Shown here: piece by piece, positions 1 through 64,000 of the stretch
Numbering within the stretch: position 1 is the stretch's first letter
Layout: each line of letters opens with the position of its first letter
NCBI RefSeq assembly: GCF_014203045.1
Contig: NZ_JACHIF010000001.1
Span: 620,001-684,000 of the forward strand
DNA length: 64,000 nt
Direction of reading: 5' to 3'
From: Prosthecobacter dejongeii
GTDB lineage: Bacteria > Verrucomicrobiota > Verrucomicrobiia > Verrucomicrobiales > Verrucomicrobiaceae
Notes under the pieces: generated by a model
What the model was told of the DNA's origin: nothing
The model's database searches: none
What the model saw: the letters and a program-made list of their open reading frames with translations, nothing else
Made by a program: the position numbers and the translations under genes

Positions 1-336
1 GTTGTTACCCAGGGATGTCAGATTTTGACCTTCCACAAAGCTGCTACCAGGGCCAGTGAAAAACACCTTGTAGTTAGGCGTAAATCGGCTGGACAGATTG
101 CTGGGTAAGCGGGAGGCAAGGTTGATCAGCTTACCTTTGTTAATCTGGATCAGTTTGGCAATGGCAGGGTCCAACTCCGGGCGGGAGACGGTCACCTCGA
201 CGACTTGGCCGACACTGGCTTGAGCCGGGCTGATGGTGATGATGCGGCTGAGCAGGAGAGGCGCAGCCTGGACGGAGGAAGCCACGGAGGCCAGGAAGCT
301 GGCGGCGATGGCAAGGAGGGTGGTGCGGCGTTTCAT
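1..336 (-). CDS. Secreted protein of unknown function, 3' part missing
   Basis: This is the first 112 codons of a leftward gene whose 3' part lies outside the window. The ATG at 336 opens MKRRTTLLAIAASFLASVAS, a typical Sec signal peptide that probably ends at the Ala-Ala near residue 25. The mature start reads like a short beta-sandwich lead-in (ISPAQASVGQVVEVTV), as often seen before Ig-like or IPT-like domains, but too little is present to name a fold. The frame stays open to base 1. It is divergent from the small gene that starts near 511. Confidence 0.6.
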   Translation of the reverse strand, partial: MKRRTTLLAIAASFLASVASSVQAAPLLLSRIITISPAQASVGQVVEVTVSRPELDPAIAKLIQINKGKLINLASRLPSNLSSRFTPNYKVFFTGPGSSFVEGQNLTSLGNN

Positions 337-510
337 GGGGATCGGTGCGTTAGATTTTGTAGATTGGGTGGGCAGCTCAGAGCCGCCCTTCACAGCCCAG
401 ATGCAGGTCGCCGTCAGGACTTGCGCAAAATCCGCAAAGTTTTTTTCTCAGGCCTTTTTCTATGGGAAAATCACCCTTCTAAGGCCACGGAACACCCCTG
501 GAAAAAAATA

Positions 511-864
511 ATGTTAATGGAACAGCACCCGCTTTGCACCTTGGTAATCCATGCCTGTATGAGCGCGCTCCCCTACCCTGTCGGCCAAAAGGTCGTCTGC
601 ATCCACGCCCACTTTCCAGAGGCCGCTCTGGAAGCCTTTGACCGCCTACCGGAGCAAAACGGCGTTTACACCATCCATGAAATCTTTTGGGCGAACGAGC
701 ACGCTACTGATCGCCCCATGCTGAGCGTGCGCCTCACGGAACTGCCCCCCATCCGCCAGGGTTGGGGCGGCTTCTCCCTGTGGCGATTCCGACTGCTGGA
801 GGATGAAAAGGAGCTGCGCCGCCGCGAACGTGTGAAGGAGCAGCAACAAACCTCCGAATCCTAA
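511..864 (+). CDS. Hypothetical protein, 117 aa
   Basis: This is a small cytoplasmic-looking protein with no signal peptide or membrane segment. Its C-terminal 25 residues are strongly charged (LLEDEKELRRRERVKEQQ), probably a helix. I do not recognise the family. The same frame is open upstream to 205, but that part crosses the signal-peptide region of the divergent gene and looks non-coding, so I place the start at the ATG at 511, with an in-frame ATG at 517 as an alternative. Neither has a strong ribosome binding site. The gene converges on the barrel-protein gene that ends at 871. Confidence 0.5.
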   Translation: MLMEQHPLCTLVIHACMSALPYPVGQKVVCIHAHFPEAALEAFDRLPEQNGVYTIHEIFWANEHATDRPMLSVRLTELPPIRQGWGGFSLWRFRLLEDEKELRRRERVKEQQQTSES

Positions 865-870
865 CCAACG

Positions 871-2139
871 TTAGAACTTGAGGGTGATTTGCCCAGCCAC
901 CAAATGGTGGCCCTCACGGCCAGCGCCTTCCCGTCCGGCCATGCTGTATTGCAGCTTCGCCTGGAGGTGGCGGCTAAAGCGGTAGCCCACAGAGAGATCC
1001 GCCCGCCAGCCGTCATTGTCCCAGGCCGTGTCAGTGCCTGGCAGATCGCCGAACCAACTTTGATTCCATCTCGTCGCCACCCACCACTGGGGGCCTAACT
1101 TGCGCTTCACTTCCACAAAGCCGCTCCAGACTCGGACTGCCGCTGCTCGATTGGCAATGCTTGAACCCACAAAACCAAAACCACCCGCATTGGGCGTCTC
1201 AAATCGGCTAGTCATCAGCTCTCCCCACACCTGCCAGGGACCATGAGCCCATGAAGCGTCCACACCCAAAGTAGTCTGGTTATAGTCACGCCGTCCCTCA
1301 TCCAGAAAAGGTGCCCCGCCTATGATCACCATGGGAGGGATGGTCGAGGCATCTGTCAGGTAAGGCCCATGGCTGTAAGAAGCGCCCAGATTCCACTCCG
1401 GGGCAGGCCGCAGGCCCACCCTGCCCGTGTAGGTGGTGCCCTCCCAGCCACCCTGAATCGCATCCCAATTTCGCGGAGCCGAAGACAGCGCCGCATTCTT
1501 CACTTCAAAGGCGTAGTCCACCGGACCCACTTGGCCAAACACCGACGCCCCCGTGGCATACGAAGGCCCCCAGATGATGGGCAGCCAAGTATCACGATTG
1601 TCCGGTTTGAACCGACGACCGGCGATGCCGCCCAGCGGCACGAAGGTCTCATCCGTCACCGGCAGCATGTCATTGTATGCCATGGGGGCAGTGATGAAGG
1701 GATTGTCCCACGACAAGCGGCGGCCCGTCCAGGAGCCAAAGGCGGTGGCAAACTTACCTAACCGGAAGTTGATCCAGCTTTTCTCCAGAGGTTTCCATTC
1801 GAGAAAGTATTCGTCTAGGCGCGTCTGCCCATCCGAGGCAAAACCGGGATCAAATCCCCGGTCCACCCGCATCTGCACATGGCCACGCAGATGTTCTGTG
1901 GCTTGGAGGTTTAGGAACAGCGTCAGGCGCGGATTGAAAAACAGATCGTCATCCGTATTTAGCAGGCCCATGGCCGGTGCATCGGGTGCGTACAGCTCCA
2001 GATCCATCAGACCCGAGAGATCGGCCCGAAACATCTGGTTAGGCGTGGCCACCGTCAGCGCCTCATCCACCGTCTCCAACACGGACTGGGCAGTGGCGGA
2101 AACCGTGCTGAAAAGCAAAAGGGCGAGAAGTTTTTTCAT
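871..2139 (-). CDS. Putative outer-membrane beta-barrel (porin-like) protein
   Basis: A 422-residue exported protein. It begins MKKLLALLLFSTVSATAQ, a signal peptide, followed by long alternating amphipathic stretches rich in Trp, Tyr and Gly, with plain barrel-strand patterns such as GQWWVATRWNQSWFG-type segments near the end. It terminates in the strand HHLVAGQITLKF with a C-terminal Phe, the classic signal for insertion of outer-membrane barrels. The frame is open further upstream, but the ATG at 2139 overlaps the stop of the cyclase gene by one base (TGATG), which implies translational coupling and fixes the start. It resembles alginate-export or phosphate-porin type barrels in general shape; the substrate is unknown. 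Confidence 0.65.
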   Translation of the reverse strand: MKKLLALLLFSTVSATAQSVLETVDEALTVATPNQMFRADLSGLMDLELYAPDAPAMGLLNTDDDLFFNPRLTLFLNLQATEHLRGHVQMRVDRGFDPGFASDGQTRLDEYFLEWKPLEKSWINFRLGKFATAFGSWTGRRLSWDNPFITAPMAYNDMLPVTDETFVPLGGIAGRRFKPDNRDTWLPIIWGPSYATGASVFGQVGPVDYAFEVKNAALSSAPRNWDAIQGGWEGTTYTGRVGLRPAPEWNLGASYSHGPYLTDASTIPPMVIIGGAPFLDEGRRDYNQTTLGVDASWAHGPWQVWGELMTSRFETPNAGGFGFVGSSIANRAAAVRVWSGFVEVKRKLGPQWWVATRWNQSWFGDLPGTDTAWDNDGWRADLSVGYRFSRHLQAKLQYSMAGREGAGREGHHLVAGQITLKF

Positions 2140-3842
2140 CAGACGGGGGAGGGGGCAATGACGATGCGGAAAGCGGTGACAGCATCTGCAAAACCTTTCA
2201 ACTTCAAAGGTTCTAGAGGCACTGAAGGGAAATTGGAAGACAGCCGTTGATGAGTAGCTGCATCCACCACGATCTCCCCCGCCGCCGCGCTGCTGCACAG
2301 ACGGGCTGCTAAATTCACATGCTCACCCACCACGGTGTAATCCGCACGGTTTTCCGCCCCGATGCAGCCGGCCACAACCGTGCCCGTAGCGATGCCAATG
2401 CCGATGCCCATCGGCTCATGGCTTTCCGCATTCAGCCGCTGGCGTTCGGCGATCATCTCCAGGGCACAGCTCACCGCATTCTGCGCATCGTCACCATGGC
2501 TCGCCGGGGCGCCGAACAGGATCATGATGGCGTCTCCAGCGAACTGGTTGATCACCCCATGCCAGCGATAAACCACCCGTGTCAGCGCCCCCATGTGATC
2601 ATTGAGCAGGGTGATGACCTCGCGCGGGTCCCGCCCTGCACTGAGAGCGGTATAACCACGAATGTCGCAAAACACCACCGTCACCTGGCGCAACTCCCCA
2701 CCGAGCTGGATGCTGCCCGCCATGAGCTGCTCAGCCACGCGTGCATCCGCCACCATGCTCAGCACGGAGTGGTAGCGCTCCTTCAGCTCCAGTCCTGCCG
2801 TCATGTCATTGAAGGACTCCGTCAGCGCGGCCAGCTCATCTGTCCTCCCACGCTCCAGTCGCACTTTTAGATTTCCCGCTCTCACCGCATTGGTCGCCGT
2901 CACCAGCTCGCCAATAGGCTTCGACAACTGCGCCGCAAACAACCACCCCGCCACGGAAGCCAGCAGCAGCGCCACAGACCCGATGCCGACCACGCGCCAC
3001 TGCAATCCTTTTTGTTGGGCCTGAAGCTCCTCCAAAGAAAACACACTCACCAACCAGGCGGCAGGAAAGCGAGACGCCGCATTCAGCAGATGCGCATGCG
3101 CCAGGTAGTCCGTCCCCTCCTGCTGAAAGGAAAACTCCACTTGCTCCACCGTCGGCTCCAGAGCCTTCAGGGGTGCGGCGGCGGCCTGGGGGAGGCTGGC
3201 CCCGAGAAGCTGCCCCTGCGTCCAAAAAGCCGCCTGCAAAGGCTGGTTTCCCTGGCCGCCCAGCACCGGCATCAGCCTCCGTACACTTTGCCCCAGGAAC
3301 AGGGTGCCCACGGTCTGGTCAAAGTTCCGAATGTGCAGGGCCAGCACCCGATGCAGATCCTGCCCGCCTTCAAAACCCGGCAGCAGGACAAAACCCACCT
3401 GCGCCTGAGTTTGCTCTTCGGGCAGGGTTTTAGAGACGGTTTCCAACTGCACCGTCAGGGCCCTTTCAGCCGCCTCTTGGAAGTGCCCTGAACGACTGCC
3501 CTCCGGCGGCGGCATCAGGCCAGTCTGGGCACTGGCGAGGCGAAAAAAATCAAACTCTGCCAGCCGCAGTTCATCTGCTGCCACTTGGTAAGTTTCTGGG
3601 TCTCCCTCCTCAAGGGCGGCAAAGAGCCGCACGGACTCCGCTAGCCGAGCCGCCTGCTTCCGGGCCAGTTGCAGCTGCGCCTCCTGCTCCACGCGAAAAG
3701 CGGCCATCTGCTGGCTGAAAAGCGTGTCCACCATGCTCCGGTAGGACGCACTGTTTTGCGACTGCGCCACCATCAGCACTGCCGCTGTCGTGCCGGCGAC
3801 CACTCCCAGAATGGCCTGCTGAAGCTTGGCACGAAAGGTCAT
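2139..3842 (-). CDS. Membrane-bound class III adenylate/guanylate cyclase with HAMP domain
   Basis: A 567-residue sensor cyclase. It has one membrane helix near residues 10-26, an extracytoplasmic sensory region of about 250 residues, a second helix near 280-304, a HAMP linker (about 301-353) and a class III cyclase domain from about 385 to 545. The two metal-binding aspartates are present (D393 in FCDIRGYTAL and D437 in FAGDAIMILFG), as are the transition-state Asn510 and Arg514 (VNLAARL). The usual substrate-selecting Lys before the second metal site is Gln433 (NQFAGD), and the paired Asp/Thr is Glu507 (VVGEHVN), so activity and ATP/GTP preference are open. It lies 15 bp after the cupredoxin gene and is coupled to the following barrel gene. 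Confidence 0.85.
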   Translation of the reverse strand: MTFRAKLQQAILGVVAGTTAAVLMVAQSQNSASYRSMVDTLFSQQMAAFRVEQEAQLQLARKQAARLAESVRLFAALEEGDPETYQVAADELRLAEFDFFRLASAQTGLMPPPEGSRSGHFQEAAERALTVQLETVSKTLPEEQTQAQVGFVLLPGFEGGQDLHRVLALHIRNFDQTVGTLFLGQSVRRLMPVLGGQGNQPLQAAFWTQGQLLGASLPQAAAAPLKALEPTVEQVEFSFQQEGTDYLAHAHLLNAASRFPAAWLVSVFSLEELQAQQKGLQWRVVGIGSVALLLASVAGWLFAAQLSKPIGELVTATNAVRAGNLKVRLERGRTDELAALTESFNDMTAGLELKERYHSVLSMVADARVAEQLMAGSIQLGGELRQVTVVFCDIRGYTALSAGRDPREVITLLNDHMGALTRVVYRWHGVINQFAGDAIMILFGAPASHGDDAQNAVSCALEMIAERQRLNAESHEPMGIGIGIATGTVVAGCIGAENRADYTVVGEHVNLAARLCSSAAAGEIVVDAATHQRLSSNFPSVPLEPLKLKGFADAVTAFRIVIAPSPV

Positions 3843-3857
3843 GGCACAGTGGGGAAA

Positions 3858-4502
3858 TTATCGTGACAACTGAGCGGAGGCCGTCTTTCCCTCCGTCACC
3901 GTCACCTGACCCTGCACCGTTTTTTCAGAGGGCAGCAGGGCTTTGATCTGGTAGCTGCCCGCAGGCACGCCGCTGATCTTGAATCGCCCCTGCGCATCCG
4001 TCACGGCAAACCAGGGCGTGTCCAGTACCAGCACCCGGCAGCGCATGTGCTGGTGGATCTCGCAGTAGATTTTGACCAGGCCCGCTTTGTCAAATTGGAT
4101 GCGAGGGCTGGGCTCATTCTTGCGAAAGCGCCCCAGGTCAAAGCGGCGGATTTTGGAATAACTAAAAACGTTGTGAAATTCATCATCGCCATTGGGGAAC
4201 TCCGCACTCGCACCTTTTTGCAAAGCCACGAGAGATGGACGAAACTGGTAGCCGCGTTGCTGGATCTTCACCACTTCACCTGTGCGTGTTTGTGGATAAT
4301 CACCCGTGCTGGTTTCCAGCCACACAATGGCCACCCCTGGCTCTTCCCCTTCGATGGGTTTCACCGTCTTCGGTTTGTATCCCGCATCCACCGCCGGTGG
4401 GCGCTGGCTATCCAGCACCACCGTGCCCTGCACCCCACCTGCGGCCATAGCAGACAGACTCCAGGAAAGAACGATCAGGGGTATGAGAAGCAGAGCCTTC
4501 AT
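3858..4502 (-). CDS. Exported plastocyanin/cupredoxin-like copper protein
   Basis: A 214-residue protein with a signal peptide (MKALLLIPLIVLSWSLSAMA). The middle part resembles a cupredoxin with a full type 1 copper ligand set: His110 (EFHNVFS), then Cys147, His150 and Met153 in YCEIHQHM. The last 50 or so residues (AVTDAQGRFKISGVPAGSYQ) form a carboxypeptidase-regulatory-like beta-sandwich, a common partner of such cupredoxins. It probably sits in the periplasm and carries electrons or binds copper. It follows the 5424-4549 barrel gene by 46 bp and precedes the cyclase by 15 bp, so the genes are probably co-transcribed; copper or redox state is a plausible input for the cyclase, but that is inference. 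Confidence 0.8.
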   Translation of the reverse strand: MKALLLIPLIVLSWSLSAMAAGGVQGTVVLDSQRPPAVDAGYKPKTVKPIEGEEPGVAIVWLETSTGDYPQTRTGEVVKIQQRGYQFRPSLVALQKGASAEFPNGDDEFHNVFSYSKIRRFDLGRFRKNEPSPRIQFDKAGLVKIYCEIHQHMRCRVLVLDTPWFAVTDAQGRFKISGVPAGSYQIKALLPSEKTVQGQVTVTEGKTASAQLSR

Positions 4503-4548
4503 CGCGGGCTATGAAAGCCGCGTTTTCACTCCCTGCCAACTGCGAAGG

Positions 4549-5424
4549 TCAAAACGACCAACGCACATTCAGAGCACCGAAGGGAGCTGGGTCGAGATTT
4601 TCATCCACCCGCACGCGCTCTTGCTCATCGCGGATTTCAAATTCACCCCCGAAATTGATCCCCCCACGCAGAGATACCGTCAGTTTATCCGTCGCTTTCC
4701 AGATGATGGAGGCCGCACTCTGCCAGCCTGAGACTGCAAGGGTATTCGTCCCATCGTTGCGGTCCAGATCCCAAGAGCCACCGCTGGGGTAAAGGCTGAG
4801 GCTGAGCGTTAGTGGCTCACTCACCTGGTAACCCAGCACCATGAACGGTGGCGTCACCTGCACAATCCAATCTCCAGGCCGCCAGATGAAACCCAGCGCC
4901 GGCAGCAGCGTGCCATCCTCGTTCGCATAACTGGCGAAGACACCGCCAGCAATGGTGAAGGTCTTCGTAAATTCATACCCGATCAAGCCCAAGGCTGAGA
5001 TCTGGAAATCATCCAGCGAGATGCCATTGAAGTCTGTGCCCAGACCTGGAGTGACGAATCCCAGCCCCCACCAGTCACTGGTGGGCGAGTTCCAGAAATA
5101 GGCTATCTGAGCTTCAAGCGTGTGCAGGTCCAGCCTGTCACCTGGATCAAAGTTGATCTGCGTGAGATTGTAGCCCAGCGAGGTGCTCAAACGCCCGCCT
5201 TCACCCACCTTCGTGCTCCACACCGGGATGATGGTGCGGACTTCAAACATTTCCAAACTGCCCCGCAAGCTGCCATCGAAATCCTGTTGCCCGATGAAGG
5301 TGGTATCCACCATGTAACCGGGGCGGCCAAAGCCAAAAGCAGCCGGGTCGATCAGTTCAGCCGCAGGCAGAGAAGCCGCCAGAGAACAAGCAGCACAGAG
5401 GGAAAGCGTGAATTTGAGGGGCAT
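4549..5424 (-). CDS. Putative outer-membrane beta-barrel protein (DUF6268-like)
   Basis: A 291-residue exported protein with a signal peptide ending near ASLPAAE (residue 22). The rest is a run of amphipathic beta strands with Gly, Trp and Tyr turns, ending in FGALNVRWSF, a C-terminal Phe barrel signature. The shape is like small outer-membrane proteins annotated as DUF6268, but I assign that from memory and with reserve. It is the first gene of the leftward operon that continues with the cupredoxin, cyclase and second barrel. No transporter or enzyme motif is visible. Confidence 0.55.
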   Translation of the reverse strand: MPLKFTLSLCAACSLAASLPAAELIDPAAFGFGRPGYMVDTTFIGQQDFDGSLRGSLEMFEVRTIIPVWSTKVGEGGRLSTSLGYNLTQINFDPGDRLDLHTLEAQIAYFWNSPTSDWWGLGFVTPGLGTDFNGISLDDFQISALGLIGYEFTKTFTIAGGVFASYANEDGTLLPALGFIWRPGDWIVQVTPPFMVLGYQVSEPLTLSLSLYPSGGSWDLDRNDGTNTLAVSGWQSAASIIWKATDKLTVSLRGGINFGGEFEIRDEQERVRVDENLDPAPFGALNVRWSF

Positions 5425-5490
5425 GGCTTTTTGAGCAACGCCAGCCCCCCACTGATGGACGCAAAGGAATGTCTTTACGCCGCGCCCGAA

Positions 5491-7377
5491 TTACACCCGA
5501 CTCCAGCGCTGGAAGGTTTCGATGGCTTCATACTCCGCCAGCCCCAGGGCATCGTAGTTCCGGGCGTTTTGCCGGTTTGATTCTGGCGAGGCCAGTTCCA
5601 GGCTGGAAAGAGAACCGTAACGGGACAGCGCGCGGCCTTTACGCCCGAGCTGCATGGGGCTGAGCGGCACCGCCATGTCAATCTCATGTGCCGCGAGCGG
5701 CTTCTCCTTGCCGCGATAAAGCCACAGACTGGTATTTCCAGACCAGTCTTCCGTCTTGCAGGCTTTGAGGGCCGCCTCCAAAACTTTAAAGCAGATACCC
5801 GCCACACTGCTGGGGTCTGCCGCATCCCCCGTCGCATAGATCTGGTGCGGTTTGTTTTCCCGCAGCAGGGCCGCCAGGGCCTCCACGTCCGCTTCCGTGC
5901 TTTTAAAGCGGCGGTAACGGCCCTGCTCATAAAACGGCAGGTCCAGGAATGTCACATGATCATTCGCCACATTGCAGGCGTGGGCTGCATCCCGCAGTTC
6001 CCCACGCAGGATGAGGCCCTTGAGCTGACGCAGCACAGGGGTGTCTTCGCCAAATTCACCTTTCTCCTCAAGCAGGCGCAGCACCTCACGGGCATAGGCG
6101 GTCTGGTTTTGCCAGGCCGGACTGTCTTCCACGATGCCTGCCAGCTCCAGCAAAGTGCCGGCGAATTTGTCCGCCTCGCTGTCGGCAATGCGCAGGCTGC
6201 CACTGGTCAGCGCCACGATACGCACATCATGCCCTTGCTCGACAAGTCGCTCGATCGTGCTGCCCATGGCCACGATGGCGTCCTGCGGCTCAGGGCTGAA
6301 AACGAGCACGCGTTTCGGGTAAGGCGTCGCCCGTTCAGGACGGTAGGTATCGTCCTCGTTCGGCTTGCCACCCGGCCAGCCCGTGATGGTGTGCTGGAGC
6401 TGGTTGAAGATGCGGATGTTGAGCTGATAAGCCGGACCTTGTTCCGAGAGGAGATCGCTGAGGCCATGTTCATTGTAGTGCTCATCCGTCAGCTTCAGCA
6501 CCGGGCGCTTCGTTTTAAAGGCCTGCCAAGTCACCGCGCGGCGGGTCTCACGCGGCGTCCAGGAAACCGGACCAACGAGCCATGGCAACTTCACCCGCGT
6601 CAGCTCGCGAGAGGCACCTACATCAATGAAAAAACGGGCATCGGGATGATCCTGCAAAAAGGAGGCGGAGATGGCCTCCGTGACTTCGCCTTCTACGGCC
6701 TTGGCCACCATCTCGGCCTTGTTTTCACCCCAGGCCATCAGCACCAGCTTCTTGCCCCGCAGGATGGTGCCCACCCCCATGGTGATGGCAAAATGAGGCA
6801 CATTTTCTTCACCGCGAAAGTCAGCCGCAGCGTCCTGGCGCGTCACGCGGTCCAGCGTGATGCGGCGTGTCAGAGAGTCCCGGCTGGAGCCCGGCTCGTT
6901 GAAACCGATGTGGCCCGTACGCCCGATACCGAGGATCTGGAAATCAATGCCGCCCGCAGCATCCATCTTTTCTTCATACTCACGGCAATGGGCAAAGACC
7001 TGGTCCCCAGGAACGAGACCGCTGGGGATGTTGATGTTCGCCTTTGGGATATCAATGTGATCAAAAATCTGCTCCCGCATGAAGCAGGCATAGCTTTCTG
7101 GATGGTCACCCCCGAGGCCGTAGTATTCGTCGAGGTTGAAGGTGATGACGTTTTTGAAGCTCAGGCCCTCTTCCTTATGCAGGCGGATCAACTCGCGGTA
7201 AAAAGGCACGGGCGTGGAACCTGTGGCCATACCAAGCACCACATTTTTCCCCTCTTTAGCACGCTCTTCGATCAACGCCTTGACCTCGGCTGCGAGGGCC
7301 TTTGCTGCCGCTCCAGAGTTGGGAAAAATGTGCGTGGGGATGTGCTCGTAGGACTCAGCAAGGGTGCGGCGGGACAT
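5491..7377 (-). CDS. nagB: Glucosamine-6-phosphate deaminase fused to a degenerate PIG-L/LmbE domain
   Basis: A 628-residue long-form NagB. Residues 1-280 carry the deaminase/isomerase fold: the phosphate loop GMATGSTP, the base Asp83 (FNLDEYYGL) and His156/Glu161 in GIGRTGHIGFNEPGS. This converts glucosamine-6-phosphate to fructose-6-phosphate and ammonia in amino-sugar catabolism. Residues 350-600 match the C-terminal PIG-L deacetylase-like domain typical of long-form NagB in Bacteroidetes and relatives, including a YRGKEKP-type segment and EIDMAVPLSP. The zinc motif, normally SPHPDD, reads SPEPQDA at 361-367, and the later His motif (DPHGTH type) reads DPSSVAG at 521-527, so the domain is probably not a metal deacetylase. 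The ATG at 7377 is the only sensible start. Confidence 0.9.
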   Translation of the reverse strand: MSRRTLAESYEHIPTHIFPNSGAAAKALAAEVKALIEERAKEGKNVVLGMATGSTPVPFYRELIRLHKEEGLSFKNVITFNLDEYYGLGGDHPESYACFMREQIFDHIDIPKANINIPSGLVPGDQVFAHCREYEEKMDAAGGIDFQILGIGRTGHIGFNEPGSSRDSLTRRITLDRVTRQDAAADFRGEENVPHFAITMGVGTILRGKKLVLMAWGENKAEMVAKAVEGEVTEAISASFLQDHPDARFFIDVGASRELTRVKLPWLVGPVSWTPRETRRAVTWQAFKTKRPVLKLTDEHYNEHGLSDLLSEQGPAYQLNIRIFNQLQHTITGWPGGKPNEDDTYRPERATPYPKRVLVFSPEPQDAIVAMGSTIERLVEQGHDVRIVALTSGSLRIADSEADKFAGTLLELAGIVEDSPAWQNQTAYAREVLRLLEEKGEFGEDTPVLRQLKGLILRGELRDAAHACNVANDHVTFLDLPFYEQGRYRRFKSTEADVEALAALLRENKPHQIYATGDAADPSSVAGICFKVLEAALKACKTEDWSGNTSLWLYRGKEKPLAAHEIDMAVPLSPMQLGRKGRALSRYGSLSSLELASPESNRQNARNYDALGLAEYEAIETFQRWSRV

Positions 7378-7554
7378 GGTCAGAGGCGGTGGTTGGGGGA
7401 GGAAAGTCGGTTGTTCGTTTCAAACGACCCGCCAATCCATACGCGGATTCTGGCGATGTTTCATCAGCACTCAACACCGAACCTTGACCCACGGCAGTAT
7501 CTGCGTGTGCGGCTCACGTATTCCTGTGACTGAAAGCCAGGGCACAGCCCCAGT

Positions 7555-8184
7555 TTAACGATTGCGCACCACTCCCACGGTTTTGCCGCAGGCCTCCCGG
7601 ACTTTTTCCCACTGCCCTTCCTGGATCCACTCGCGTTTCGCCATCCAGGTCCCACCACAGGCGACGATGCTGGGATTTTTCAGGTAACTCGGCAAATTGT
7701 CAAAGCTCACCCCACCCGTAGGGAGGAACTGCATTTTCGGGAAGGGTCCAGCAAGAGCCTCGATCGCACTGATGCCGCCGAAGGCATGGCTAGGGAAAAA
7801 CTTCACCAGCGAAACCCCCAGATTCTGCGCCTGCATGATCTCGGTGGGTGTGACGGCTCCTGGGATGACCAGCACGTCCCGGCGGCGGCCATGACGCAGG
7901 ATGTTTTCATCCAACCCAGGCGTGACGATGAAACGCACCCCGAGACGCCAGGCCGCGTCAAATTGCGCCAAGGTTGTCACCGTGCCTGCCCCCACGATCA
8001 TGTCCCGCCGATCAATGATGCGTTCCAACGCGGCGAGTGAGTCTGGCGTACGCAAGGTCACTTCCACAATCGGCAATCCACCTGCCACAAGAGCATCTGA
8101 AAGAGGCTTAGCCGTCTTTAGATCATCAATGACGACGGTAGGAATGATGCGGTGGTGGGCGAGGAGATCAATGCTCTCGTTCAT
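7555..8184 (-). CDS. eda: 2-dehydro-3-deoxy-phosphogluconate aldolase / 4-hydroxy-2-oxoglutarate aldolase
   Basis: A 209-residue cytosolic class I aldolase of the KDPG family, near the usual 200-215 residue length. It cleaves 2-keto-3-deoxy-6-phosphogluconate to pyruvate and glyceraldehyde-3-phosphate, or a related keto-acid. The catalytic Glu41 lies in VEVTLRTP, the Schiff-base Lys128 in VSLVKFFPSHAFGG, and the phosphate-binding PTGGV is near residues 156-160. GAGTV (65-69) is the standard glycine loop. It precedes nagB on the same strand with a 177-bp gap that shows no clear promoter, so shared transcription is possible but unproven. The exact substrate (KDPG, KDPGal or HOG) cannot be told from sequence alone. 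Confidence 0.88.
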   Translation of the reverse strand: MNESIDLLAHHRIIPTVVIDDLKTAKPLSDALVAGGLPIVEVTLRTPDSLAALERIIDRRDMIVGAGTVTTLAQFDAAWRLGVRFIVTPGLDENILRHGRRRDVLVIPGAVTPTEIMQAQNLGVSLVKFFPSHAFGGISAIEALAGPFPKMQFLPTGGVSFDNLPSYLKNPSIVACGGTWMAKREWIQEGQWEKVREACGKTVGVVRNR

Positions 8185-8562
8185 AAAGTGGCGGGGGTAT
8201 CACAGAGTCTTCCCCCTGTACCGGGATCCACTACGCAAGTTACACAAAATCTTCACACAACAGAGAATGCTCCCTGTCACATGAGTGCATCATCCATTGA
8301 GGCAGACTCATGATCACTCCCTTCCAAATATTTAGTTAGACTAGATCCCCGTAGATCTTTTTAGCAAAGGCCTCTGGCAGCATCCAAGACCGTTTTCAAA
8401 GCCGCCTCTTCCCCCTCGTGAAACCCCTCAGGCTCGACTGACTTCGGGGTCATTTTCCGGCCACAGAACTACCGCCAGCAGCATCTCCCTATAAAAATGC
8501 TGGAATGTACCCCCTTCACTCGTAGTCTTACGCTCCCCCAACCCGCCAACTTTCCCCCCGCT
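8185..8562 (+). other. Intergenic region upstream of the giant repeat protein gene
   Basis: This 378-bp stretch between the divergent aldolase gene and the repeat-protein gene shows no plausible gene. The rightward frame is open from 8497, but that part has no protein character. A TATAAA hexamer at 8490-8495 could be a -10 element giving a 5' leader of about 60 bases, but no matching -35 box is seen. Promoters for both flanking genes must lie here. Confidence 0.35.
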
Positions 8563-11500
8563 ATGCGTCAACTGCTTTGCAGCCTGATTGGTTTTTTCGT
8601 CGTCTCATCCCTTTCTGCCCAAACTCGCACCTGGACGGGTGCCGGTGCGGATGACAACTGGGGCACCGCAGCTAACTGGGGCGGCACCGCCCCAGTGGCA
8701 GGCAACAGCATCGGTTTTGCGGGTACCACCCGACTGAATACCATCAATAACCTGGCAGCAGACACGAACATTGCCGGGATCTTTTTTCTCTCAGGCGCAG
8801 GCACCTTCAACCTGGCTGGAAACCGCATCACGCTCGGCGGCAACATCACGCAAAGCGGCACGGCGCTCCAGACCATTGATCTGAACATGGTCCTGAGTGC
8901 GACACGCTTTTTCACACAGGGTTCCGCCGCTGCGACGACGACCGGGAATATTGTGGTCAATGGGGTGGTCAGCGGTTCAGGCGGCTTGGTCAAAGCAGGA
9001 GCCAACACTTCCAATACCACTTTGCATAACACCCTGACACTGACTGCTGCCAATACTTACACGGGCGGCACCTATGCCTCCTCCGGGTCATTGACCCTCT
9101 CCGGAGCAGGCTCCGTCCTCAATAGCAGCGGTATTTATGTAGATAACGGGGCGGCGATCGGCAGCATTTATTCCATGGGCGGGCGCTTGCTCCTAGATAA
9201 CTCCGCAGGGAATTTGAACCGCCTGGGTGACACCACACCTGTGTACCTCCGTGCGATCGGCAACCTTCAACTCACCGGCAACGCCACAGCGGACACGACG
9301 GAAACGATTGGCCAGATCAATCTGGGCAGCACGGTATCCGGGGGGCGTGGCATCATCACGCTGGATGGCACTGCGGCGGGCCGCCTGCACACCCTGGCAG
9401 CAGCGGGCCTAACACGCAATACCACCAGTACCCTGCTGGCCCGTGGAACGAATTTGGGGCAGGCAGATACGAACGCCACCCGCATCACCCTGGCCTCCAC
9501 CAGCGGCCTGAGTTTTGTTGGCACCAGTTCCGCCAGCGGCCTCACACCGGGATCGGTCAAAGACATTCGCATTGTCCCCTACATGGTCGGAGACATCACC
9601 GCGACTGGAAATGGATCCAGCTTCGTCACCTATGACGCTGTCAGTGGTTTGCGTCCATTGGCTGCCAGCGAATACACGGTCCTTTCTGCGGGCTTCGTCA
9701 ACACGCCGACACCTGAAAACACCACCGGTTTCAACGGCACCATCACTTCGGCAAGTCCCACGGTGAACTCCCTGCGGTTCGTCCATACTTCAACAACCAC
9801 TCTGGCTGGTACGGGGACGCTGTCGATTGCCAGCGGCGCACTGGCGAATTTTGGCACGGCAAGCACGGCCATCAACGGGTTCAGCAGCATCACTTTTGGG
9901 GATGGCACTTGGAACGAAGGCGTCATCACTTCCCAAGGAAGCGTCCTCACCATCAATTCTCCGATTCATGTCACGGGCGGCGGTGGCATCACCAAGGCTG
10001 GGGCCAGCGAAGTGGTACTGACGGTGGCCAATACTTACACCGGTGAAACCAACATCCATCAAGGGCGGTTGACCATTTCGCATCCGAATGCCCTGGGCAG
10101 CACCAGCGGGCGCACCGTGGTGAGTGCCTTGGATGGCGGGCAGTTGGCGTTGAGCAACAACATCTCTGTTGCTGAACCCATCATGCTGGTAGGTGAAAAT
10201 GGCGGCTTTGGTGCAGCCCTGGTGAACCTGTCCGGCACCAACACCCTCACGGGCTTGCTGTCCATGACAGGGAGTTCTCGAGTGAGCATTGGCGGCATTT
10301 TGAACGTGACCGGCGGCATGAATGTGGTCACGAGCGCGCAGTTGGTCATCAATGGCAGCGGCACCCTCAATTTCAGCGGTCAGCCTGTGGTACTGGGATC
10401 CACCGGTAATTTTTACATGGACTCGAACATGCTGACCACTCTGGGCTCAACAGGGCACTTCTGGAATGCGACCCGCGTGTCAGCCAGCGGCACAGGAACT
10501 ATTTTACGGATGATGGGTGAGAATGCACTGCCGGAACGCAGCGAATTAATCCTGGGCGTCAACTATGCGCTGAATGGCAACCTGGATCTCAATGGCTTCA
10601 ACCAACTCGTCGGCTCTCTGTATTCGGGCTCTTCTGGCACTGGAACGACGACGACCGGGACACGTGTCATCACTAGCGCCACGCCTGCCACTTTGACCGT
10701 CAATCAGTTCACCACCACGACGTATGACGGTTTTTTCAGCGGGGCTGTTTCCCTGGTCAAATCAGGCACCGGATCCCTGGCGCTCATGGGTAACAATACC
10801 ACGACGGGTACGACCTCCGTGAACAACGGCACGCTTATTTTGGACTACACCACCGCCGCCAATGGCAGCAAGCTGGCAGATGGAGCGGCCCTGAATCTGG
10901 GCACCGCCACCTTGCAACTGGATCGCACCGCGACGTCGGCAGGCTCCCATGTGGAAGTGGTCGCCTCCACCACGTTGCAGGGGGCAGCAAACATCACGCG
11001 CCTCGGTGGCACCTCCAGCCTCCAGCTCAATGAGATCACCCGCGAGGGCGGCACCCTGAATATCGCTGCGGCAGGCATTGCCACCACGGATACCCTGAAC
11101 AATGGCGCGGGCATGCTCGGCACTTGGGCCACCTTCGGCGGCACGGATTGGGCGGTGAACTCTACGAATGCCGCAGATGGAGCCATCACCGCCTTCACCG
11201 GTTACAGTGACATCAACCGACTGGGCACCAGCGCGGTACCGAACACCTCTGCGGCCAACGTCCGCATCATCAATGGCGGAACCGCAGGCAACATCACCCT
11301 GGCCGCCGCCGTCACGGACATTCAGAGCCTGAACATGACCGCCAATGGTGGCACCACCACGATTGACCCTGGCACAGGCGAAATCCTGCGCCTCGGTGCC
11401 CAAGGCGGCATCCTTCACGCCACTGGGGCTAGCGCCCTCCTCATCGGCACCGCAGCCAATGATGGCACCCTCACCGCAGGGGGCGCACCGGACACCGCTG

Positions 11501-13926
11501 GGGAACTCATCATCCAGCGCTGGTCCACCAACGATCTCACCCTCCACTCCACCATCGCCAACAACGGCACGGGCGTGGTCTCCGTGACCATCGGCGGCAG
11601 CAATGGCACGACAGGAGCCACCCGCCTCACCGGCACCAACACCTACACAGGCCGCACCACCCTTTTAGCAGGCCGTGTCATCATAGACGCCGAAACGGCC
11701 CTGGGACTGAATCCCGCCGCCTTCGCAGCAGATCAGCTCACCCTCAATGGCGGCACCCTTTCCACCGCCACGGCCTTCTCCCTCGATGATACCAATCGCG
11801 GCATCACCCTGGGAGCCTCCGGCGGCACCCTGGAGGCGACCTCGGCAGCGAACGCCCTGGCCCTCACCGTCGCCGTACCCATCACGGGCAATGGCCCTCT
11901 GAACAAAACCGGCACGGGTGATGCCCAGCTCAGTGTCGCCAATAGCTACACCGGCCATACCTACGTGAATGCAGGCCGCCTGCGCATCAGTCATTCTTTA
12001 GCCCTGGGCACCTCCGCCAGCGGCGTCACAGTGGCCAGTGGAGCAGCCCTGAGACTGGAAGGCACGGGCCTAACCTTGGCCGATCCGATTTTCATCGCCG
12101 GTCAGGGAGCCAGCAGCGCCGGGGCTTTGCAAAGCAACACCAGCGGCAACAGCATTGTCTCAGGGCTGATCACCATGCCAGCTACGGGCAGCACGCGCAT
12201 CACCGCCACCAACACCGGGCGGCTCTTTGTCACGGGCGGGTTCCGCAGTGCCGCCTCCAGCACCTCAGACTCCCTCATCGTCGTCGGTGGTGTCACCTTC
12301 TCAGACAATCCGGTCAACATGTATACAGGCCGCCTGGAACTCGTTTCCGGCACCAATCAGCCCACCATCGCCGTCGCAGGCAACACCTACGGCGTTTTGA
12401 ACTCCGGCTGGGGTGCCCTTTCCCAGGTCACCGTGAGCAACGCTTTCAGCCCCACAGGCGCATTGGAGCTGGGCTATCACACCACTTTCAGCGGTGCCTC
12501 ACCGAACACCACCTTCAATCTCAATGCCACCCAGCAGACCGCCTCTGAGCTGCGCACCGGGGCCATCTCCATCGGCTCCGGCGGTTATGCCACACCTACC
12601 CGCATTCTCACAGGCACGGCAGGCTCTTCACTGACCCTCAATCAAACCACCAACAGCCTCTTTGATGGCAGCCTCCAGGGAGCGGTGTCCTTGGTCAAAA
12701 ACGGCGATGGCATTCTCAGCCTGCAAGGCAACAACACCACCACAGGAGACACCGTCCTGAATGCAGGCGGAATCGAACTCCGCAATTCTGCGGGAAATGT
12801 GCAATCTGGCACCGTCGGCACCAGCACCACCGTCGGCACTGGAAACTTTACCACCGTCCTCACAGGCCTAACCAATGCCACGACCACGCTGCTGGTGGGG
12901 CAACCTGTGACTGGCGCGGGCATCCCTGCGGGTTCCTTCATCGCTTCCATTGATAGCAATTCCCAAGTCACCATCCGCTCCACCGTCGCAGCCACCGCAG
13001 GCAGCACCAGCGCCACGTTTGGAGCTGTGACCGGAGCCCTGACCAATAGCACCCTGGACTATCGTGGCGGAGCCCTCAGCTTTGGCGTCACCACGGCTGC
13101 CACCACCTTGGGCGGCATCAAAGGCACGCAAAATCTGAACCTCACCAACGCAGGCAACAATCCCGTGGCACTCACCGTCGGCGGCAATAACCAGTCCACC
13201 CTTTACAGCGGCGCCATCAGCGGCAGCGGCTCCTTGATCAAAACCGGAACTGGCAGCCTGGAACTGACCGCCGCCAGCACCCACACAGGCGGCATCACCG
13301 TGAACAACGGCTCACTGCTCGTGAACAATAGCAGTGGCTCTGGCACAGGTTTCGGCACCGTCAGCGTCCTCACGGGAGCCACCCTGGGCGGCACCGGCAG
13401 CATCGGCTCCGCCAGTTCCACCGCCAGCATCACCCTCAATAGCGGCGGCACGCTGCGCATCGGCACCAGCCATGGTGGCACCGGCGGCAGTCCGGCAGAT
13501 CTCGAGCTCGCCACCAGCGGCCTCGGCACCCTCACCCTCAGTGGCACCGTGCAGTTTGATCTCTTCTCTCGCTCCGCTGGAATCAACAGCCTCGAAAACA
13601 ACGACCTGCTGCGCCTCACCTCCGCCACCGCCGTCAGCCTTTCCGGCACGCTGGAGGTTCTCAACAGCACCGGCAGCGATACCACCACGTGGGCTGCGGG
13701 AGATTCCTGGAGATTGTTCGACTGGAGCGCTGTCAGTGCTGAAACCCAGCACAGCGGCAACTTCAGCAACCTCATTCTCCCCACCCTCAATGCTGGGCTC
13801 GCCTGGGATACCAGCGCCCTCTTCACCACCGGGTTCATCACCATCACGCCTGAGCCCGGCCGCGCATTCTTGCTCGCCATCGGCGGGTTCAGCCTTCTGC
13901 TGCGTCGTCGCCGCCGGGTGGGTTGA
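8563..13926 (+). CDS. Giant autotransporter-associated beta-strand repeat protein with PEP-CTERM tail
   Basis: A 1787-residue secreted surface protein. The ATG at 8563 starts a clean signal peptide (MRQLLCSLIGFFVVSSLSAQ), so the longer frame from 8497 is not used. The body is low in charge, rich in Gly, Thr, Ser and Asn, and built from repeats of the PATR type (for example AANTYTGGT, VANTYTGET, TNTYTGRTT, VANSYTGHT, each followed by a G-x-L-x-I strand), which form a long beta-helix. The end is ITPEPGRAFLLAIGGFSLLL plus an Arg cluster: a PEP motif, a membrane helix and a basic tail, that is, a PEP-CTERM sorting signal cleaved by exosortase. No exosortase is encoded here. It probably ends up as an exopolysaccharide-associated or surface protein. 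Its last 38 bp overlap the convergent DUF3820 gene. Confidence 0.88.
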   Translation: MRQLLCSLIGFFVVSSLSAQTRTWTGAGADDNWGTAANWGGTAPVAGNSIGFAGTTRLNTINNLAADTNIAGIFFLSGAGTFNLAGNRITLGGNITQSGTALQTIDLNMVLSATRFFTQGSAAATTTGNIVVNGVVSGSGGLVKAGANTSNTTLHNTLTLTAANTYTGGTYASSGSLTLSGAGSVLNSSGIYVDNGAAIGSIYSMGGRLLLDNSAGNLNRLGDTTPVYLRAIGNLQLTGNATADTTETIGQINLGSTVSGGRGIITLDGTAAGRLHTLAAAGLTRNTTSTLLARGTNLGQADTNATRITLASTSGLSFVGTSSASGLTPGSVKDIRIVPYMVGDITATGNGSSFVTYDAVSGLRPLAASEYTVLSAGFVNTPTPENTTGFNGTITSASPTVNSLRFVHTSTTTLAGTGTLSIASGALANFGTASTAINGFSSITFGDGTWNEGVITSQGSVLTINSPIHVTGGGGITKAGASEVVLTVANTYTGETNIHQGRLTISHPNALGSTSGRTVVSALDGGQLALSNNISVAEPIMLVGENGGFGAALVNLSGTNTLTGLLSMTGSSRVSIGGILNVTGGMNVVTSAQLVINGSGTLNFSGQPVVLGSTGNFYMDSNMLTTLGSTGHFWNATRVSASGTGTILRMMGENALPERSELILGVNYALNGNLDLNGFNQLVGSLYSGSSGTGTTTTGTRVITSATPATLTVNQFTTTTYDGFFSGAVSLVKSGTGSLALMGNNTTTGTTSVNNGTLILDYTTAANGSKLADGAALNLGTATLQLDRTATSAGSHVEVVASTTLQGAANITRLGGTSSLQLNEITREGGTLNIAAAGIATTDTLNNGAGMLGTWATFGGTDWAVNSTNAADGAITAFTGYSDINRLGTSAVPNTSAANVRIINGGTAGNITLAAAVTDIQSLNMTANGGTTTIDPGTGEILRLGAQGGILHATGASALLIGTAANDGTLTAGGAPDTAGELIIQRWSTNDLTLHSTIANNGTGVVSVTIGGSNGTTGATRLTGTNTYTGRTTLLAGRVIIDAETALGLNPAAFAADQLTLNGGTLSTATAFSLDDTNRGITLGASGGTLEATSAANALALTVAVPITGNGPLNKTGTGDAQLSVANSYTGHTYVNAGRLRISHSLALGTSASGVTVASGAALRLEGTGLTLADPIFIAGQGASSAGALQSNTSGNSIVSGLITMPATGSTRITATNTGRLFVTGGFRSAASSTSDSLIVVGGVTFSDNPVNMYTGRLELVSGTNQPTIAVAGNTYGVLNSGWGALSQVTVSNAFSPTGALELGYHTTFSGASPNTTFNLNATQQTASELRTGAISIGSGGYATPTRILTGTAGSSLTLNQTTNSLFDGSLQGAVSLVKNGDGILSLQGNNTTTGDTVLNAGGIELRNSAGNVQSGTVGTSTTVGTGNFTTVLTGLTNATTTLLVGQPVTGAGIPAGSFIASIDSNSQVTIRSTVAATAGSTSATFGAVTGALTNSTLDYRGGALSFGVTTAATTLGGIKGTQNLNLTNAGNNPVALTVGGNNQSTLYSGAISGSGSLIKTGTGSLELTAASTHTGGITVNNGSLLVNNSSGSGTGFGTVSVLTGATLGGTGSIGSASSTASITLNSGGTLRIGTSHGGTGGSPADLELATSGLGTLTLSGTVQFDLFSRSAGINSLENNDLLRLTSATAVSLSGTLEVLNSTGSDTTTWAAGDSWRLFDWSAVSAETQHSGNFSNLILPTLNAGLAWDTSALFTTGFITITPEPGRAFLLAIGGFSLLLRRRRRVG

Positions 13927-14230
13927 GCCCCTCCCACACACGCCGCTTTTTCGGCCGCAAGCGCGTGGGCCCGCCCCGTTGCTTGCGGAAGATGTCGAAG
14001 ACGATGTCGGACCCATCCACCTTCATCTGGTGGACCATTTGTAGCAGGGTGCCCAGCCGCCCTTTCGGAAATCCGGCTTTGTTAGCAAACCAGCCCAGAT
14101 ACTCCGCTGGGATGTCGTAAATGGGCACCCCATAGGGCGGATGATTCTGCGGCCCATACTTCCCAAAGGGCATGTGAGTCCGCCCGATCTCTTCGAGATC
14201 GCGTTTCATCTGGGCGGCTAGGTCATCCAT
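13889..14230 (-). CDS. DUF3820 family protein
   Basis: A 113-residue protein matching DUF3820 by its core: THMPFGKYG, then IPAEYLGWFANKAGFPKGRLG and LLQMVHQMK. This small cytosolic family has been labelled a putative quorum-sensing-regulated virulence factor, but its biochemical role is unknown to me. The last 20 or so residues (rich in Arg, Lys and Gly) are outside the usual domain and are encoded by bases that also encode, on the other strand, the Arg-rich tail of the giant repeat protein. Two 12-bp direct repeats lie just upstream of its start. Confidence 0.75.
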   Translation of the reverse strand: MDDLAAQMKRDLEEIGRTHMPFGKYGPQNHPPYGVPIYDIPAEYLGWFANKAGFPKGRLGTLLQMVHQMKVDGSDIVFDIFRKQRGGPTRLRPKKRRVWEGLNPPGGDDAAEG

Positions 14231-14235
14231 ATCCC

Positions 14236-14268
14236 CAGTGTCCAGTCGGCCGTTTTCAGTGTCCAGTC
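14236..14268. repeat. Pair of 12-bp direct repeats before the DUF3820 gene
   Basis: CAGTGTCCAGTC occurs at 14236-14247 and again at 14257-14268, a centre-to-centre distance of 21 bp, that is two helical turns. The first copy is 5 bp from the DUF3820 start codon. The spacing would suit a dimeric or cooperative DNA-binding protein, but no function is shown. Confidence 0.5.
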
Positions 14269-14358
14269 ATTGTTGACCGTGGATGCCCAAGAGGCGCTGG
14301 ATTGCCATACACAAACAAGGCTCGCCCTGATGATTGCCCGAAAGAAGCCAGAGCCGCA

Positions 14359-15003
14359 TCACTCCAGCGCCCACACCTTCACATTGTCCAGCGCGACTTC
14401 TTCGCCATCTTTGCCACCCATACGAAAAACGAGGCCCGGCTTTTTGACTCCGAAGTCGGGTGCGCTGGCCTTTAGAGATTCCTTACCCGTGACGTGGGCG
14501 ACGACGTCGTTGCCTTTGCACTCCAGCAACAGGGTGTAAGTCGTATCAGGCGCGAAGTCCGTCTTCGCCGTGGCGTGGGTCTTTGTTTTGGAAGCTGGAT
14601 TTGACTTGTCGTTATGCTCGATCAACGACCAGCTTTTGGGCGTGACCACAACGGAAAACAGGTGGCCTTTTTTCTTCAGTTCCCCTGGAGCGGGATCATA
14701 ACCGAGATTGATGACCCGCATGGTTCCCAGCTTGAACTCCATCTGCACCGCGCAGTCCTGCAAAGGCAGGCGGTAGCGGAACGCGCCGATGTGCTTGTCA
14801 CTGGATTTCTCGCCGGCATGAAGTTGACCTTCGACAATGCGCAGGCTGCCCGTGTTAGCATTCCAACCCTTCGGCACCTCGGGGCCTGAAAAGGTCTCCT
14901 CCAGCAAAAGCTTGCCCTTGTTTCCCAGAGTGGGTTCCAGATCTGCCCCGAGGGCGGGCAAGGCAGCAGCAGCGAAGGCGAAGAGAAAGGAGGTGATTTT
15001 CAT
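14359..15003 (-). CDS. Secreted lectin-like (3-keto-disaccharide hydrolase/LamG-type) protein
   Basis: A 214-residue exported protein. The ATG at 15003 begins MKITSFLFAFAAAALPALGA, a signal peptide, so I reject the longer open frame to 15096. The mature part (LLLEETFSGPEVPKGWNANT, then VAVHVTGK-like and VFRMGGKDGEEVALDNVKVW segments) has the layout of a concanavalin-type jelly roll, close to DUF1080/3-keto-disaccharide hydrolase domains that are abundant in Planctomycetes and Verrucomicrobia. It ends in DNVKVWALE, the typical last strand of that fold. No catalytic residue can be assigned with confidence, so it could be a binding protein. It is a single gene divergent from prfC. Confidence 0.6.
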   Translation of the reverse strand: MKITSFLFAFAAAALPALGADLEPTLGNKGKLLLEETFSGPEVPKGWNANTGSLRIVEGQLHAGEKSSDKHIGAFRYRLPLQDCAVQMEFKLGTMRVINLGYDPAPGELKKKGHLFSVVVTPKSWSLIEHNDKSNPASKTKTHATAKTDFAPDTTYTLLLECKGNDVVAHVTGKESLKASAPDFGVKKPGLVFRMGGKDGEEVALDNVKVWALE

Positions 15004-15164
15004 GTCCAGGTCACCCATGCAAACGCCGACGATCCCGGAATCTATGCGGCATTTCCCCGTCTCTTTGGAACCCCTCCTTCCCCGTACGCGCCGCATCTCC
15101 CAGGAATCGTCCTTGAGAAAAGCTGCGAGGGAGGCGATGAAAGCCGCCCCCGTTTTCCACCGCC

Positions 15165-16805
15165 ATGTCCGAAGTCGCCGCCAAAGCCCCCCACGAAGTC
15201 AGCCGCCGCCGCACCTTCGCCATCATCTCCCACCCGGATGCCGGGAAGACCACGCTGACGGAAAAGCTACTCCTCTACGGCGGGGCCGTGCAGCTCGCCG
15301 GCAGCGTGACGGCGCGCAAGAACCAGCGTGCCACCACCTCCGACTGGATGGAACTGGAAAAGCAGCGCGGCATTTCTGTCTCCTCCACCGTGCTCCAGTT
15401 TGAGTACAAAGACTGCGTGGTGAACCTCCTGGACACCCCCGGTCACAAAGATTTCTCGGAAGACACTTACCGTGTGCTCACCGCCGTGGATGCCGCCGTC
15501 ATGGTCATTGATGCCGGTAAAGGCATCGAAAGTCAGACGCTGAAACTCTTCGAAGTGTGTCGCCGCCGTGGCGTCCCCATCTTCACCTTCATGAACAAGC
15601 TGGACCGCCCAGCGCGCCCACCTTTGGAACTGCTGGATGAACTGGAGCGCGTGCTCGGCATCGCCGCCTGCCCCATGAACTGGCCCCTCGGCGATGGCGT
15701 GGACTTCAAAGGCGTCTTCGACCGCGAGTCCAACCAAGTGCATCTCTTCGAGCGCACCGTGGGTGGTAAATTCCGTGCGCCCGTGAACGTCAAAGGCATC
15801 GAAGATGAAAGCGTGCGCGATGCCCTGCCGCCCCTGGTTTACCAGCGTGTGGTGGATGAGCTGGACCTCCTGGAAGGCGGTGGTTCCCCCTTTGATTTTG
15901 AGCAGGTGCGCAAAGGCCAGCTCTCCCCCGTTTTCTACGGCAGTGCCATGAACAACTTCGGCGTGCAGATGATGCTGGACCGGTTCCTAGAGATCGCCCC
16001 ACCGCCAGCCCCGCGCATGTCCGGGGAGGATTTCATCGAGCCGACCAGCCCCGCCTTCAGCGGCTTCGTCTTCAAAATCCAGGCGAACATGAACCCGAAG
16101 CATCGCGACCGCGTGGCCTTCATTCGCATCGTCTCCGGCTGCTTCCAGCGGGACATGACCGCCGTGAATACCCGCACCGGAACACGCATGCGGTTAGGCA
16201 ACTCCCAGCGCCTTTTCGCCCAAGAACGCGAAACCGTCAATGAAGCCTGGGCAGGCGATGTGGTAGGCTTGGTCGGTAACTACGACCTGCAAATCGGCGA
16301 TACCCTGTCTGAAGAAAATGGCGTCAAATTCGACGAGATGCCCACCTTCCCACCGGAGTGTTTTGCCTACCTGCACAACGAAAACACGTCGAAATTCAAA
16401 CGCTTCCGCGATGGCTTGGACCAACTTCTCAAAGAAGGCGTGGCCCAGCCCTTTGAACTTCCCGATGCCGCCGTCCGCGTGCCTCTGCTGGGAGCCGTGG
16501 GTCCTCTCCAGTTCGACGTTTTGAAATATCGCCTCGAAAGCGAATACAATGCCGAAGTGCGCCTGGAATTCGCCCCCTGGACGCTCGTCCGCTGGCTGAA
16601 GGACAAGGACGCCGCCGAAGCGCCAAAACCTGTGCGCGGCCAGATCGGCCCACCGCGCCCAAACCTCGTCGCCTCCTATGACACCACCCTGGCTCAAGAT
16701 GCCTATGGCAACTGGGTGGCCCTGTTCGGCGACAAAATCAGCCTCGGCTACTTCGAGTCCAAGAACAGCGAGAAATTCCACATCAGCCCGTTCCCCATCC
16801 AGTAA
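15165..16805 (+). CDS. prfC: Peptide chain release factor 3 (RF3 GTPase)
   Basis: A 546-residue translational GTPase, close to the 529 of E. coli RF3. It releases RF1/RF2 from the ribosome after peptide hydrolysis. The G domain has SHPDAGKTTLTEKLL (P-loop), the switch region RGISVSSTVLQFEYKD, DTPGHKDFSEDTYR (G3) and NKLDRPAR (G4). ARKNQRATTSDWMELEKQRG before the switch is typical of RF3 rather than EF-G, as is the absence of EF-G domains IV and V; the C-terminal RF3 domain includes PLLGAVGPLQFDV. The start at 15165 fits the family N terminus. It appears to be transcribed alone, 128 bp before the sigma factor gene. Confidence 0.95.
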   Translation: MSEVAAKAPHEVSRRRTFAIISHPDAGKTTLTEKLLLYGGAVQLAGSVTARKNQRATTSDWMELEKQRGISVSSTVLQFEYKDCVVNLLDTPGHKDFSEDTYRVLTAVDAAVMVIDAGKGIESQTLKLFEVCRRRGVPIFTFMNKLDRPARPPLELLDELERVLGIAACPMNWPLGDGVDFKGVFDRESNQVHLFERTVGGKFRAPVNVKGIEDESVRDALPPLVYQRVVDELDLLEGGGSPFDFEQVRKGQLSPVFYGSAMNNFGVQMMLDRFLEIAPPPAPRMSGEDFIEPTSPAFSGFVFKIQANMNPKHRDRVAFIRIVSGCFQRDMTAVNTRTGTRMRLGNSQRLFAQERETVNEAWAGDVVGLVGNYDLQIGDTLSEENGVKFDEMPTFPPECFAYLHNENTSKFKRFRDGLDQLLKEGVAQPFELPDAAVRVPLLGAVGPLQFDVLKYRLESEYNAEVRLEFAPWTLVRWLKDKDAAEAPKPVRGQIGPPRPNLVASYDTTLAQDAYGNWVALFGDKISLGYFESKNSEKFHISPFPIQ

Positions 16806-16933
16806 CGCTGGCTGGAGGAGGGCTTCTTGTGTCGTTCTTGATGCATCTCTTTGACTCCCGTCGTTATAAAGGCGAGGATTCTTTTGAATAAGGCGTTTCC
16901 TGCGCCCGTCATAGCCTCTGCCACTCCTAAAAC

Positions 16934-17545
16934 ATGCCCGCCTCCACTGCGCCTGATCCTGGCGAAGTCCCGGACTCCGACCTGGTCAAGCGCTGCCAGG
17001 CGGGCGACACACGTGCATTTGACGTGCTCGTGAACCGTTACCGGGGGCGGATTTACGCCATGACTTATCACATGATCCAGAACGAAACTGAGGCCTGGGA
17101 CCTCGCGCAGGAGGCCTTCATCAAGGCCTGGCGCGCCCTGCCGCGTTTCAAGCTGGATTCCAGTTTCTACACTTGGCTCTACCGCATCGCCCACAACGTC
17201 ACTTACGACTACCTGCGCAAGAAACGCATCCAGGGTGAAGGTGAGTTTGACGACTCCCGCACAGAGCACAAAGCCGCCGCAGGAGCCGAAACCGTGCCGC
17301 ATGGCGATGCCGCCCCAGACACCCTTTTGAAGAATGCGGAACTCGGGGACCGCATTCGCGCCGCCATCGCCCAGCTCAGCCCGGATCATCGGCAGGTGAT
17401 CGTGCTGCGTGAGGTGGAAGGCCTGCCATACGAAGAAATCGCCGCCACCATCCCCTGCTCCCTGGGCACGGTGATGAGCCGCCTTTTTTACGCCCGAAAG
17501 AAACTCCAGGAACTGCTGAAGGACACCTATGAAAACGCCACCTGA
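16934..17545 (+). CDS. ECF-type RNA polymerase sigma factor
   Basis: A 203-residue sigma-70 family factor of the extracytoplasmic-function type. Region 2 is seen at FDVLVNRYRGRIYAMTYHMI, EAWDLAQEAFIKAWRALPRF and FYTWLYRIAHNVTYDYLRKK; region 4 is seen at LSPDHRQVIVLREVEGLPYE and IAATIPCSLGTVMSRLFYAR, the helix-turn-helix that reads the -35 box. The linker between them is short and acidic, as in ECF proteins. Its end overlaps the start of the next gene by 17 bp, and that gene encodes a membrane protein with the plan of an anti-sigma factor, so the pair is probably a membrane stress switch. Confidence 0.92.
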   Translation: MPASTAPDPGEVPDSDLVKRCQAGDTRAFDVLVNRYRGRIYAMTYHMIQNETEAWDLAQEAFIKAWRALPRFKLDSSFYTWLYRIAHNVTYDYLRKKRIQGEGEFDDSRTEHKAAAGAETVPHGDAAPDTLLKNAELGDRIRAAIAQLSPDHRQVIVLREVEGLPYEEIAATIPCSLGTVMSRLFYARKKLQELLKDTYENAT

Positions 17546-18173
17546 TGACCACGATCTGATCCGCTGGCTGGATGGAGAAATGGACGCCGCTGAAAGCGCG
17601 CGCTTCACCCTCCGGCTGGAGTCTGACCCCGCCCTGAAAGCCGAGGCCGACATGATGCAGCGCATGTGCGCAGACGTCCGCACCGCACTCCCGGTGGAAA
17701 TGCCCGTGCCTTTTGGTGATTTCTTCAATTCCCAGATTCAGATGCGCATCGCTCAGGAGCAGCCAGCCCTCCCGGAGCCCGTGGCCCGGGCCAGTTGGCT
17801 GGACTGGTTCCGCCTGCCGGGCTTTGCCACACTCGCTGCCGTCACCGCTGCCGTGGTGGTCGCCGGGGTCATGATTGTCCGCCAGGACGCCACTGATGGC
17901 AGCGTCGTGCTCAGCAGCTACGCGCCAAATCAGAGTGTACAGGTCAGTTCCTTCCACTCACCAGAGGCCCACGCCACAGTGCTCATGCTCAATGGCCTGG
18001 AGGATGTGCCTGCGGATCGTAAGATCGTCGGTTACCACATTGAGCGCAGTGAGACGGAGCAAGAAATCGCCACCACCACTCTTTATGGGGAGCGTGGTGA
18101 AGTTGTGCTCGTCGTCGCCAAAGATGCCCGCAATCAGCCTCGCCTTCTGGCTGCTGCCAATCCACGCGGATGA
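17529..18173 (+). CDS. Putative membrane-anchored anti-sigma factor
   Basis: A 214-residue single-pass protein. The N-terminal 60 residues (DHDLIRWLDGEMDAAESARF) resemble the short helical cytoplasmic anti-sigma domain; the usual zinc HxxxCxxC is absent, so this is the zinc-less form. One membrane helix is near 98-117 (GFATLAAVTAAVVVAGVMIV). The outer part has about 95 residues of mixed strands. The 17-bp overlap with the sigma gene and the ATGA overlap with the next gene imply translational coupling across all three. The anti-sigma role rests on topology and position, not on a strong family signature. Confidence 0.7.
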   Translation: MKTPPDDHDLIRWLDGEMDAAESARFTLRLESDPALKAEADMMQRMCADVRTALPVEMPVPFGDFFNSQIQMRIAQEQPALPEPVARASWLDWFRLPGFATLAAVTAAVVVAGVMIVRQDATDGSVVLSSYAPNQSVQVSSFHSPEAHATVLMLNGLEDVPADRKIVGYHIERSETEQEIATTTLYGERGEVVLVVAKDARNQPRLLAAANPRG

Positions 18174-18670
18174 GATCTCTCCTTGCCATCGCCGCCCTGG
18201 CTCTGACCGCCTTCACAGGGGCTCTCGCCCAAAGTGCCGCTCCACCTGCCACCCAGCAGTTGCCGACGGTCAAACCGGCGACGGATGGGAAAGTCTGGGG
18301 AGCGCTCATCTTCGCCTCCAATGAAACCCCTAAAGGTGGCTCCAACGAGCAACCTCCCGCGAAGTTGGCCGATCTCTCTCAGCGTTTGGGCAAAGTCTTT
18401 CCTTATAAGCACTACGAGATCCTGGGCCAGCATCTCCAGGATGTGTTTCGCGAATACGAATCCTGGGTGGTCCCCTCCAAGGACCTGTTTTTGAAAGTGG
18501 ATTCCAAAGGGCCCGCCACAGGGGGTGGGGTGAATCTTCATCTGCAATTTTGGCGTGACCAGCAAGTCCTGGTTAAAACCGACGCCGTTTTACGCTCCGA
18601 CAGCCCCCTCTTTATCGGCGGTCCGAAATGGCGGGATGGTCAGCTCATCTTTGTGCTGGTACTTCAGTAA
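18170..18670 (+). CDS. Secreted protein of unknown function coupled to the sigma/anti-sigma pair
   Basis: A 166-residue exported protein with a signal peptide (MRSLLAIAALALTAFTGALA) and a mature part without cysteines. The body shows an alternating beta pattern ending in DGQLIFVLVLQ. I do not recognise the family. Its ATG overlaps the stop of the anti-sigma gene (ATGA at 18170), so the three genes are made as one unit. It may be a target or a periplasmic co-regulator of the sigma system; that is inference from position alone. Confidence 0.6.
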   Translation: MRSLLAIAALALTAFTGALAQSAAPPATQQLPTVKPATDGKVWGALIFASNETPKGGSNEQPPAKLADLSQRLGKVFPYKHYEILGQHLQDVFREYESWVVPSKDLFLKVDSKGPATGGGVNLHLQFWRDQQVLVKTDAVLRSDSPLFIGGPKWRDGQLIFVLVLQ

Positions 18671-18944
18671 AGTCTCAACTCGAGCCGAAGGCCCTTGCTA
18701 AAAGCAGGTGTGAAGATTTTTTCACGGAAAAGGGTTTTTTTTGCCTGCATGGGCCTTATTCATGCGAAAAAATCTCGTCAGGCTCTACAAAAGGGCATTT
18801 TTTCGCTGAAAATAAAGGATTCCTTTACACCTTTATAAGACATGATCGGGCATAATTTTAGCGGATAAAGGTTGAACGATGTGCGTTATTTGCCGTCCCA
18901 ATTGGACCTTTTTGGTTTCCAAGAACGCCCCGATTCACTGAACA
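18671..18944 (+). other. AT-rich intergenic region before the SulP-carbonic anhydrase gene
   Basis: This 274-bp stretch is much richer in A and T than its surroundings and has several T or A runs. A GTGAA/TTCAC mini-hairpin near 18711-18725 is too weak to call as a terminator. TTTACA (18824-18829) and CATAAT (18851-18856) look like promoter boxes but are 21 bp apart, longer than the usual 17, so I list no promoter. No gene is seen. Confidence 0.3.
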
Positions 18945-21227
18945 ATGACAAGCATCAATCCCCTCTCCCCGAAAACGATCCCACGTGACCTCACGTCGGG
19001 GTTGGTCGTCTTCCTTGTTGCCCTTCCCTTGTGCTTAGGGGTGGCTCTTGCCTCGAATGCACCGCTTTTCTCAGGCATTCTAGCCGGTATCGTCGGGGGG
19101 CTGCTGGTGGGGATGCTCAGTGGTTCTCACACCAGTGTGAGCGGCCCTGCCGCCGGTCTGACGGCCGTGGTCGCCGCACAGATCGCCGCTCTGGGTAGCT
19201 TCGAAGCTTTTTTGGTGGCCGTGGTCATGGCAGGGGTCATCCAAATCGTGCTGGGCATCTGCCGGGCGGGTTTCATCGCCGCCTTTTTCCCTTCCAGCGT
19301 GATCAAAGGCCTCCTCGCTGCCATCGGGGTCATCCTCATCCTGAAACAGATCCCTCACGTCCTCGGTCATGATGCGGACCCCATGGGTGATAAGTCCTTT
19401 ATCCAGCCAGACAATGAGAACACTTTCTCTGAGCTGGCTGAAGCCTGGTTTGACATCCAGCCCGGTGCAGCCCTGGTAGGTCTGCTTTCCATCCTCCTTT
19501 TGGTTTTTTGGGACAAGATCAAAGTCCTGAAAAAATCTCCCGTACCAGCACCGCTGGTGGTCGTCATCTTCGGTGTGGCGATGAGTTTGCTCCTCCGCAA
19601 AATGGGTGGGGATTGGGTCATCGAAACCAGTCACCTGGTGCAGGTGCCGGTGTCGAACTCGCCAAAGGAATTTCTCGGTTTCTTGATCTTCCCAGACTTC
19701 AGCGTGCTGGCAAATCCCACGGTCTATATCGCGGCCGTTACCATCGCCATCGTCGCTTCTTTGGAAACGTTGCTGAACCTGGAAGCCGTGGACAAGCTGG
19801 ACCCCGAACAGCGCAGCAGCCCACCGAACCGTGAGCTCTTGGCCCAGGGCATCGGCAACGTGGCGGTTGGCCTCATCGGCGGCTTGCCCATGACCAGCGT
19901 CATCGTCCGCAGTTCCGTGAACATCAATGCGGGGGTGAAGACCAAACTCAGCTCTATTTTCCATGGAGCCCTGCTCCTGAGCTGCGTGATGTTTGTCCCC
20001 ACCCTGCTCAATGAAATTCCCCTGTCTGCCCTGGCCGCCATCCTCTTGATGACAGGTCTGAAACTCGCCAGCCCGAAACTGCTGAAGCAGATGTGGGGCG
20101 AAGGCCGCACCCAGTTCCTGCCCTTCATCATCACCGTGGTCGCCATCGTTCTCACGGACCTCCTCGTCGGCATCCTCATTGGCCTGGGCGTCGCCATCGG
20201 CTTCATCCTTCACAGCAATGTACGCCGCCCCATCCGCAAGGTCATGGAAAAGCACGCGACGGGCGACGAAGTGCTCCGTATCGAGCTGGCAAACCAGGTG
20301 AGTTTCTTCAATCGCGCCACGCTGGATGAAACCCTGCGCAGCGTGCCGCGCGGTGGTCACGTCCTGCTGGATGCCCGCAATACGGACTACATTGATCCAG
20401 ATATCCTCGATCTCATCACCGACTTCAAGGACACCACGGCCCAAGCTCACGGGGTGCAGCTCAGCCTGACGGGTTTCAAAGAGCGCTATCCGCAGCTCGA
20501 AGACCGCATCCAGTTCGTGGACTTTAGCAGCCGTGAAGTGCAGGATGCCCTCACCCCTCAGCGCGTGCTGGAAATCTTCCAGGAGGGCAACGATCGCTTC
20601 CTGAGCGGCACCCGCCTCAGCCGTGATCTGGGCCGCCAGGTGGATGCTACCTCCCTGGGCCAGTTCCCCATGGCCGTCGTGCTCGGCTGCATTGACTCAC
20701 GCGCTCCGGTGGAGTTGATCTTTGACCTCGGGCTGGGAGATGTGTTTACCATCCGCATCGCTGGCAACATCGCCCGCGACAAAGTGCTGGGCAGCATGGA
20801 GTACAGTTGCGCTGTCGCCGGGGCTAAGATCATCTTGGTCATGGGCCACACCTCCTGCGGGGCGGTGAATGCGGCGGTGGATCTCATTTGCAGCCATAAA
20901 ACGGCCGCCGAGGCCACCGGCTGTGTGAACCTGGACTCGCTGATTACGGAGATTCAAAAGTCAGTGGATCTCAGCACCTGCAAGACCCCAGATCAATGGC
21001 TGGCAGGCGAGAAAGCAGCCTATGCGAACGAAGTCGCTCGCCGCAATGTCTTGCGCACCATGCGCAAGATCCGCGAGCGTAGCTCCACCATTGATAACCT
21101 CGTACGCACGGGCAAAGTCGCCATTGTCGGAGGGATGTATGACATCTCCACAGGCAAGGTCTCCTTCTTCCAGACGCCTGAGTCCAGCTCCAACCCACTA
21201 CCCATCGCCATGGCGACGGTGGTCTAA
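18945..21227 (+). CDS. SulP-family anion (bicarbonate) transporter fused to beta-carbonic anhydrase
   Basis: A 760-residue fusion. Residues 1-430 are a SulP permease with ten or more membrane helices and the family signature GLTAVVAAQIAALG and AAFFPSSVIKGLLAAIG. Residues 440-530 form a STAS-like region (VLLDARNTDYIDPDILDLI). Residues 545-735 are a beta-carbonic anhydrase with the zinc and catalytic residues Cys582-x-Asp584-x-Arg586 (GCIDSRAP) and His635/Cys638 (GHTSCGAV). The fusion probably couples bicarbonate or another anion's movement to CO2/bicarbonate conversion at the inner face of the membrane. SulP-CA fusions are known in several phyla; the ion is not proven. The gene stands alone and is followed by a strong terminator. 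Confidence 0.93.
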   Translation: MTSINPLSPKTIPRDLTSGLVVFLVALPLCLGVALASNAPLFSGILAGIVGGLLVGMLSGSHTSVSGPAAGLTAVVAAQIAALGSFEAFLVAVVMAGVIQIVLGICRAGFIAAFFPSSVIKGLLAAIGVILILKQIPHVLGHDADPMGDKSFIQPDNENTFSELAEAWFDIQPGAALVGLLSILLLVFWDKIKVLKKSPVPAPLVVVIFGVAMSLLLRKMGGDWVIETSHLVQVPVSNSPKEFLGFLIFPDFSVLANPTVYIAAVTIAIVASLETLLNLEAVDKLDPEQRSSPPNRELLAQGIGNVAVGLIGGLPMTSVIVRSSVNINAGVKTKLSSIFHGALLLSCVMFVPTLLNEIPLSALAAILLMTGLKLASPKLLKQMWGEGRTQFLPFIITVVAIVLTDLLVGILIGLGVAIGFILHSNVRRPIRKVMEKHATGDEVLRIELANQVSFFNRATLDETLRSVPRGGHVLLDARNTDYIDPDILDLITDFKDTTAQAHGVQLSLTGFKERYPQLEDRIQFVDFSSREVQDALTPQRVLEIFQEGNDRFLSGTRLSRDLGRQVDATSLGQFPMAVVLGCIDSRAPVELIFDLGLGDVFTIRIAGNIARDKVLGSMEYSCAVAGAKIILVMGHTSCGAVNAAVDLICSHKTAAEATGCVNLDSLITEIQKSVDLSTCKTPDQWLAGEKAAYANEVARRNVLRTMRKIRERSSTIDNLVRTGKVAIVGGMYDISTGKVSFFQTPESSSNPLPIAMATVV

Positions 21228-21253
21228 GGACTCTCGGAAGATCTCGATTCATC

Positions 21254-21288
21254 ATCCAGGTGCTCTTCGGGGCACCTGGATTTTTTTT
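21254..21288 (+). terminator. Rho-independent terminator after the SulP-carbonic anhydrase gene
   Basis: A perfect 10-bp stem (ATCCAGGTGC, 21254-21263, with GCACCTGGAT, 21272-21281), an 8-base loop TCTTCGGG and a run of eight T (21281-21288). It lies 27 bp after the rightward stop codon. The T run overlaps the stop of the convergent HAD gene. Confidence 0.92.
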
Positions 21289-22036
21289 AGCGGGCCGGGC
21301 CGCGCTCGCCATGCAGTCCCAGCATCTGCCTCAGGGCCGAGAGCATATCCCCCACCTTTCCCCAGTAGGGGCGGCGTGGAGTGACCACCGTGACATCATG
21401 CTGAGGAAAGTGCTTCTTCAGCCCACCACTCGGATGTACGAGGATGCGGTTGCCACAAAATTCCAGCAGGGGGATGTCTGCGGCGCTATCGCTGTAGGCC
21501 CAGCAGTGGAAGCGCTGCTCATCCGTCAGCGCGGCGACTCCAGGCACCGAGGCTTTCATGGCCGCAATCTTCGCCTCACGCTTGTTGTTAGACCCGACTA
21601 AAGGCGGGCGCAGGGGCACGATGTTGCCGATGTGGAAACGCGTGGCCACACAGTGATCGAAATCCAGCACAGCGGCGATTTCTTCGGCATAAAAATCCGG
21701 GCTCGCCGTATTCAGCACCAGCTTCCGCCCTTGGTGTTTGTGCCGCAGGATCTCGGCCCGCATTTCCGGGTAGATCCAGGTATCCACACAATCATGGGCA
21801 AAGTCACGCGCCAGGCGGCGCAGGTGCGCGCGCTTCATCCCCCACAGGTAGGAAAGGAAGGCCCGCTTCGCCGTGGCGGTGCTCACCACCCCCACCGCAC
21901 GACCCAGGGCATAGGGGACAAACCAGGCATGCAAGACGATACGCCAGGGATGCCGATGCAGCACAAAATTGCAAAACAGCGTCTGCGTATCAAACGGCAA
22001 CAGCGTGTGGTCGAGATCGAAAAAGGCGTAGCGCAT
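21287..22036 (-). CDS. HAD-superfamily hydrolase, subfamily IB (phosphoserine phosphatase-like)
   Basis: A 249-residue cytosolic phosphatase. Asp7 and Asp9 in FFDLDHTLL are the nucleophile and acid/base of HAD motif I; LVLNTASPDFYAEEI is motif II; the Lys of motif III is within NNKREAKI; YSDSAADIPLL is the motif IV acidic pair. The layout fits HAD-IB enzymes such as SerB-type or lipid-phosphate phosphatases with an all-helical cap (residues 15-90). The substrate cannot be told. It follows the mannose-1-phosphate guanylyltransferase gene by 53 bp on the same strand, so co-transcription is possible. Confidence 0.85.
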   Translation of the reverse strand: MRYAFFDLDHTLLPFDTQTLFCNFVLHRHPWRIVLHAWFVPYALGRAVGVVSTATAKRAFLSYLWGMKRAHLRRLARDFAHDCVDTWIYPEMRAEILRHKHQGRKLVLNTASPDFYAEEIAAVLDFDHCVATRFHIGNIVPLRPPLVGSNNKREAKIAAMKASVPGVAALTDEQRFHCWAYSDSAADIPLLEFCGNRILVHPSGGLKKHFPQHDVTVVTPRRPYWGKVGDMLSALRQMLGLHGERGPAR

Positions 22037-22089
22037 CGGGAGAAAGGCTCAACGCAGAGCCACCGTGAATTTGATCTTCAACAAGCAAT

Positions 22090-23172
22090 TTAGCGCAATT
22101 CTTTGGGCAGCAGGTCCGACATCTTTTTGATACTTTCCGCCTGAGCCCGGCTGGTGATCAAAATCGCGTCTTTGGAGGCCACGACGATCAAATCCTGCAC
22201 ACCCAGCAAAGCGATGTGCTGCCCCGTCTGAGAAAAGACCAAGTTATCGGCGGCATTCATCTGGGTCATCGCACAGTTGTGCTGATTTCCCTCGCTATCG
22301 CACTTGAGGTAGCGGCCTACGGAGGTCCAGTTACCCACATCATCCCAGTCAAAAGTGGCCTCGATATTCAGCACCCGGGAGGCACGCTCCATCAACGCGT
22401 AATCAATGGAAAGCTTCGGCAGTTTGCTAAACTGGCGTTCCACCGTAGCGCAGAAATCTTTGGAACCGCGCAACTCCGAAACAAAGTCCGCCAAAGCAGG
22501 ACAGTGACGAGACAGCTCACTGAAAATGGCCGGTATCGTCCAGATGAACATGCCCGCATTCCAGGTGAAATTCCCCTGCGCGATGAAGTGCTCCGCCAAG
22601 TCTGGATTCGGCTTTTCCCGGAAGCGCGCCACTTCATACACAGCCACCTCACTCACGCCCAGGACGGAGGCGCGCTTGCCCCGCTCCACATACCCGTAGC
22701 TCGGGCAGGCCCAGGTGGGTTTGATGCCCACTGTCACCAGGCTGCTCGCCGCCTCGGCACATTTGGCCGCATTGATCAGCACCTTCTGAAACTCTGCCAC
22801 ATTTTGGATCAAATGATCCGCCGGCAGCACCATCATCGTAGCGGAAGGATCCCGCGCCACCACCCAGCCCACACCTAGAGCAATGGCCGGCGCGGTATCC
22901 CGCTTCTCCGGCTCAGCCAGGATGTTTTCCGAGGGTAAAAAAGGCAGCAAGGCACGCACCGTTGCTTCCTGCTGCTTGTTCGTCAGAATGACGATGTTCT
23001 CCTTCGGCACCACGCCTTCCAGGCGATCCACCGTCATTTCCAGCAAGGTTTTGTCTCCAAACAACTTCAAAAGCTGCTTTGGCAAGGCATCCCGGCTGAT
23101 CGGCCAGAAGCGCTGACCGCTTCCTCCAGCTAAAATGAGGGCGTATCGGGAGGGGGATGCTGACTGACTCAT
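22090..23172 (-). CDS. manC: Mannose-1-phosphate guanylyltransferase
   Basis: A 360-residue nucleotidyltransferase that makes GDP-mannose from GTP and mannose-1-phosphate for polysaccharide synthesis. The signature LILAGGSGQRFWPISRDALP KQ-type start (with the GMP-type FWP), the PADHL active-site segment, FREKPN, and NAGMFIWTIPAIF are all present. It lacks the C-terminal isomerase domain, so it is the short, single-function form. The ATG at 23172 gives MSQSASPS directly before the first strand; a TTG at 23208 would add 12 residues and is less likely. No other sugar-nucleotide gene is near, but two glycosyltransferase genes are within 16 kb. Confidence 0.92.
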   Translation of the reverse strand: MSQSASPSRYALILAGGSGQRFWPISRDALPKQLLKLFGDKTLLEMTVDRLEGVVPKENIVILTNKQQEATVRALLPFLPSENILAEPEKRDTAPAIALGVGWVVARDPSATMMVLPADHLIQNVAEFQKVLINAAKCAEAASSLVTVGIKPTWACPSYGYVERGKRASVLGVSEVAVYEVARFREKPNPDLAEHFIAQGNFTWNAGMFIWTIPAIFSELSRHCPALADFVSELRGSKDFCATVERQFSKLPKLSIDYALMERASRVLNIEATFDWDDVGNWTSVGRYLKCDSEGNQHNCAMTQMNAADNLVFSQTGQHIALLGVQDLIVVASKDAILITSRAQAESIKKMSDLLPKELR

Positions 23173-23252
23173 GCGCGCTGACGATGGCCCAATCGTGACC
23201 GGGAGCAAATTCCACTTTGGAGAATCTGCGGTGATGCTATCTTATCTGCGTT

Positions 23253-23573
23253 ATGCCACCTGAATCCACTGTCGAAAGCCGCTACGAAACCTACGCCAGC
23301 ATGATCGCTCCTGCCGCTGCAGGTTGCGCTCTCGGCATCCTCTTTGGCCGTGGCATGGGTCGCAGTACTTCAAACATCGTTTCCCTCACGCTCCTGGCCG
23401 CCAGCGCCGTAGTCGCCGCTCCTCTGATCGGTGACATCGTGTCCCGCACTGCCAACCGCCCGACTTCGGAGCGCGGCAGCCGCAAGCGCCTGGAAGGCAT
23501 CCGCAATGGGGCCCTGCCGGATGAAGACCTGAAGGAATTCTTCGTGGATTCCCCAAACGCGCTGCTGCCTTGA
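23253..23573 (+). CDS. Small membrane protein of unknown function
   Basis: A 106-residue protein with two likely membrane helices (about 17-31, APAAAGCALGILFG, and 41-62, NIVSLTLLAASAVVAAPLIG) followed by a basic stretch and an acidic tail. The glycine-rich first helix resembles small YtxH-like membrane proteins, but I cannot confirm a family. It is divergent from manC and converges on the haem-c gene. Confidence 0.6.
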   Translation: MPPESTVESRYETYASMIAPAAAGCALGILFGRGMGRSTSNIVSLTLLAASAVVAAPLIGDIVSRTANRPTSERGSRKRLEGIRNGALPDEDLKEFFVDSPNALLP

Positions 23574-23598
23574 TCCGCGTTCGGTCCTTTTGGGCAAC

Positions 23599-24192
23599 TC
23601 ACCGCATCGGTATCATTTCATAATCAAAGGCTCCCAGAAGGGAGCCTTGTTTGACCTTGTGGCATTCGAGGCAGCTTTTGTCCGCTGTGATCGGCGCGAT
23701 GATATGGACAGTATCATAACGGTCTTCACGAGGCGGTCCCACGAATGTTTCCCAGGCAGCAGGCAATCGCACCCAAGGGGCCGTGCCTGCCCGAATTTGG
23801 GCCACCGCAGCCGCCTCATCCTCTGAAAGCTTCCTCGTTTTCGCTGTGGTCAACTCCGCCTTTTTGGGCATGCGACCTTCAAAATAACGGTCGCCTTCTT
23901 CGGGGGTCAACCCAATGAGATTGACGTTCATGGGCCGAAAAGTCTTTTCTTCTAGACGGACGGTATGCTCAAACCAATAGCCTGATCGCTTGAATCGTCC
24001 AAAGCCAAACCCCTCGCTATCAACGAATGTTTTGACCGCCCTTGCGTGGGCTTCGGGAAAAGGGCTATTGGCATTCGGACCTTCCAGATAACCCACCAGC
24101 AACAATGGGATCACCAGCCATTCTGGAAAGATCAGTGTCAGAAAACCCAGCGGAATAGCGAGGATGGCCAGGCGTTTGAAAAACTTCTTCAT
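23599..24192 (-). CDS. Membrane-anchored c-type cytochrome-like protein
   Basis: A 197-residue protein with an N-terminal membrane helix (LAILAIPLGFLTLIFPEWL) and one haem-c binding motif at the end, Cys174-Leu-Glu-Cys177-His178, in KSCLECHKVKQGSLLGAFDY. That tail, with CHKVKQGSLLGAF, resembles the Tll0287-like single-haem domain found next to sensor proteins. It probably faces the periplasm. The sixth haem ligand is not evident. It is separated from gspE by 66 bp on the same strand, and no cytochrome maturation gene is near. Confidence 0.75.
   Translation of the reverse strand: MKKFFKRLAILAIPLGFLTLIFPEWLVIPLLLVGYLEGPNANSPFPEAHARAVKTFVDSEGFGFGRFKRSGYWFEHTVRLEEKTFRPMNVNLIGLTPEEGDRYFEGRMPKKAELTTAKTRKLSEDEAAAVAQIRAGTAPWVRLPAAWETFVGPPREDRYDTVHIIAPITADKSCLECHKVKQGSLLGAFDYEMIPMR
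23627..23652 (+). terminator. Possible weak terminator between converging genes
   Basis: A perfect 9-bp stem AAGGCTCCC / GGGAGCCTT (23627-23635 and 23640-23648) with a 4-base loop AGAA, followed by GTTTG. It could end rightward transcription of the small membrane protein gene. It lies inside the 3' end of the leftward haem-c gene, where it encodes the GSLLGAF segment, so the pairing may be coincidental. The T tract is poor. Confidence 0.3.
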
Positions 24193-24258
24193 CGAAAACG
24201 GAATGACTGGGTAGGACTAAACTCAATCCTACCCCTGCATCACCATCTCGGCCAGACA

Positions 24259-25965
24259 TCACTGTTCCGACTCCGCCACGGTCACGCTGATGACTTCTTC
24301 AATGGTGGTATTACCATCCAGGACCTTGCGCACGCCATACTCACGCATCGGGCGGTAGCCGTCTTTGTAGGCCTGCTGCATGAGCTGGGCGCTGCTGGCC
24401 TTATGGGTGATGAGCTCGCCCATGGCAGGGGTGAGGCGCACGAGTTCGTAGATGGACATTCGGCCTTTGTAGCCCGTATGGCGGCAGGCTTCGCAGCCAC
24501 CTTCTTTGGCCCGGTAAACTTGCGTGCGGATGGGGCCGGTGTACTTGAGTTCGCGGATTTTCATTTCCGCATCTGGTTCTGGCTCGCGGCAGACATTGCA
24601 CAATAAACGCACGAGGCGCTGGGCGATGAAAGCACGCACGGAGGTAGCGACCAGGAAGGGCTCCACGCCCATGTCCACCAAACGCATGATGCCCCCGATG
24701 GCATTGTTCGTGTGCAGGGTGCTGAACACCAAGTGACCCGTCAAAGCGGCACGGATGGCGATCTCCGCCGTTTCCAGGTCACGCATTTCCCCCACCATGA
24801 CCACGTTCGGGTCACCACGCAGAATGCTGCGCAGACCGGTGGCAAAAGTGAGCTCAATCTCAGGCCGCACCGCGATCTGAACCACCCCCGGCAGTTTGTT
24901 TTCCACCGGGTCCTCGATGGTGACGATGCGGCGATGCTCCGTATTGAGCTGGCTGAGGAAGGTGTAGAGCGTGGTGGACTTCCCGGAACCCGTCGGCCCC
25001 GTCACCAGGATGATGCCGTTGGGCTTTTTCAGCAGGACTTCGATCTCACCCCGCAAGTCCGTTTCCATGCGCAACTTGTCCAGGTTGAACTTCTCCTGGC
25101 CTAACAAACGAAGCGAAATGCTCTCCCCTTCCACACTTGGGATGGTAGCGACACGCACGTCAATGAGCTGACCCGCGATCTGCAGGCTGATACGACCATC
25201 CTGCGGCAGGCGGCGCTCGGCGATGTCCAGCTTGGCCATCACCTTCAAACGCGCGATCACAGACTGCTGGAGCTGCTTGATGTTTTCCGGCACGGGCACC
25301 TCACGCAGGCGACCGTCAATGCGGTAGCGCATGCGCAGTTTGTCTTCCATGGGCTCCACGTGAATGTCCGTGGCCTGCTGCTCTAGGGCTTCACGAATCA
25401 CGGTGTTCACGAACTTCACCACCGAGGCTTCTTCATCATCCGCATCAATGATGTTCGCTTCATCCCGCTGCTCCAGGTCAGAGCCGTCCACGTCACGGCC
25501 TTTCAGGATCTCTTCAAAGGTATCTGCACCCACACCATAGAAGTCACGCATGGCATTCAGCAGTCGCTTTCGCGGGGCGATCTGCCAGCGCACGGGCGCA
25601 TCCACTTCACGCGAGACGGCCTGGCGGCCGATGAGGTCAAAGGGATCGTAAGCGGCGATGATGAGCTTCCTGGCCCCGCCTTCTTCTTCCTCGATCTTTA
25701 GGGGCAGCAGGCGGTGCTTCAACGCCACACGCGGCGGCAGCAGGCGCTTCATCTCTGGTGCGTCGGCACTGTCCGGAAGTGGGACTGAGACGTAACCCAA
25801 TCCTAGACGGACGGCGAGCTGGGAGAGGAAAGATTCTTCATCCAAGGCTCCCGTATCCAGGAGCTGATTCACCACCGAGGAACTCGGCGTGGCGGTAGGA
25901 AGAGGAATGCCGGAGCCGCCTGAGGCCTCCAGACATTGGACCAAGGCTTGGCGGATATTTTTCAT
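24259..25965 (-). CDS. GspE/PilB-family secretion or pilus assembly ATPase
   Basis: A 568-residue hexameric traffic ATPase, the usual length for GspE/PilB. It has the N-terminal MshEN/T2SSE domain (residues 1-140), the Walker A GPTGSGKST (323-331), the Asp box (IEDPVENKLPG, 350-360), Walker B near LRGDPNVVMVGEMRDLETA and a His box STLHTNNA. Cys456/Cys459 and Cys491/Cys494 form the zinc site typical of the T2SS and PilB group. It powers pseudopilus or pilus assembly at the inner membrane. No other secretion gene is in the window. Its ATG overlaps the stop of the upstream secreted-protein gene (TGATG), so the two are coupled. Confidence 0.9.
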   Translation of the reverse strand: MKNIRQALVQCLEASGGSGIPLPTATPSSSVVNQLLDTGALDEESFLSQLAVRLGLGYVSVPLPDSADAPEMKRLLPPRVALKHRLLPLKIEEEEGGARKLIIAAYDPFDLIGRQAVSREVDAPVRWQIAPRKRLLNAMRDFYGVGADTFEEILKGRDVDGSDLEQRDEANIIDADDEEASVVKFVNTVIREALEQQATDIHVEPMEDKLRMRYRIDGRLREVPVPENIKQLQQSVIARLKVMAKLDIAERRLPQDGRISLQIAGQLIDVRVATIPSVEGESISLRLLGQEKFNLDKLRMETDLRGEIEVLLKKPNGIILVTGPTGSGKSTTLYTFLSQLNTEHRRIVTIEDPVENKLPGVVQIAVRPEIELTFATGLRSILRGDPNVVMVGEMRDLETAEIAIRAALTGHLVFSTLHTNNAIGGIMRLVDMGVEPFLVATSVRAFIAQRLVRLLCNVCREPEPDAEMKIRELKYTGPIRTQVYRAKEGGCEACRHTGYKGRMSIYELVRLTPAMGELITHKASSAQLMQQAYKDGYRPMREYGVRKVLDGNTTIEEVISVTVAESEQ

Positions 25966-26678
25966 CAGTCGTTGGCAGGGGCCTGGCCGTGGGTTTCAAC
26001 AGGGAAGAGGCTGGCATCAATCACCGCCGCCTCGGAGGAGGAGATGGTGGGCGCGGGGAGGCTTCCGTCATCCGGCGTGTAACCGTATTTTTCCAGCAGC
26101 TCGATGATGTAGGCCGTGGCCACATTTTGGGAACCAAAGGTGCTGCTCACATTCGCGGTCAGGTCTTCCCGTAGAGTACCAGTGATGAGCGCGCTGCCCA
26201 CCACGCCGAAGGAACCATCGGCTGCGGGTCCAGTGACCGATTCATCATCGGCCGACATGAGACGCCCCGTGAGGCTTTCTGCCACCCGCCAGGACTGCGA
26301 GCCCGCGCTGCCACCGAGCAGGAGGGAGCGATTCATCACGCCCGAAGCGGTGTAAAAGGCCTGGGAAGTGCCCGTGAAAGCAGCGGCGGCAAAGACGGCC
26401 TTCCGCACGCTGGCATTCGCCGCCACGAAGTATTTACCACTGCTCTCCGCCACAGCGTAAAAGCGCCCGCCTTCCTCCGTGGTCAGCACGATGGTGGCCT
26501 CGCCCCCACCAGCGGGCACAACGACGTAGCCGCCTGTGTAAAAGCTGAAGTTCACCGACTCTGCCTCAGGGGTAAAGCGCAGCTCATACACCAGCCACTG
26601 GGCCGGAGCCGCCGCCGCGCCAGCTAGCCAGAGCAAGGCAGCGCACAGGAAGGGAATAAAACGGGTGGTGGACGACAT
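25965..26678 (-). CDS. Secreted protein of unknown function, coupled to the GspE-like gene
   Basis: A 237-residue exported protein. The signal peptide is MSSTTRFIPFLCAALLWLAG, followed by a small beta-rich body with Gly-rich strands (FYTGGYVVVPAGGGEATIVL) and a proline/serine-rich tail. No Cys in the mature part, no clear family. It overlaps gspE by one base. It resembles presumed secreted structural proteins of this phylum, and it could be a substrate or accessory of the secretion system, but nothing in the sequence proves that. Confidence 0.6.
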   Translation of the reverse strand: MSSTTRFIPFLCAALLWLAGAAAAPAQWLVYELRFTPEAESVNFSFYTGGYVVVPAGGGEATIVLTTEEGGRFYAVAESSGKYFVAANASVRKAVFAAAAFTGTSQAFYTASGVMNRSLLLGGSAGSQSWRVAESLTGRLMSADDESVTGPAADGSFGVVGSALITGTLREDLTANVSSTFGSQNVATAYIIELLEKYGYTPDDGSLPAPTISSSEAAVIDASLFPVETHGQAPAND

Positions 26679-26738
26679 GCGGGCGGTTTTCTAGCCGAGA
26701 TGGACAGCGTTGTCGAGACGGGCGTTGAATCACGCAGG

Positions 26739-27395
26739 TTACCTTTGTGCAACAATCAGATGATTGTTAAACGGAGTCCCCCCCCACAAAGGGGTGATTT
26801 GCACCTGCAAGCCCGCTTTGGAGAGCACGTCACGGAACTGTTCCGCATCGGGGTAACATGTCGGGGCCGCCTTCATCCAAAAGGTGATTTTAGCCAGATA
26901 GTCCCCCAGGACTGTGACGCGAAAGCGCCAGGAATCATCCCGCAGCCCGGTGCGGATCACCAGCTTCCCACCAGGTGCCACGCGGGCCGCAGCAGCGGTG
27001 ATGAGGGTGTTTTGCTCCTCGGGCGTGAAAAATTGGAGGATGTCCAGGATGACCACATGCCCACTGAATTCTGGCAGTCCCGTGCGGGCATCCCCCGCAG
27101 AAAAACTAAGCCCCTGCTGACCTGACTTGCTCACCATGGCCGCAGCGCTGTCAATTTTACGCTGGTCGTAGTCAAAACCGATGACTGGTGCCGTGTGGCC
27201 GCAGGCGCGGAGGTAGTGCGCCAGGAGGCCGATGCCACAACCGATGTCCAGCACTGGCAGCGAACTAGACCCGATCTCCTTGACCACCGCTTGGTAAACT
27301 GGATCGCTGGCGAGCTTGGAACGGGTGTAGAAGAAATCCCATCGCCGGTTGCAGAGGGCGGCGATGTTTTCGAGTTGGGCCAGAGTGGGCGTCAT
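26739..27395 (-). CDS. SAM-dependent methyltransferase
   Basis: A 218-residue class I methyltransferase. VLDIGCGIGLLAHYL (from about residue 49) is motif I that binds S-adenosylmethionine; VIGFDYDQRKIDSAA is motif II; VVILDILQFFTPEEQNTLI is motif III/IV. The acceptor is unknown. The start ATG at 27395 shares four bases with the stop of the GT2 gene (ATGA), so the enzyme is made with the glycosyltransferase and the acyltransferase as one unit. The set recalls lipid or aryl-polyene type pathways, which would make a lipid-linked or polyketide-like acceptor plausible. Confidence 0.82.
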   Translation of the reverse strand: MTPTLAQLENIAALCNRRWDFFYTRSKLASDPVYQAVVKEIGSSSLPVLDIGCGIGLLAHYLRACGHTAPVIGFDYDQRKIDSAAAMVSKSGQQGLSFSAGDARTGLPEFSGHVVILDILQFFTPEEQNTLITAAAARVAPGGKLVIRTGLRDDSWRFRVTVLGDYLAKITFWMKAAPTCYPDAEQFRDVLSKAGLQVQITPLWGGTPFNNHLIVAQR

Positions 27396-28162
27396 GCCGT
27401 GACTTTACGCAGGGGATTGCCGCCTCGTCCAATGCGTAAGAGCAACAATGGTAACCGCCAGCCAAAACCAAACAGCAGGCGCGCGTGCATCCAGGTCAGC
27501 ACACTGTTATCCCGGAAATAGCGAAATTGAGACACACCGCCCTCCTCCTGGGTCAGGTAACGGACGGTCGTGGGCACAGCCAGCATCGGTGCGCCCTGCC
27601 AAGCCAGACGCACGGCGATCTCCGTATCGTAGTCAAAGCGGCGCGCCCAGATGGTGCCGCGAAAGGCCCGCAGCAGCAGGGGGATGGGATACAAACGCAT
27701 ACCAAAAAGGGTATCCGGGATGCCCCAGTTCAGCGTCTCCAGATTCGCCCACATGTTGGAGATCTTGCGCCCCTGCACACGGAGTTGCGGGGCCTCTGGC
27801 CCGAAAACAGGCGTGCCCATCATCACTGCCTGCGGGTATTTTTGAGCTAAAGCTACAAAACGGGGAATGTCATCCGTGGGGTGCTGACCATCGGCATCCA
27901 TGGTCAGGACATGGGTGTAGCCGGCTTCATGAGCCAGACGGGTGCCATGCAGAACGGCGGCACCTTTACCCCCGTTTTTTTCGATGGAGATCACCCTCAG
28001 CCCAGGGGCCGTGGCCTTCAGGGGCTCCAGCAGGGCCGCGCTGCCATCGGTGCTGCCATCCATGACCACCCACACTTCAGGCCAATGTTTCAAAACGTCG
28101 GCGACAGTCTGGGGCAGAATGCGCCCGGTGTTGTAGCTGGGGATCAGGACCAGGATCTTCAT
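27392..28162 (-). CDS. Family 2 glycosyltransferase
   Basis: A 256-residue GT-A glycosyltransferase. VLIPSYNTGRILPQTVADVL is the opening strand-helix; VVMDGSTDGSAALL is the nucleotide-binding acidic motif; MDADGQHP carries the DxD that holds the metal. The length and the Arg/Trp-rich C terminus fit the dolichol-phosphate mannosyltransferase-like group without a membrane tail. Stop and start overlap by four bases with both neighbours (ATGA at 28159 and 27392), which implies a tight operon with the PlsC-like acyltransferase and the methyltransferase. Donor and acceptor are unknown. Confidence 0.88.
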   Translation of the reverse strand: MKILVLIPSYNTGRILPQTVADVLKHWPEVWVVMDGSTDGSAALLEPLKATAPGLRVISIEKNGGKGAAVLHGTRLAHEAGYTHVLTMDADGQHPTDDIPRFVALAQKYPQAVMMGTPVFGPEAPQLRVQGRKISNMWANLETLNWGIPDTLFGMRLYPIPLLLRAFRGTIWARRFDYDTEIAVRLAWQGAPMLAVPTTVRYLTQEEGGVSQFRYFRDNSVLTWMHARLLFGFGWRLPLLLLRIGRGGNPLRKVTA

Positions 28163-28968
28163 GCGGCAGGGGATTCCAGGGCCAGCAGGTAGCGCTGACG
28201 CAGTTCATCAATGAATGGTTGGGCTTCGCCTTGTTCAGGAAATCGCAGCGGCTCCCCCACCGTCATGCGCAGGCGTACTTTTTCCGTGGGCAGGTGCCAG
28301 AGAGACCAGCCTTTGTTTAAATAACGACTGTTCGTTTCCACATACACAGGCCAGACGGGGGCCCCGGAGTTTTTGGCCACCACCGCTAGGCCTCCCTGGA
28401 AGGGATTCAGCCTCCCATGCTCAGGGCGCGTGCGCGTGCCTTCCGGGAAAAGCAGCAGGCGTTCCCCTTTCTTTAACGTCTCGATGCACTGACGCAGCAT
28501 TTTGTGAGTGGGTTCGTTTGGGATGAAGCCTGCGGCCGTCGCTCCCCCGAACAAAATCGGATTGCACATCAAGGATGCTTTCAACACGCAAGCCATGTGG
28601 TCAACCTCTGCCAGCACAAACACGGCATCCCACAGCGCGGGATGATTCGGCGCGACGATGATGCCCCCGGTCTGGATCCGCAGTTTCTCAAATCCCACAT
28701 ACTCGCATTCCACAATGTCAAAAAACCGTAGGACGCCTAAAAACCCTCGGAAAGCCATTTGTACCGCCCACTGCCCGATCGCCCGCGCCCGATCCCGGCA
28801 AAATAATAAAGGCAGGAGCAAACACAGCAACCCAAAGCCCGTGCCCCCGATCACCCAGTAAAGGAGGCTGGTGAACCAGGCAGTGATCAGGCGGAGGCGG
28901 TCCAACATGCAAAAAGGGTAAAACTCGATACGCTCTTTTGAAGTCAGCGTGTCAGGGATGTTGAGCAT
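28159..28968 (-). CDS. PlsC-like 1-acylglycerol-3-phosphate/lipid acyltransferase
   Basis: A 269-residue membrane-bound acyltransferase. A hydrophobic N-terminal part (about 26-65) anchors it; the catalytic HX4D motif is APNHPALWD (His109, Asp114) and the substrate motif is FPEGTRTRP (174-182). It transfers an acyl group from acyl-CoA or acyl-ACP to a glycerolipid or to another acceptor. It is the first gene of the leftward three-gene unit, 32 bp from a divergent hotdog dehydratase gene, so it could belong to a special lipid pathway instead of phospholipid synthesis. Confidence 0.85.
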   Translation of the reverse strand: MLNIPDTLTSKERIEFYPFCMLDRLRLITAWFTSLLYWVIGGTGFGLLCLLLPLLFCRDRARAIGQWAVQMAFRGFLGVLRFFDIVECEYVGFEKLRIQTGGIIVAPNHPALWDAVFVLAEVDHMACVLKASLMCNPILFGGATAAGFIPNEPTHKMLRQCIETLKKGERLLLFPEGTRTRPEHGRLNPFQGGLAVVAKNSGAPVWPVYVETNSRYLNKGWSLWHLPTEKVRLRMTVGEPLRFPEQGEAQPFIDELRQRYLLALESPAA

Positions 28969-29000
28969 TCAAAATTGGCACAATCCGTAAGCATGGGGTA

Positions 29001-29456
29001 ATGAGGGCGCCGATTATGTTGCAGCCTACCTCGCTTGTCCAAGCCCTTTCCGCGCTTCCTCACGGTCCTTCCTTTCGCTTTGTTGATGAACTGGTTTCCA
29101 TGGAGGCTGGGGTCACCGCCACGGCCCGCTGGACCTTGAAAGGCGATGAAGCTTTCCTCGAAGGGCATTTTCCGGGCCAACCTCTCCTCCCAGGTGTGAT
29201 CATGATCGAATCCCTCGCCCAACTCGGAGGAATCCTGGCCCAGAGTGATCGCGGAGACCAACCGCTGAAAAACGTCCGCCTCACCGCCGTGCGTCAATTC
29301 AAAATCCTGGGCAGCATTCCCCCTGGGGAGACCCTCACCATCATTGCCCGGCGGGATGCGGTGATGCCTGGCCTCGTCCAGATCAGCGGAGAAATCATCA
29401 CCGCCGATGGCACCCGCCTAGCCACAGGCAGCGTCATCCTCAGCGGGGAAGAATAG
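29001..29456 (+). CDS. FabZ/FabA-like hotdog 3-hydroxyacyl-ACP dehydratase
   Basis: A 151-residue single-hotdog protein. The FabZ hallmark GHFPGQPLLPGVIMIES is complete, with His56 and Glu70 the catalytic pair. It dehydrates (or could hydrolyse or bind) a hydroxyacyl-ACP. It is divergent from the PlsC-like/GT2/methyltransferase operon with a 32-bp gap, so a shared promoter region is likely. This is similar to part of aryl-polyene or unusual-lipid clusters, but no ketosynthase or acyl carrier protein lies in the window. A second ATG at 29016 is a possible start. Confidence 0.82.
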   Translation: MRAPIMLQPTSLVQALSALPHGPSFRFVDELVSMEAGVTATARWTLKGDEAFLEGHFPGQPLLPGVIMIESLAQLGGILAQSDRGDQPLKNVRLTAVRQFKILGSIPPGETLTIIARRDAVMPGLVQISGEIITADGTRLATGSVILSGEE

Positions 29457-29527
29457 ACCCTGCCGACCTGACAAGGCATGGATGATTCTGCGTTCGGCGT
29501 AGGATGCAGCCCTGGCAGACGTTATTC

Positions 29528-32515
29528 ATGGCTGAAACCATGCCTCGTCTGTTTGTCCTCCTTGCCCTCGCCCTGCCTGCGTCGCTTCCCGGCGCTGCGC
29601 TGGACTTTCAGCGCGATGTGCGCCCCATCCTGTCGAACCACTGCTACCACTGCCACGGCCCGGACGAGCAGGGGCGCAAAGGCAAGCTGCGGCTGGACAT
29701 CCGCGAAGACGCCCTCAAGGCGGGCAAATCAGGCGAAGTGGCCATTGTGCCCGGCAAGGCCGAGGCCAGCGAAATCATCCGCCGCATTCTTTCCGAGGAT
29801 GAGGACGAGCTGATGCCGCCGCCTCACGCGAAAAAGCCCATCACTGCCGCCCAGAAAGCCACGCTGAAACGATGGGTGGCCGAAGGAGCTGAATACGCCC
29901 CCCACTGGGCTTTTACCAAACCCCTCGCCGCTGCCGTGCCGGCCGGGGTTCATGCCGTAGATCACTTGATCCAGAAAAAGCTCCACGAAGCCGGGCTGAA
30001 ACTAGCCCCCGAGGCCGATCCTTACACCCTGGCCCGGCGTGTCTCGCTGGACCTGACCGGGCTACAGCCCACGACAGATGAGCTGGAGGCCTTTGTCGCC
30101 GCCTTCAAAACCGAGCCGCAGGCCACCTATGAAACCTATGTGGACAGACTGCTGGCCTCCCCTGCCTATGGCGAACGCTGGGCCCGCCGCTGGCTGGACC
30201 TGGCCCGGTATGCCGATACCAACGGCTATGAAAAAGACCGCGAGCGCAGCATCTGGCCCTACCGCGACTGGGTCATCCAGGCGCTGAATGCCGACATGCC
30301 GTTTGATCAATTCAGCATCGAACAACTCGCTGGCGACATGCTCCCTGAGGCTACGCTAGCGCAGCGCATCGCCACTGGGTTTCACCGCAACACCATGCTC
30401 AATGAAGAGGGCGGCATTGATCCCCTGGAATTCCGTTTTCACGCCATGACGGACCGCGTGGCGACGACCGGGGCCACCTGGCTGGGCCTCACCCTTCAGT
30501 GCACCCAGTGCCACACGCATAAGTTCGATCCCATCACCCACACGGAATACTACGGCATGATGGCCTTCCTCAACAATGCGGATGAGCCCGACCTGGACCT
30601 GCCGGATGAAACCCTCGCGGCCCAGCATCGGGCCAATCTCCAAAAGGCCGCCACCTTGCTGAAAGATCTGCCATCTAAATGGCCTAACCAAAAAAGCGGC
30701 AACACTGCCGAAAAAGCCTTCGATCAATGGCTGACCACCGAACGTGCCCGCAATACGGTGTGGCAGACGCTGAAGCCCACGAAGGCCTCCACCAATCTGC
30801 CGCTGCTGGCCATCCACGCAGACGGCAGCGTCCTCGCCTCCGGCGACATCACCAAGTCTGACACCTACGACCTGACCCTCGCCCCCTCAAGCCAACCCGT
30901 CTCCGCCATTCGTTTGGAGGCGCTGCCTCACGAAAGCCTGCCCGCTCATGGCCCAGGGATGTGCAATTACGAAGGCCCCAAGGGCGATTTCTTCATGGGC
31001 GAGTTCAAGGTCATCGTGAACGGACAGCCCGTGAAATTTGCCTCTGCGACGGAGAGCTACTTTAAAAACAACTTTGGCAAAAACCCAGCCACCGCACAGC
31101 AGGCCATTGATGGCGATCCCCAAACAGGCTGGAGCTGCGCCGCCCGTTATGGCGAACGTCACGAAGCCGTTTTTATCCTCGCACAGCCGGTTCCTGCCGG
31201 GACGGAGATCCGTGTGATCATGCAATTTGGCCGTCACTACGCCTGCCCATTGGGCCACTTTCGCCTCTCGGCCAGCGCCGATGCGAAGGCAGTCGCACGT
31301 GACATGGGCAACGAACTGACCAGCCTCCTAGCAAAGCCTGAACTGACTTCGAATGATCGGCAAACGCTTTGGGAGCACTTTCTCCTCACCGCCCCCCAAC
31401 TCGCTGCAGAGGCCAAGACTATTCGGAATCTGCGCACGGCACCCGCTCTTCCCATCAGCCTCGTCATGCGGGAGCGCCCGGCCAATCATCAGCGCCCCAC
31501 CTTCCGCCACCATCGCGGGGAGTTCACTCAGCCGAAGGAACCTGTGCAGCCTGTGACCCTGGCGGTGCTGCATGCTTTTCCTCAACAAGCACCGAAGACC
31601 CGGCTGGAGTTCGCCCGCTGGCTCATGTCACCGGAAAATCCCCTCACACCGCGAGTCGTGGTAAATCGCCAGTGGGCCACGCTGTTTGGCCGTGGGCTGG
31701 TGAAGACGGTGGATGACTTTGGTTACCAGGGTTCCCTGCCCAGCCACCCCGAATTGCTCGACACCCTGGCCGTGGAGTTTGTTAGGCAGGGCTGGTCCAT
31801 GAAGAAGCTGCATCGCCTGCTGGTGACGAGTGCCACGTATCGGCAATCGGTCCAGGTCTCCGATCTCAGCCAGGCTAAAGATCCGGAAAACATTCTCTAC
31901 TCCCGCTTCCCTCGCGTGCGGCTGGAGGCTGAGATGATCCGCGATTCCATGCTCAAGGCCGCAGGTTTGTTAAATCCTAAGTTAGGCGGCCCCAGCGTCT
32001 ATCCACCCCAGCCGGACAGCGTCACGGAAGTGGCCTATGGCAAATTCAAGTGGACTCCCAGCACGGGAGCAGACCGCTACCGCCGCAGCCTCTACACCTT
32101 CAGCAAACGCACCGCGCCTTTTGCCCTCTACACCACTTTTGATGCGCCTACGGGAGACGCCTGCCTGGTCAAGCGTGAAGCCTCCAACTCCGCGCTCCAG
32201 GCGCTCACCATCATGAACGATGTCATCTTCACCGAGGGTGCCCAGTCGCTTGGCAGCCTGCTGGCCAAAGAGGCCGACGGGGATGAAACCCTCCTTCGTC
32301 AGCTCTACCTGCGGGTGCTTTCTCGCCAGCCCGAAGCGGATGAAATCCAGCTTATGAAAACCTTCCTCCAGCAGCAGCGTGCGCGCCTCAAGTCAGGCGA
32401 ACTCAAAGCCTCTGAGATTTGCGGCCAAGCCAATGCCCCTTCGCCTGAAGCCGCCACCTGGACTCTCGCCTCCCGCGCCCTCTTTAACCTCGACGAGTTC
32501 ATCACCAAAAACTAA
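29528..32515 (+). CDS. Cytochrome-like DUF1549/DUF1553 protein (PSCyt1 type)
   Basis: A 995-residue exported protein of the group so common in Planctomycetes and Verrucomicrobia. It has a signal peptide (MPRLFVLLALALPASLPGAA), a planctomycete cytochrome-like segment with one haem-c motif (CYHCH, residues 39-43), a DUF1549 domain with SPAYGERWARRWLDLARYAD, a central jelly-roll-like part, and a DUF1553 domain with VVNRQWATLFGRGLVKTVDD, FGYQGSLPSHPELLD and RRSLYTFSKRTAPFA. The role is unknown; such proteins are often placed near polysaccharide degradation or surface genes. The start is uncertain: 29504, 29528 and 29540 are all in frame, and I prefer 29528. The next gene, DUF1501, is its usual partner. 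Confidence 0.88.
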   Translation: MAETMPRLFVLLALALPASLPGAALDFQRDVRPILSNHCYHCHGPDEQGRKGKLRLDIREDALKAGKSGEVAIVPGKAEASEIIRRILSEDEDELMPPPHAKKPITAAQKATLKRWVAEGAEYAPHWAFTKPLAAAVPAGVHAVDHLIQKKLHEAGLKLAPEADPYTLARRVSLDLTGLQPTTDELEAFVAAFKTEPQATYETYVDRLLASPAYGERWARRWLDLARYADTNGYEKDRERSIWPYRDWVIQALNADMPFDQFSIEQLAGDMLPEATLAQRIATGFHRNTMLNEEGGIDPLEFRFHAMTDRVATTGATWLGLTLQCTQCHTHKFDPITHTEYYGMMAFLNNADEPDLDLPDETLAAQHRANLQKAATLLKDLPSKWPNQKSGNTAEKAFDQWLTTERARNTVWQTLKPTKASTNLPLLAIHADGSVLASGDITKSDTYDLTLAPSSQPVSAIRLEALPHESLPAHGPGMCNYEGPKGDFFMGEFKVIVNGQPVKFASATESYFKNNFGKNPATAQQAIDGDPQTGWSCAARYGERHEAVFILAQPVPAGTEIRVIMQFGRHYACPLGHFRLSASADAKAVARDMGNELTSLLAKPELTSNDRQTLWEHFLLTAPQLAAEAKTIRNLRTAPALPISLVMRERPANHQRPTFRHHRGEFTQPKEPVQPVTLAVLHAFPQQAPKTRLEFARWLMSPENPLTPRVVVNRQWATLFGRGLVKTVDDFGYQGSLPSHPELLDTLAVEFVRQGWSMKKLHRLLVTSATYRQSVQVSDLSQAKDPENILYSRFPRVRLEAEMIRDSMLKAAGLLNPKLGGPSVYPPQPDSVTEVAYGKFKWTPSTGADRYRRSLYTFSKRTAPFALYTTFDAPTGDACLVKREASNSALQALTIMNDVIFTEGAQSLGSLLAKEADGDETLLRQLYLRVLSRQPEADEIQLMKTFLQQQRARLKSGELKASEICGQANAPSPEAATWTLASRALFNLDEFITKN

Positions 32516-32524
32516 ACGACGGTC

Positions 32525-33985
32525 ATGTTTCACACCCCCACCTTCTACTCCCGCCGTCACTTCCTGCGTGATTGCACTTATGGTTTGGGCAAAGTGGCCG
32601 CCGCCGGTCTGCTGACGGATTCACTCAGCGGTGCCGCTGCAGCAAATCCGCTGAGCGCGCGCGGCCCTCACTTTGCCCCGAAGGCCAAACGGGTGATCCA
32701 CCTCTTCATGGCGGGGGCTCCAAGTCAGCTCGAGACCTTCGACCCCAAACCCATGCTCACCAAGTATGAGGGCAAACCCATCCCTCCCGAGGTCATTGGC
32801 GGCCAGCGTTACGCCTTCATCCGGTCGGATGCCGCCGCTCTGGGTCCTCGTTTCAAATTCGCCCAGCATGGGCAAAGTGGGGCCTGGATCTCCGAGGTGA
32901 TGCCGCATGTAGCGAAGATTGCTGATGAGCTGTGCATCATCCGTTCCGTGAAAACGGACCAGTTCAATCACGCCCCCGCGCAGATCTTTTTCCAGACAGG
33001 CTTTGGCCAGCCGGGCCGCCCCTGCATGGGCTCCTGGGCGCTGTATGGACTCGGGGCCGAGACGCAAAACCTTCCTGCCTTTGTGGTCATGTCCACCGGC
33101 TCAGGCCTCAGCGGCGGCACGGCCCTCATGTCCAGCGGCTTCCTCCCGACCATCTACAACGGCGTACGCTTCCGCAATAGCGGTGACCCCATCCTGAATG
33201 TCTCCAGCCCTGCGGGCATTGATTCGCGGGCGCAGCGAGACACGCTGGACCTCGTCAGCCAGCTCAATCAAAAACGCCTAGGTGCGGTGGGAGATCCGGA
33301 GATCGCCACGCGCATCGCTTCCTATGAAATGGCCTTCCGCATGCAGACCAGCGCCCCGGAACTCACGGACCTGCGCAGCGAGAGCAAGGAGACTCTGGAG
33401 ATGTATGGCTGCGATCCTGACAAGCCCAGTTACGCCCGCGCTTGTCTCTTAGCCCGGCGCATGATCGAGCGCGGGGTACGTTTCGTAAACATCTACCACG
33501 AAGGCTGGGATGCCCACTCCAACGTCGAAGGCAACGTGCGCAACAACTGCAAGGAGACCGACCAAGCCAGTGCCGCCCTAGTGAAGGACCTCAAACAACG
33601 CGGTCTGCTGGATGATACACTGGTGGTCTGGGGCGGTGAATTTGGCCGCACCCCAATGGTGGAAACCAATCCCGCGTTAGGCCGCGCACTCGGACGTGAT
33701 CACCACCCGCAGGCCTTCACCATCTGGATGGCAGGCGGCGGTGTCAAAGGCGGTCAGACCATCGGGGCGACGGATGAGCTCGGCTTCAATGTCGTGGAAG
33801 ATCCCGTCCACGTTCACGATGTGCAGGCCACCATGCTGCATCTCATGGGCTTCGATCACGAGCGACTCACCTTCCACACCCAGGGCCGCGACTACCGCCT
33901 CACCGATGTCCACGGCCACGTGGTAAAGAAGGTCCTACTAAAATCAAGGAGTGAGGCCATCCCTGTCCCGCGACTGCGGGATTGA
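32525..33985 (+). CDS. DUF1501 family protein (Tat-exported, sulfatase-like fold)
   Basis: A 486-residue protein that starts with a Tat-like leader (SRRHFLRDCTYGLGKVAAAG). The DUF1501 core is seen in VIHLFMAGAPSQLETFDPKP, GWDAHSNVEGNVRNNCKETD and VVWGGEFGRTPMVE; the domain has an alkaline phosphatase/sulfatase-like fold, but its activity is unknown. It lies 9 bp after the DUF1549/DUF1553 gene, its regular partner. Family members normally end shortly after HGHVVKKV; here 17 more residues (LLKSRSEAIPVPRLRD) are encoded by a palindromic repeat (33945-34010) that supplies a new stop codon, so the original end was probably changed by that element. Confidence 0.9.
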   Translation: MFHTPTFYSRRHFLRDCTYGLGKVAAAGLLTDSLSGAAAANPLSARGPHFAPKAKRVIHLFMAGAPSQLETFDPKPMLTKYEGKPIPPEVIGGQRYAFIRSDAAALGPRFKFAQHGQSGAWISEVMPHVAKIADELCIIRSVKTDQFNHAPAQIFFQTGFGQPGRPCMGSWALYGLGAETQNLPAFVVMSTGSGLSGGTALMSSGFLPTIYNGVRFRNSGDPILNVSSPAGIDSRAQRDTLDLVSQLNQKRLGAVGDPEIATRIASYEMAFRMQTSAPELTDLRSESKETLEMYGCDPDKPSYARACLLARRMIERGVRFVNIYHEGWDAHSNVEGNVRNNCKETDQASAALVKDLKQRGLLDDTLVVWGGEFGRTPMVETNPALGRALGRDHHPQAFTIWMAGGGVKGGQTIGATDELGFNVVEDPVHVHDVQATMLHLMGFDHERLTFHTQGRDYRLTDVHGHVVKKVLLKSRSEAIPVPRLRD

Positions 33986-34010
33986 GAGGGCTAGAAGCCC
34001 TCACTCCTTG
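33945..34010. repeat. Palindromic element overlapping the 3' end of the DUF1501 gene
   Basis: The outer arms CAAGGAGTGAGG (33945-33956) and CCTCACTCCTTG (33999-34010) are perfect 12-bp inverted copies. Inside are two more perfect hairpins, TCCCGC/GCGGGA (33966-33971 and 33976-33981) and GAGGGCT/AGCCCTC (33986-33992 and 33996-34002). The nested structure looks like a REP-type or MITE-like unit more than a terminator, as no T tract follows. The first half is read as coding sequence by the DUF1501 gene. Confidence 0.65.
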
Positions 34011-34082
34011 CATTGCTCGCCTGAATCCTCCATGCCGGGCGCTCTTGGCTTTTGATCTGCGTTTGCGTATAACTTGCCTAAC

Positions 34083-37000
34083 ATGCTGCGGTTTTCCCTT
34101 TTTATACTCGCCTTTTCTTCTGCTCAAGCGGTGGATTTTGTGGCGGACATCCAGCCCATCTTTGAGCAGCGCTGCTACGGCTGCCATGGCAGCAACAAAC
34201 AAGAGGCGGCCTTCCGTCTGGATCACAAACCTAGCGCGCTAAAGGGCGGTGACTTTGGTCTGGCCATCAAGCCACGACACAGTGCGGATTCCATCTTGGT
34301 CCACGCCATCGAAGGCCGGAACCCGAAGATGAAAATGCCCCGCAAGGGAGATCCTCTCTCACCCGAAGAGATCGGCAAAATCAAAGCCTGGATTGATGCC
34401 GGGGCCGAGTGGCCAGACAGTGCCAGCGTCAGTCTGGAAACGAAAGTGGACCACTGGGCCTTCAAAGCACCCATCAAGCCAGCCTTGCCTGCGGCCATTC
34501 ATCCCGTGGATGCTTTCATTAAGCAGCGGCTCACCCGCGAAGGCTTAAAGCCTTCTCCAGAAGCGGCTCCTGAAACGCTCATCCGCCGCGTTTCTCTGGA
34601 CCTCACCGGCCTGCCGCCCACGCCGGAAGAAGTGACGGCTTTTGTGCAGGATTTTAAGTCTTCTCCCAAGGCCTACGAGCGCATGATCGAAAAGTTGCTG
34701 TCCAGCCCGCATTACGGTGAACGCTGGGGCCGCCACTGGCTGGATGCGGCGCGTTATGCGGACAGCAACGGTTATGAAAAGGACCCCATGCGCCACATCT
34801 GGTTTTACCGCGACTGGGTCATCAGCGCCTTCAATCGCGATCTGCCCTATGACCAGTTCATCATTGAGCAACTCGCCGGAGATCAGTTGCCAAAAGCCAC
34901 GCAGGACCAAATCGTCGCCACCGGATTTCTGCGGAACTCCATGATCAATGAGGAAGGCGGCGTGGACCCCGAGCAATTCCGCATGGAGGCCATGTTTGAT
35001 CGCATGGACACCATCGGCAAAAGCATCCTCGGCCTCACCATCGGCTGCACTCAGTGCCATAACCACAAGTATGACCCCATCAGCCAGGTGGAATATTATC
35101 AGATGTTCGCCTTCCTGAACAACGACAACGAGCCCTGGCGCGTCGTCTATACCAGCAGCGAGCAGATGCAGCGCGCACAGGTTTTACAAAGCATCCAGGA
35201 CCTGGAAAACAAACTGAAGCATGAGCACGCCGACTGGCCTCAACGCCTGGAGCAATGGGCCGCCCAGGTGAAGGGCAACCAACCCGCCTGGACCACGCTG
35301 AAATTTGAAGACGATCCCTCCGGCGGTGAAAAAGCCATCCGTCAAAAAGACGGCAGTATCTTGGCCCAAGGCTACGCACCCACCAAGTCCCACGTGAAAT
35401 TTGTCGTGGATCTAAAGGGCCTCGAGAGGAGCACAAGCATCCCCGAGAGGAGCGTGGACACTCCTGTCCGCCGTCCTGAGGAGAGCGTAGCCCCCACGCG
35501 CACCATCACCGCCTTTCGCCTGGAACTTCTCAACGATCCCAACCTGCCAGCCTATGGCCCAGGCCGCTCCATCAAAGGTATGGCCGCCCTCACGGAGTTC
35601 ACGGCTGAAATCAAAGTCGGTGACAAGCTCACCCCATTGAAATTCATCAAAGCCACCGCTGATTACGGCGAGCCTGAAAACACACCCTTGGTGCCCTATG
35701 CCCGCGATAAGGAAGCGGACAAGGACAATCGTGTCACGGGCCCGGTCACTTACGCCATCGATGGTGATGCCAAAACAGCCTGGGGCATAGATGCCGGACC
35801 CGGCCGCCGAAATGTGCCCCGCAAAGCCGTCTTCGTTTTGGGAAAACCCCTGGTCGTCACTCCCAGTATGGAGCTCACCGTAGGCCTCAGCATGAAGCAC
35901 GGCGGCTGGAACAGCGATGACCTGCAAACGATGAACCTGGGCCGCTACCGTATCTGCGCTACCGATGCCCCTGACGCGACGGCTGATCCACTGCCGCCAT
36001 CCGTCCGCGCCTGGGTGGAGAAAAAAGAAGATGCCACCATGAAAGATGCGGCCATCCCCTCCCCTGTCTTTGCTTTTTTCCGCAGCACCCTCCTCGAATG
36101 GAAGAGCGTCAATGACGAGATCGAAACCCTCTGGAAGCAGCATCCAGAAGGCACCACTACCCTGGTGCTGGATGGTCGCGATGAACCCCGCATGACCAAC
36201 CTGCTGAAGCGCGGGGATTTCCTCAAGCCCGGTGAACAAGTGACCGCTGGTGTGCCTGCGATGCTGAACAATCCCCTCCCCCAGGATGCCGACGGCTCCC
36301 GCCTCACCTTCGCCCGCTGGATGGTTTCCCGCCAGTCTCCCACCACAGCACGGGCCTGGGTAAACAGGGTCTGGCAGGCTTACTTTGGCATCGGGCTCGT
36401 GGATACACCGGAGGACTTTGGCCTTCAAGGCAGCCTGCCCAGCCACCCCGAACTGCTGGACTGGCTGGCCGCTGAGTTCATGGACAAGGGCTGGTCTAAC
36501 AAAGACCTGCACCGCCTCATCCTCACCAGCGCCACCTACCGTCAGGAGAGCAAAGTCACCCCTGCACTGCTGGAAAAAGATCCCTACAACCGACTGCTGG
36601 CCCGTGGCCCCCGCTTTCGCGTGGAGGGCGAGGTGGTGCGTGACATCCAGCTCGCGGTCAGCGGTTTGTTAAATCCTCAGTTAGGCGGGCGCAGTGTCAT
36701 GCCCCCGGCCCCTGAGTACTTGTTTGAAAAACCCGTGAGCTATGCCCCCTTTCCGTGGAAAATTGAAGGAGATAACCAAAAGTATCGCCGCAGCGTCTAT
36801 GTCTTCCGTCGCCGCAGCACCCCCTTCCCCTTCCTAGGTACCTTCGACGTGCCGAATGGAGAAACCGCCTGCGTGAAACGCGCCCGCAGCAACACGCCGC
36901 TTCAGGCTCTGATGACACTGAATGAAACCCTCAGCATGGAGGCGGCGCAGCATCTGGCCCAGCGCATGGAGAAAGCTGGCGCGGGCGATGATGCCAAAGC

Positions 37001-37175
37001 CATCTCCCACGGCTTTACCCTCTGCACCTCACGCCCACCCACGGTCAAAGAAGCCGCGCTGCTGACGGATCTGCTAAAACGCCAGCGACAGATCAAAGCC
37101 GCCGACGAAGCGCCTCCAATGGTCGTCGTCGCCCGGGTTCTGCTGAATCTCGACGAGACGATCACCAAGGAATGA
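34083..37175 (+). CDS. Cytochrome-like DUF1549/DUF1553 protein, second copy
   Basis: A 1030-residue relative of the protein at 29528-32515, with a short signal peptide (MLRFSLFILAFSSAQA), a haem-c motif CYGCH (residues 31-35), DUF1549 (SSPHYGERWGRHWLDAARYA) and DUF1553 (NRVWQAYFGIGLVDTPEDF, FGLQGSLPSHPELLDWLAAE). The two copies align through most of their length but are well diverged. Unlike the first copy, no DUF1501 gene follows. Near residues 447-473 it holds about 26 extra residues (LERSTSIPERSVDTPVRRPE and on) that the first copy lacks at the matching place; the DNA there carries direct repeats, so this is an in-frame repeat insertion. ATG at 34083 is chosen over an upstream TTG. Confidence 0.88.
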   Translation: MLRFSLFILAFSSAQAVDFVADIQPIFEQRCYGCHGSNKQEAAFRLDHKPSALKGGDFGLAIKPRHSADSILVHAIEGRNPKMKMPRKGDPLSPEEIGKIKAWIDAGAEWPDSASVSLETKVDHWAFKAPIKPALPAAIHPVDAFIKQRLTREGLKPSPEAAPETLIRRVSLDLTGLPPTPEEVTAFVQDFKSSPKAYERMIEKLLSSPHYGERWGRHWLDAARYADSNGYEKDPMRHIWFYRDWVISAFNRDLPYDQFIIEQLAGDQLPKATQDQIVATGFLRNSMINEEGGVDPEQFRMEAMFDRMDTIGKSILGLTIGCTQCHNHKYDPISQVEYYQMFAFLNNDNEPWRVVYTSSEQMQRAQVLQSIQDLENKLKHEHADWPQRLEQWAAQVKGNQPAWTTLKFEDDPSGGEKAIRQKDGSILAQGYAPTKSHVKFVVDLKGLERSTSIPERSVDTPVRRPEESVAPTRTITAFRLELLNDPNLPAYGPGRSIKGMAALTEFTAEIKVGDKLTPLKFIKATADYGEPENTPLVPYARDKEADKDNRVTGPVTYAIDGDAKTAWGIDAGPGRRNVPRKAVFVLGKPLVVTPSMELTVGLSMKHGGWNSDDLQTMNLGRYRICATDAPDATADPLPPSVRAWVEKKEDATMKDAAIPSPVFAFFRSTLLEWKSVNDEIETLWKQHPEGTTTLVLDGRDEPRMTNLLKRGDFLKPGEQVTAGVPAMLNNPLPQDADGSRLTFARWMVSRQSPTTARAWVNRVWQAYFGIGLVDTPEDFGLQGSLPSHPELLDWLAAEFMDKGWSNKDLHRLILTSATYRQESKVTPALLEKDPYNRLLARGPRFRVEGEVVRDIQLAVSGLLNPQLGGRSVMPPAPEYLFEKPVSYAPFPWKIEGDNQKYRRSVYVFRRRSTPFPFLGTFDVPNGETACVKRARSNTPLQALMTLNETLSMEAAQHLAQRMEKAGAGDDAKAISHGFTLCTSRPPTVKEAALLTDLLKRQRQIKAADEAPPMVVVARVLLNLDETITKE
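35421..35503. repeat. In-frame repeat-derived insertion inside the DUF1553 protein gene
   Basis: GAGAGGAGC occurs at 35424-35432 and 35445-35453 (21 bp apart), followed by a related GAGGAGAGCGTAG near 35478. The segment is in frame and adds about 26 residues, rich in Arg, Glu, Pro and Ser, between VVDLKG and RTITAFRLE. The paralogue at 29528-32515 runs straight through this place. Exact borders are uncertain. Confidence 0.55.
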
Positions 37176-37187
37176 GTCTCTTGGCTC

Positions 37188-38729
37188 TCAAGCCACCATC
37201 ACTTCAGCCTCTTCGGTCTCGCTGGGGCCTTTGGAAGGCGGCTCGGGCGGGGTGAAAGTGGCCATGGAAAAGCGCTTCATCAGGGAACTGAGAGAGACAT
37301 ATAGGAAGCCACCGAGGAACAAGGCGAGGAAGGGCAACGAGCCCCACTGCTCTTTCTCCACCGCCATCCAGAGCAGGTGGCCAAAGTAACCGACGAGGGC
37401 CAGTTCGATCCACAAACACAGGGATTTACCCGCTTTGTAGCGGAAGGATTTTTTCGAGGACTGCGCCTGGGCGCGGCTATTCACGCCATACTTCGGCGTG
37501 CGCACAAATTCAGACTCCTGGCCCAAAAGCGCCTCAATGACCGCCTTGCCGTTGTTGATGGACATCCCGATGCCCAGCGCCATGAAAAGCGGAATGTAGG
37601 GGATGGTCTGTAGCCAGCCCAAGCGCCGCTGCGCTCCCTGAGCGGTGAGGTAAAAGGCGATCACCGCCACCGTGGCAAAGAGGAACACCGGCAAGTCCAC
37701 AAAGACCGCCTTTTGCCAGGAATTCACTGGCAGGAAATCCACCGGATACAGCAGCACCAGGGTGCAAAGAGTCAGTAAGTTCGCAAAGTTTGAGGTCAGG
37801 TGAGCGGTGGCCTCCACCTTTTTCATGAAGGGCTCATCGCTGCGCCAGACCTTGCCCAGCACTTTTTTGCAAACCTGCACGGACCCCTTGGTCCAGCGGT
37901 GCTGCTGGGATTTAAAGCCATCCATGTCCGGCGGCAACTCTGCAGGGACGATGATGTCATTCAGGTAAATGAACCGCCAGCCCAGCATCTGCGCACGGTA
38001 GCTGAGGTCCAGATCTTCCGTCAGCGTGTCATGTTTCCAGCCGCCTGCTTCATCAATCACGCAGCGGCGCCAGAGGCCCGCCGTGCCATTGAAGTTACAA
38101 AACTCACCCTGCCGGCTGCGGGAGGTCTGCTCCATCATCAGATGCCCATCCAGCAGGATGCCCTGGAGACGAGTGAGCAGGGAGAAATCCAGATTCTTGT
38201 GCCCCCAGCGCGCCTGCACGATGCCCACTTGGGGATCCGTAAAGTGGTGGATGGTCTGCATCAGGTAGTCCGGCTCCGGCTCAAAGTCGGCATCGAAGAT
38301 GCAGATGAACTCGCCTTTGACCGTCGCCATGGCGGCATCCAGTGCTCCAGCTTTAAAACCTTGCCGGTTCGTGCGGTGGCGATACTCCACGTCGAAGCCC
38401 TGCTCCCGCATCGTTTGAGCGTATTGCTCGCAGGCCTGGGAAGTTTCATCCGTGGAATCATCCAGAAACTGGATCTGCAGGCGATCTTTCGGGTACTCCA
38501 AGGCACTGATGGAGGCGACGAGCTGGCCCAAGACATCCGCCTCGTTAAAAATCGGGAGTTGGATGGTCACCACGGGCAGTTCAGCGAACTCTCGCAGGGC
38601 CTTGGGCGGGTTTTTACGGTGCTTCCAATAGGTGTACAGAACCTTGACCTTGTGCGCCCCAAAGGCGGACAGTCCGGCGGAAACGATGATGTAACTGGTT
38701 AACCAGAGAAGCTTTTCCCACTCGATCAT
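37188..38729 (-). CDS. Cellulose-synthase-like family 2 glycosyltransferase
   Basis: A 513-residue processive membrane glycosyltransferase. It has an N-terminal helix (about 7-24), the catalytic motifs D90/D91 (FLDDSTDE), DAD 146-148 (FDADFEP), TED 237-239 (TEDLDLSY) and QxxRW 275-279 (QQHRW), then several C-terminal membrane helices from about 315. This set is that of beta-glycan synthases such as glucomannan or cellulose synthases; the lack of a PilZ domain suggests a CslA/mannan-type or other non-cellulosic enzyme. No BcsB or BcsC partner is near. It converges on the DUF1553 gene with a 12-bp gap. Confidence 0.88.
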   Translation of the reverse strand: MIEWEKLLWLTSYIIVSAGLSAFGAHKVKVLYTYWKHRKNPPKALREFAELPVVTIQLPIFNEADVLGQLVASISALEYPKDRLQIQFLDDSTDETSQACEQYAQTMREQGFDVEYRHRTNRQGFKAGALDAAMATVKGEFICIFDADFEPEPDYLMQTIHHFTDPQVGIVQARWGHKNLDFSLLTRLQGILLDGHLMMEQTSRSRQGEFCNFNGTAGLWRRCVIDEAGGWKHDTLTEDLDLSYRAQMLGWRFIYLNDIIVPAELPPDMDGFKSQQHRWTKGSVQVCKKVLGKVWRSDEPFMKKVEATAHLTSNFANLLTLCTLVLLYPVDFLPVNSWQKAVFVDLPVFLFATVAVIAFYLTAQGAQRRLGWLQTIPYIPLFMALGIGMSINNGKAVIEALLGQESEFVRTPKYGVNSRAQAQSSKKSFRYKAGKSLCLWIELALVGYFGHLLWMAVEKEQWGSLPFLALFLGGFLYVSLSSLMKRFSMATFTPPEPPSKGPSETEEAEVMVA

Positions 38730-38894
38730 AGGGAGCCCGGATGTCGGGGATCAACCAATCACTGCCGGTTTACTTCCGTCAAGCAGCAATCCGGGGGCCA
38801 AAAGCTTCTCTTTTCCATCAAAATCGGGCAAATCGTCATTTTTGAGAGCCTGGGCCGAAGAAATTTTCAGTCCTCTCTAGTGAAACTTTGGCCT

Positions 38895-38915
38895 GGGATT
38901 GCGGGAATCAATCCC
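38895..38915. promoter_or_regulatory. Inverted repeat upstream of the DUF1800 gene
   Basis: GGGATTG (38895-38901) and CAATCCC (38909-38915) pair perfectly around a 7-base spacer, 52 bp before the start codon at 38968. It could be an operator or an mRNA hairpin. The 237-bp gap between the divergent genes is otherwise without clear features. Confidence 0.3.
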
Positions 38916-38967
38916 TGCGGTTACTTTTCTGGCCTCAGGCGCTTTATTTTTTGTGCATTTTCCTCTC

Positions 38968-41900
38968 ATGAAAGGCCATTTGACCCTCCATGCCATCGTC
39001 CTGGGCCTCCTCCTGGGTACGCCTGCTTTGCAGGGGGAATTCACCATGCTTGGCTCGTTGGGGAATCAAGATGGCAATCCCCAGGAATTTGGCGACGGCA
39101 CCTGGGGTACGAATGCGGCCCCGGGCAGTGCTACGGCACTGGACAATGACTATTATTTTTCGGGTACCTACCCGGCACCGATCGGCCTGGTGGCTGAGGC
39201 AGAACCGTGGACGAATCTGGAACGAACCCTCGGCACGGGCAATCCGCTGACCCGACTGCACTTCAACCTGAATGCCGCCCAAGTGACGCCGACCCTGCGC
39301 CTGCGTTTCGTCTTCCATCATGTCTGGGGCGGCTGGTCAGAGCCCGGCTACGGAGCCCATGAACTGGAAGTGCGCCTGAACGGCACAGTGCTCAAAACTG
39401 AGACCGCAACCACCAGTGGCACCGTGGTGGTGGAGGCCAATGCAGGCAGCATGACCCCACTCGTCGGTGAAAACATCCTGCAAGTGGCGCGCATCGGCGG
39501 GGCGGCAGATGGCTGGGTGCAGCTGGACTCCCTGACTCTGGAGATCCACCCCACTGCGCTGGTGGATGCCGATGGCGACGGCCTGCCCCGCTGGTGGGAG
39601 GAAGACCACGGCCTGAGCGATGCCGTCACGGCCGATGCTGTGGCCAATCCTGACCAAGACGGTCTGACCAACCTGCAAGAGTATGCGCTAAAAACCGATC
39701 CCCGAGTCGCCGACACAGACGGAGATGGTCTCAAAGATGGACGCGAGGTGGAGCTGGGCACCCAGCCGCTGCTGGCCGATACCGATGGCGATACCCTAAC
39801 CGATGGCGAAGAAACCACCGCCACACCGCCGACGAATCCGCTGCTGGCCGATACGGACAATGATGGTGCCCCTGATGCCTGGGAGCTGCGCACGGGATTC
39901 AATGCGACTTCCGCCACCCACACTCCACCGGTCTGGAGTGGCAGCATCGGGCTGAATTTTGTCTCCGAACTGAATCCTGAAAATGCCCTCGCGGCACGGG
40001 CTGTCACCGGCTTTGCCCCGCAGATGAACTGGAATAGCACGATCCCGCTCACCAGTTGGAACTCGGCCACCGGAACCCATCAGGCCGTGGCCAGTCCTGT
40101 AGCAGGGGTTTTGGTCAATAGCGCAGGCACCCCCACGGCGATGACGATGAGCTGGAGCTCCACCTCCGGCTTTTGGGCCAGCGGCCACGGGGGCAGTTCC
40201 ACGGGCAAATTGTTCGATGGTTTTTTCAGCGTGAACAATGACACAGGCGGCACGCTCACCTTTAGCCAGGTGCCCTACGCCACCTATGATGTCATCGTCT
40301 ATGTGGGCTCCGTTTATGATGGGGCCAAAGGGCGGCTGCGCCTCAATGACCAGGCCACGAGTGATCGCTGGTTTGTCACCTCCAGCACCGCCCCAGAAAC
40401 GCGCTTCATCCAGCCCCTGATCTCCAGTGAGGCGGTCCCCTGGCGTGGCAATACCATCCGCTTTCGCAACATCAGCGGCAGCAGTTTTAACCTGAAACTC
40501 TTCCGCACCAGTTGGTATGAGGTGGGCATCCACGGCGTGCAGATCGTCGATGCCACCGCGAACGCCGACAATGATGGCATGCCCACCTGGTGGGAGCTAG
40601 CCCACAAGCTCAATCCTGCCGCCAACGATGCCGCGACTGACCTGGATGGCGATCTCCTGGACAACCTTGGCGAATGGACCCGGCAAACCGATCCTCATGT
40701 GGCCGACACGGATGGCGATGGCCTAACCGACGACGTGGAAACATCCACCGGCCAGTGGGTGAGCGCGACCGACACGGGCTCCAGCCCCCTGCTCGCCGAT
40801 ACGGACAGCGATGGGCTGGCCGATGGCGAGGAAGTGAACCGCCTCCCTCAACCAACGAATCCAAACTTAGCTGATAGCGATGGCGATGGCCGCAGCGACC
40901 GAGATGAGATCCGCCAGAGCACCAACCCTGTGGAAGCCGATGCCGCCAATGCGCAGATGCCCATCGTCACCACCTCACCACGCAACTTCATCTGGGTGGT
41001 GGACAATGTGCAGCTCGTCTGGGACCACACACGTGGCCACGTGGTGGACATGCCCTGGGGCGATAACCAACTCATGAATTTCCGCCTGGCCAATGCGGCC
41101 AATCCAGGCCGCGATGCCTTCCAAATAGCCCTGCGCGTGAAAGGCGGGCGCGTTTCCCACTTCCTCTATTCCAGCTACGAAAATGGCTTCAGCCACCCAG
41201 ACAATGATGGCTGGGACATCTGGGAGGCCGACTGGAATGAAATGCCCACCGACCACAAAGCCGCGCTCGGCTTCAGCGGGCATGGCCGTGCCGATATCTC
41301 GGATCGGCTGCGTTTCCAAATCCTCGGCACCAGCCCCGGTGCCCAGACGAACTGGACCTTCACCTTCAGTCTTATCAATCAAGACACAGGCAGCACCGTG
41401 ATCGAACGCACCTTTGTCGGCTGCCATCTCGCCACGAACGTGCATACCAATGCGGTCAACTGGCAGGACCTTCGAGATCCCCCCAATGCCAATCGGCTGG
41501 AAATCACCCGGCACGTTGGCGTGCAGATGTTTTTTCAAAGTACCCCTCTAGAGGACACGCCTGCCTTTGCCGCCTACAAAGACACCGATGAAGATGGCAT
41601 GCCCGATGTTTGGGAGGACGCTTACACGTTGGATAAAAACAATGCCACCAACGCCAGTGTGGACAGCGACGTTGATGGCCTAACCAACCTTCAGGAATAC
41701 CTCGCAGGCACAAGCCCACGAGATCGCGATAGCGACGACGACGGCGCACCGGATGGGCTGGAGATGCAGAATGGCAGTCACCCCCTCCAGGCTAGCAGCC
41801 TACCGCCTTTCTATCATGGCACCCCGAGCCTCCCGGCCATGGAAGACTTTAATGGCAACGGCATGTCAGATCCCTGGGAATACTGGGCTGGCGGCGGCAT

Positions 41901-44001
41901 TCTCCCCCGTCACTTGGACGCGGACAAGGACGGCCTAACCAATGGTGATGAAGCCGCAGCGGGCACTGACCCTTTCAATCCACAGTCGCGTTTTTGGTCC
42001 ACCGTCGAACATCTAGGGACTGATGTCACCGTGCGCTGGCCGACGCTGAATTTCAAAACCGGCCATGTGTGGGAATCGCACAATCTTTCCAATTGGGCCG
42101 CAGCTTCCGGCACCCCAGTCCCAGACGGCAGTAATTGGACGCAGACCTTTGCCAATGCACTGCAAAACCCCATCAGCACTTTCTATCGTCTCGCCCTAGA
42201 GGATGTGGACAGTGATGGAGATGGCGTCAGCGACTGGACCGAAGTCAACGTGCTGGGGTCGAATCCTCAGATAGATAGCAGCATTCGCCCTCCCGTCTTT
42301 ACCGACCTCAATGGCGACGGTGTGCCCGATGCAGAGGTGGGTGGAGATTTGGTGAGCCTGCTGGAGCAATTTGGCCAAGGCAGTAGTGCAGCCAGTGCAG
42401 GCCAGCCAGCCATCATGCGTTCCCAAGCCTCTCGCTTCCTCATGCAGGCTGCGTTTGGCCCCACCCTAGAGGACATCCATCGGGTACAAACTCTCGGTTA
42501 TGCCGACTGGATAGCCGAGCAGGTAGCCAAGCCACCCACCCTGCACTCCACCTACATCCAGGGCATCTATGACGACATGCTAGGGCAGCGTTCCCAGAGC
42601 AACTTCAATCGCGGTGGCGAAATCGAGGCCCCCTTCCTGTTTGGCAATAACATGATGACCGCCTTTGCCCGCGCCAGCATCCAAGGAGAGGACCAGTTAC
42701 GCCAACGCGTGGCCTTTGCGCTCAGCCAAATCCTCGTCACCTCCCGGCGGGATGCCAACCTGGAAAGCCGCTGCCTCGGCATGGCCGACTATTACGATGT
42801 CCTCGTTCGCCATGCTTTTGGCAATTACCACGATCTGCTCATGAAGGTGACCCTGCATCCCGTCATGGGCCGCTACCTCAGCCACGTGGGCAACCAAAAA
42901 GCAGACCCTTCTATCAACCGCTATCCCGATGAAAACTACGCCCGTGAGATCATGCAGCTCTTCACCATCGGGCTATGGGAACTGAATCCTGATGGCACTC
43001 AGAAACTCAATGGGCAGGGCCAGTCCATTCCCACCTACACGAATGCAGAGATCACCCAGCTCGCGCGGGTCATGACAGGCTTTTGGTTCGGCGGCCATAC
43101 CTGGGGCGGCGGCGGCTGGACAGAGCAGGACCTCGCCACACCCATGACCTTGCGTGGTCAATACCATGACTTTGGCAAGAAAACCTTGTTAGGCGGTTAC
43201 ATCATCCCGGCCCGTGCTGCCACAGATGAGAATGCGGAGCGCGATGTGAGCGATGCCGTGAGACATCTTTTTAAGCACCCAAACACGCCCATCTTCGTCG
43301 GGCGGCAGCTCATCCAGTTCCTCGTCACAGACAATCCCAGCCCCGCATACATTCAGCGAATCGCCGCTGTCTTCGCTGACAATGGCGAAGGTGTGCGAGG
43401 TGATTTGAAGTCCGTCGTCACGGCGATTCTCCTGGATGAAGAAGCCCGCGATCCACGCATCACGGGCCGGCCTTCCTACGGTCGCTTGAAGGAACCTGTG
43501 ATCCGCACCATGGCCTTGGCCCGCGCCTTCGGTTTGAAGGAGGTACCGGATTTGCTGTGGTGGGACTGGGGGGATTTCTTCAATGCCAGCCGCCAAGAAC
43601 CCACCTTTTCCCCCAGTGTGTTTAATTTCTACCGACCCGACTACCGCGCCCCTGGTTTGTTGACTCAAAACAATCTCGCCGGTCCCGTGTTCCAGATCAC
43701 CGATAGCTTCAGTTCCATCTCCTTTCCGAATCGCCTCTGGCAGACTCTCATGCAGGGCTTTTCCATGTGGGAAACTTACCGCTTTCCGCTGGATCTCTCC
43801 CGTGAAAAAGCCCTCGCTTCAACACCTGCAGATTTAGTGGACCACCTCAACTTACTCTTCTGCGCCGGGCAAATGCGCCCCTCCACCCGCATGCTCATCC
43901 TCGGGGTGATCAACCAGATTCCCGCTCAACAAACCTCCGCCCGCGTGCAGGTGGCCGCCTACCTCGCCCTCGTCTGCCCCGAAGGCGCAGTGATGAGATG
44001 A
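38968..44001 (+). CDS. DUF1800 protein with many calcium-binding (thrombospondin type 3/EF-like) repeats
   Basis: A 1677-residue exported protein. The ATG at 38968 starts a signal peptide (MKGHLTLHAIVLGLLLGTPA). It then has a beta-sandwich region, repeated D-x-D-x-D-G calcium loops such as DADGDGLPRWWEE, DTDGDGLKDGREVELGT and DTDSDGLADGEEV (clusters near residues 195-310, 530-640 and 870-1010), and a C-terminal DUF1800 domain from about residue 1160, beginning SRFLMQAAFGPTLEDIHRVQ and including YADWIAEQVA and NYAREIMQLFTIGLWELNPD. DUF1800 is usually paired with DUF1501; here the pair is split by two foreign-looking genes. Probably a large calcium-stabilised surface protein. Confidence 0.9.
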   Translation: MKGHLTLHAIVLGLLLGTPALQGEFTMLGSLGNQDGNPQEFGDGTWGTNAAPGSATALDNDYYFSGTYPAPIGLVAEAEPWTNLERTLGTGNPLTRLHFNLNAAQVTPTLRLRFVFHHVWGGWSEPGYGAHELEVRLNGTVLKTETATTSGTVVVEANAGSMTPLVGENILQVARIGGAADGWVQLDSLTLEIHPTALVDADGDGLPRWWEEDHGLSDAVTADAVANPDQDGLTNLQEYALKTDPRVADTDGDGLKDGREVELGTQPLLADTDGDTLTDGEETTATPPTNPLLADTDNDGAPDAWELRTGFNATSATHTPPVWSGSIGLNFVSELNPENALAARAVTGFAPQMNWNSTIPLTSWNSATGTHQAVASPVAGVLVNSAGTPTAMTMSWSSTSGFWASGHGGSSTGKLFDGFFSVNNDTGGTLTFSQVPYATYDVIVYVGSVYDGAKGRLRLNDQATSDRWFVTSSTAPETRFIQPLISSEAVPWRGNTIRFRNISGSSFNLKLFRTSWYEVGIHGVQIVDATANADNDGMPTWWELAHKLNPAANDAATDLDGDLLDNLGEWTRQTDPHVADTDGDGLTDDVETSTGQWVSATDTGSSPLLADTDSDGLADGEEVNRLPQPTNPNLADSDGDGRSDRDEIRQSTNPVEADAANAQMPIVTTSPRNFIWVVDNVQLVWDHTRGHVVDMPWGDNQLMNFRLANAANPGRDAFQIALRVKGGRVSHFLYSSYENGFSHPDNDGWDIWEADWNEMPTDHKAALGFSGHGRADISDRLRFQILGTSPGAQTNWTFTFSLINQDTGSTVIERTFVGCHLATNVHTNAVNWQDLRDPPNANRLEITRHVGVQMFFQSTPLEDTPAFAAYKDTDEDGMPDVWEDAYTLDKNNATNASVDSDVDGLTNLQEYLAGTSPRDRDSDDDGAPDGLEMQNGSHPLQASSLPPFYHGTPSLPAMEDFNGNGMSDPWEYWAGGGILPRHLDADKDGLTNGDEAAAGTDPFNPQSRFWSTVEHLGTDVTVRWPTLNFKTGHVWESHNLSNWAAASGTPVPDGSNWTQTFANALQNPISTFYRLALEDVDSDGDGVSDWTEVNVLGSNPQIDSSIRPPVFTDLNGDGVPDAEVGGDLVSLLEQFGQGSSAASAGQPAIMRSQASRFLMQAAFGPTLEDIHRVQTLGYADWIAEQVAKPPTLHSTYIQGIYDDMLGQRSQSNFNRGGEIEAPFLFGNNMMTAFARASIQGEDQLRQRVAFALSQILVTSRRDANLESRCLGMADYYDVLVRHAFGNYHDLLMKVTLHPVMGRYLSHVGNQKADPSINRYPDENYAREIMQLFTIGLWELNPDGTQKLNGQGQSIPTYTNAEITQLARVMTGFWFGGHTWGGGGWTEQDLATPMTLRGQYHDFGKKTLLGGYIIPARAATDENAERDVSDAVRHLFKHPNTPIFVGRQLIQFLVTDNPSPAYIQRIAAVFADNGEGVRGDLKSVVTAILLDEEARDPRITGRPSYGRLKEPVIRTMALARAFGLKEVPDLLWWDWGDFFNASRQEPTFSPSVFNFYRPDYRAPGLLTQNNLAGPVFQITDSFSSISFPNRLWQTLMQGFSMWETYRFPLDLSREKALASTPADLVDHLNLLFCAGQMRPSTRMLILGVINQIPAQQTSARVQVAAYLALVCPEGAVMR

Positions 44002-44061
44002 CCCGGTCTCTTTCCTGGATCGAGTCTTGAATTTCCCTTTTACATCCACCATACTTTCACC

Positions 44062-44340
44062 ATGATTCATACCCTGCTGCCCGCGAAAAAATCGCCTGCG
44101 CGCAAAGCTGTAGGCAAAGCGATCATGCCACTCCCTGTTGCGCGTTGGCTTTTGGAAAACACTCAGTTATCCGCGCGTGATCACCGCCGCATCAAAACTC
44201 TCAATGCGAAGGTCAAAAGTGAAACCATCAGCGAAGAGGAATCGGCAGAACTTGACGCTATTCTTGATGCTTGTCTGAATCTCGACATTCTGCGAGCGCA
44301 AGCTAGCAGCGTGATCAAGAAAAGTACCAAGGCGCGCTAA
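44062..44340 (+). CDS. Small helical protein preceding an HNH endonuclease
   Basis: A 92-residue protein rich in Lys, Glu, Ala and Leu; it is predicted to be mostly helical (LSARDHRRIKTLNAKVKSET and DAILDACLNLDILRAQASSV), with no membrane segment. It ends 2 bp before the HNH gene. Small helical proteins of about this size often stand directly upstream of HNH genes in cyanobacteria and others, in my memory, which makes the two a likely cassette; whether it is an antitoxin-like partner is unknown. It sits in the gap between a DUF1800 and a DUF1501 gene. Confidence 0.65.
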   Translation: MIHTLLPAKKSPARKAVGKAIMPLPVARWLLENTQLSARDHRRIKTLNAKVKSETISEEESAELDAILDACLNLDILRAQASSVIKKSTKAR

Positions 44341-44342
44341 CC

Positions 44343-44747
44343 ATGTCCAGCCTGCCCTCCAGCTTATCGTTACGCGTGAAGATGCGTGCTGGAGACCGCT
44401 GCGAATATTGTCGCCTGCCTGCTCATGGCACTCAGGCACCGTTTGAGGTAGAACACATCATTCCTCGAAAGCACCAAGGAAACTCGTCTTTTGAAAATTT
44501 GGCTTGGTCATGTGCTTTCTGTAACCGTCACAAAGGCGTTAACATCTCGGGCTTACATCCCATAACAAAGGCGCTCGTAGCATTGTATCATCCACGCCGA
44601 GATTCATGGGACCAGCATTTTAAATACGAGAAGGCTTACATTCGTGGTCGAACGCCTGAAGGCCTAGTCACGGTGCAGGTTCTAAATATGAATCAAAACA
44701 CCATGGTATTGCTAAGGCTACAGTTGATGGCAGAAGGCCTTTGGTAA
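44343..44747 (+). CDS. HNH endonuclease family protein
   Basis: A 134-residue HNH nuclease. Cys20/Cys23 (DRCEYC) and Cys57/Cys60 (SCAFC) bind a structural zinc; His38 (EVEHIIPRKHQG), Asn52 (FENLAWSC) and His63 (NRHKG) are the HNH catalytic set. The C-terminal 60 residues carry HFKYEKAYIRGRTPEGL, a common ending in this subgroup. The gene is visibly richer in A and T than its neighbours, which suggests transfer. It follows the small helical protein by 2 bp and ends 17 bp before the DUF1501 gene. Its target is unknown: it could be a stand-alone nuclease, a defence effector or a homing-type element. Confidence 0.88.
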   Translation: MSSLPSSLSLRVKMRAGDRCEYCRLPAHGTQAPFEVEHIIPRKHQGNSSFENLAWSCAFCNRHKGVNISGLHPITKALVALYHPRRDSWDQHFKYEKAYIRGRTPEGLVTVQVLNMNQNTMVLLRLQLMAEGLW

Positions 44748-44764
44748 TCACTCACTATTTCAAC

Positions 44765-46201
44765 ATGAATGCCACCCGCCGCCGTTTCATCGGTCAGTCT
44801 GCCTGTTCTGCTTTGGGGAGCGTTTCAGTGCTCAATACCTTGCTGAATCTCAAGCTGGCGGGAAATGCTGCCGCCCAGGCGGCCCCGACAGATCATCGGA
44901 CGCTGCTATGCTTATTTCTTCATGGCGGAAATGATTCCTACAATTGGTTAGTCCCACGAGACAGCGCTCGGCACGCGGTGTATGCAGAAACACGGGATCA
45001 TTTGGCCTTGGGCACGGGCGTGCTGCGCCCACTGAACCAAGACGGCGGGGATGGGCAGCTTTATGGCATCCACCCAAGCTGCCCCGGCCTGCAAGAACTC
45101 TTCAATGGCCTAGGGGGTGACTCCGCGAAACGCCGTGCCGCTTTCATCTCCAATGTGGGTACCCTGATCCAGCCCGTGACCAAGGCGCAATACTTGGCGG
45201 AAAGCATGCCCCTGCCTCGCGCGCTTTATTCACACAGTGACCAGATTGACCAGTGGCAGACCTCCGTCCCGCAGGGCATGACCCAGCTCGCCGGCTGGGC
45301 TGGTCGCGCTGCCGATGTACTGAATAACGTCGTCAATGCGGACAGCATCTCCATGAACATTTCCCTGGCTGGCAATAGCCTGTGGCAGGTGGGCAATAGC
45401 ACCACGCAATTTGTGGTGACCGATAGTGGGGCACTGACTTTCACGGGCAGTGATATCGGCGATGAACTGCACCCCATGCGACTGAAGAATGCAGCGCATC
45501 GCAGCATGATCGAACAGAATTATGCCAACCTCATGCAGCAGTCCTATGCGCGCCTCACCAAAAACAGCATTGAGCTTCAGGAGTTCTTCCTTCAGCAGTT
45601 CAACAGTTATGATGACAGCGCCATCAGCAGCCTCTTTCCTTCTGGCAACTGGGTCGCCCAGCAGTTCCGTGCCGCCGCCAAGATGATCGCCCTGCGCGAT
45701 AGCCTAGGCCTGCATAGACAGACCCTGTATCTCAGCTTCGGCGGGTGGGATCACCACGGAGAGTTGCTGGAAACCCAGGCCGAGATGCTGACAATGATGG
45801 ATGCAGCGCTCACTGCCTTTCAGCGTGCGCTGGATCAACTGAATCTGCAAGACAGCGTCATCACTTACACCGCTTCGGACTTTGGACGCACCTTGCGCAG
45901 CAATGGTCGCGGCACGGACCATGCCTGGGGGGCCAATGCTCTGGTCATGGGTGGTCCTGTGCGGGGGGGCCGCATCTACGGAACATTCCCTGACCTGACT
46001 CTCGAAAGCAACGACGACACGGGTTATGGCGGCCGCACCATTCCCACCACCTCGGTGGATTCCCTCTTTGCAGAGATGCTGCGCTGGTTCGGTGTGCCTG
46101 CTGCCGATATGGATTACGTCCTGCCTAACATCGCAAATTTTTACAACGTAAATTCCAGCTCTCTGCCCATCGGTTTTTTAAAGAACGGCACCTGGAGTTG
46201 A
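44765..46201 (+). CDS. DUF1501 family protein, second copy
   Basis: A 478-residue Tat-exported protein; the ATG at 44765 gives MNATRRRFIGQSACSALGSV, a twin-arginine leader. The DUF1501 core is seen in LLCLFLHGGNDSYNWLVP, GGWDHHGELLETQAEMLTMM and VITYTASDFGRTLRSNG. This subgroup (LFLHGGNDSYNWLVPRD) is the one that is normally paired with DUF1800, so it belongs with the gene at 38968-44001. In front of it lie the small helical protein and HNH genes. Confidence 0.9.
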   Translation: MNATRRRFIGQSACSALGSVSVLNTLLNLKLAGNAAAQAAPTDHRTLLCLFLHGGNDSYNWLVPRDSARHAVYAETRDHLALGTGVLRPLNQDGGDGQLYGIHPSCPGLQELFNGLGGDSAKRRAAFISNVGTLIQPVTKAQYLAESMPLPRALYSHSDQIDQWQTSVPQGMTQLAGWAGRAADVLNNVVNADSISMNISLAGNSLWQVGNSTTQFVVTDSGALTFTGSDIGDELHPMRLKNAAHRSMIEQNYANLMQQSYARLTKNSIELQEFFLQQFNSYDDSAISSLFPSGNWVAQQFRAAAKMIALRDSLGLHRQTLYLSFGGWDHHGELLETQAEMLTMMDAALTAFQRALDQLNLQDSVITYTASDFGRTLRSNGRGTDHAWGANALVMGGPVRGGRIYGTFPDLTLESNDDTGYGGRTIPTTSVDSLFAEMLRWFGVPAADMDYVLPNIANFYNVNSSSLPIGFLKNGTWS

Positions 46202-46238
46202 GATTCTCGAAACTTACTAACCTCCATCCGGGTCCACT

Positions 46239-48506
46239 TCACTTCCGGACGTACAGCAGCAGACGATCATGGACGAGGAGGGCCAGGTCCAGCTTGCCAT
46301 CACCATTCAGATCCACCGTCGTGTAGTCGTGAGGTTCGCTTGTGAGGCCTGTTTTACCCCGGTATTGAGGATCAATTTCGAAAACACGGAAGTGCAGCGC
46401 ACTCGTCCACACGGGAGGCGTTTCCGCTTGGGCCTGGAACAGTTCCAGCACACGGCTTTTGCCCGAATCCACCGTGAGTAGATCATCATTCACCCCCTGG
46501 GTAAATGGAGCCACGATCAGATCTGTCGCAGACGTGTCTTTCAATTCGCTATCGAAAGTGGTGACCGTCTCTAGAGCCAAGAGTTCGCCAGTTAATGGGC
46601 TGATTTCAAAACTGGTTTTGCCGATCAGCAGCAGACCCTGCCCTTTCCCCGTGGGGATGAGATGACACTCGTCTGGAGTCACGCTAGCCAGCGCGTGTGT
46701 GTGGGAGGAACGATACACGCCGTCTTTACCCGTGACCATTTCGTAAAGCTGGCCATTCACTGTATCGGCCAAAAGAACATCCGGTTTGGCTTTACCCGGC
46801 ACGACAATGACCGCGCTGATCTGCGCGGTGGATTCAGGCGCATTGAACTGTTCCACCGTCACCGCTTTCCCATCTGCCCCCACACGAAGTGCACGGGCAA
46901 TTTGATCCTTTGCGACGATGATCTCCTCCTTGCCATCTCCGTCCAGATCTGCAGTCGTCATGGCGATGGCCGAAAGCTTGTTCAACAAGTTATCCGGGAG
47001 CCCCTCCGCCCTCTTGAACGGGACTTTGGCATCCTTTTGACTGAGCAGGATCTGCATGGAAGCGATGCTCGAAAAAATCGCCAGATCCACACGTCCATCC
47101 TGGTTGGCATCCACCAAGCGCAGAGCATTCGGTTTGGTCGGACTGCTCGGCAGTTCCTGAGTGGCGGACTGGAATTTCTTTTCCGCAGCGGACCAGTTGA
47201 GCGCCAGCAGCGAAACTTTGCTTTTAGCTTCCGTGAGGGCCAGCACGGAGGTTTCTTTGGAGTCTCCTAAACGACCTGTTTGAAGCGTCAGCAGCGTATC
47301 CGCCGTCTGGTAAATCACTTCGGGGTAAGTGAGGCGATCCTTTGCCCAACGGGAAAGGCCGATGCTTTTTTCAGCAGGGCTCAGCAACAGCAGTTCCGCC
47401 TGGTTATCTCCATCCACATCGGCGATGGAGAGAGACTCGATGCCGCTGAGGGCTGGAAACTCACAACCTTCGGCAAAACCACCAGCCGCCAGACCTGCAA
47501 AGAACCAAAGTCGAGCGTTCTTCGGTTCTGCGAGGACAATGTCAGCCACCTTGTCACCATTGAGATCTCCGTAGGCGGTGCCGCCGCCTTTGCTTTCCGT
47601 GGAGGGCATGGCATGGCGGATGGTCACCGCACGCTCAGAGTCAGGCTTGGCCGTTGCCGTGGTGAGCCGGGCGATCTCCACCATGCCCGTGTCACTGCGG
47701 ATCCAGGTGAGGCCCGTTTCTTTCCCAAGCTTTGCTGGGTGTACCCAGCAGCGGCTCTCTGGCATCTCCAGTCGCCATTCTTCGCCAAAGCTGGCACCTT
47801 CTTTTTGCAACCTAACCAAAAGTGCATCCGCATCAGGCGCGGTATAAAAGAGATCCAGCTTACCGTCGCCGTTGAGGTCGCCACTGCGCAATCCTCCACA
47901 GCCTGTTTGGCCGAGCACGTAGGTCTTAGGTTCGGCCCATGTGCCAGGGCCACTTTGCAACCACACCATGAGACGCGTAGTGGTCAAAAGAGCCAGATCC
48001 TGCTTTTTATCCGCATTGAGATCCACGGCCAAAAGGACTGCCGAATCCTCCGCCACAGAATCGAGCGTGAACTCCTTTTTCTGGCTCCAATCTCCCGGCT
48101 TGCCCTGGGTGCGGAGGACCAGTTTATCATCATCATTCGTGTAGGCGATGTCAGGCCGCCCATCGCCATTCCAATCTCCTACGGCCAATGACCAGGCACT
48201 CTGGCCGATGACGAGAGGTTGCTTTTCCAGTCGTGAAATCTCCAAGATGGGATTCCAGCGGTCGGCACGTGAGGTACGCTCAGGCTCCCCCGGCTGGGCT
48301 CCCTCTTTGCGCTGAAGCAGAAACTCAATGCGCGCGCGATCCTGGTTCAGCACCACCAGATCCTGCAACCCATCGCCATTGAAATCACCCGAGCAAGGGC
48401 TCGATGTATTCCAGTCCAGCTTGACCACCTCCGGCCCATCAAAATAGAGGCCGGGGGTATCTGCAGCCTGGGCGCTGAGGGCAGCGAGAAAAAGGAGCGC
48501 GCGCAT
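46239..48506 (-). CDS. Secreted FG-GAP/VCBS repeat beta-propeller protein
   Basis: A 755-residue exported protein with a short signal peptide (MRALLFLAALSAQAA). I count nine calcium-binding FG-GAP-like loops, for example DFNGDGLQDLVVL, DWNGDGRPDIAYT, DLNGDGKLDLFYT, DVDGDNQAELLLL, DANQDGRVDLAIF, DLDGDGKEEIIVA and DLNGDGKLDLALL, spread along the whole chain, so the fold is probably one or two seven-bladed propellers. It probably acts in the periplasm or at the surface in binding. It lies 13 bp after the 606-residue protein gene in a three-gene leftward operon. Confidence 0.88.
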   Translation of the reverse strand: MRALLFLAALSAQAADTPGLYFDGPEVVKLDWNTSSPCSGDFNGDGLQDLVVLNQDRARIEFLLQRKEGAQPGEPERTSRADRWNPILEISRLEKQPLVIGQSAWSLAVGDWNGDGRPDIAYTNDDDKLVLRTQGKPGDWSQKKEFTLDSVAEDSAVLLAVDLNADKKQDLALLTTTRLMVWLQSGPGTWAEPKTYVLGQTGCGGLRSGDLNGDGKLDLFYTAPDADALLVRLQKEGASFGEEWRLEMPESRCWVHPAKLGKETGLTWIRSDTGMVEIARLTTATAKPDSERAVTIRHAMPSTESKGGGTAYGDLNGDKVADIVLAEPKNARLWFFAGLAAGGFAEGCEFPALSGIESLSIADVDGDNQAELLLLSPAEKSIGLSRWAKDRLTYPEVIYQTADTLLTLQTGRLGDSKETSVLALTEAKSKVSLLALNWSAAEKKFQSATQELPSSPTKPNALRLVDANQDGRVDLAIFSSIASMQILLSQKDAKVPFKRAEGLPDNLLNKLSAIAMTTADLDGDGKEEIIVAKDQIARALRVGADGKAVTVEQFNAPESTAQISAVIVVPGKAKPDVLLADTVNGQLYEMVTGKDGVYRSSHTHALASVTPDECHLIPTGKGQGLLLIGKTSFEISPLTGELLALETVTTFDSELKDTSATDLIVAPFTQGVNDDLLTVDSGKSRVLELFQAQAETPPVWTSALHFRVFEIDPQYRGKTGLTSEPHDYTTVDLNGDGKLDLALLVHDRLLLYVRK

Positions 48507-48519
48507 AATGAGTCAGCGT

Positions 48520-50340
48520 TTACTGGGCCTCCACCGGAGTGGTCACTGAGCGATAATAGATGGCATTGGCAGGTGAATAGTAGCCACTGACACTGGTGCC
48601 AAAGTAGCGCTTCCACATGGCATCCGAAGGCACTGCCGTCGGGTCAAACCAGGTATCAGCTCCAGAAATGGCTTCCAGAGCTTCTTCGTCTTCAGAAGCT
48701 GGTGCTTTTTTGCCTTTGCCCTTCTTGCCTTTTTTCTTGGCGGTTTTGCCCACTTGGCCCTGCACCATGGACATGGCATCCACCACCACCTTCATCATCT
48801 TGCCGCCATCCGCCACACCCACGCCTGCATAGCCTTTTGGCAAGCGGGCGATGAGGTCCTGCACGCGGGCATCATCCCAGATGCTCGGTCCGCTGGCTTC
48901 CTTCATGCGGGAGAGCACCTTTTTCAGCAGCGCCTGCGGGCCCGTGCTGAAGAGAAAATAATCATTCGTTAGGCAGAAGGCCATCTCCGCGCCCGTAGGT
49001 TGGGCAGCTTTGATGACATTGATCTGGTGGCCCAGATATTCGGTCTCTTCAAAAGCCGCAAAGCCAGCGCCAGCAAAGCGTTTCACTCCATCCAGAGCAC
49101 CGCCGAAACGCTGATGATCCTTCACCTTGATCGCGAGCACCTGGCTCTGATTTTCCAGGCTGCCATCCGTGATCTCGATGTATTCATCATCCAAGCTGGC
49201 GAAGAGGTCATCCCGCAGTTTGACTCCGGCCTGTGCTTCCACACCGCCGAGCTGCATCGTCGCCATGGCCGCCATGGGCCCCAGCTTGTTCACCATGACC
49301 ATCAGCTTATCCCAAAGGCCAACAAGGCTGTAGCGTGTCACTGTGCTGCTGATGACATCGGTAGGAACAAAGGCAGGCAGCACCACTTCACCGCCAGCAC
49401 TCCGCAGCAGGCTGACAAAACCCGTGGGCTTTTCAGGATGCAGCAGCGCCATTTCGATGCGGGACTGATCGTCAGCGATGTCCAGTGTCAGTGCGATGGA
49501 CTGGATCTCCTGTGGCCCCAGAACTTCGATGATCGTCTCAGGGGAGATCGGCATCTGGCTGGTACCGCCCGCCGCAGCCGCTGTGGCAGCCTGCAGGCCC
49601 CACTGGACCAAGGTTTCACCATTCAAATAAACGAGCACATCTGTGTGCCCATCCGTCAACTGAGCTAAACGAGTGAGGTGACCTGCGACCACGTCAGAGC
49701 CCTCACCTGCACCACTTTTCAGTGCGGTGATGAAATACTGCATGTCCTTGAGGGAATTGGCCTCCACCAGCGTGCCATCCACAAAGGCATAACCATCTTC
49801 CCAGCCTTCCTCTGCGTCTTCCGTCGCTGCCAGAATGTGCACGGTGACACCTGCGATGTCCTGCGTGCGCTGCTTCAGAGACTCGTCTTTTTTCATCGAG
49901 ATTTCAGCCTCTTTGAGCTTCATCTCTTCCAGGCCTTTTTCCTGACCGGTAGCATCACTGAGACCACACAGGGGCGGCTCATCACCAGAGAAGTCCTCGG
50001 GGCTATCTCCCAGGAAAATGGCCATGCTAGCCCCAGGATAGCGTTTCAGACTGTCATACAGACCTTCGCCTGAGTCTTCCTTCACAGCTTTATCCCAGGG
50101 GGCCTCACCATCTTTCATCATAGGTGCGGTCCATTTCTTGAACTCCTCGTCCTGCAGCAGCTTCGTGAAGCTGCTTTTATCCCAGTCAGCCAGCAGCTCA
50201 GGGGTATTTTTGATGGCGATCACGCCCACCGTATTTTTCGGCAGAAGCTTATACCAATCGTCGAGTTTATCCGCATGCGCAGACACACTGCTCAGCAGGC
50301 TGAGCAAGGTAAAAAGAGAAAGAAAACGAGGGGGTTTCAT
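48520..50340 (-). CDS. Secreted protein of unknown function, 606 aa
   Basis: A 606-residue exported protein with a signal peptide (MKPPRFLSLFTLLSLLSSVS A). The body contains repeated alpha/beta units reminiscent of DUF3352-type proteins (for example GVIAIKNTPELLADWDKSSF and GDEPPLCGLSDATG), but the family is not certain. Near residue 540 there is a Lys-rich linker (KTAKKKGKKGKGKKA) that may bind an acidic polymer. The C terminus ends in SGYYSPANAIYYRSVTTP. It overlaps the protease gene by 4 bp (ATGA), so the two are translated together. Confidence 0.65.
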   Translation of the reverse strand: MKPPRFLSLFTLLSLLSSVSAHADKLDDWYKLLPKNTVGVIAIKNTPELLADWDKSSFTKLLQDEEFKKWTAPMMKDGEAPWDKAVKEDSGEGLYDSLKRYPGASMAIFLGDSPEDFSGDEPPLCGLSDATGQEKGLEEMKLKEAEISMKKDESLKQRTQDIAGVTVHILAATEDAEEGWEDGYAFVDGTLVEANSLKDMQYFITALKSGAGEGSDVVAGHLTRLAQLTDGHTDVLVYLNGETLVQWGLQAATAAAAGGTSQMPISPETIIEVLGPQEIQSIALTLDIADDQSRIEMALLHPEKPTGFVSLLRSAGGEVVLPAFVPTDVISSTVTRYSLVGLWDKLMVMVNKLGPMAAMATMQLGGVEAQAGVKLRDDLFASLDDEYIEITDGSLENQSQVLAIKVKDHQRFGGALDGVKRFAGAGFAAFEETEYLGHQINVIKAAQPTGAEMAFCLTNDYFLFSTGPQALLKKVLSRMKEASGPSIWDDARVQDLIARLPKGYAGVGVADGGKMMKVVVDAMSMVQGQVGKTAKKKGKKGKGKKAPASEDEEALEAISGADTWFDPTAVPSDAMWKRYFGTSVSGYYSPANAIYYRSVTTPVEAQ

Positions 50341-51329
50341 GGCTGAGTCTCTGGGGTTTTAGGAGTTGTTTCAGGAGCTGGGGCACTGGCCGGAGCCGGA
50401 GGGGAAAGGTAGCGAAAGCCGCTGTTGGGGTTGCGAGGGTCAAAGGCAAAAGCATCCCGGTTTTTGAGGAACAGTTTCAGCAAGTTTGCAGGGATGGAAA
50501 AGCCAAGACCCTCCACACCGACACCCGCCAGCTTCATATTGTTCACTCCCACCACCTCCCCACGGGCATTAAAGAGTGGTCCACCCGAGTTTCCTGGATT
50601 GATCTGCGTGGTGCTCTGAATGGACCAAGCACCGCGGGTCTCGCGAGCACGCACACTGACGATGCCCTGAGAGACAGAACGCTCCAGGCCCAAAGGACTG
50701 CCGATGGCAAACACAGGCTGCCCCTGAATGAGCATGTCTGAATCCCCCAAAGGCGCAAAGGGCAGCTTGCTCACAGCCGGATCATCAATCTGCAAAATGG
50801 CCAAATCCAGAAAGCCATTCATTGCGATGATCTTGATCTTCGGGAAAACCTCCTTTTCCAGCCCGCCATTCTTTTTGCGATAGACCACCACGGAGATTTC
50901 TCGCTCACCAGCGATCACGTGTTGATTGGTCACCACGTGGCCTAACTTATTGATGATGAAGCCTGAACCTAGCCCGGAGGATGTCTGGATCTGCACCACA
51001 GATTCTCCCACGCGCAGGACGTTCTTATCCACCGCCAGAGGCTCACGTCCAGGCTCCACAAAGTACATGTCTTCGCTTTCCGCCTCACTCGGGCCAGAGA
51101 CTTTCTGTGTCCCGGCTTTTTCCTGACTGGCGATCTCCAGCCGTGGCACATTCAGCACGGTGAAGCCCAGGTCCAGCATCAGCACATCATCGCGTTCACG
51201 AAGCACCTCCCCCTGCACCTGAGCACCATTTTTCAGCGTTACCTTCACGGGCTCTGCCGCATGAATGTCGCTGCTGGCAACGCTCAAGATAAGCGCGCCC
51301 CATATACCCCTGGTGCTTTTTTTGATCAC
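50337..51329 (-). CDS. HtrA/DegP-like trypsin-type serine protease without PDZ domain
   Basis: A 330-residue exported S1C protease that starts at a GTG (51329) with a signal peptide. The catalytic triad is His137 (VVTNQHVIA), Asp175 (FLDLAILQID) and Ser248 (INPGNSGGP). An N-terminal LSM-like or small beta domain (VKVTLKNGAQVQGEV) precedes the protease, and after residue 290 a Pro/Ala-rich tail replaces the usual PDZ domain. It probably cleaves or folds exported proteins in the periplasm; the two following genes are likely clients or partners. The missing PDZ domain is common in this phylum. Confidence 0.88.
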   Translation of the reverse strand: MIKKSTRGIWGALILSVASSDIHAAEPVKVTLKNGAQVQGEVLRERDDVLMLDLGFTVLNVPRLEIASQEKAGTQKVSGPSEAESEDMYFVEPGREPLAVDKNVLRVGESVVQIQTSSGLGSGFIINKLGHVVTNQHVIAGEREISVVVYRKKNGGLEKEVFPKIKIIAMNGFLDLAILQIDDPAVSKLPFAPLGDSDMLIQGQPVFAIGSPLGLERSVSQGIVSVRARETRGAWSIQSTTQINPGNSGGPLFNARGEVVGVNNMKLAGVGVEGLGFSIPANLLKLFLKNRDAFAFDPRNPNSGFRYLSPPAPASAPAPETTPKTPETQP

Positions 51330-51429
51330 GGGTCAGGAAACTAGCAAGCCCCCCGCAGGATACGAGGATTTTGTGTAGTTAAGAGACGATTCTTTTTAGG
51401 CCTGCCCTCAATCGCCCCTTCCCACCACC

Positions 51430-54204
51430 TTAACCAAACACGGCCTCCTCGATCTTGCCCTGCAAGGTGTCCAAAACGAGTCGGGTCGAAAGCTTCCTCC
51501 CATTTTCGTCCTGCACATAGATGGAGTCAATCGCCACGCCTTTTTCTGTGCCGATGCGCGCATGTGTGATGTTCAGCCCCAGCTTGCCGATGGCCATGAA
51601 AACATCGTACAAAAGCCCCAGGCGGTCCACCACCTGCAGTTCCACGATGGTCTGGTCATGCGAGAGTTCGTTGTTGATGTAAACCCGCTGTGGGATCTCG
51701 GACATCACCTCATCATAACCAGGAATGGCTTTACGCGTTTTCGCGATGGCAGGACCGAAATCAAACTTCTGCGCCAGGAAAGCCTGGCGGACGGAGGCCT
51801 CCACCCGCTGCCTCGCTGTCTTGCTCGTCACCGCCGCAAAGTTCGTATTGCAGACGCGGAACATATCCAGCACCAGATTATCTCCGCGTTGGTAGAGATC
51901 GGCACTCAGAATGTTGATGCTTTCCGCAGAGAGCGCCCCTGAAATACGCGCCAGCAACTGATGGCGGTCCCAGCAGGTGACCGTCAGTTCGCTGTAGCCT
52001 TGCTCCACATGGTCCGTCCAGGTCATCACCGGTAGGAGGCCAGCCTCCGCCTCCTCCACCATGAGCTGGGTAAAAAACTGGCGAAATTGGCGGATGTGAT
52101 CCGCGATCTGTGCGGGCTCTCGGAAGTTAAAGTAACTGCGCGGCATGTGCTGGAAGTGCGCGCTGATTTCCAGGTCAAATTCAGCCCCCAGTTCTTTCGC
52201 CACACCCGCTCTCACCTCATCCATGGGCACTGCTGCACGGCGCATGAAGTCCGCCGGCGCATCCATAAATTGCAGCGTGTTGTGGTACAGTTGGCGGATG
52301 GAGGCCTCTTTGTAACCGGACCAACTCGCTTCGCTGGTGCCCTTGGAATCCGCATAGGTCATCACCAAAAGTGTGTCCAGATACTCCTTCGTCCGCACGA
52401 TGCCGGCAAATTCGCCGATCACCTTCGGATCATCCAGATTCATCGTCGTCGCGGTGCGATACATCAGCAGGTGATTATCCACCAAAAACAGCAGAAGCTT
52501 GCGCTTCTCCCCTTTGATCTGGAGGCGGCGGCATACGGCATCCGCCATCACGGTGCTTTCAGCATCATGGGCCTTCGCATTGGCTGCGCGGCCCGCATCA
52601 TGCAGCAGCAGGGCCAGATACAAGATCGCCGGCTGCGCCAGTTCATGCAGAAGGTTTTGATAAAGACTCAGCCCAGGCTTGGGAGGGCCGCTGAGTTCGT
52701 CCAGCTTATCCAGCGTGCGCAGCGTGTGCTCATCTGCCGTGTAACGATGAAAAAATTCATGCTGCACCAGGCAGGTCAGCGCGCCAAATTCCGGCATGTA
52801 GCGCCCCAGAAAACCCACGCGATGCATCTGCCGCATCACCCGTGCCACATCCCCTTTGCAGGAAAGAATGGCCTCAAAGGTTTCTCTCACCCCTTTGTTA
52901 TACCGATAGCTCACATTCACCAGACGGAAGCTTTCCTGCATGAGCTGGAATAGCTCTGGACTCAGCCGCAGATGCCGCTGCTGGGTGTGAAGAAACACCT
53001 GCATGAGCTTGCTGGGGTCTTCTTTAAAGAGAGCCTTATCTTCGACAAACAAGCGCTCATTTTTGGCAATGAAACCATCAAACTTCTCAGCCCTCTTCAG
53101 CGCCGTCTTGCGCCTAACCATGAAGTTTAGCAATCCCTTACGCGTGCTTTCATCTTCCAAAGCCTGAAGGTGAAACCTGTCCATCACTTCACTGCTACGC
53201 TGGAGGATGTCCCGCGTGGCCATGTAGTACTCGCGCATGAAGGCCTCGATACGGCGCAGGATTCGCTTGTGCCGATAGCCTAGATTCGTAGCCACAAATC
53301 CTTGCAGGCGCAGGGTCAGGATGTCGCTGGCACGCTTCTCTGTGTAGTGCATCTCATTGCGCGTGCGCAGGATGAAGTCGTAGGCCTGCTGGATCTCTTT
53401 CCACCCCGCAGGAGTCAGCAGTCCCTTCGTTACCAGGTCTTGCGGATTCAGCGTGCCCAGCTTCGCATAAGTCATCCAGATGAGGTTCTGGTAATCGCGC
53501 AGGCCACCGCAGCCATTTTTGACGTTCGGCTCCTGCACGCAGTTCGTGCCGCCGTATTTATTGTGACGACTCGCAAGATCTTGCTGACGCAGCTTGAGAA
53601 ATTCTGCCTCGCGCCCGGTCATGCACTCCTTGTCAAAACGAGCGCGGAAATCCTGAATGGCCTCCTCACTACCACAGAGAAAACGCGCCTCCATCAGCGC
53701 CGTTTTGGTCTCCATGCTTTCATTCGCCAGCTTCAGGCAGTCACCCACGCTGCGCGTGCCGTGGCCCACCTTCAGCTTCATGTCATAAAAGAACAGCAGG
53801 TAGTCTCCGATCAACTTGGCCAACTCCGGAGAAACGTTCGAGCTATTCCCCGGCAGCATGAAAGTCAGGTCCACATCACTGCCCGGGCTCATCACCTGCC
53901 GCCCATATCCACCGTGAGCCACCACGCTGAGATTCAGCTTATTCCTCACCGCAGGTTCCAGCGCGGCTAGGCATTCCTGCCACAGCAGCCGCACGATGTA
54001 GTCCATGACATCGGACCGCATGCGGCAGATCTCCACCCCACTTCCGCCTGCTCGATGACGTTGCTTGATTCGCTGCTCCTTGAGGCGCAGAAACCGCTTG
54101 CAGAGTTTCAACGTCTCCGTGCGGCCACGGGGTAGCGCCACGTCTTTGCCGAACACCTTTTGCGCGGCGGCTTCCAAACGGCGCTGATACTCCTGTACAG
54201 TCAT
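51430..54204 (-). CDS. glnD: PII uridylyltransferase/uridylyl-removing enzyme GlnD
   Basis: A 924-residue nitrogen sensor, similar to the 890 residues of E. coli GlnD. The nucleotidyltransferase domain has GGYGRQVMSPGSDVDLTF (Gly98-Gly99, Asp110, Asp112), followed by the GlnD helical domain, an HD phosphohydrolase domain (LYLALLLHDAGRAANA) and two C-terminal ACT domains (LTVTCWDRHQLLARISGALS and VVDRLGLLYDVFMAIGKLGL) that bind glutamine. It adds UMP to PII proteins in low nitrogen and removes it in high nitrogen. No glnB or glnA gene is nearby. The apt gene lies just upstream, 21 bp away. Confidence 0.95.
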   Translation of the reverse strand: MTVQEYQRRLEAAAQKVFGKDVALPRGRTETLKLCKRFLRLKEQRIKQRHRAGGSGVEICRMRSDVMDYIVRLLWQECLAALEPAVRNKLNLSVVAHGGYGRQVMSPGSDVDLTFMLPGNSSNVSPELAKLIGDYLLFFYDMKLKVGHGTRSVGDCLKLANESMETKTALMEARFLCGSEEAIQDFRARFDKECMTGREAEFLKLRQQDLASRHNKYGGTNCVQEPNVKNGCGGLRDYQNLIWMTYAKLGTLNPQDLVTKGLLTPAGWKEIQQAYDFILRTRNEMHYTEKRASDILTLRLQGFVATNLGYRHKRILRRIEAFMREYYMATRDILQRSSEVMDRFHLQALEDESTRKGLLNFMVRRKTALKRAEKFDGFIAKNERLFVEDKALFKEDPSKLMQVFLHTQQRHLRLSPELFQLMQESFRLVNVSYRYNKGVRETFEAILSCKGDVARVMRQMHRVGFLGRYMPEFGALTCLVQHEFFHRYTADEHTLRTLDKLDELSGPPKPGLSLYQNLLHELAQPAILYLALLLHDAGRAANAKAHDAESTVMADAVCRRLQIKGEKRKLLLFLVDNHLLMYRTATTMNLDDPKVIGEFAGIVRTKEYLDTLLVMTYADSKGTSEASWSGYKEASIRQLYHNTLQFMDAPADFMRRAAVPMDEVRAGVAKELGAEFDLEISAHFQHMPRSYFNFREPAQIADHIRQFRQFFTQLMVEEAEAGLLPVMTWTDHVEQGYSELTVTCWDRHQLLARISGALSAESINILSADLYQRGDNLVLDMFRVCNTNFAAVTSKTARQRVEASVRQAFLAQKFDFGPAIAKTRKAIPGYDEVMSEIPQRVYINNELSHDQTIVELQVVDRLGLLYDVFMAIGKLGLNITHARIGTEKGVAIDSIYVQDENGRKLSTRLVLDTLQGKIEEAVFG

Positions 54205-54225
54205 GCGTGCGAGGGGTCAAAAAAA

Positions 54226-54759
54226 TCAAAACTTCAGCAGCGAATGAATCGGCCCCATACCCTCCAGTCGTTCACGACCGCAGAGAAAAGCCAGCTCAAT
54301 GAAAAAGACTGAGCCAAGCAACTCAGCCCCGGACTGGCGGATCAGTTCCAGCGCCGCGCCAGCCGTGCCACCGGTGGCCAGCAGATCATCCGCCAGCACC
54401 ACCCGCTCCCCGGGGGCTAGGGCATCCAGGTGCATCTCCACACTGTTCGTGCCATACTCCAGACTATAGTCCACCCCGCGGGTCTTCCAGGGCAACTTGC
54501 CCTTTTTCCGCACGGGTACAAAACCAGCCCCTAGCCGCTGCGCGATCATAGCACCAAAAATAAAGCCACGGGCATCAATGCCCACCACCTTATCCACCTT
54601 CTGACCGGCGAAGATTTCCGCCATGCCTTCAATGGCCTCTTGGAGAAGATGCGCATCCGCCAGCACCGGCGTGATATCTTTGAAAAGAATGCCGGGTTGA
54701 GGAAAATCCGGCACATCACGGATCGTGGAGCTAAGGCGTTCGAGGGAATCGGGAGACAT
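54226..54759 (-). CDS. apt: Adenine phosphoribosyltransferase
   Basis: A 177-residue purine salvage enzyme that makes AMP from adenine and PRPP. The PRPP-binding motif is VVLADDLLATGGTA, and the adenine/loop region DFPQPGILFKDITPVLAD and GIDARGFIFGAMIAQRLGAG are typical. I chose the ATG at 54759 because the family starts with a short leader before the first helix (LERLSSTIRDVPDFPQPG); a TTG at 54819 would add 20 unrelated residues. It is followed by glnD at 21 bp and preceded by recQ. Confidence 0.93.
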   Translation of the reverse strand: MSPDSLERLSSTIRDVPDFPQPGILFKDITPVLADAHLLQEAIEGMAEIFAGQKVDKVVGIDARGFIFGAMIAQRLGAGFVPVRKKGKLPWKTRGVDYSLEYGTNSVEMHLDALAPGERVVLADDLLATGGTAGAALELIRQSGAELLGSVFFIELAFLCGRERLEGMGPIHSLLKF

Positions 54760-54821
54760 GGCGCGCCAGTGTGCGGGGTCACCACGCAGATGCAAGGGCG
54801 AAGGCAGGGTGAAATCCAATC

Positions 54822-56780
54822 TCAGCGCATCGTCTCCGCCTGCGCCAGCACATCGGCAAAGGGCACTTGGTCCAGCATGCCAAAGCTATCCAATCGTGTG
54901 AGGCGAGCCCGCGTGGTCGCAGGGCTGGTGATGCCACACAGAAAGCGTGCCAACTGCCGCGGCGTGCGCAGTGCGGGATGCCGCTCATCCAAAAGTGTGC
55001 GGATAACCGCCACATCTTCCGTCGTGACTCCCGGTCGTGCCGACTGTGGAATGCTGCGTGGCTCACTCATGTCCACCTTTTTTGCCCGCTCCAGGCAGCT
55101 CGTGCAGGTGCCGCAGTCCTCCGCCATCTCCTCGCCAAAATAGCGTAGCAACCAGCGCGGGATGCATTCGCGCTGACTGGCCAGTTCGAGGATCTGGTCC
55201 AGCCGCTGCACATCCCGCAGCTCACGCCCGGCAAAGAGCTGCTGCATCTTTTGACTCACCGCCTCAGGATCGCGGTCAGCAGCATCCCCACACAGCCTGT
55301 ATCGCTGGCGTGAGCCACTGGGTTTCATCTGAATCTCTCCCGCCTCCTCCAGCCAGGTCAGCGCCTTCAGCAGGCGCTCCCGTGGTTCGCCCATTTCAGC
55401 CGCAGCTTCATCCAGGACTAAAGTGGTCCATTTGTGCCCGCGTTTCCCACAGGCGAAAAGCTTCCGTAAAAACGCCTGCCGTTCTGGTTTATGCCCCGCC
55501 AGGATGCGCGCCTCGGGCTGGAGAAAACTGTACTGATAACTGGAATAAAACATGCCCAGCGGGCGCACCAGCCCACCTAACTCTAAGTTTGTCAAAACCG
55601 TCTCAATCACCAAAGGGCGTATGTCCGTGCTGCCAGAAAGATCATAAATGGAAATATCAAATTCATCTCCCTGCCGCAGCAGATGGTCCACCAACTGCCG
55701 CAGGGCCTGCGGCGTGGGGGTATCCCCAAAGGTGAAATTTGCCAGCACGGTGCAGTCATCTTGGCAGGCCAGCATTTCACAGACAGATACCTTGCCATCG
55801 CGCCCCGCACGGCCCGTTTCCTGCATGTAGTTTTCCAGCGTTTTAGGCAGGTTGTAGTGATACACCGCCCGGATATCCGCCTTATCAATCCCCATCCCGA
55901 AAGCGATGGTCGCCACGATCACTTCCGTCTGTCCGGTCATGAAACCATCCTGCGCCGCGTGCCGATATTCGTCCGGCAGCCCCGCATGATACGCCAGCGC
56001 ATTGACCCCAGCTTTTTGCAGATGCGTCGCCACTTCCTCAGCCGTCTGTTGCAGTGTGACGTATACGATGGACGGCACCTGGCGTTTCAGCAGCAGCTTC
56101 GTCAGTACCTCTTTGCGCTTCACCGCCGCGCAGGGAGTGATTCGGTAATGTAAGTTAGGCCGATGGAAGGAGGTCTGGATGTGATCCTCCTGGACAATGT
56201 CAAAAGCCCGCCGAATATCCGCCGCCACGCTCGGGGTCGCAGTGGCCGTGAGGGCCAACACGGGGGAAATCTCCAGCTCTTTCGCCACATGCGCCAGACG
56301 CAAATACTCTGGCCGGAAGTTATGCCCCCACTCCGAAATGCAGTGCGCTTCATCCACCGCCATCATGGCGATTTTGATCCGCTTCAGCCGCTCCATGAAG
56401 TTCTCATTCATCAGCCGCTCAGGTGCGATGTAGAGCAGCTTCGTCTTTCCGGTGCGCAGATCCTCAAAGACTTGCTGCGCCTCTTCCAATTTCAAAGATG
56501 AATCCAACCGCGCCGCGCCAATGCCCCTCGCCTTCAGCGCCTCCACCTGATCTTTCATCAGCGCGATGAGAGGTGAAATGACCAAGGTGACTCCATCCAT
56601 CAGCAAAGCTGGAAGCTGATAGCACAGAGACTTTCCGGCACTGGTGGGAAAAAGCGCCAGCGCACTCCGCCCCGCCAGCAACGCCTGCATCACAGCCTCC
56701 TGCCCTGGGCGAAAAGCCGCATGGCCAAAGTGCTGGCGAAGGGTGGCGGTGAGATCTTGAGGCATGGCCACCCATGCCAC
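54822..56780 (-). CDS. recQ: ATP-dependent DNA helicase RecQ
   Basis: A 652-residue SF2 helicase that unwinds DNA 3' to 5' in recombination and repair. It has FPTSAGKSLCYQLPA (motif I, GKS near 49-51; the family usually reads PTGGGKS), MAVDEAHCISEWGHNFRPEY (motif II DEAH and the aromatic loop), SFHRPNLHYRI, QETGRAGRDGKVSVCEML (motif VI) and the RQC zinc-type cysteines CGTCTSC. The C-terminal HRDC domain is not obvious. Two ATGs (56780 and 56765) could start it; both have a GG-rich site. It is probably the first gene of a run with apt and glnD. Confidence 0.9.
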   Translation of the reverse strand: MAWVAMPQDLTATLRQHFGHAAFRPGQEAVMQALLAGRSALALFPTSAGKSLCYQLPALLMDGVTLVISPLIALMKDQVEALKARGIGAARLDSSLKLEEAQQVFEDLRTGKTKLLYIAPERLMNENFMERLKRIKIAMMAVDEAHCISEWGHNFRPEYLRLAHVAKELEISPVLALTATATPSVAADIRRAFDIVQEDHIQTSFHRPNLHYRITPCAAVKRKEVLTKLLLKRQVPSIVYVTLQQTAEEVATHLQKAGVNALAYHAGLPDEYRHAAQDGFMTGQTEVIVATIAFGMGIDKADIRAVYHYNLPKTLENYMQETGRAGRDGKVSVCEMLACQDDCTVLANFTFGDTPTPQALRQLVDHLLRQGDEFDISIYDLSGSTDIRPLVIETVLTNLELGGLVRPLGMFYSSYQYSFLQPEARILAGHKPERQAFLRKLFACGKRGHKWTTLVLDEAAAEMGEPRERLLKALTWLEEAGEIQMKPSGSRQRYRLCGDAADRDPEAVSQKMQQLFAGRELRDVQRLDQILELASQRECIPRWLLRYFGEEMAEDCGTCTSCLERAKKVDMSEPRSIPQSARPGVTTEDVAVIRTLLDERHPALRTPRQLARFLCGITSPATTRARLTRLDSFGMLDQVPFADVLAQAETMR

Positions 56781-56970
56781 CTGTTTGGAGACTCTGGCAA
56801 GAAAGGAGTGCAGGGATGGGCCTCACCTCCTTTTAAATCTTTCTCAGCGAGACTTCGCAAACCCGCAGGCAGGGCCCGGTAGAACGCGCTGTTGAGAACT
56901 TAGGTGACAGGAGAGCATGAGACACTCTCCTCTCCCTCCAAAGGTAAGCGCTGAAAATTCTTAACGCTCT

Positions 56971-57543
56971 CTACTTCTTCCCCTGCCGCTGGCGCACCAC
57001 TTCAAACAAAGACACACCCGTCGCCACGGAGACGTTCAGACACGGCACGCGACCTGCCATGGGGATGCGGACGAGGAAATCGCAATGCTCCCCTGTCAGG
57101 CGGCGCATGCCGTCGCCTTCAGCACCCATGACGATGGCCGTGGGGCCTTTGAGATCCAGATCGTAGATGGACTTCGTGGTTTCATCCGCCGTGCCGACGA
57201 TCCAGATGCCCAGTTTCTTCAGCTTTTCCATAGCGCGGACCAGATTCGTCACGCGCACGAGAGGGATGTTTTCGGCACCGCCGCACGAGACGCGGATGAC
57301 GGTATCGGAGATGGGCGCAGACTTGTCCTTCGGCATCACCACGCAATCACAGCCCGCCGCATCGGCCGTGCGCAGGCAGGCCCCCAGGTTGTGCGGATCC
57401 TGGATGCAGTCCAGGATGAGCACGAGCGGGTTTTCTTTCCCCTCCAGCAGCAGAGACAGGTCATCTTCATCATACACAGGCACGTGCCCCGTGGTGGGAG
57501 ACGAGTGGCGGTTCTGACGGGCGACGGGTGCGGGCTTGGGCAT
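56971..57543 (-). CDS. rlmB: SpoU/TrmH-family RNA 2'-O-methyltransferase (RlmB-like, short form)
   Basis: A 190-residue SPOUT methyltransferase. Motif 1 is LILDCIQDPHNLGACLRTAD, motif 2 is VMGAEGDGMRRL and motif 3 is RIPMAGRVPCLNVSVATGVS, the deep trefoil knot that binds SAM. RlmB methylates G2251 of 23S rRNA, but this protein lacks most of the usual N-terminal L30e-like substrate domain of about 70 residues and has only a short basic leader, so the target may be another rRNA or tRNA site. I start it at the ATG at 57543. A Dabb lipoprotein gene lies upstream on the same strand. Confidence 0.82.
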   Translation of the reverse strand: MPKPAPVARQNRHSSPTTGHVPVYDEDDLSLLLEGKENPLVLILDCIQDPHNLGACLRTADAAGCDCVVMPKDKSAPISDTVIRVSCGGAENIPLVRVTNLVRAMEKLKKLGIWIVGTADETTKSIYDLDLKGPTAIVMGAEGDGMRRLTGEHCDFLVRIPMAGRVPCLNVSVATGVSLFEVVRQRQGKK

Positions 57544-57602
57544 CCCGCAGTGATGAAATGCGCTGGCCCCGGCTGCAAGGGTTTTGACGGACAATTCGTG
57601 GC

Positions 57603-58007
57603 CTACTGGGCCACCACGTCATAAACCAGCAGTTTTTTGGCCTTCGGTTTCAGGATCTCGTTCACCGCTTTCACGTGCGCGGGGTGTTTTTCATACACGG
57701 CCAGGTCCGCCGGGGTGGCAAAGCGCATCACCAGACCCACGTCGAAACTATCGTCCACCACCGGGCGCTCACTGGCCAGCGGGGTGCCCACGCTGAGGTG
57801 CTGGATGCCGGGGATATCCTTTTGGAAACCCTTGGCCGCAGCGATGATGGCGGCCCGATCTGCGGCATCGCCCGGCTTTTTCAGCCACAGGAGGACGACG
57901 TGCTCTACCTTGCCCTGGGCAGTGGTCTTGTGCCCCATGGGGCAAGTGGTGCAGGAGGCGAGCAGGCTGAGGGCGGCAAAGGAAAAGATGGCGATGGCTT
58001 TTTGCAT
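57603..58007 (-). CDS. Dabb (stress-responsive alpha/beta barrel) lipoprotein
   Basis: A 134-residue protein with a lipoprotein-type leader (MQKAIAIFSFAALSLLASC, Cys19 the likely lipid site). The rest is a Dabb domain: VEHVVLLWLKKPGD, then SVGTPLASERPVVDDSFDVG and TPADLAVYEKHPAHVKAVNE, a dimeric ferredoxin-like barrel. Dabb proteins bind small hydrophobic compounds or are stress-induced; the substrate here is unknown. It is divergent from the PQQ-like gene that starts at 58031. Confidence 0.82.
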   Translation of the reverse strand: MQKAIAIFSFAALSLLASCTTCPMGHKTTAQGKVEHVVLLWLKKPGDAADRAAIIAAAKGFQKDIPGIQHLSVGTPLASERPVVDDSFDVGLVMRFATPADLAVYEKHPAHVKAVNEILKPKAKKLLVYDVVAQ

Positions 58008-58030
58008 AGCGGTCTTTAGTCTGCGTGACC

Positions 58031-59521
58031 ATGAAGGAAGCGTCGAGACTGTTTTTCTGCCTGTACCTGTTTTCTGGAGCCCTCCCTGCCCAGGAGGCGC
58101 AGCCTTTTGACCGGCTCACCTTTCACCATGCACCGAAACCCCTGGCCGCTGGAGCAAAAACCAGTGACTGGCCGCGCGTGCTGGGCCCCAGCCACGATGC
58201 CAGCACACCCGAAACCCACCTCTTAAAAACCTGGCCCGCGACTGGCCTGTCACCTGTTTGGGAAGTGACCACGGGCGAGGCCTACACCTCCCCCATCCTC
58301 AGCGGTGACTACTGCGTGATTTTCCACGCGCTGGAGAAGCAGGAAACCGTGGAGTGCCTGCACCGGGAAACGGGCCAGCGATTCTGGAGCCAGGCCTACC
58401 CCATCGAGTACCAGGACCGCTACGGGTTCGGCAATGGCCCGCGTAGCAGTCCGGTCATCTCCCAGGGTGTGGTGGTGACGCTGGGCGTGACGTCCCAGCT
58501 TCACGCTTACGATTTAAAGACCGGCAAGGTGCTGTGGGCGCATGACCTGCGAAAGGAATACAACGTGCCACAGGATTTCTTCGGCGCGGGCTCCTCGCCC
58601 CTGATTTTAGATGGGCTCGTCATTGTCAATGTAGGTGGCAAGGCGGAGGCATTCGATGGCTTTGAAGACCGCCGAGATCGTGCGGCGAAGCTGGCCACGA
58701 AAGGCGTCAGCGTGGCTGCTTTTGACCTAACCACAGGGGCGGTGAAATGGAAGGTGGAGGATGAATGGGGTGCCAGTTATGCCTCGCCCATTCCTGCGAA
58801 GCTGCACGGCCAGACGAAGGTTCTCATCTATGCCGGAGGAGAGAGTGATCCCGCCATCGGCGGCCTGCTATGCATTGACCCGACCACCGGCACCGTACAC
58901 AGCCGCTTTCCTTGGCGGGATGAGGAATACATCCAGGCTACCGGCAGCAGCCCTGTGGTAGTCCCAGAAAAAAATCGTGCTTTCATCACCACCTGCTACC
59001 CAAAGAATCAGCCGTTAGGCGGTGTGATGGTGGAATATGATGCGCAGTTCCAGGTCAAAGAAGTCTGGCATTCCAAAAAGATCGGCGTGCACTGGATGAC
59101 ACCCGTTTATCACGAAGGCCACCTTTACGCGATTGATGGCGAGCGCGAAAACAATTCCCGCCTCGTCTGCGTGAATGCAGACACGGGGGCGGAGGTGTGG
59201 GGAAGAAACATCGAGTGGGAAGACGCTGCCTTTGCCACCGCCCAGGGCCGCAGCAAACCCGTGCGCCTAAGCATCCTGCGAGCCAGCCTTTTGAAGGTGG
59301 AGGGTCACTTCCTCTGCTTGGGTGAAACCGGCAGCCTGCACACGCTGAAACTTTCCCCCCAGGGCTGTGAGGAGGTCTCCCGCACTCAGCTCTTTTACGC
59401 GCTGAATACCTGGAGCCTGCCCTCCCTGAGCCACGGCCTGCTTTACGTGCACCAGCAGGCGGAATCGCTGGATCGAAAAAACGGCACCCGCATCGTTTGT
59501 TATGACCTGCGGGGTGAATGA
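58031..59521 (+). CDS. Exported PQQ-binding-like beta-propeller protein
   Basis: A 496-residue protein with a signal peptide (MKEASRLFFCLYLFSGALPA). It has repeated PQQ-like blades such as FWSQAYPIEYQDRYGFGNGP, VLWAHDLRKEYNVPQDFFGA and VCVNADTGAEVWGRNIEWED, and the GSSPVV segments typical of the group. It lacks the Cys-Cys pair and catalytic Asp set of alcohol dehydrogenases, so it is more likely a binding or scaffolding propeller. Such genes are abundant in Planctomycetes and Verrucomicrobia. A GTG at 58025 is two codons upstream. The kinase gene starts 17 bp after it. Confidence 0.88.
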   Translation: MKEASRLFFCLYLFSGALPAQEAQPFDRLTFHHAPKPLAAGAKTSDWPRVLGPSHDASTPETHLLKTWPATGLSPVWEVTTGEAYTSPILSGDYCVIFHALEKQETVECLHRETGQRFWSQAYPIEYQDRYGFGNGPRSSPVISQGVVVTLGVTSQLHAYDLKTGKVLWAHDLRKEYNVPQDFFGAGSSPLILDGLVIVNVGGKAEAFDGFEDRRDRAAKLATKGVSVAAFDLTTGAVKWKVEDEWGASYASPIPAKLHGQTKVLIYAGGESDPAIGGLLCIDPTTGTVHSRFPWRDEEYIQATGSSPVVVPEKNRAFITTCYPKNQPLGGVMVEYDAQFQVKEVWHSKKIGVHWMTPVYHEGHLYAIDGERENNSRLVCVNADTGAEVWGRNIEWEDAAFATAQGRSKPVRLSILRASLLKVEGHFLCLGETGSLHTLKLSPQGCEEVSRTQLFYALNTWSLPSLSHGLLYVHQQAESLDRKNGTRIVCYDLRGE

Positions 59522-59538
59522 TATCTACCCAGTGACTT

Positions 59539-61197
59539 ATGTCTGCCACCCCAGACCCTTCATCCACCCCTGAGCTGACGGATTCTCAGGCGCAGGGGCT
59601 ATGGCAGGCGGGTCAACCTCCTGTGCATGGGGCTACCTGGGTGCCCCCCTCCGTCGCTTCCTTGCAGGCATCCCTGCCACAGTTTCAGGTGCAGGCCTTC
59701 ATCGCTCGCGGCGGCATGGGCGCCGTGTACCGTGCCGTGCAGCCCGCTCTGGAACGAACCGTAGCCATCAAGGTACTGCCGCCTGAGCTAGCCCGGCTAG
59801 ACCCCGCCTTCAGCCTGCGCTTTCAGCAGGAAGCGCGAGCGATGGCACGGCTGAAGCACCCCCGCGTGGTCACCGTCCATGAAGCGGGTGAAACTCACGA
59901 TGGCCTGCCCTATCTGGTCATGGAATTGGTGGAGGGCATGGACCTGGCGCAGTGGCTAAAAAGCACGGGCCCCCTGCCACAGGATGAGGCCATCCGCATC
60001 ACCGCCCAGGTCTGCGATGCGCTGGCCTACATGCACAGCCAGGGTGTGATCCACCGCGATATCAAGCCCTCCAACATCATGGTGGGGCCTGAGGGTCAGG
60101 TAAAGGTGATGGACTTCGGCCTTGCTCGCCAGCCTTTGCAGGCGGGTGAATCCCTCACACTCAGCGACGTGGCCGTGGGCAGCCCCGACTTCATCGCGCC
60201 TGAAGCCTTTTCCCCCGGCCTGTCTCTGGATGGCCGCGCAGACGTGTATGCCGTGGGCGTGCTGCTTTACCAGATGTTGACCGGCCACCTGCCGAAGGGC
60301 CGCTTTGCCCTGCCCACCCAACTGCGGCGGGATGCCTATGCGGGCCTGGACCGCGTGGTGGACCGCGCTCTGCAAACAGATCGTGACCAGCGCTACCCCA
60401 GCGTCCATGAGATGCAGCAGGACCTCTCGTCCCTGTATCTGGAAAAACCCACTGCTGCGCCCAGTCCCTGGACACGCCGCCGCCTCACCAGCGGTCTCAT
60501 CGTCAGCGTGGCCACCGCCACCACAGCAGCCGCTTGGTTTTGGCTCCGTCCCGCTGCTCCTCCGCCAGCCATGGCCAGTGACTCACTGCCATGGATCAAT
60601 CTCACCACACAGATGGATCCCGTGCTGGACCGCTTTTGGTCCATCGGTCGCGTGGGCAAAAACCAGTGGCACCGGCAGGGCACGGACTTCGTTTACACCC
60701 CTGATGGTCGCGTGGGCAAACTCATCTGCCCCGGCCTCCTGGAGTGTGGGGACTTCGACCTTGAAATCTGCTACACCCCCACTTCCCCAGACATCCCGCT
60801 CTACGTGGACTTCCCCAAAGAATCCCAGCAAGGCCTGCAAAATGGCGTTTGTTCGATAGAGCTCAGCTCCCGGCGCATCCTTACCCATGGGCGTGTCCTG
60901 TGGGAAAGTCCTGGGGCCACTTACACCCCCGGCAAGCGCCTAACCATCAGATTGGAAATTCGCAACGTCCTTGAGGCTCGTCACCTGCGTGTCGGTTACG
61001 ATGGGCGGTGGCTGGGCAAAGCGGAAATAGGTCCTGTGAAAAAAGTGCGAGGGGGCCTAGGCTTCGGCATGGACAGCGGGGCTACGGGCCTAACCGTGCA
61101 TCATTTCAAATTGCTACCCGGCAAGGACAGCCGCTGGATCGCCGACCGCTCCCTCGCCTTTCACGGCCCGGCCAACATGGCCCCGAAGGACAAGTAG
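59539..61197 (+). CDS. Hanks-type Ser/Thr kinase with a membrane helix and an outer lectin-like domain
   Basis: A 552-residue receptor-like kinase. The kinase domain (about 48-300) has the glycine loop IARGGMGAVYRA, Lys78 (VAIKVL), the catalytic loop HRDIKPSN (Asp174), DFG (Asp192) and APE (220-222), so it should be active. A membrane helix is near 317-336 (LTSGLIVSVATATTAAAWFW). The outer 215 residues have a lectin/DUF1080-like pattern (LTIRLEIRNVLEARHLRVGY). Together with the PQQ propeller gene 17 bp upstream, the pair looks like an extracellular sensing module, which is inference. A 15-bp direct repeat (60646-60660 and 60706-60720) encodes GRVGK twice. Confidence 0.92.
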   Translation: MSATPDPSSTPELTDSQAQGLWQAGQPPVHGATWVPPSVASLQASLPQFQVQAFIARGGMGAVYRAVQPALERTVAIKVLPPELARLDPAFSLRFQQEARAMARLKHPRVVTVHEAGETHDGLPYLVMELVEGMDLAQWLKSTGPLPQDEAIRITAQVCDALAYMHSQGVIHRDIKPSNIMVGPEGQVKVMDFGLARQPLQAGESLTLSDVAVGSPDFIAPEAFSPGLSLDGRADVYAVGVLLYQMLTGHLPKGRFALPTQLRRDAYAGLDRVVDRALQTDRDQRYPSVHEMQQDLSSLYLEKPTAAPSPWTRRRLTSGLIVSVATATTAAAWFWLRPAAPPPAMASDSLPWINLTTQMDPVLDRFWSIGRVGKNQWHRQGTDFVYTPDGRVGKLICPGLLECGDFDLEICYTPTSPDIPLYVDFPKESQQGLQNGVCSIELSSRRILTHGRVLWESPGATYTPGKRLTIRLEIRNVLEARHLRVGYDGRWLGKAEIGPVKKVRGGLGFGMDSGATGLTVHHFKLLPGKDSRWIADRSLAFHGPANMAPKDK

Positions 61198-61208
61198 CGG
61201 CTGGTGGC

Positions 61209-61610
61209 TCAATTCAAGCCCACGCGTTGCAGCCCAGGAAAGCTGGAGCGCATCTTGGGACAGGTCTTCGTGGGGCGACTGCGAGGTTGCTGCGTCATCG
61301 CAGTCAGCGCACTGTCGAGCAATAACGAGACTTGAAAACCATGCTCGCCACTAGGACGTCGCAGCGCCGGGCATTCCACCACATAACCACGCAGGGTCAC
61401 CCATTCTTCATTGGTGCTTTCTGGGGCAGATAAATGCGGGATGGCACTGCGTAGGACGCGGATTTGCAGCTCAGACCCAATGTCAAAACGCTGCCGAGAC
61501 CAAAACACCAGACCGCAATCAGAGACGGTGCAAAGCTCAACGATGGTCTGCCCGGCCCCGCTGCGTTGGCTGGCGGAGTTTCCCTGTTGGTGCTGGCTGG
61601 GCTTTGCCAT
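61209..61610 (-). CDS. Putative PilZ-like domain protein
   Basis: A 133-residue cytosolic protein. The mid-part (VELCTVSDCGLVFWSRQRFD then IGSELQIRVL) follows the plan of a PilZ barrel (a D-x-S-x-x-G-like turn followed by an I-G strand), and the C-terminal part is basic and disordered. The usual c-di-GMP RxxxR motif is not clear, so binding is unproven. The ATG at 61610 is preferred over a frame open to 61664. It converges on the kinase gene with an 11-bp gap. Confidence 0.5.
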   Translation of the reverse strand: MAKPSQHQQGNSASQRSGAGQTIVELCTVSDCGLVFWSRQRFDIGSELQIRVLRSAIPHLSAPESTNEEWVTLRGYVVECPALRRPSGEHGFQVSLLLDSALTAMTQQPRSRPTKTCPKMRSSFPGLQRVGLN

Positions 61611-61738
61611 GAGGACAGGAACTTGTGGGGGGGGACACCTATTCACAACCAAAGCTGCGAACAACGAAAAGAAGGCGCAGGCTTTCTTAAAGTCAATTGC
61701 CTAGTCAACGAATGACGCGGCATTCCAGCAACATTTTT

Positions 61739-62725
61739 TCACTCCGCAGACTTGGGATCAAAGGCATCCCGAAGCCCATCACCCAGGAAATTCAGCGCCA
61801 AAAGACTCAGCGACATGAGCAGCGCCGGGAAGGCGAGTAGCCACCATTTGCTCTCGAGCGGATTGATTACCTGCGCTCCATCCTTCAGCAGAGAGCCCCA
61901 GCTCGCAGCGGGGTCTTCGATGCCCAGACCGAGGAAACTCAGGAAGGACTCATCCAGGATGACGGCGGGGATTGTCAGCGTGAGATACGTCAAAATAAGG
62001 GTGCTCAAATTCGGCAGCAAGTGCTTACGCAGGATGGTCCAGCCCCCCTGGCCCATCGCACGGGAGGCAGTGACGAAGGTCATCTCTCTCAGCACCAAGA
62101 CCTGCCCCCGAATGATGCGCGCCATGGTCAGCCATTCCACCAGGCCTAGCGAAAGGATCATCACCAAGATCTTTGAATACGGAATGAGGTAACGTGCGGC
62201 CTCCTCCAGCTTCCCCCACTGCTGCTCCTGCGCCCACAGCCGGGTGCCGTCCAACCAATCTTTAAAAACCCCATCAAAAGCGGCGATGAAGATCATGATG
62301 AAAAGGATGCGCGGCACCGCATACAGCATATCCACTGTGCGCATCATGAGGGCATCCACACGCCCACCAAAGAAGCCACTGACCATGCCATAGGTGGTGC
62401 CAATGAAGAGGGAAATGAGAGCGCCGATGATGCCCACCCCCAGCGATACCTGGGCCCCCGTGAGAAGGCGATAAAACAGGTCCTGGCCATTCACATCCGT
62501 GCCGCACAGGTGCAGCAGGCCGTGCTCTTGACCTAACGACAAAGGTGGCAAAAAAGTACCGCTGCTAGTTGCCTTCAGACTTTCCGGCAGTAGAAACGGT
62601 AGCGTGAAGGCCACCAGGGCCACAAAGCTGAGGTAGATGAGCGAGATCATCGCCGGGCGATTCCGCCGGACAATGGCCCAGCCTCCTGGGCGGCTGATAG
62701 CGGCTGCGGTGGGAGCTTTAGCCAT
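61739..62725 (-). CDS. ABC transporter permease, DppC/OppC type
   Basis: A 328-residue inner-membrane permease of the peptide/nickel group. It has an N-terminal helix (AMISLIYLSFVALVAFTLPF), an OppC-type outer domain (LGTDVNGQDLF-like HLCGTDVNGQDLFYRL), and further helices with the coupling loop VTASRAMGQGGWTILRKHLL (the EAA motif that docks on the ATPase). The sequence ends LLALNFLGDGLRDAFDPKSA, the standard family end. The start at 62725 overlaps the preceding permease gene by 8 bp. No binding protein or ATPase gene is in the window; they may lie elsewhere. Confidence 0.92.
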   Translation of the reverse strand: MAKAPTAAAISRPGGWAIVRRNRPAMISLIYLSFVALVAFTLPFLLPESLKATSSGTFLPPLSLGQEHGLLHLCGTDVNGQDLFYRLLTGAQVSLGVGIIGALISLFIGTTYGMVSGFFGGRVDALMMRTVDMLYAVPRILFIMIFIAAFDGVFKDWLDGTRLWAQEQQWGKLEEAARYLIPYSKILVMILSLGLVEWLTMARIIRGQVLVLREMTFVTASRAMGQGGWTILRKHLLPNLSTLILTYLTLTIPAVILDESFLSFLGLGIEDPAASWGSLLKDGAQVINPLESKWWLLAFPALLMSLSLLALNFLGDGLRDAFDPKSAE

Positions 62726-63638
62726 GGAGCTGGATGCGTTTATCCAGGACGCTGTAAAGCAGGTCCACGATGAGGTTAAAGACAATGAGCAATGTGCAGT
62801 AGATCACCACCGCACCGCAAAGGAGGAAGGCATCGCGATTCTGGATGGCATTCACAAAGATGCTGCCCGCACCGGAGATGTTAAACACACTCTCCACAAT
62901 CATCGAACCTGTGAGCAGATGAGCCGCCAGCGGGCCGAGATAGGTGACCACCGGCAGGATGGCCACCTTCATGGCATGGCGTGCCAGGGCCTGAGATTCC
63001 GTCAGCCCCTTCGCCCGTGCCGTGCGCAGAAAGTCACTTTTCAAAACATCCAGGAGGCTGTTGCGCATGAGCCGCGCCACATAGGCCACATACGGCGCCG
63101 CCAGACAGCAGGCTGGCAGGATGAGGTGCTGCACACTGCCCCAGCCGCCGACCGGCAACCAGCCTAACCAAAGAGCAAACACCGCGACCAAAAACGGCCC
63201 GGTGATGAAAGAGGGGATGGAAATGGCCACGATGGCCCCAAACATGGCCGTCCAGTCCACCGCCGTGTCCCGCCGCATGGCCGCGAGACTGCCGATGAAG
63301 ACACCCAGCACACTGGCGATGACAAAGGCCACCCCGCCCAGCTTGATGGACGTGGGCATCTTCTGTGCCAGGATCTCCGCCACGCTCCAGTCACGGTATT
63401 TGAAGGACACGCGCAAGTCCAGCCGGGCCAGATCTCGCAAATAAGCGGTGTATTGCTGCCACAGGCTGCCATCCAGTTTGTACTGTTTTTCCAGCGCTTC
63501 CTTTACCTGGGCCGAGCTGGTCTTTTCACGATCAAACGGCCCGCCCGGCAGCGAGCGTGTCAGAAGAAAAGTGAGTGACACCGCAAAGAACAGCACCAGG
63601 AGGCTGCTCAAAAGACGGCGGAAGAGAAAGGCGACCAT
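62718..63638 (-). CDS. ABC transporter permease, DppB/OppB type
   Basis: A 306-residue inner-membrane permease. The N-terminal MVAFLFRRLLSSLLVLFFAV helix and LTFLLTRSLPGGPFDREKTS are the OppB/DppB signature, followed by the loop FLRTARAKGLTESQALARHA, the EAA coupling motif. It forms the channel with the following OppC-type subunit, overlapping it by 8 bp. The pair imports (or, in some relatives, exports) peptides, nickel or oligosaccharides; the substrate is unknown. It is divergent from the cyclo-ligase gene 102 bp upstream. Confidence 0.92.
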   Translation of the reverse strand: MVAFLFRRLLSSLLVLFFAVSLTFLLTRSLPGGPFDREKTSSAQVKEALEKQYKLDGSLWQQYTAYLRDLARLDLRVSFKYRDWSVAEILAQKMPTSIKLGGVAFVIASVLGVFIGSLAAMRRDTAVDWTAMFGAIVAISIPSFITGPFLVAVFALWLGWLPVGGWGSVQHLILPACCLAAPYVAYVARLMRNSLLDVLKSDFLRTARAKGLTESQALARHAMKVAILPVVTYLGPLAAHLLTGSMIVESVFNISGAGSIFVNAIQNRDAFLLCGAVVIYCTLLIVFNLIVDLLYSVLDKRIQLHG

Positions 63639-63740
63639 TCACGGGAATGATGCAGGCGCTTTCTAAAGGTGGCAAGCGCGGGACGGAATGTCTCGCAACT
63701 TGCCGCTTTCCAAAGGCCTGCTCTTTGGCCACATACGCCC

Positions 63741-64000
63741 ATGTCCACCGCCCCTCTCACCAAAGCCGACCTGCGCCGCCAAGTCCGCGAACGCCTGCGC
63801 GCCATGCCTGTGGAGGAGCTAGCCGTTTGGTCCGAGCAAATTGTCCAGCGCCTCATGGCGCGGAGAGATCTCTGGGCACGACCTGGCACCGTCAGCCTCT
63901 TTGGGGGGCTGCGAAATGAGCCAGATATCATCACCACCCTGCTGCCCTGGCTGCGCACTCACGGCTGGCAGACGGCCCTCTTTGCCATGGAGGGGGTGGA
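63741..64000 (+). CDS. 5-formyltetrahydrofolate cyclo-ligase, 3' part missing
   Basis: The first 86 codons of a rightward gene that runs past the window end. MSTAPLTKADLRRQVRERLR is the typical N-terminal helix, then WSEQIVQRLMARRDLW and VSLFGGLRNEPDIITTLLPW match the start of the family (the GG-x-x-x-EPD nucleotide/folate region). The enzyme converts 5-formyl-THF to 5,10-methenyl-THF using ATP. The ATG at 63741 is the only in-frame start near a plausible spacing. Confidence 0.72.
   Translation, partial: MSTAPLTKADLRRQVRERLRAMPVEELAVWSEQIVQRLMARRDLWARPGTVSLFGGLRNEPDIITTLLPWLRTHGWQTALFAMEGV

Follow-up and report, generated by a model that had tools for sequence, protein, structure and literature searches.

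The window considered here is a stretch of 64,000 nucleotides of the Prosthecobacter dejongeii genome (contig NZ_JACHIF010000001.1, positions 620,001 to 684,000), in the first part of which four genes follow each other on the minus strand (Table 1). The spacings that the initial annotation had given for them, from upstream to downstream 46 bp, 15 bp and a 1-bp overlap, agree with the coordinates.

Table 1. Genes and features of the locus, in window positions.
Feature	Position	Strand	Remarks
P0003, DUF6268 barrel	4549..5424	-	291 aa; DUF6268 match 44 bits; adjoins the conserved unit, no member
P0002, type-1 cupredoxin (predicted)	3858..4502	-	214 aa; proposed soluble input protein
Copper-site stretch of P0002	4044..4175	-	H110 ... 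C147-x2-H150-x2-M153 (motif positions in P0002)
P0001, TM - dCache - TM - HAMP - class III cyclase receptor (predicted)	2139..3842	-	567 aa
Periplasmic dCache-type domain of P0001	3009..3761	-	about residues 28-278; AlphaFold2 model and dCache structure matches
HAMP domain of P0001	2787..2942	-	residues 301-352; PF00672, 47 bits
Class III cyclase domain (Guanylate_cyc) of P0001	2181..2690	-	residues 385-554; PF00211, 102 bits
P0004, OprP/OprO-like porin (predicted)	871..2139	-	422 aa; gene 3 of the conserved trio

Predicted properties of the encoded proteins

P0002 consists of an amicyanin-like type-1 copper domain followed by a CarboxypepD_reg domain (33.2 bits, barely above the cut-off of 32.3), and a signal peptide, judged by eye, predicts its export. 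The Pfam Copper-bind model (PF00127) scores 15.3 bits on P0002, under its curated cut-off of 21.2. The ligand motifs H110, C147, H150 and M153 nevertheless bear out the type 1 copper protein proposed in the initial annotation. All four ligands are invariant in the 27 rows of our cupredoxin alignment (A1), with the motif of which the C-x2-H-x2-M of amicyanin lines up, and the profile of this alignment matches amicyanin at E 0.005. The Cx2Hx2M motif is present in 132/132 cupredoxin loci, 125 of them unique as seven rows are duplicated between sets, a count that leaves out five receptor-bearing loci among the last seven and the later plasmid records. The first His is found in 130 of the 132 (129 by pattern match, with L175 added by eye), and the full set of copper ligands is likewise kept in 130. 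The order His ... Cys-xn-His-xn-Met thus marks P0002 as a type-1 cupredoxin with a predicted copper site.

The AlphaFold2 model of P0001 residues 1-350 (mean pLDDT 90) places a dCache-type domain between two long helices, the first of which is N-terminal. Together with the HAMP and Guanylate_cyc matches, it agrees with the two-helix cyclase with a periplasmic sensor described earlier, and the two Cache-type subdomains modelled between two TM helices identify P0001 as a predicted dCache receptor. LuxQ is among the best-scoring structures for the model (Z 13.5 over 201 residues, rmsd 4.9), with a score tied with those of other structures, and the matches include many ligand-bound Cache structures. 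Cache domains have been described as the largest extracellular sensor superfamily of prokaryotes (PMC4822843). A profile search of the PDB retrieved nothing at E 1, either with the receptor profile or with that of the porin.

In the cytoplasmic part of P0001 the class III active-site set is present, with D393 and D437, which we take to be the two metal Asp, and N510 and R514, presumably the active-site Asn and Arg, so that P0001 is predicted to be a class III nucleotidyl cyclase. The adenine-defining Lys of class III adenylate cyclases is absent from P0001, which has Q433 at its place. This type of residue occurs in the window and nine close relatives, i.e., 10 of 44 cyclase loci, and Lys in the other 34 (duplicates counted). 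The product would be cAMP or cGMP. A domain search found three class III cyclase domains in the 6 Mb of this genome. Direct metal binding by the receptors of the first of two families, to which P0001 belongs, was considered and rejected, as the alignment of 50 such receptors (A2, restricted to this family) contains no conserved multi-ligand His/Cys/Met metal site; just M11, M12, C64 and H246 are His, Cys or Met in at least half of the rows.

The AlphaFold2 model of P0004 is a porin barrel closest to OprP/OprO (Z 28.9, 310 aligned residues, rmsd 2.9, the next entries having Z 25.2), and P0004 is predicted to have the fold of an OprP/OprO porin. Across the 141 genomes of the order, 31 copies of the porin occur in 30 genomes, and 30 of these copies adjoin the cupredoxin. 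Four cyclase loci with a visible porin position lack the porin, and neither the viewed Pseudomonadota stretches nor those with a second-family cyclase gave a match to its profile. In four second-family loci with a hybrid kinase, the cupredoxin is immediately preceded by an ORF of 429-473 aa that the porin profile matches weakly (19-43 bits). An electron conduit similar to porin-cytochrome systems was set aside, as the barrel matches porins of OprP/OmpF size and the ORF tables show no recurrent cytochrome gene in the unit.

Conserved gene order and exchanged outputs

The order cupredoxin, receptor, porin recurs in distant relatives, which is more than chance, and the conserved unit comprises these three genes (cupredoxin, dCache-HAMP receptor with class III cyclase, OprP-like porin) and not four. 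The initial annotation had seen one unit of four genes and had suggested gene order in relatives as a check; the order is conserved for P0002, P0001 and P0004, but P0003 is separable from them. A single functional pathway including both barrels could be argued from the 46-bp gap and shared strand of P0003 and P0002, and from the same arrangement in one relative (G029), the cupredoxin of which is 95% identical to P0002. However, G029 is the only one among 28 viewed loci from the order in which a P0003 homolog lies beside the trio, although two of them (G128, G133) are cut by a contig end immediately upstream of the cupredoxin, which hides the position of P0003. In G017, a P0003-type barrel follows isomerase and aldolase genes, with no trio beside it. 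G013 has the inverse pattern, in which these two genes precede the trio and the barrel is missing. We reject P0003 as a member of the unit; the four-gene unit is largely refuted, and a joint function of all four genes appears very improbable.

The pairing of cupredoxin and receptor extends beyond the order. The receptor adjoins the cupredoxin in 24 of 29 loci of the order, in 22/27 further matches from the phylum, and in 79 of the 80 best-scoring database loci. The latter are the best 80 of 441 relatives, therefore this sample leans to close relatives, and eight of these loci end inside the receptor, which leaves their output class unreadable. Among plasmid records found with a Comamonas query (E up to 1e-10), mostly from Caballeronia (9/13), the receptor adjoins the cupredoxin in 12 of 13 and the thirteenth keeps a Cache-only remnant. 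Of the 55 plasmid records at E up to 1e-3, L143-L147 were viewed as hits of that search. One of the 33 Sinorhizobium records was viewed; two Caballeronia records and those of Rhizobium, Phyllobacterium, Rhodobacteraceae and Streptomyces lie outside this view. For matches to P0002 weaker than 1e-30 in the genomes of the order, the view covers two fragments in G032. Cupredoxin and porin occur without the receptor in the other five of the 29 order loci and in L103, and the receptor domain is also found without a cupredoxin (e.g., G000:C11).

The output domains of the receptors are class III cyclases, histidine kinases, hybrid kinases, GGDEF-EAL and, in one case, a Ser/Thr kinase, so that cyclic nucleotides are, as predicted from sequence, one among several outputs of cupredoxin-linked receptors. 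Receptors of the first family bear cyclase, histidine kinase or hybrid kinase outputs, those of the second family cyclase, hybrid kinase, GGDEF-EAL or the single Ser/Thr kinase. The GGDEF-EAL output was found on Pseudomonadota plasmids, and the histidine-kinase form usually has a gene for an OmpR-type regulator nearby. Chthoniobacter flavus (L107) possesses the form with a hybrid kinase. Two receptors (L094, L110) are split into two frames, and L141 and L130, with overlapping or split frames, were assigned to the histidine kinases by hand. On a quick cupredoxin tree with one support measure, the output label needs 10 changes; well-supported branches alone force two changes for histidine kinases, two for cyclases, three for hybrid kinases, one for GGDEF-EAL and one for the label "none". 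This tree leaves out L145 (116 residues, under the length cut), L173, L176, L177 and eight rows of unknown output, and L175, the row with the Ser/Thr kinase, has a very long branch and an unsure placement. A dCache domain is recognised in both receptor families, by model or Pfam. Two plasmid receptors reach about 1 bit with the first-family profile, against 23-30 bits for three receptors of the second family (L167, L170, L174), therefore a distant sequence link between the families is possible. The retention of the copper protein through exchanges of the receptor's signalling end suggests that this protein is the portable input of a little-known sensing system.

The cupredoxin as a putative co-receptor

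We favour, with a probability of about 0.55, the interpretation that P0002 is a soluble co-receptor reporting the periplasmic copper or redox state to the Cache receptor, comparable to LuxP and LuxQ. The trio would then be an envelope sensing unit, in which the periplasmic dCache domain reads, probably by direct contact, the copper-loaded or redox state of the exported cupredoxin or a ligand carried by its second domain, and the HAMP domain would relay the change through the membrane to the cytoplasmic output, i.e., the cyclase in the window and kinases or GGDEF-EAL in relatives. The porin may be a partner of the cupredoxin in the outer membrane, where it would let in what the unit senses or act as a controlled gate. 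The pathway from a copper or redox signal to a cyclic nucleotide conceived in the initial annotation is supported for the three genes by conserved order and output exchange, but not for P0003. Receptor-less cupredoxin-porin loci, receptor domains without cupredoxin, respiratory-looking loci and porin-less loci were counted against the co-receptor interpretation.

Alternatively, cupredoxin and porin may form a transport or copper-handling pair regulated by a receptor that senses something else in its Cache pocket. The receptor-less pairs in the order and in L103 are in line with this, as are the resemblance of the porin to OprP/OprO, the frequent direct binding of small ligands by Cache domains and the weak porin-like ORFs of the four hybrid-kinase loci. 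We nevertheless regard it as rather unlikely, given that the cupredoxin stays with the receptor where no porin match was seen, on Pseudomonadota plasmids and in ten second-family cyclase loci, and that output enzymes are exchanged while the cupredoxin is kept. Cupredoxins are best known as electron carriers, and type-1 copper sites usually move electrons. A role in electron transfer is conceivable for this family because some weaker homologs (L176, L177, L192, L146) lie in cytochrome-oxidase-like or other loci, three of them (L176, L177, L192) beside genes that look respiratory by eye. That the cupredoxin serves an envelope redox chain and is tied to the receptor by shared regulation only is nonetheless improbable, since cytochrome or oxidoreductase genes are not a recurrent part of the unit among the loci viewed, as judged from ORF tables, and the signalling pairing is far commoner than the respiratory one in a sample itself drawn by similarity to P0002.

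Under the co-receptor interpretation, a close known parallel is LuxP of Vibrio, a soluble periplasmic protein that provides the input of LuxQ. The cupredoxin would likewise feed a receptor with a dCache-like periplasmic domain, as judged from gene pairing and fold. LuxP is an AI-2-binding protein and not a copper protein, whereas the trio has a type-1 copper protein as partner, exchanged outputs and an attached porin. In the CopMRS system of Synechocystis, a two-component system is encoded together with a protein that binds copper (PMC4335983), but the title and the beginning of the abstract of that report mention no cupredoxin fold, cyclase or porin. No description of the cupredoxin-receptor-porin unit appeared among the literature matches listed. 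A further related group is formed by proteins of Caballeronia, Comamonas and Novosphingobium with the Pfam domains dCache_3-HAMP-GGDEF-EAL, encoded directly downstream of the same cupredoxin family. They differ by another receptor subfamily and by c-di-GMP turnover as the output expected from their domains, and DUF3034 and a truncated haemoglobin replace the porin in most records, Comamonas lacking both. Most annotated plasmid homologs of P0002 viewed bear the product name "methylamine utilization protein" and belong to the same family by profile, but the stretches viewed contain signalling genes and no annotated methylamine dehydrogenase gene.

Tentatively, and with less than even odds, blue-copper proteins may be dedicated co-receptors of Cache receptors in a widespread, undescribed form of signalling. 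They would form a portable copper or redox input that cyclases, kinases, enzymes of c-di-GMP metabolism and a Ser/Thr kinase have acquired, and in Verrucomicrobiota they would have an outer-membrane pore of their own. If cupredoxin and Cache receptor are a conserved pair with interchangeable outputs, second-messenger and kinase signalling would gain a metal or redox protein among its inputs, and a role would be suggested for the proteins now named after methylamine utilization.

Conservation of the gene order

All four genes lie on the minus strand of the window with the spacing described in the initial annotation (gaps of 46 and 15 bp and a 1-bp overlap). Pfam assigns DUF6268 to the first barrel, CarboxypepD_reg to the copper protein, a type 1 cupredoxin, and HAMP and Guanylate_cyc to the receptor; no firm Pfam domain was found in the last barrel, an OprP-like porin. 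The proposed four-gene unit is reduced to three genes by comparison with 141 genomes of the order, in which cupredoxin matches at E below 1e-30 define 29 loci including the window's. The order cupredoxin-receptor-porin occurs at 22 of these, two more with a receptor (L048, L050) carry the porin upstream, before the regulator, and five lack a receptor, having just the cupredoxin and the porin. The porin family has 31 copies in 30 of the 141 genomes, and 30 copies, judged by coordinates, lie beside a cupredoxin (in G032 at a contig edge, with the cupredoxin cut). The remaining copy, in G049, has neither cupredoxin nor receptor beside it, and is flanked by neighbours resembling those of G136 and G021.

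Conservation in relatives is evident for the trio, but not for the first barrel, which accompanies it only in the window and G029. The trio follows the aldolase and isomerase/deacetylase genes in G013, where the barrel is absent, while in G017 a barrel copy (80% identical) follows the same genes and the trio is absent. At two loci, G128 and G133, the sequence is cut off by a contig end shortly before the start of the cupredoxin gene.

Positions of neighbouring genes in the window and of features at two further loci
Feature	Sequence	Positions	Remarks
Glucosamine-6-phosphate isomerase domain fused to PIG-L deacetylase domain	window	5491-7377	with the aldolase-like gene, also in G013, G017, G029
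Aldolase-like gene	window	7555-8184	named by eye from sequence; adjoins the fusion gene
1809-aa ORF, repeat-rich, autotransporter-like	window	8497-13926	PEP-CTERM-like tail (by eye)
Two tandem cupredoxin-like ORFs	L173 (G192)	4951-6473	
Second receptor-cyclase, first receptor family	L062 (G000:C11, window's genome)	5801-7684	no adjoining cupredoxin

Exchange of receptor outputs

The 29 loci of the order comprise 16 cyclase receptors, eight histidine kinases and five loci without receptor. Among the best 80 of 441 relatives in genome_contigs we counted 45 histidine kinases, 23 cyclases and three hybrid kinases, with eight receptors cut by a contig end and one locus (L103) without receptor. The phylum search (E up to 1e-20) gave 35 matches in 27 of 288 genomes, eight already among the earlier loci; the other 27, all viewed, have ten cyclases, six histidine kinases, five hybrid kinases, one Ser/Thr kinase and, in five cases, no adjacent receptor. 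Pfam recovers HisKA and HATPase in sampled kinase receptors, Response_reg with Trans_reg_C in two adjoining regulators, and a hybrid form in Chthoniobacter flavus. On a quick cupredoxin tree (n=120) the output label needs 10 changes, a count partly dependent on weakly supported branches, against a shuffled mean of 49.9; outputs thus track lineage, yet have switched several times.

Some phylum loci carry a second receptor family, which matches a Caballeronia plasmid receptor at 40-148 bits and ends in a cyclase, a hybrid kinase or, once, a Ser/Thr kinase. An EAL-domain gene directly follows the cupredoxin in 12 of 13 Pseudomonadota plasmid records from one search, being dCache_3-HAMP-GGDEF-EAL by Pfam in three and by similarity in three more; in the other six the assignment to EAL comes solely from the name in the annotation. 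In the thirteenth record a remnant with only the Cache part is left. Of 33 Sinorhizobium records one was viewed, and its cupredoxin sits in another context.

At seven loci on Burkholderiaceae plasmids (L143, L179-L181, L184-L186) the cupredoxin-EAL pair comes after DUF3034 and a truncated haemoglobin of group 1, an arrangement that may point to a second input, oxygen or NO. At L173 an 803-aa ORF with weak kinase- and regulator-profile matches lies 1.3 kb downstream of the tandem cupredoxin-like ORFs, and the locus is possibly a further variant. A Verrucomicrobiota-type unit is also present in four metagenome bins (L065, L066, L098, L113) whose titles name Akkermansia muciniphila or Klebsiella pneumoniae; these titles look wrong, and the L065 cupredoxin is identical to that of G122, a genome of the window's genus.

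Properties of the components

The copper ligands are invariant in all 27 aligned cupredoxins, with amicyanin's spacing. Cys-x2-His-x2-Met is present at all 132 cupredoxin loci (L175 by eye) and the first His at 130, the doubtful two (L176, L177) standing in other contexts. Weaker homologs at L176, L177 and L192 adjoin genes for cytochrome-oxidase-like or other respiratory-looking subunits (by eye).

The periplasmic part of the receptor is modelled as dCache (mean pLDDT 90, residues 1-350), and LuxQ and PctA are among several structural matches that share the same rank; no conserved multi-ligand metal set was found among 50 first-family receptors. The cyclase is conserved at the metal, Asn and Arg positions; Gln433 takes the place of a Lys that 34 of 44 cyclase loci have, and Thr503 lies at a position that is Thr in class IIIb cyclases. 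Relatives, too, have first-family receptor copies away from any cupredoxin.

The porin model is nearest to OprP/OprO, and the alignment (50 rows) has 23 invariant columns and 52% mean column identity. A porin lies within a few kb on the same strand at 83 of 95 unique first-family loci with assigned output. Of the other twelve, eight are cut by a contig end inside the receptor or shortly behind it (a porin fragment is visible at L068), and four (L079, L108, L113, L122) have none. In the second family, an ORF upstream of the cupredoxin matches the porin profile weakly (19-43 bits) at the hybrid kinase loci L166-L169, and no ORF matches it at the ten cyclase loci.

A putative sensing unit

Parts that stay constant while the output changes most simply belong to the input, which suggests that Cache receptors sense by way of the cupredoxin, together with the porin in many Verrucomicrobiota. 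Gene pairing, ligand conservation and the models were observed; that the cupredoxin touches the receptor is inferred, and the signal and the output product are likewise putative. The receptor-free cupredoxin-porin pairs, the same-family receptors without cupredoxin and the cupredoxin homologs in respiratory-looking loci count against this sensing role. No earlier description of the unit was found in the literature searched, which leaves out most subscription papers. LuxP-LuxQ is the nearest parallel to a cupredoxin with a Cache receptor, and we file the unit, as a variant, with soluble-partner-plus-receptor sensing.
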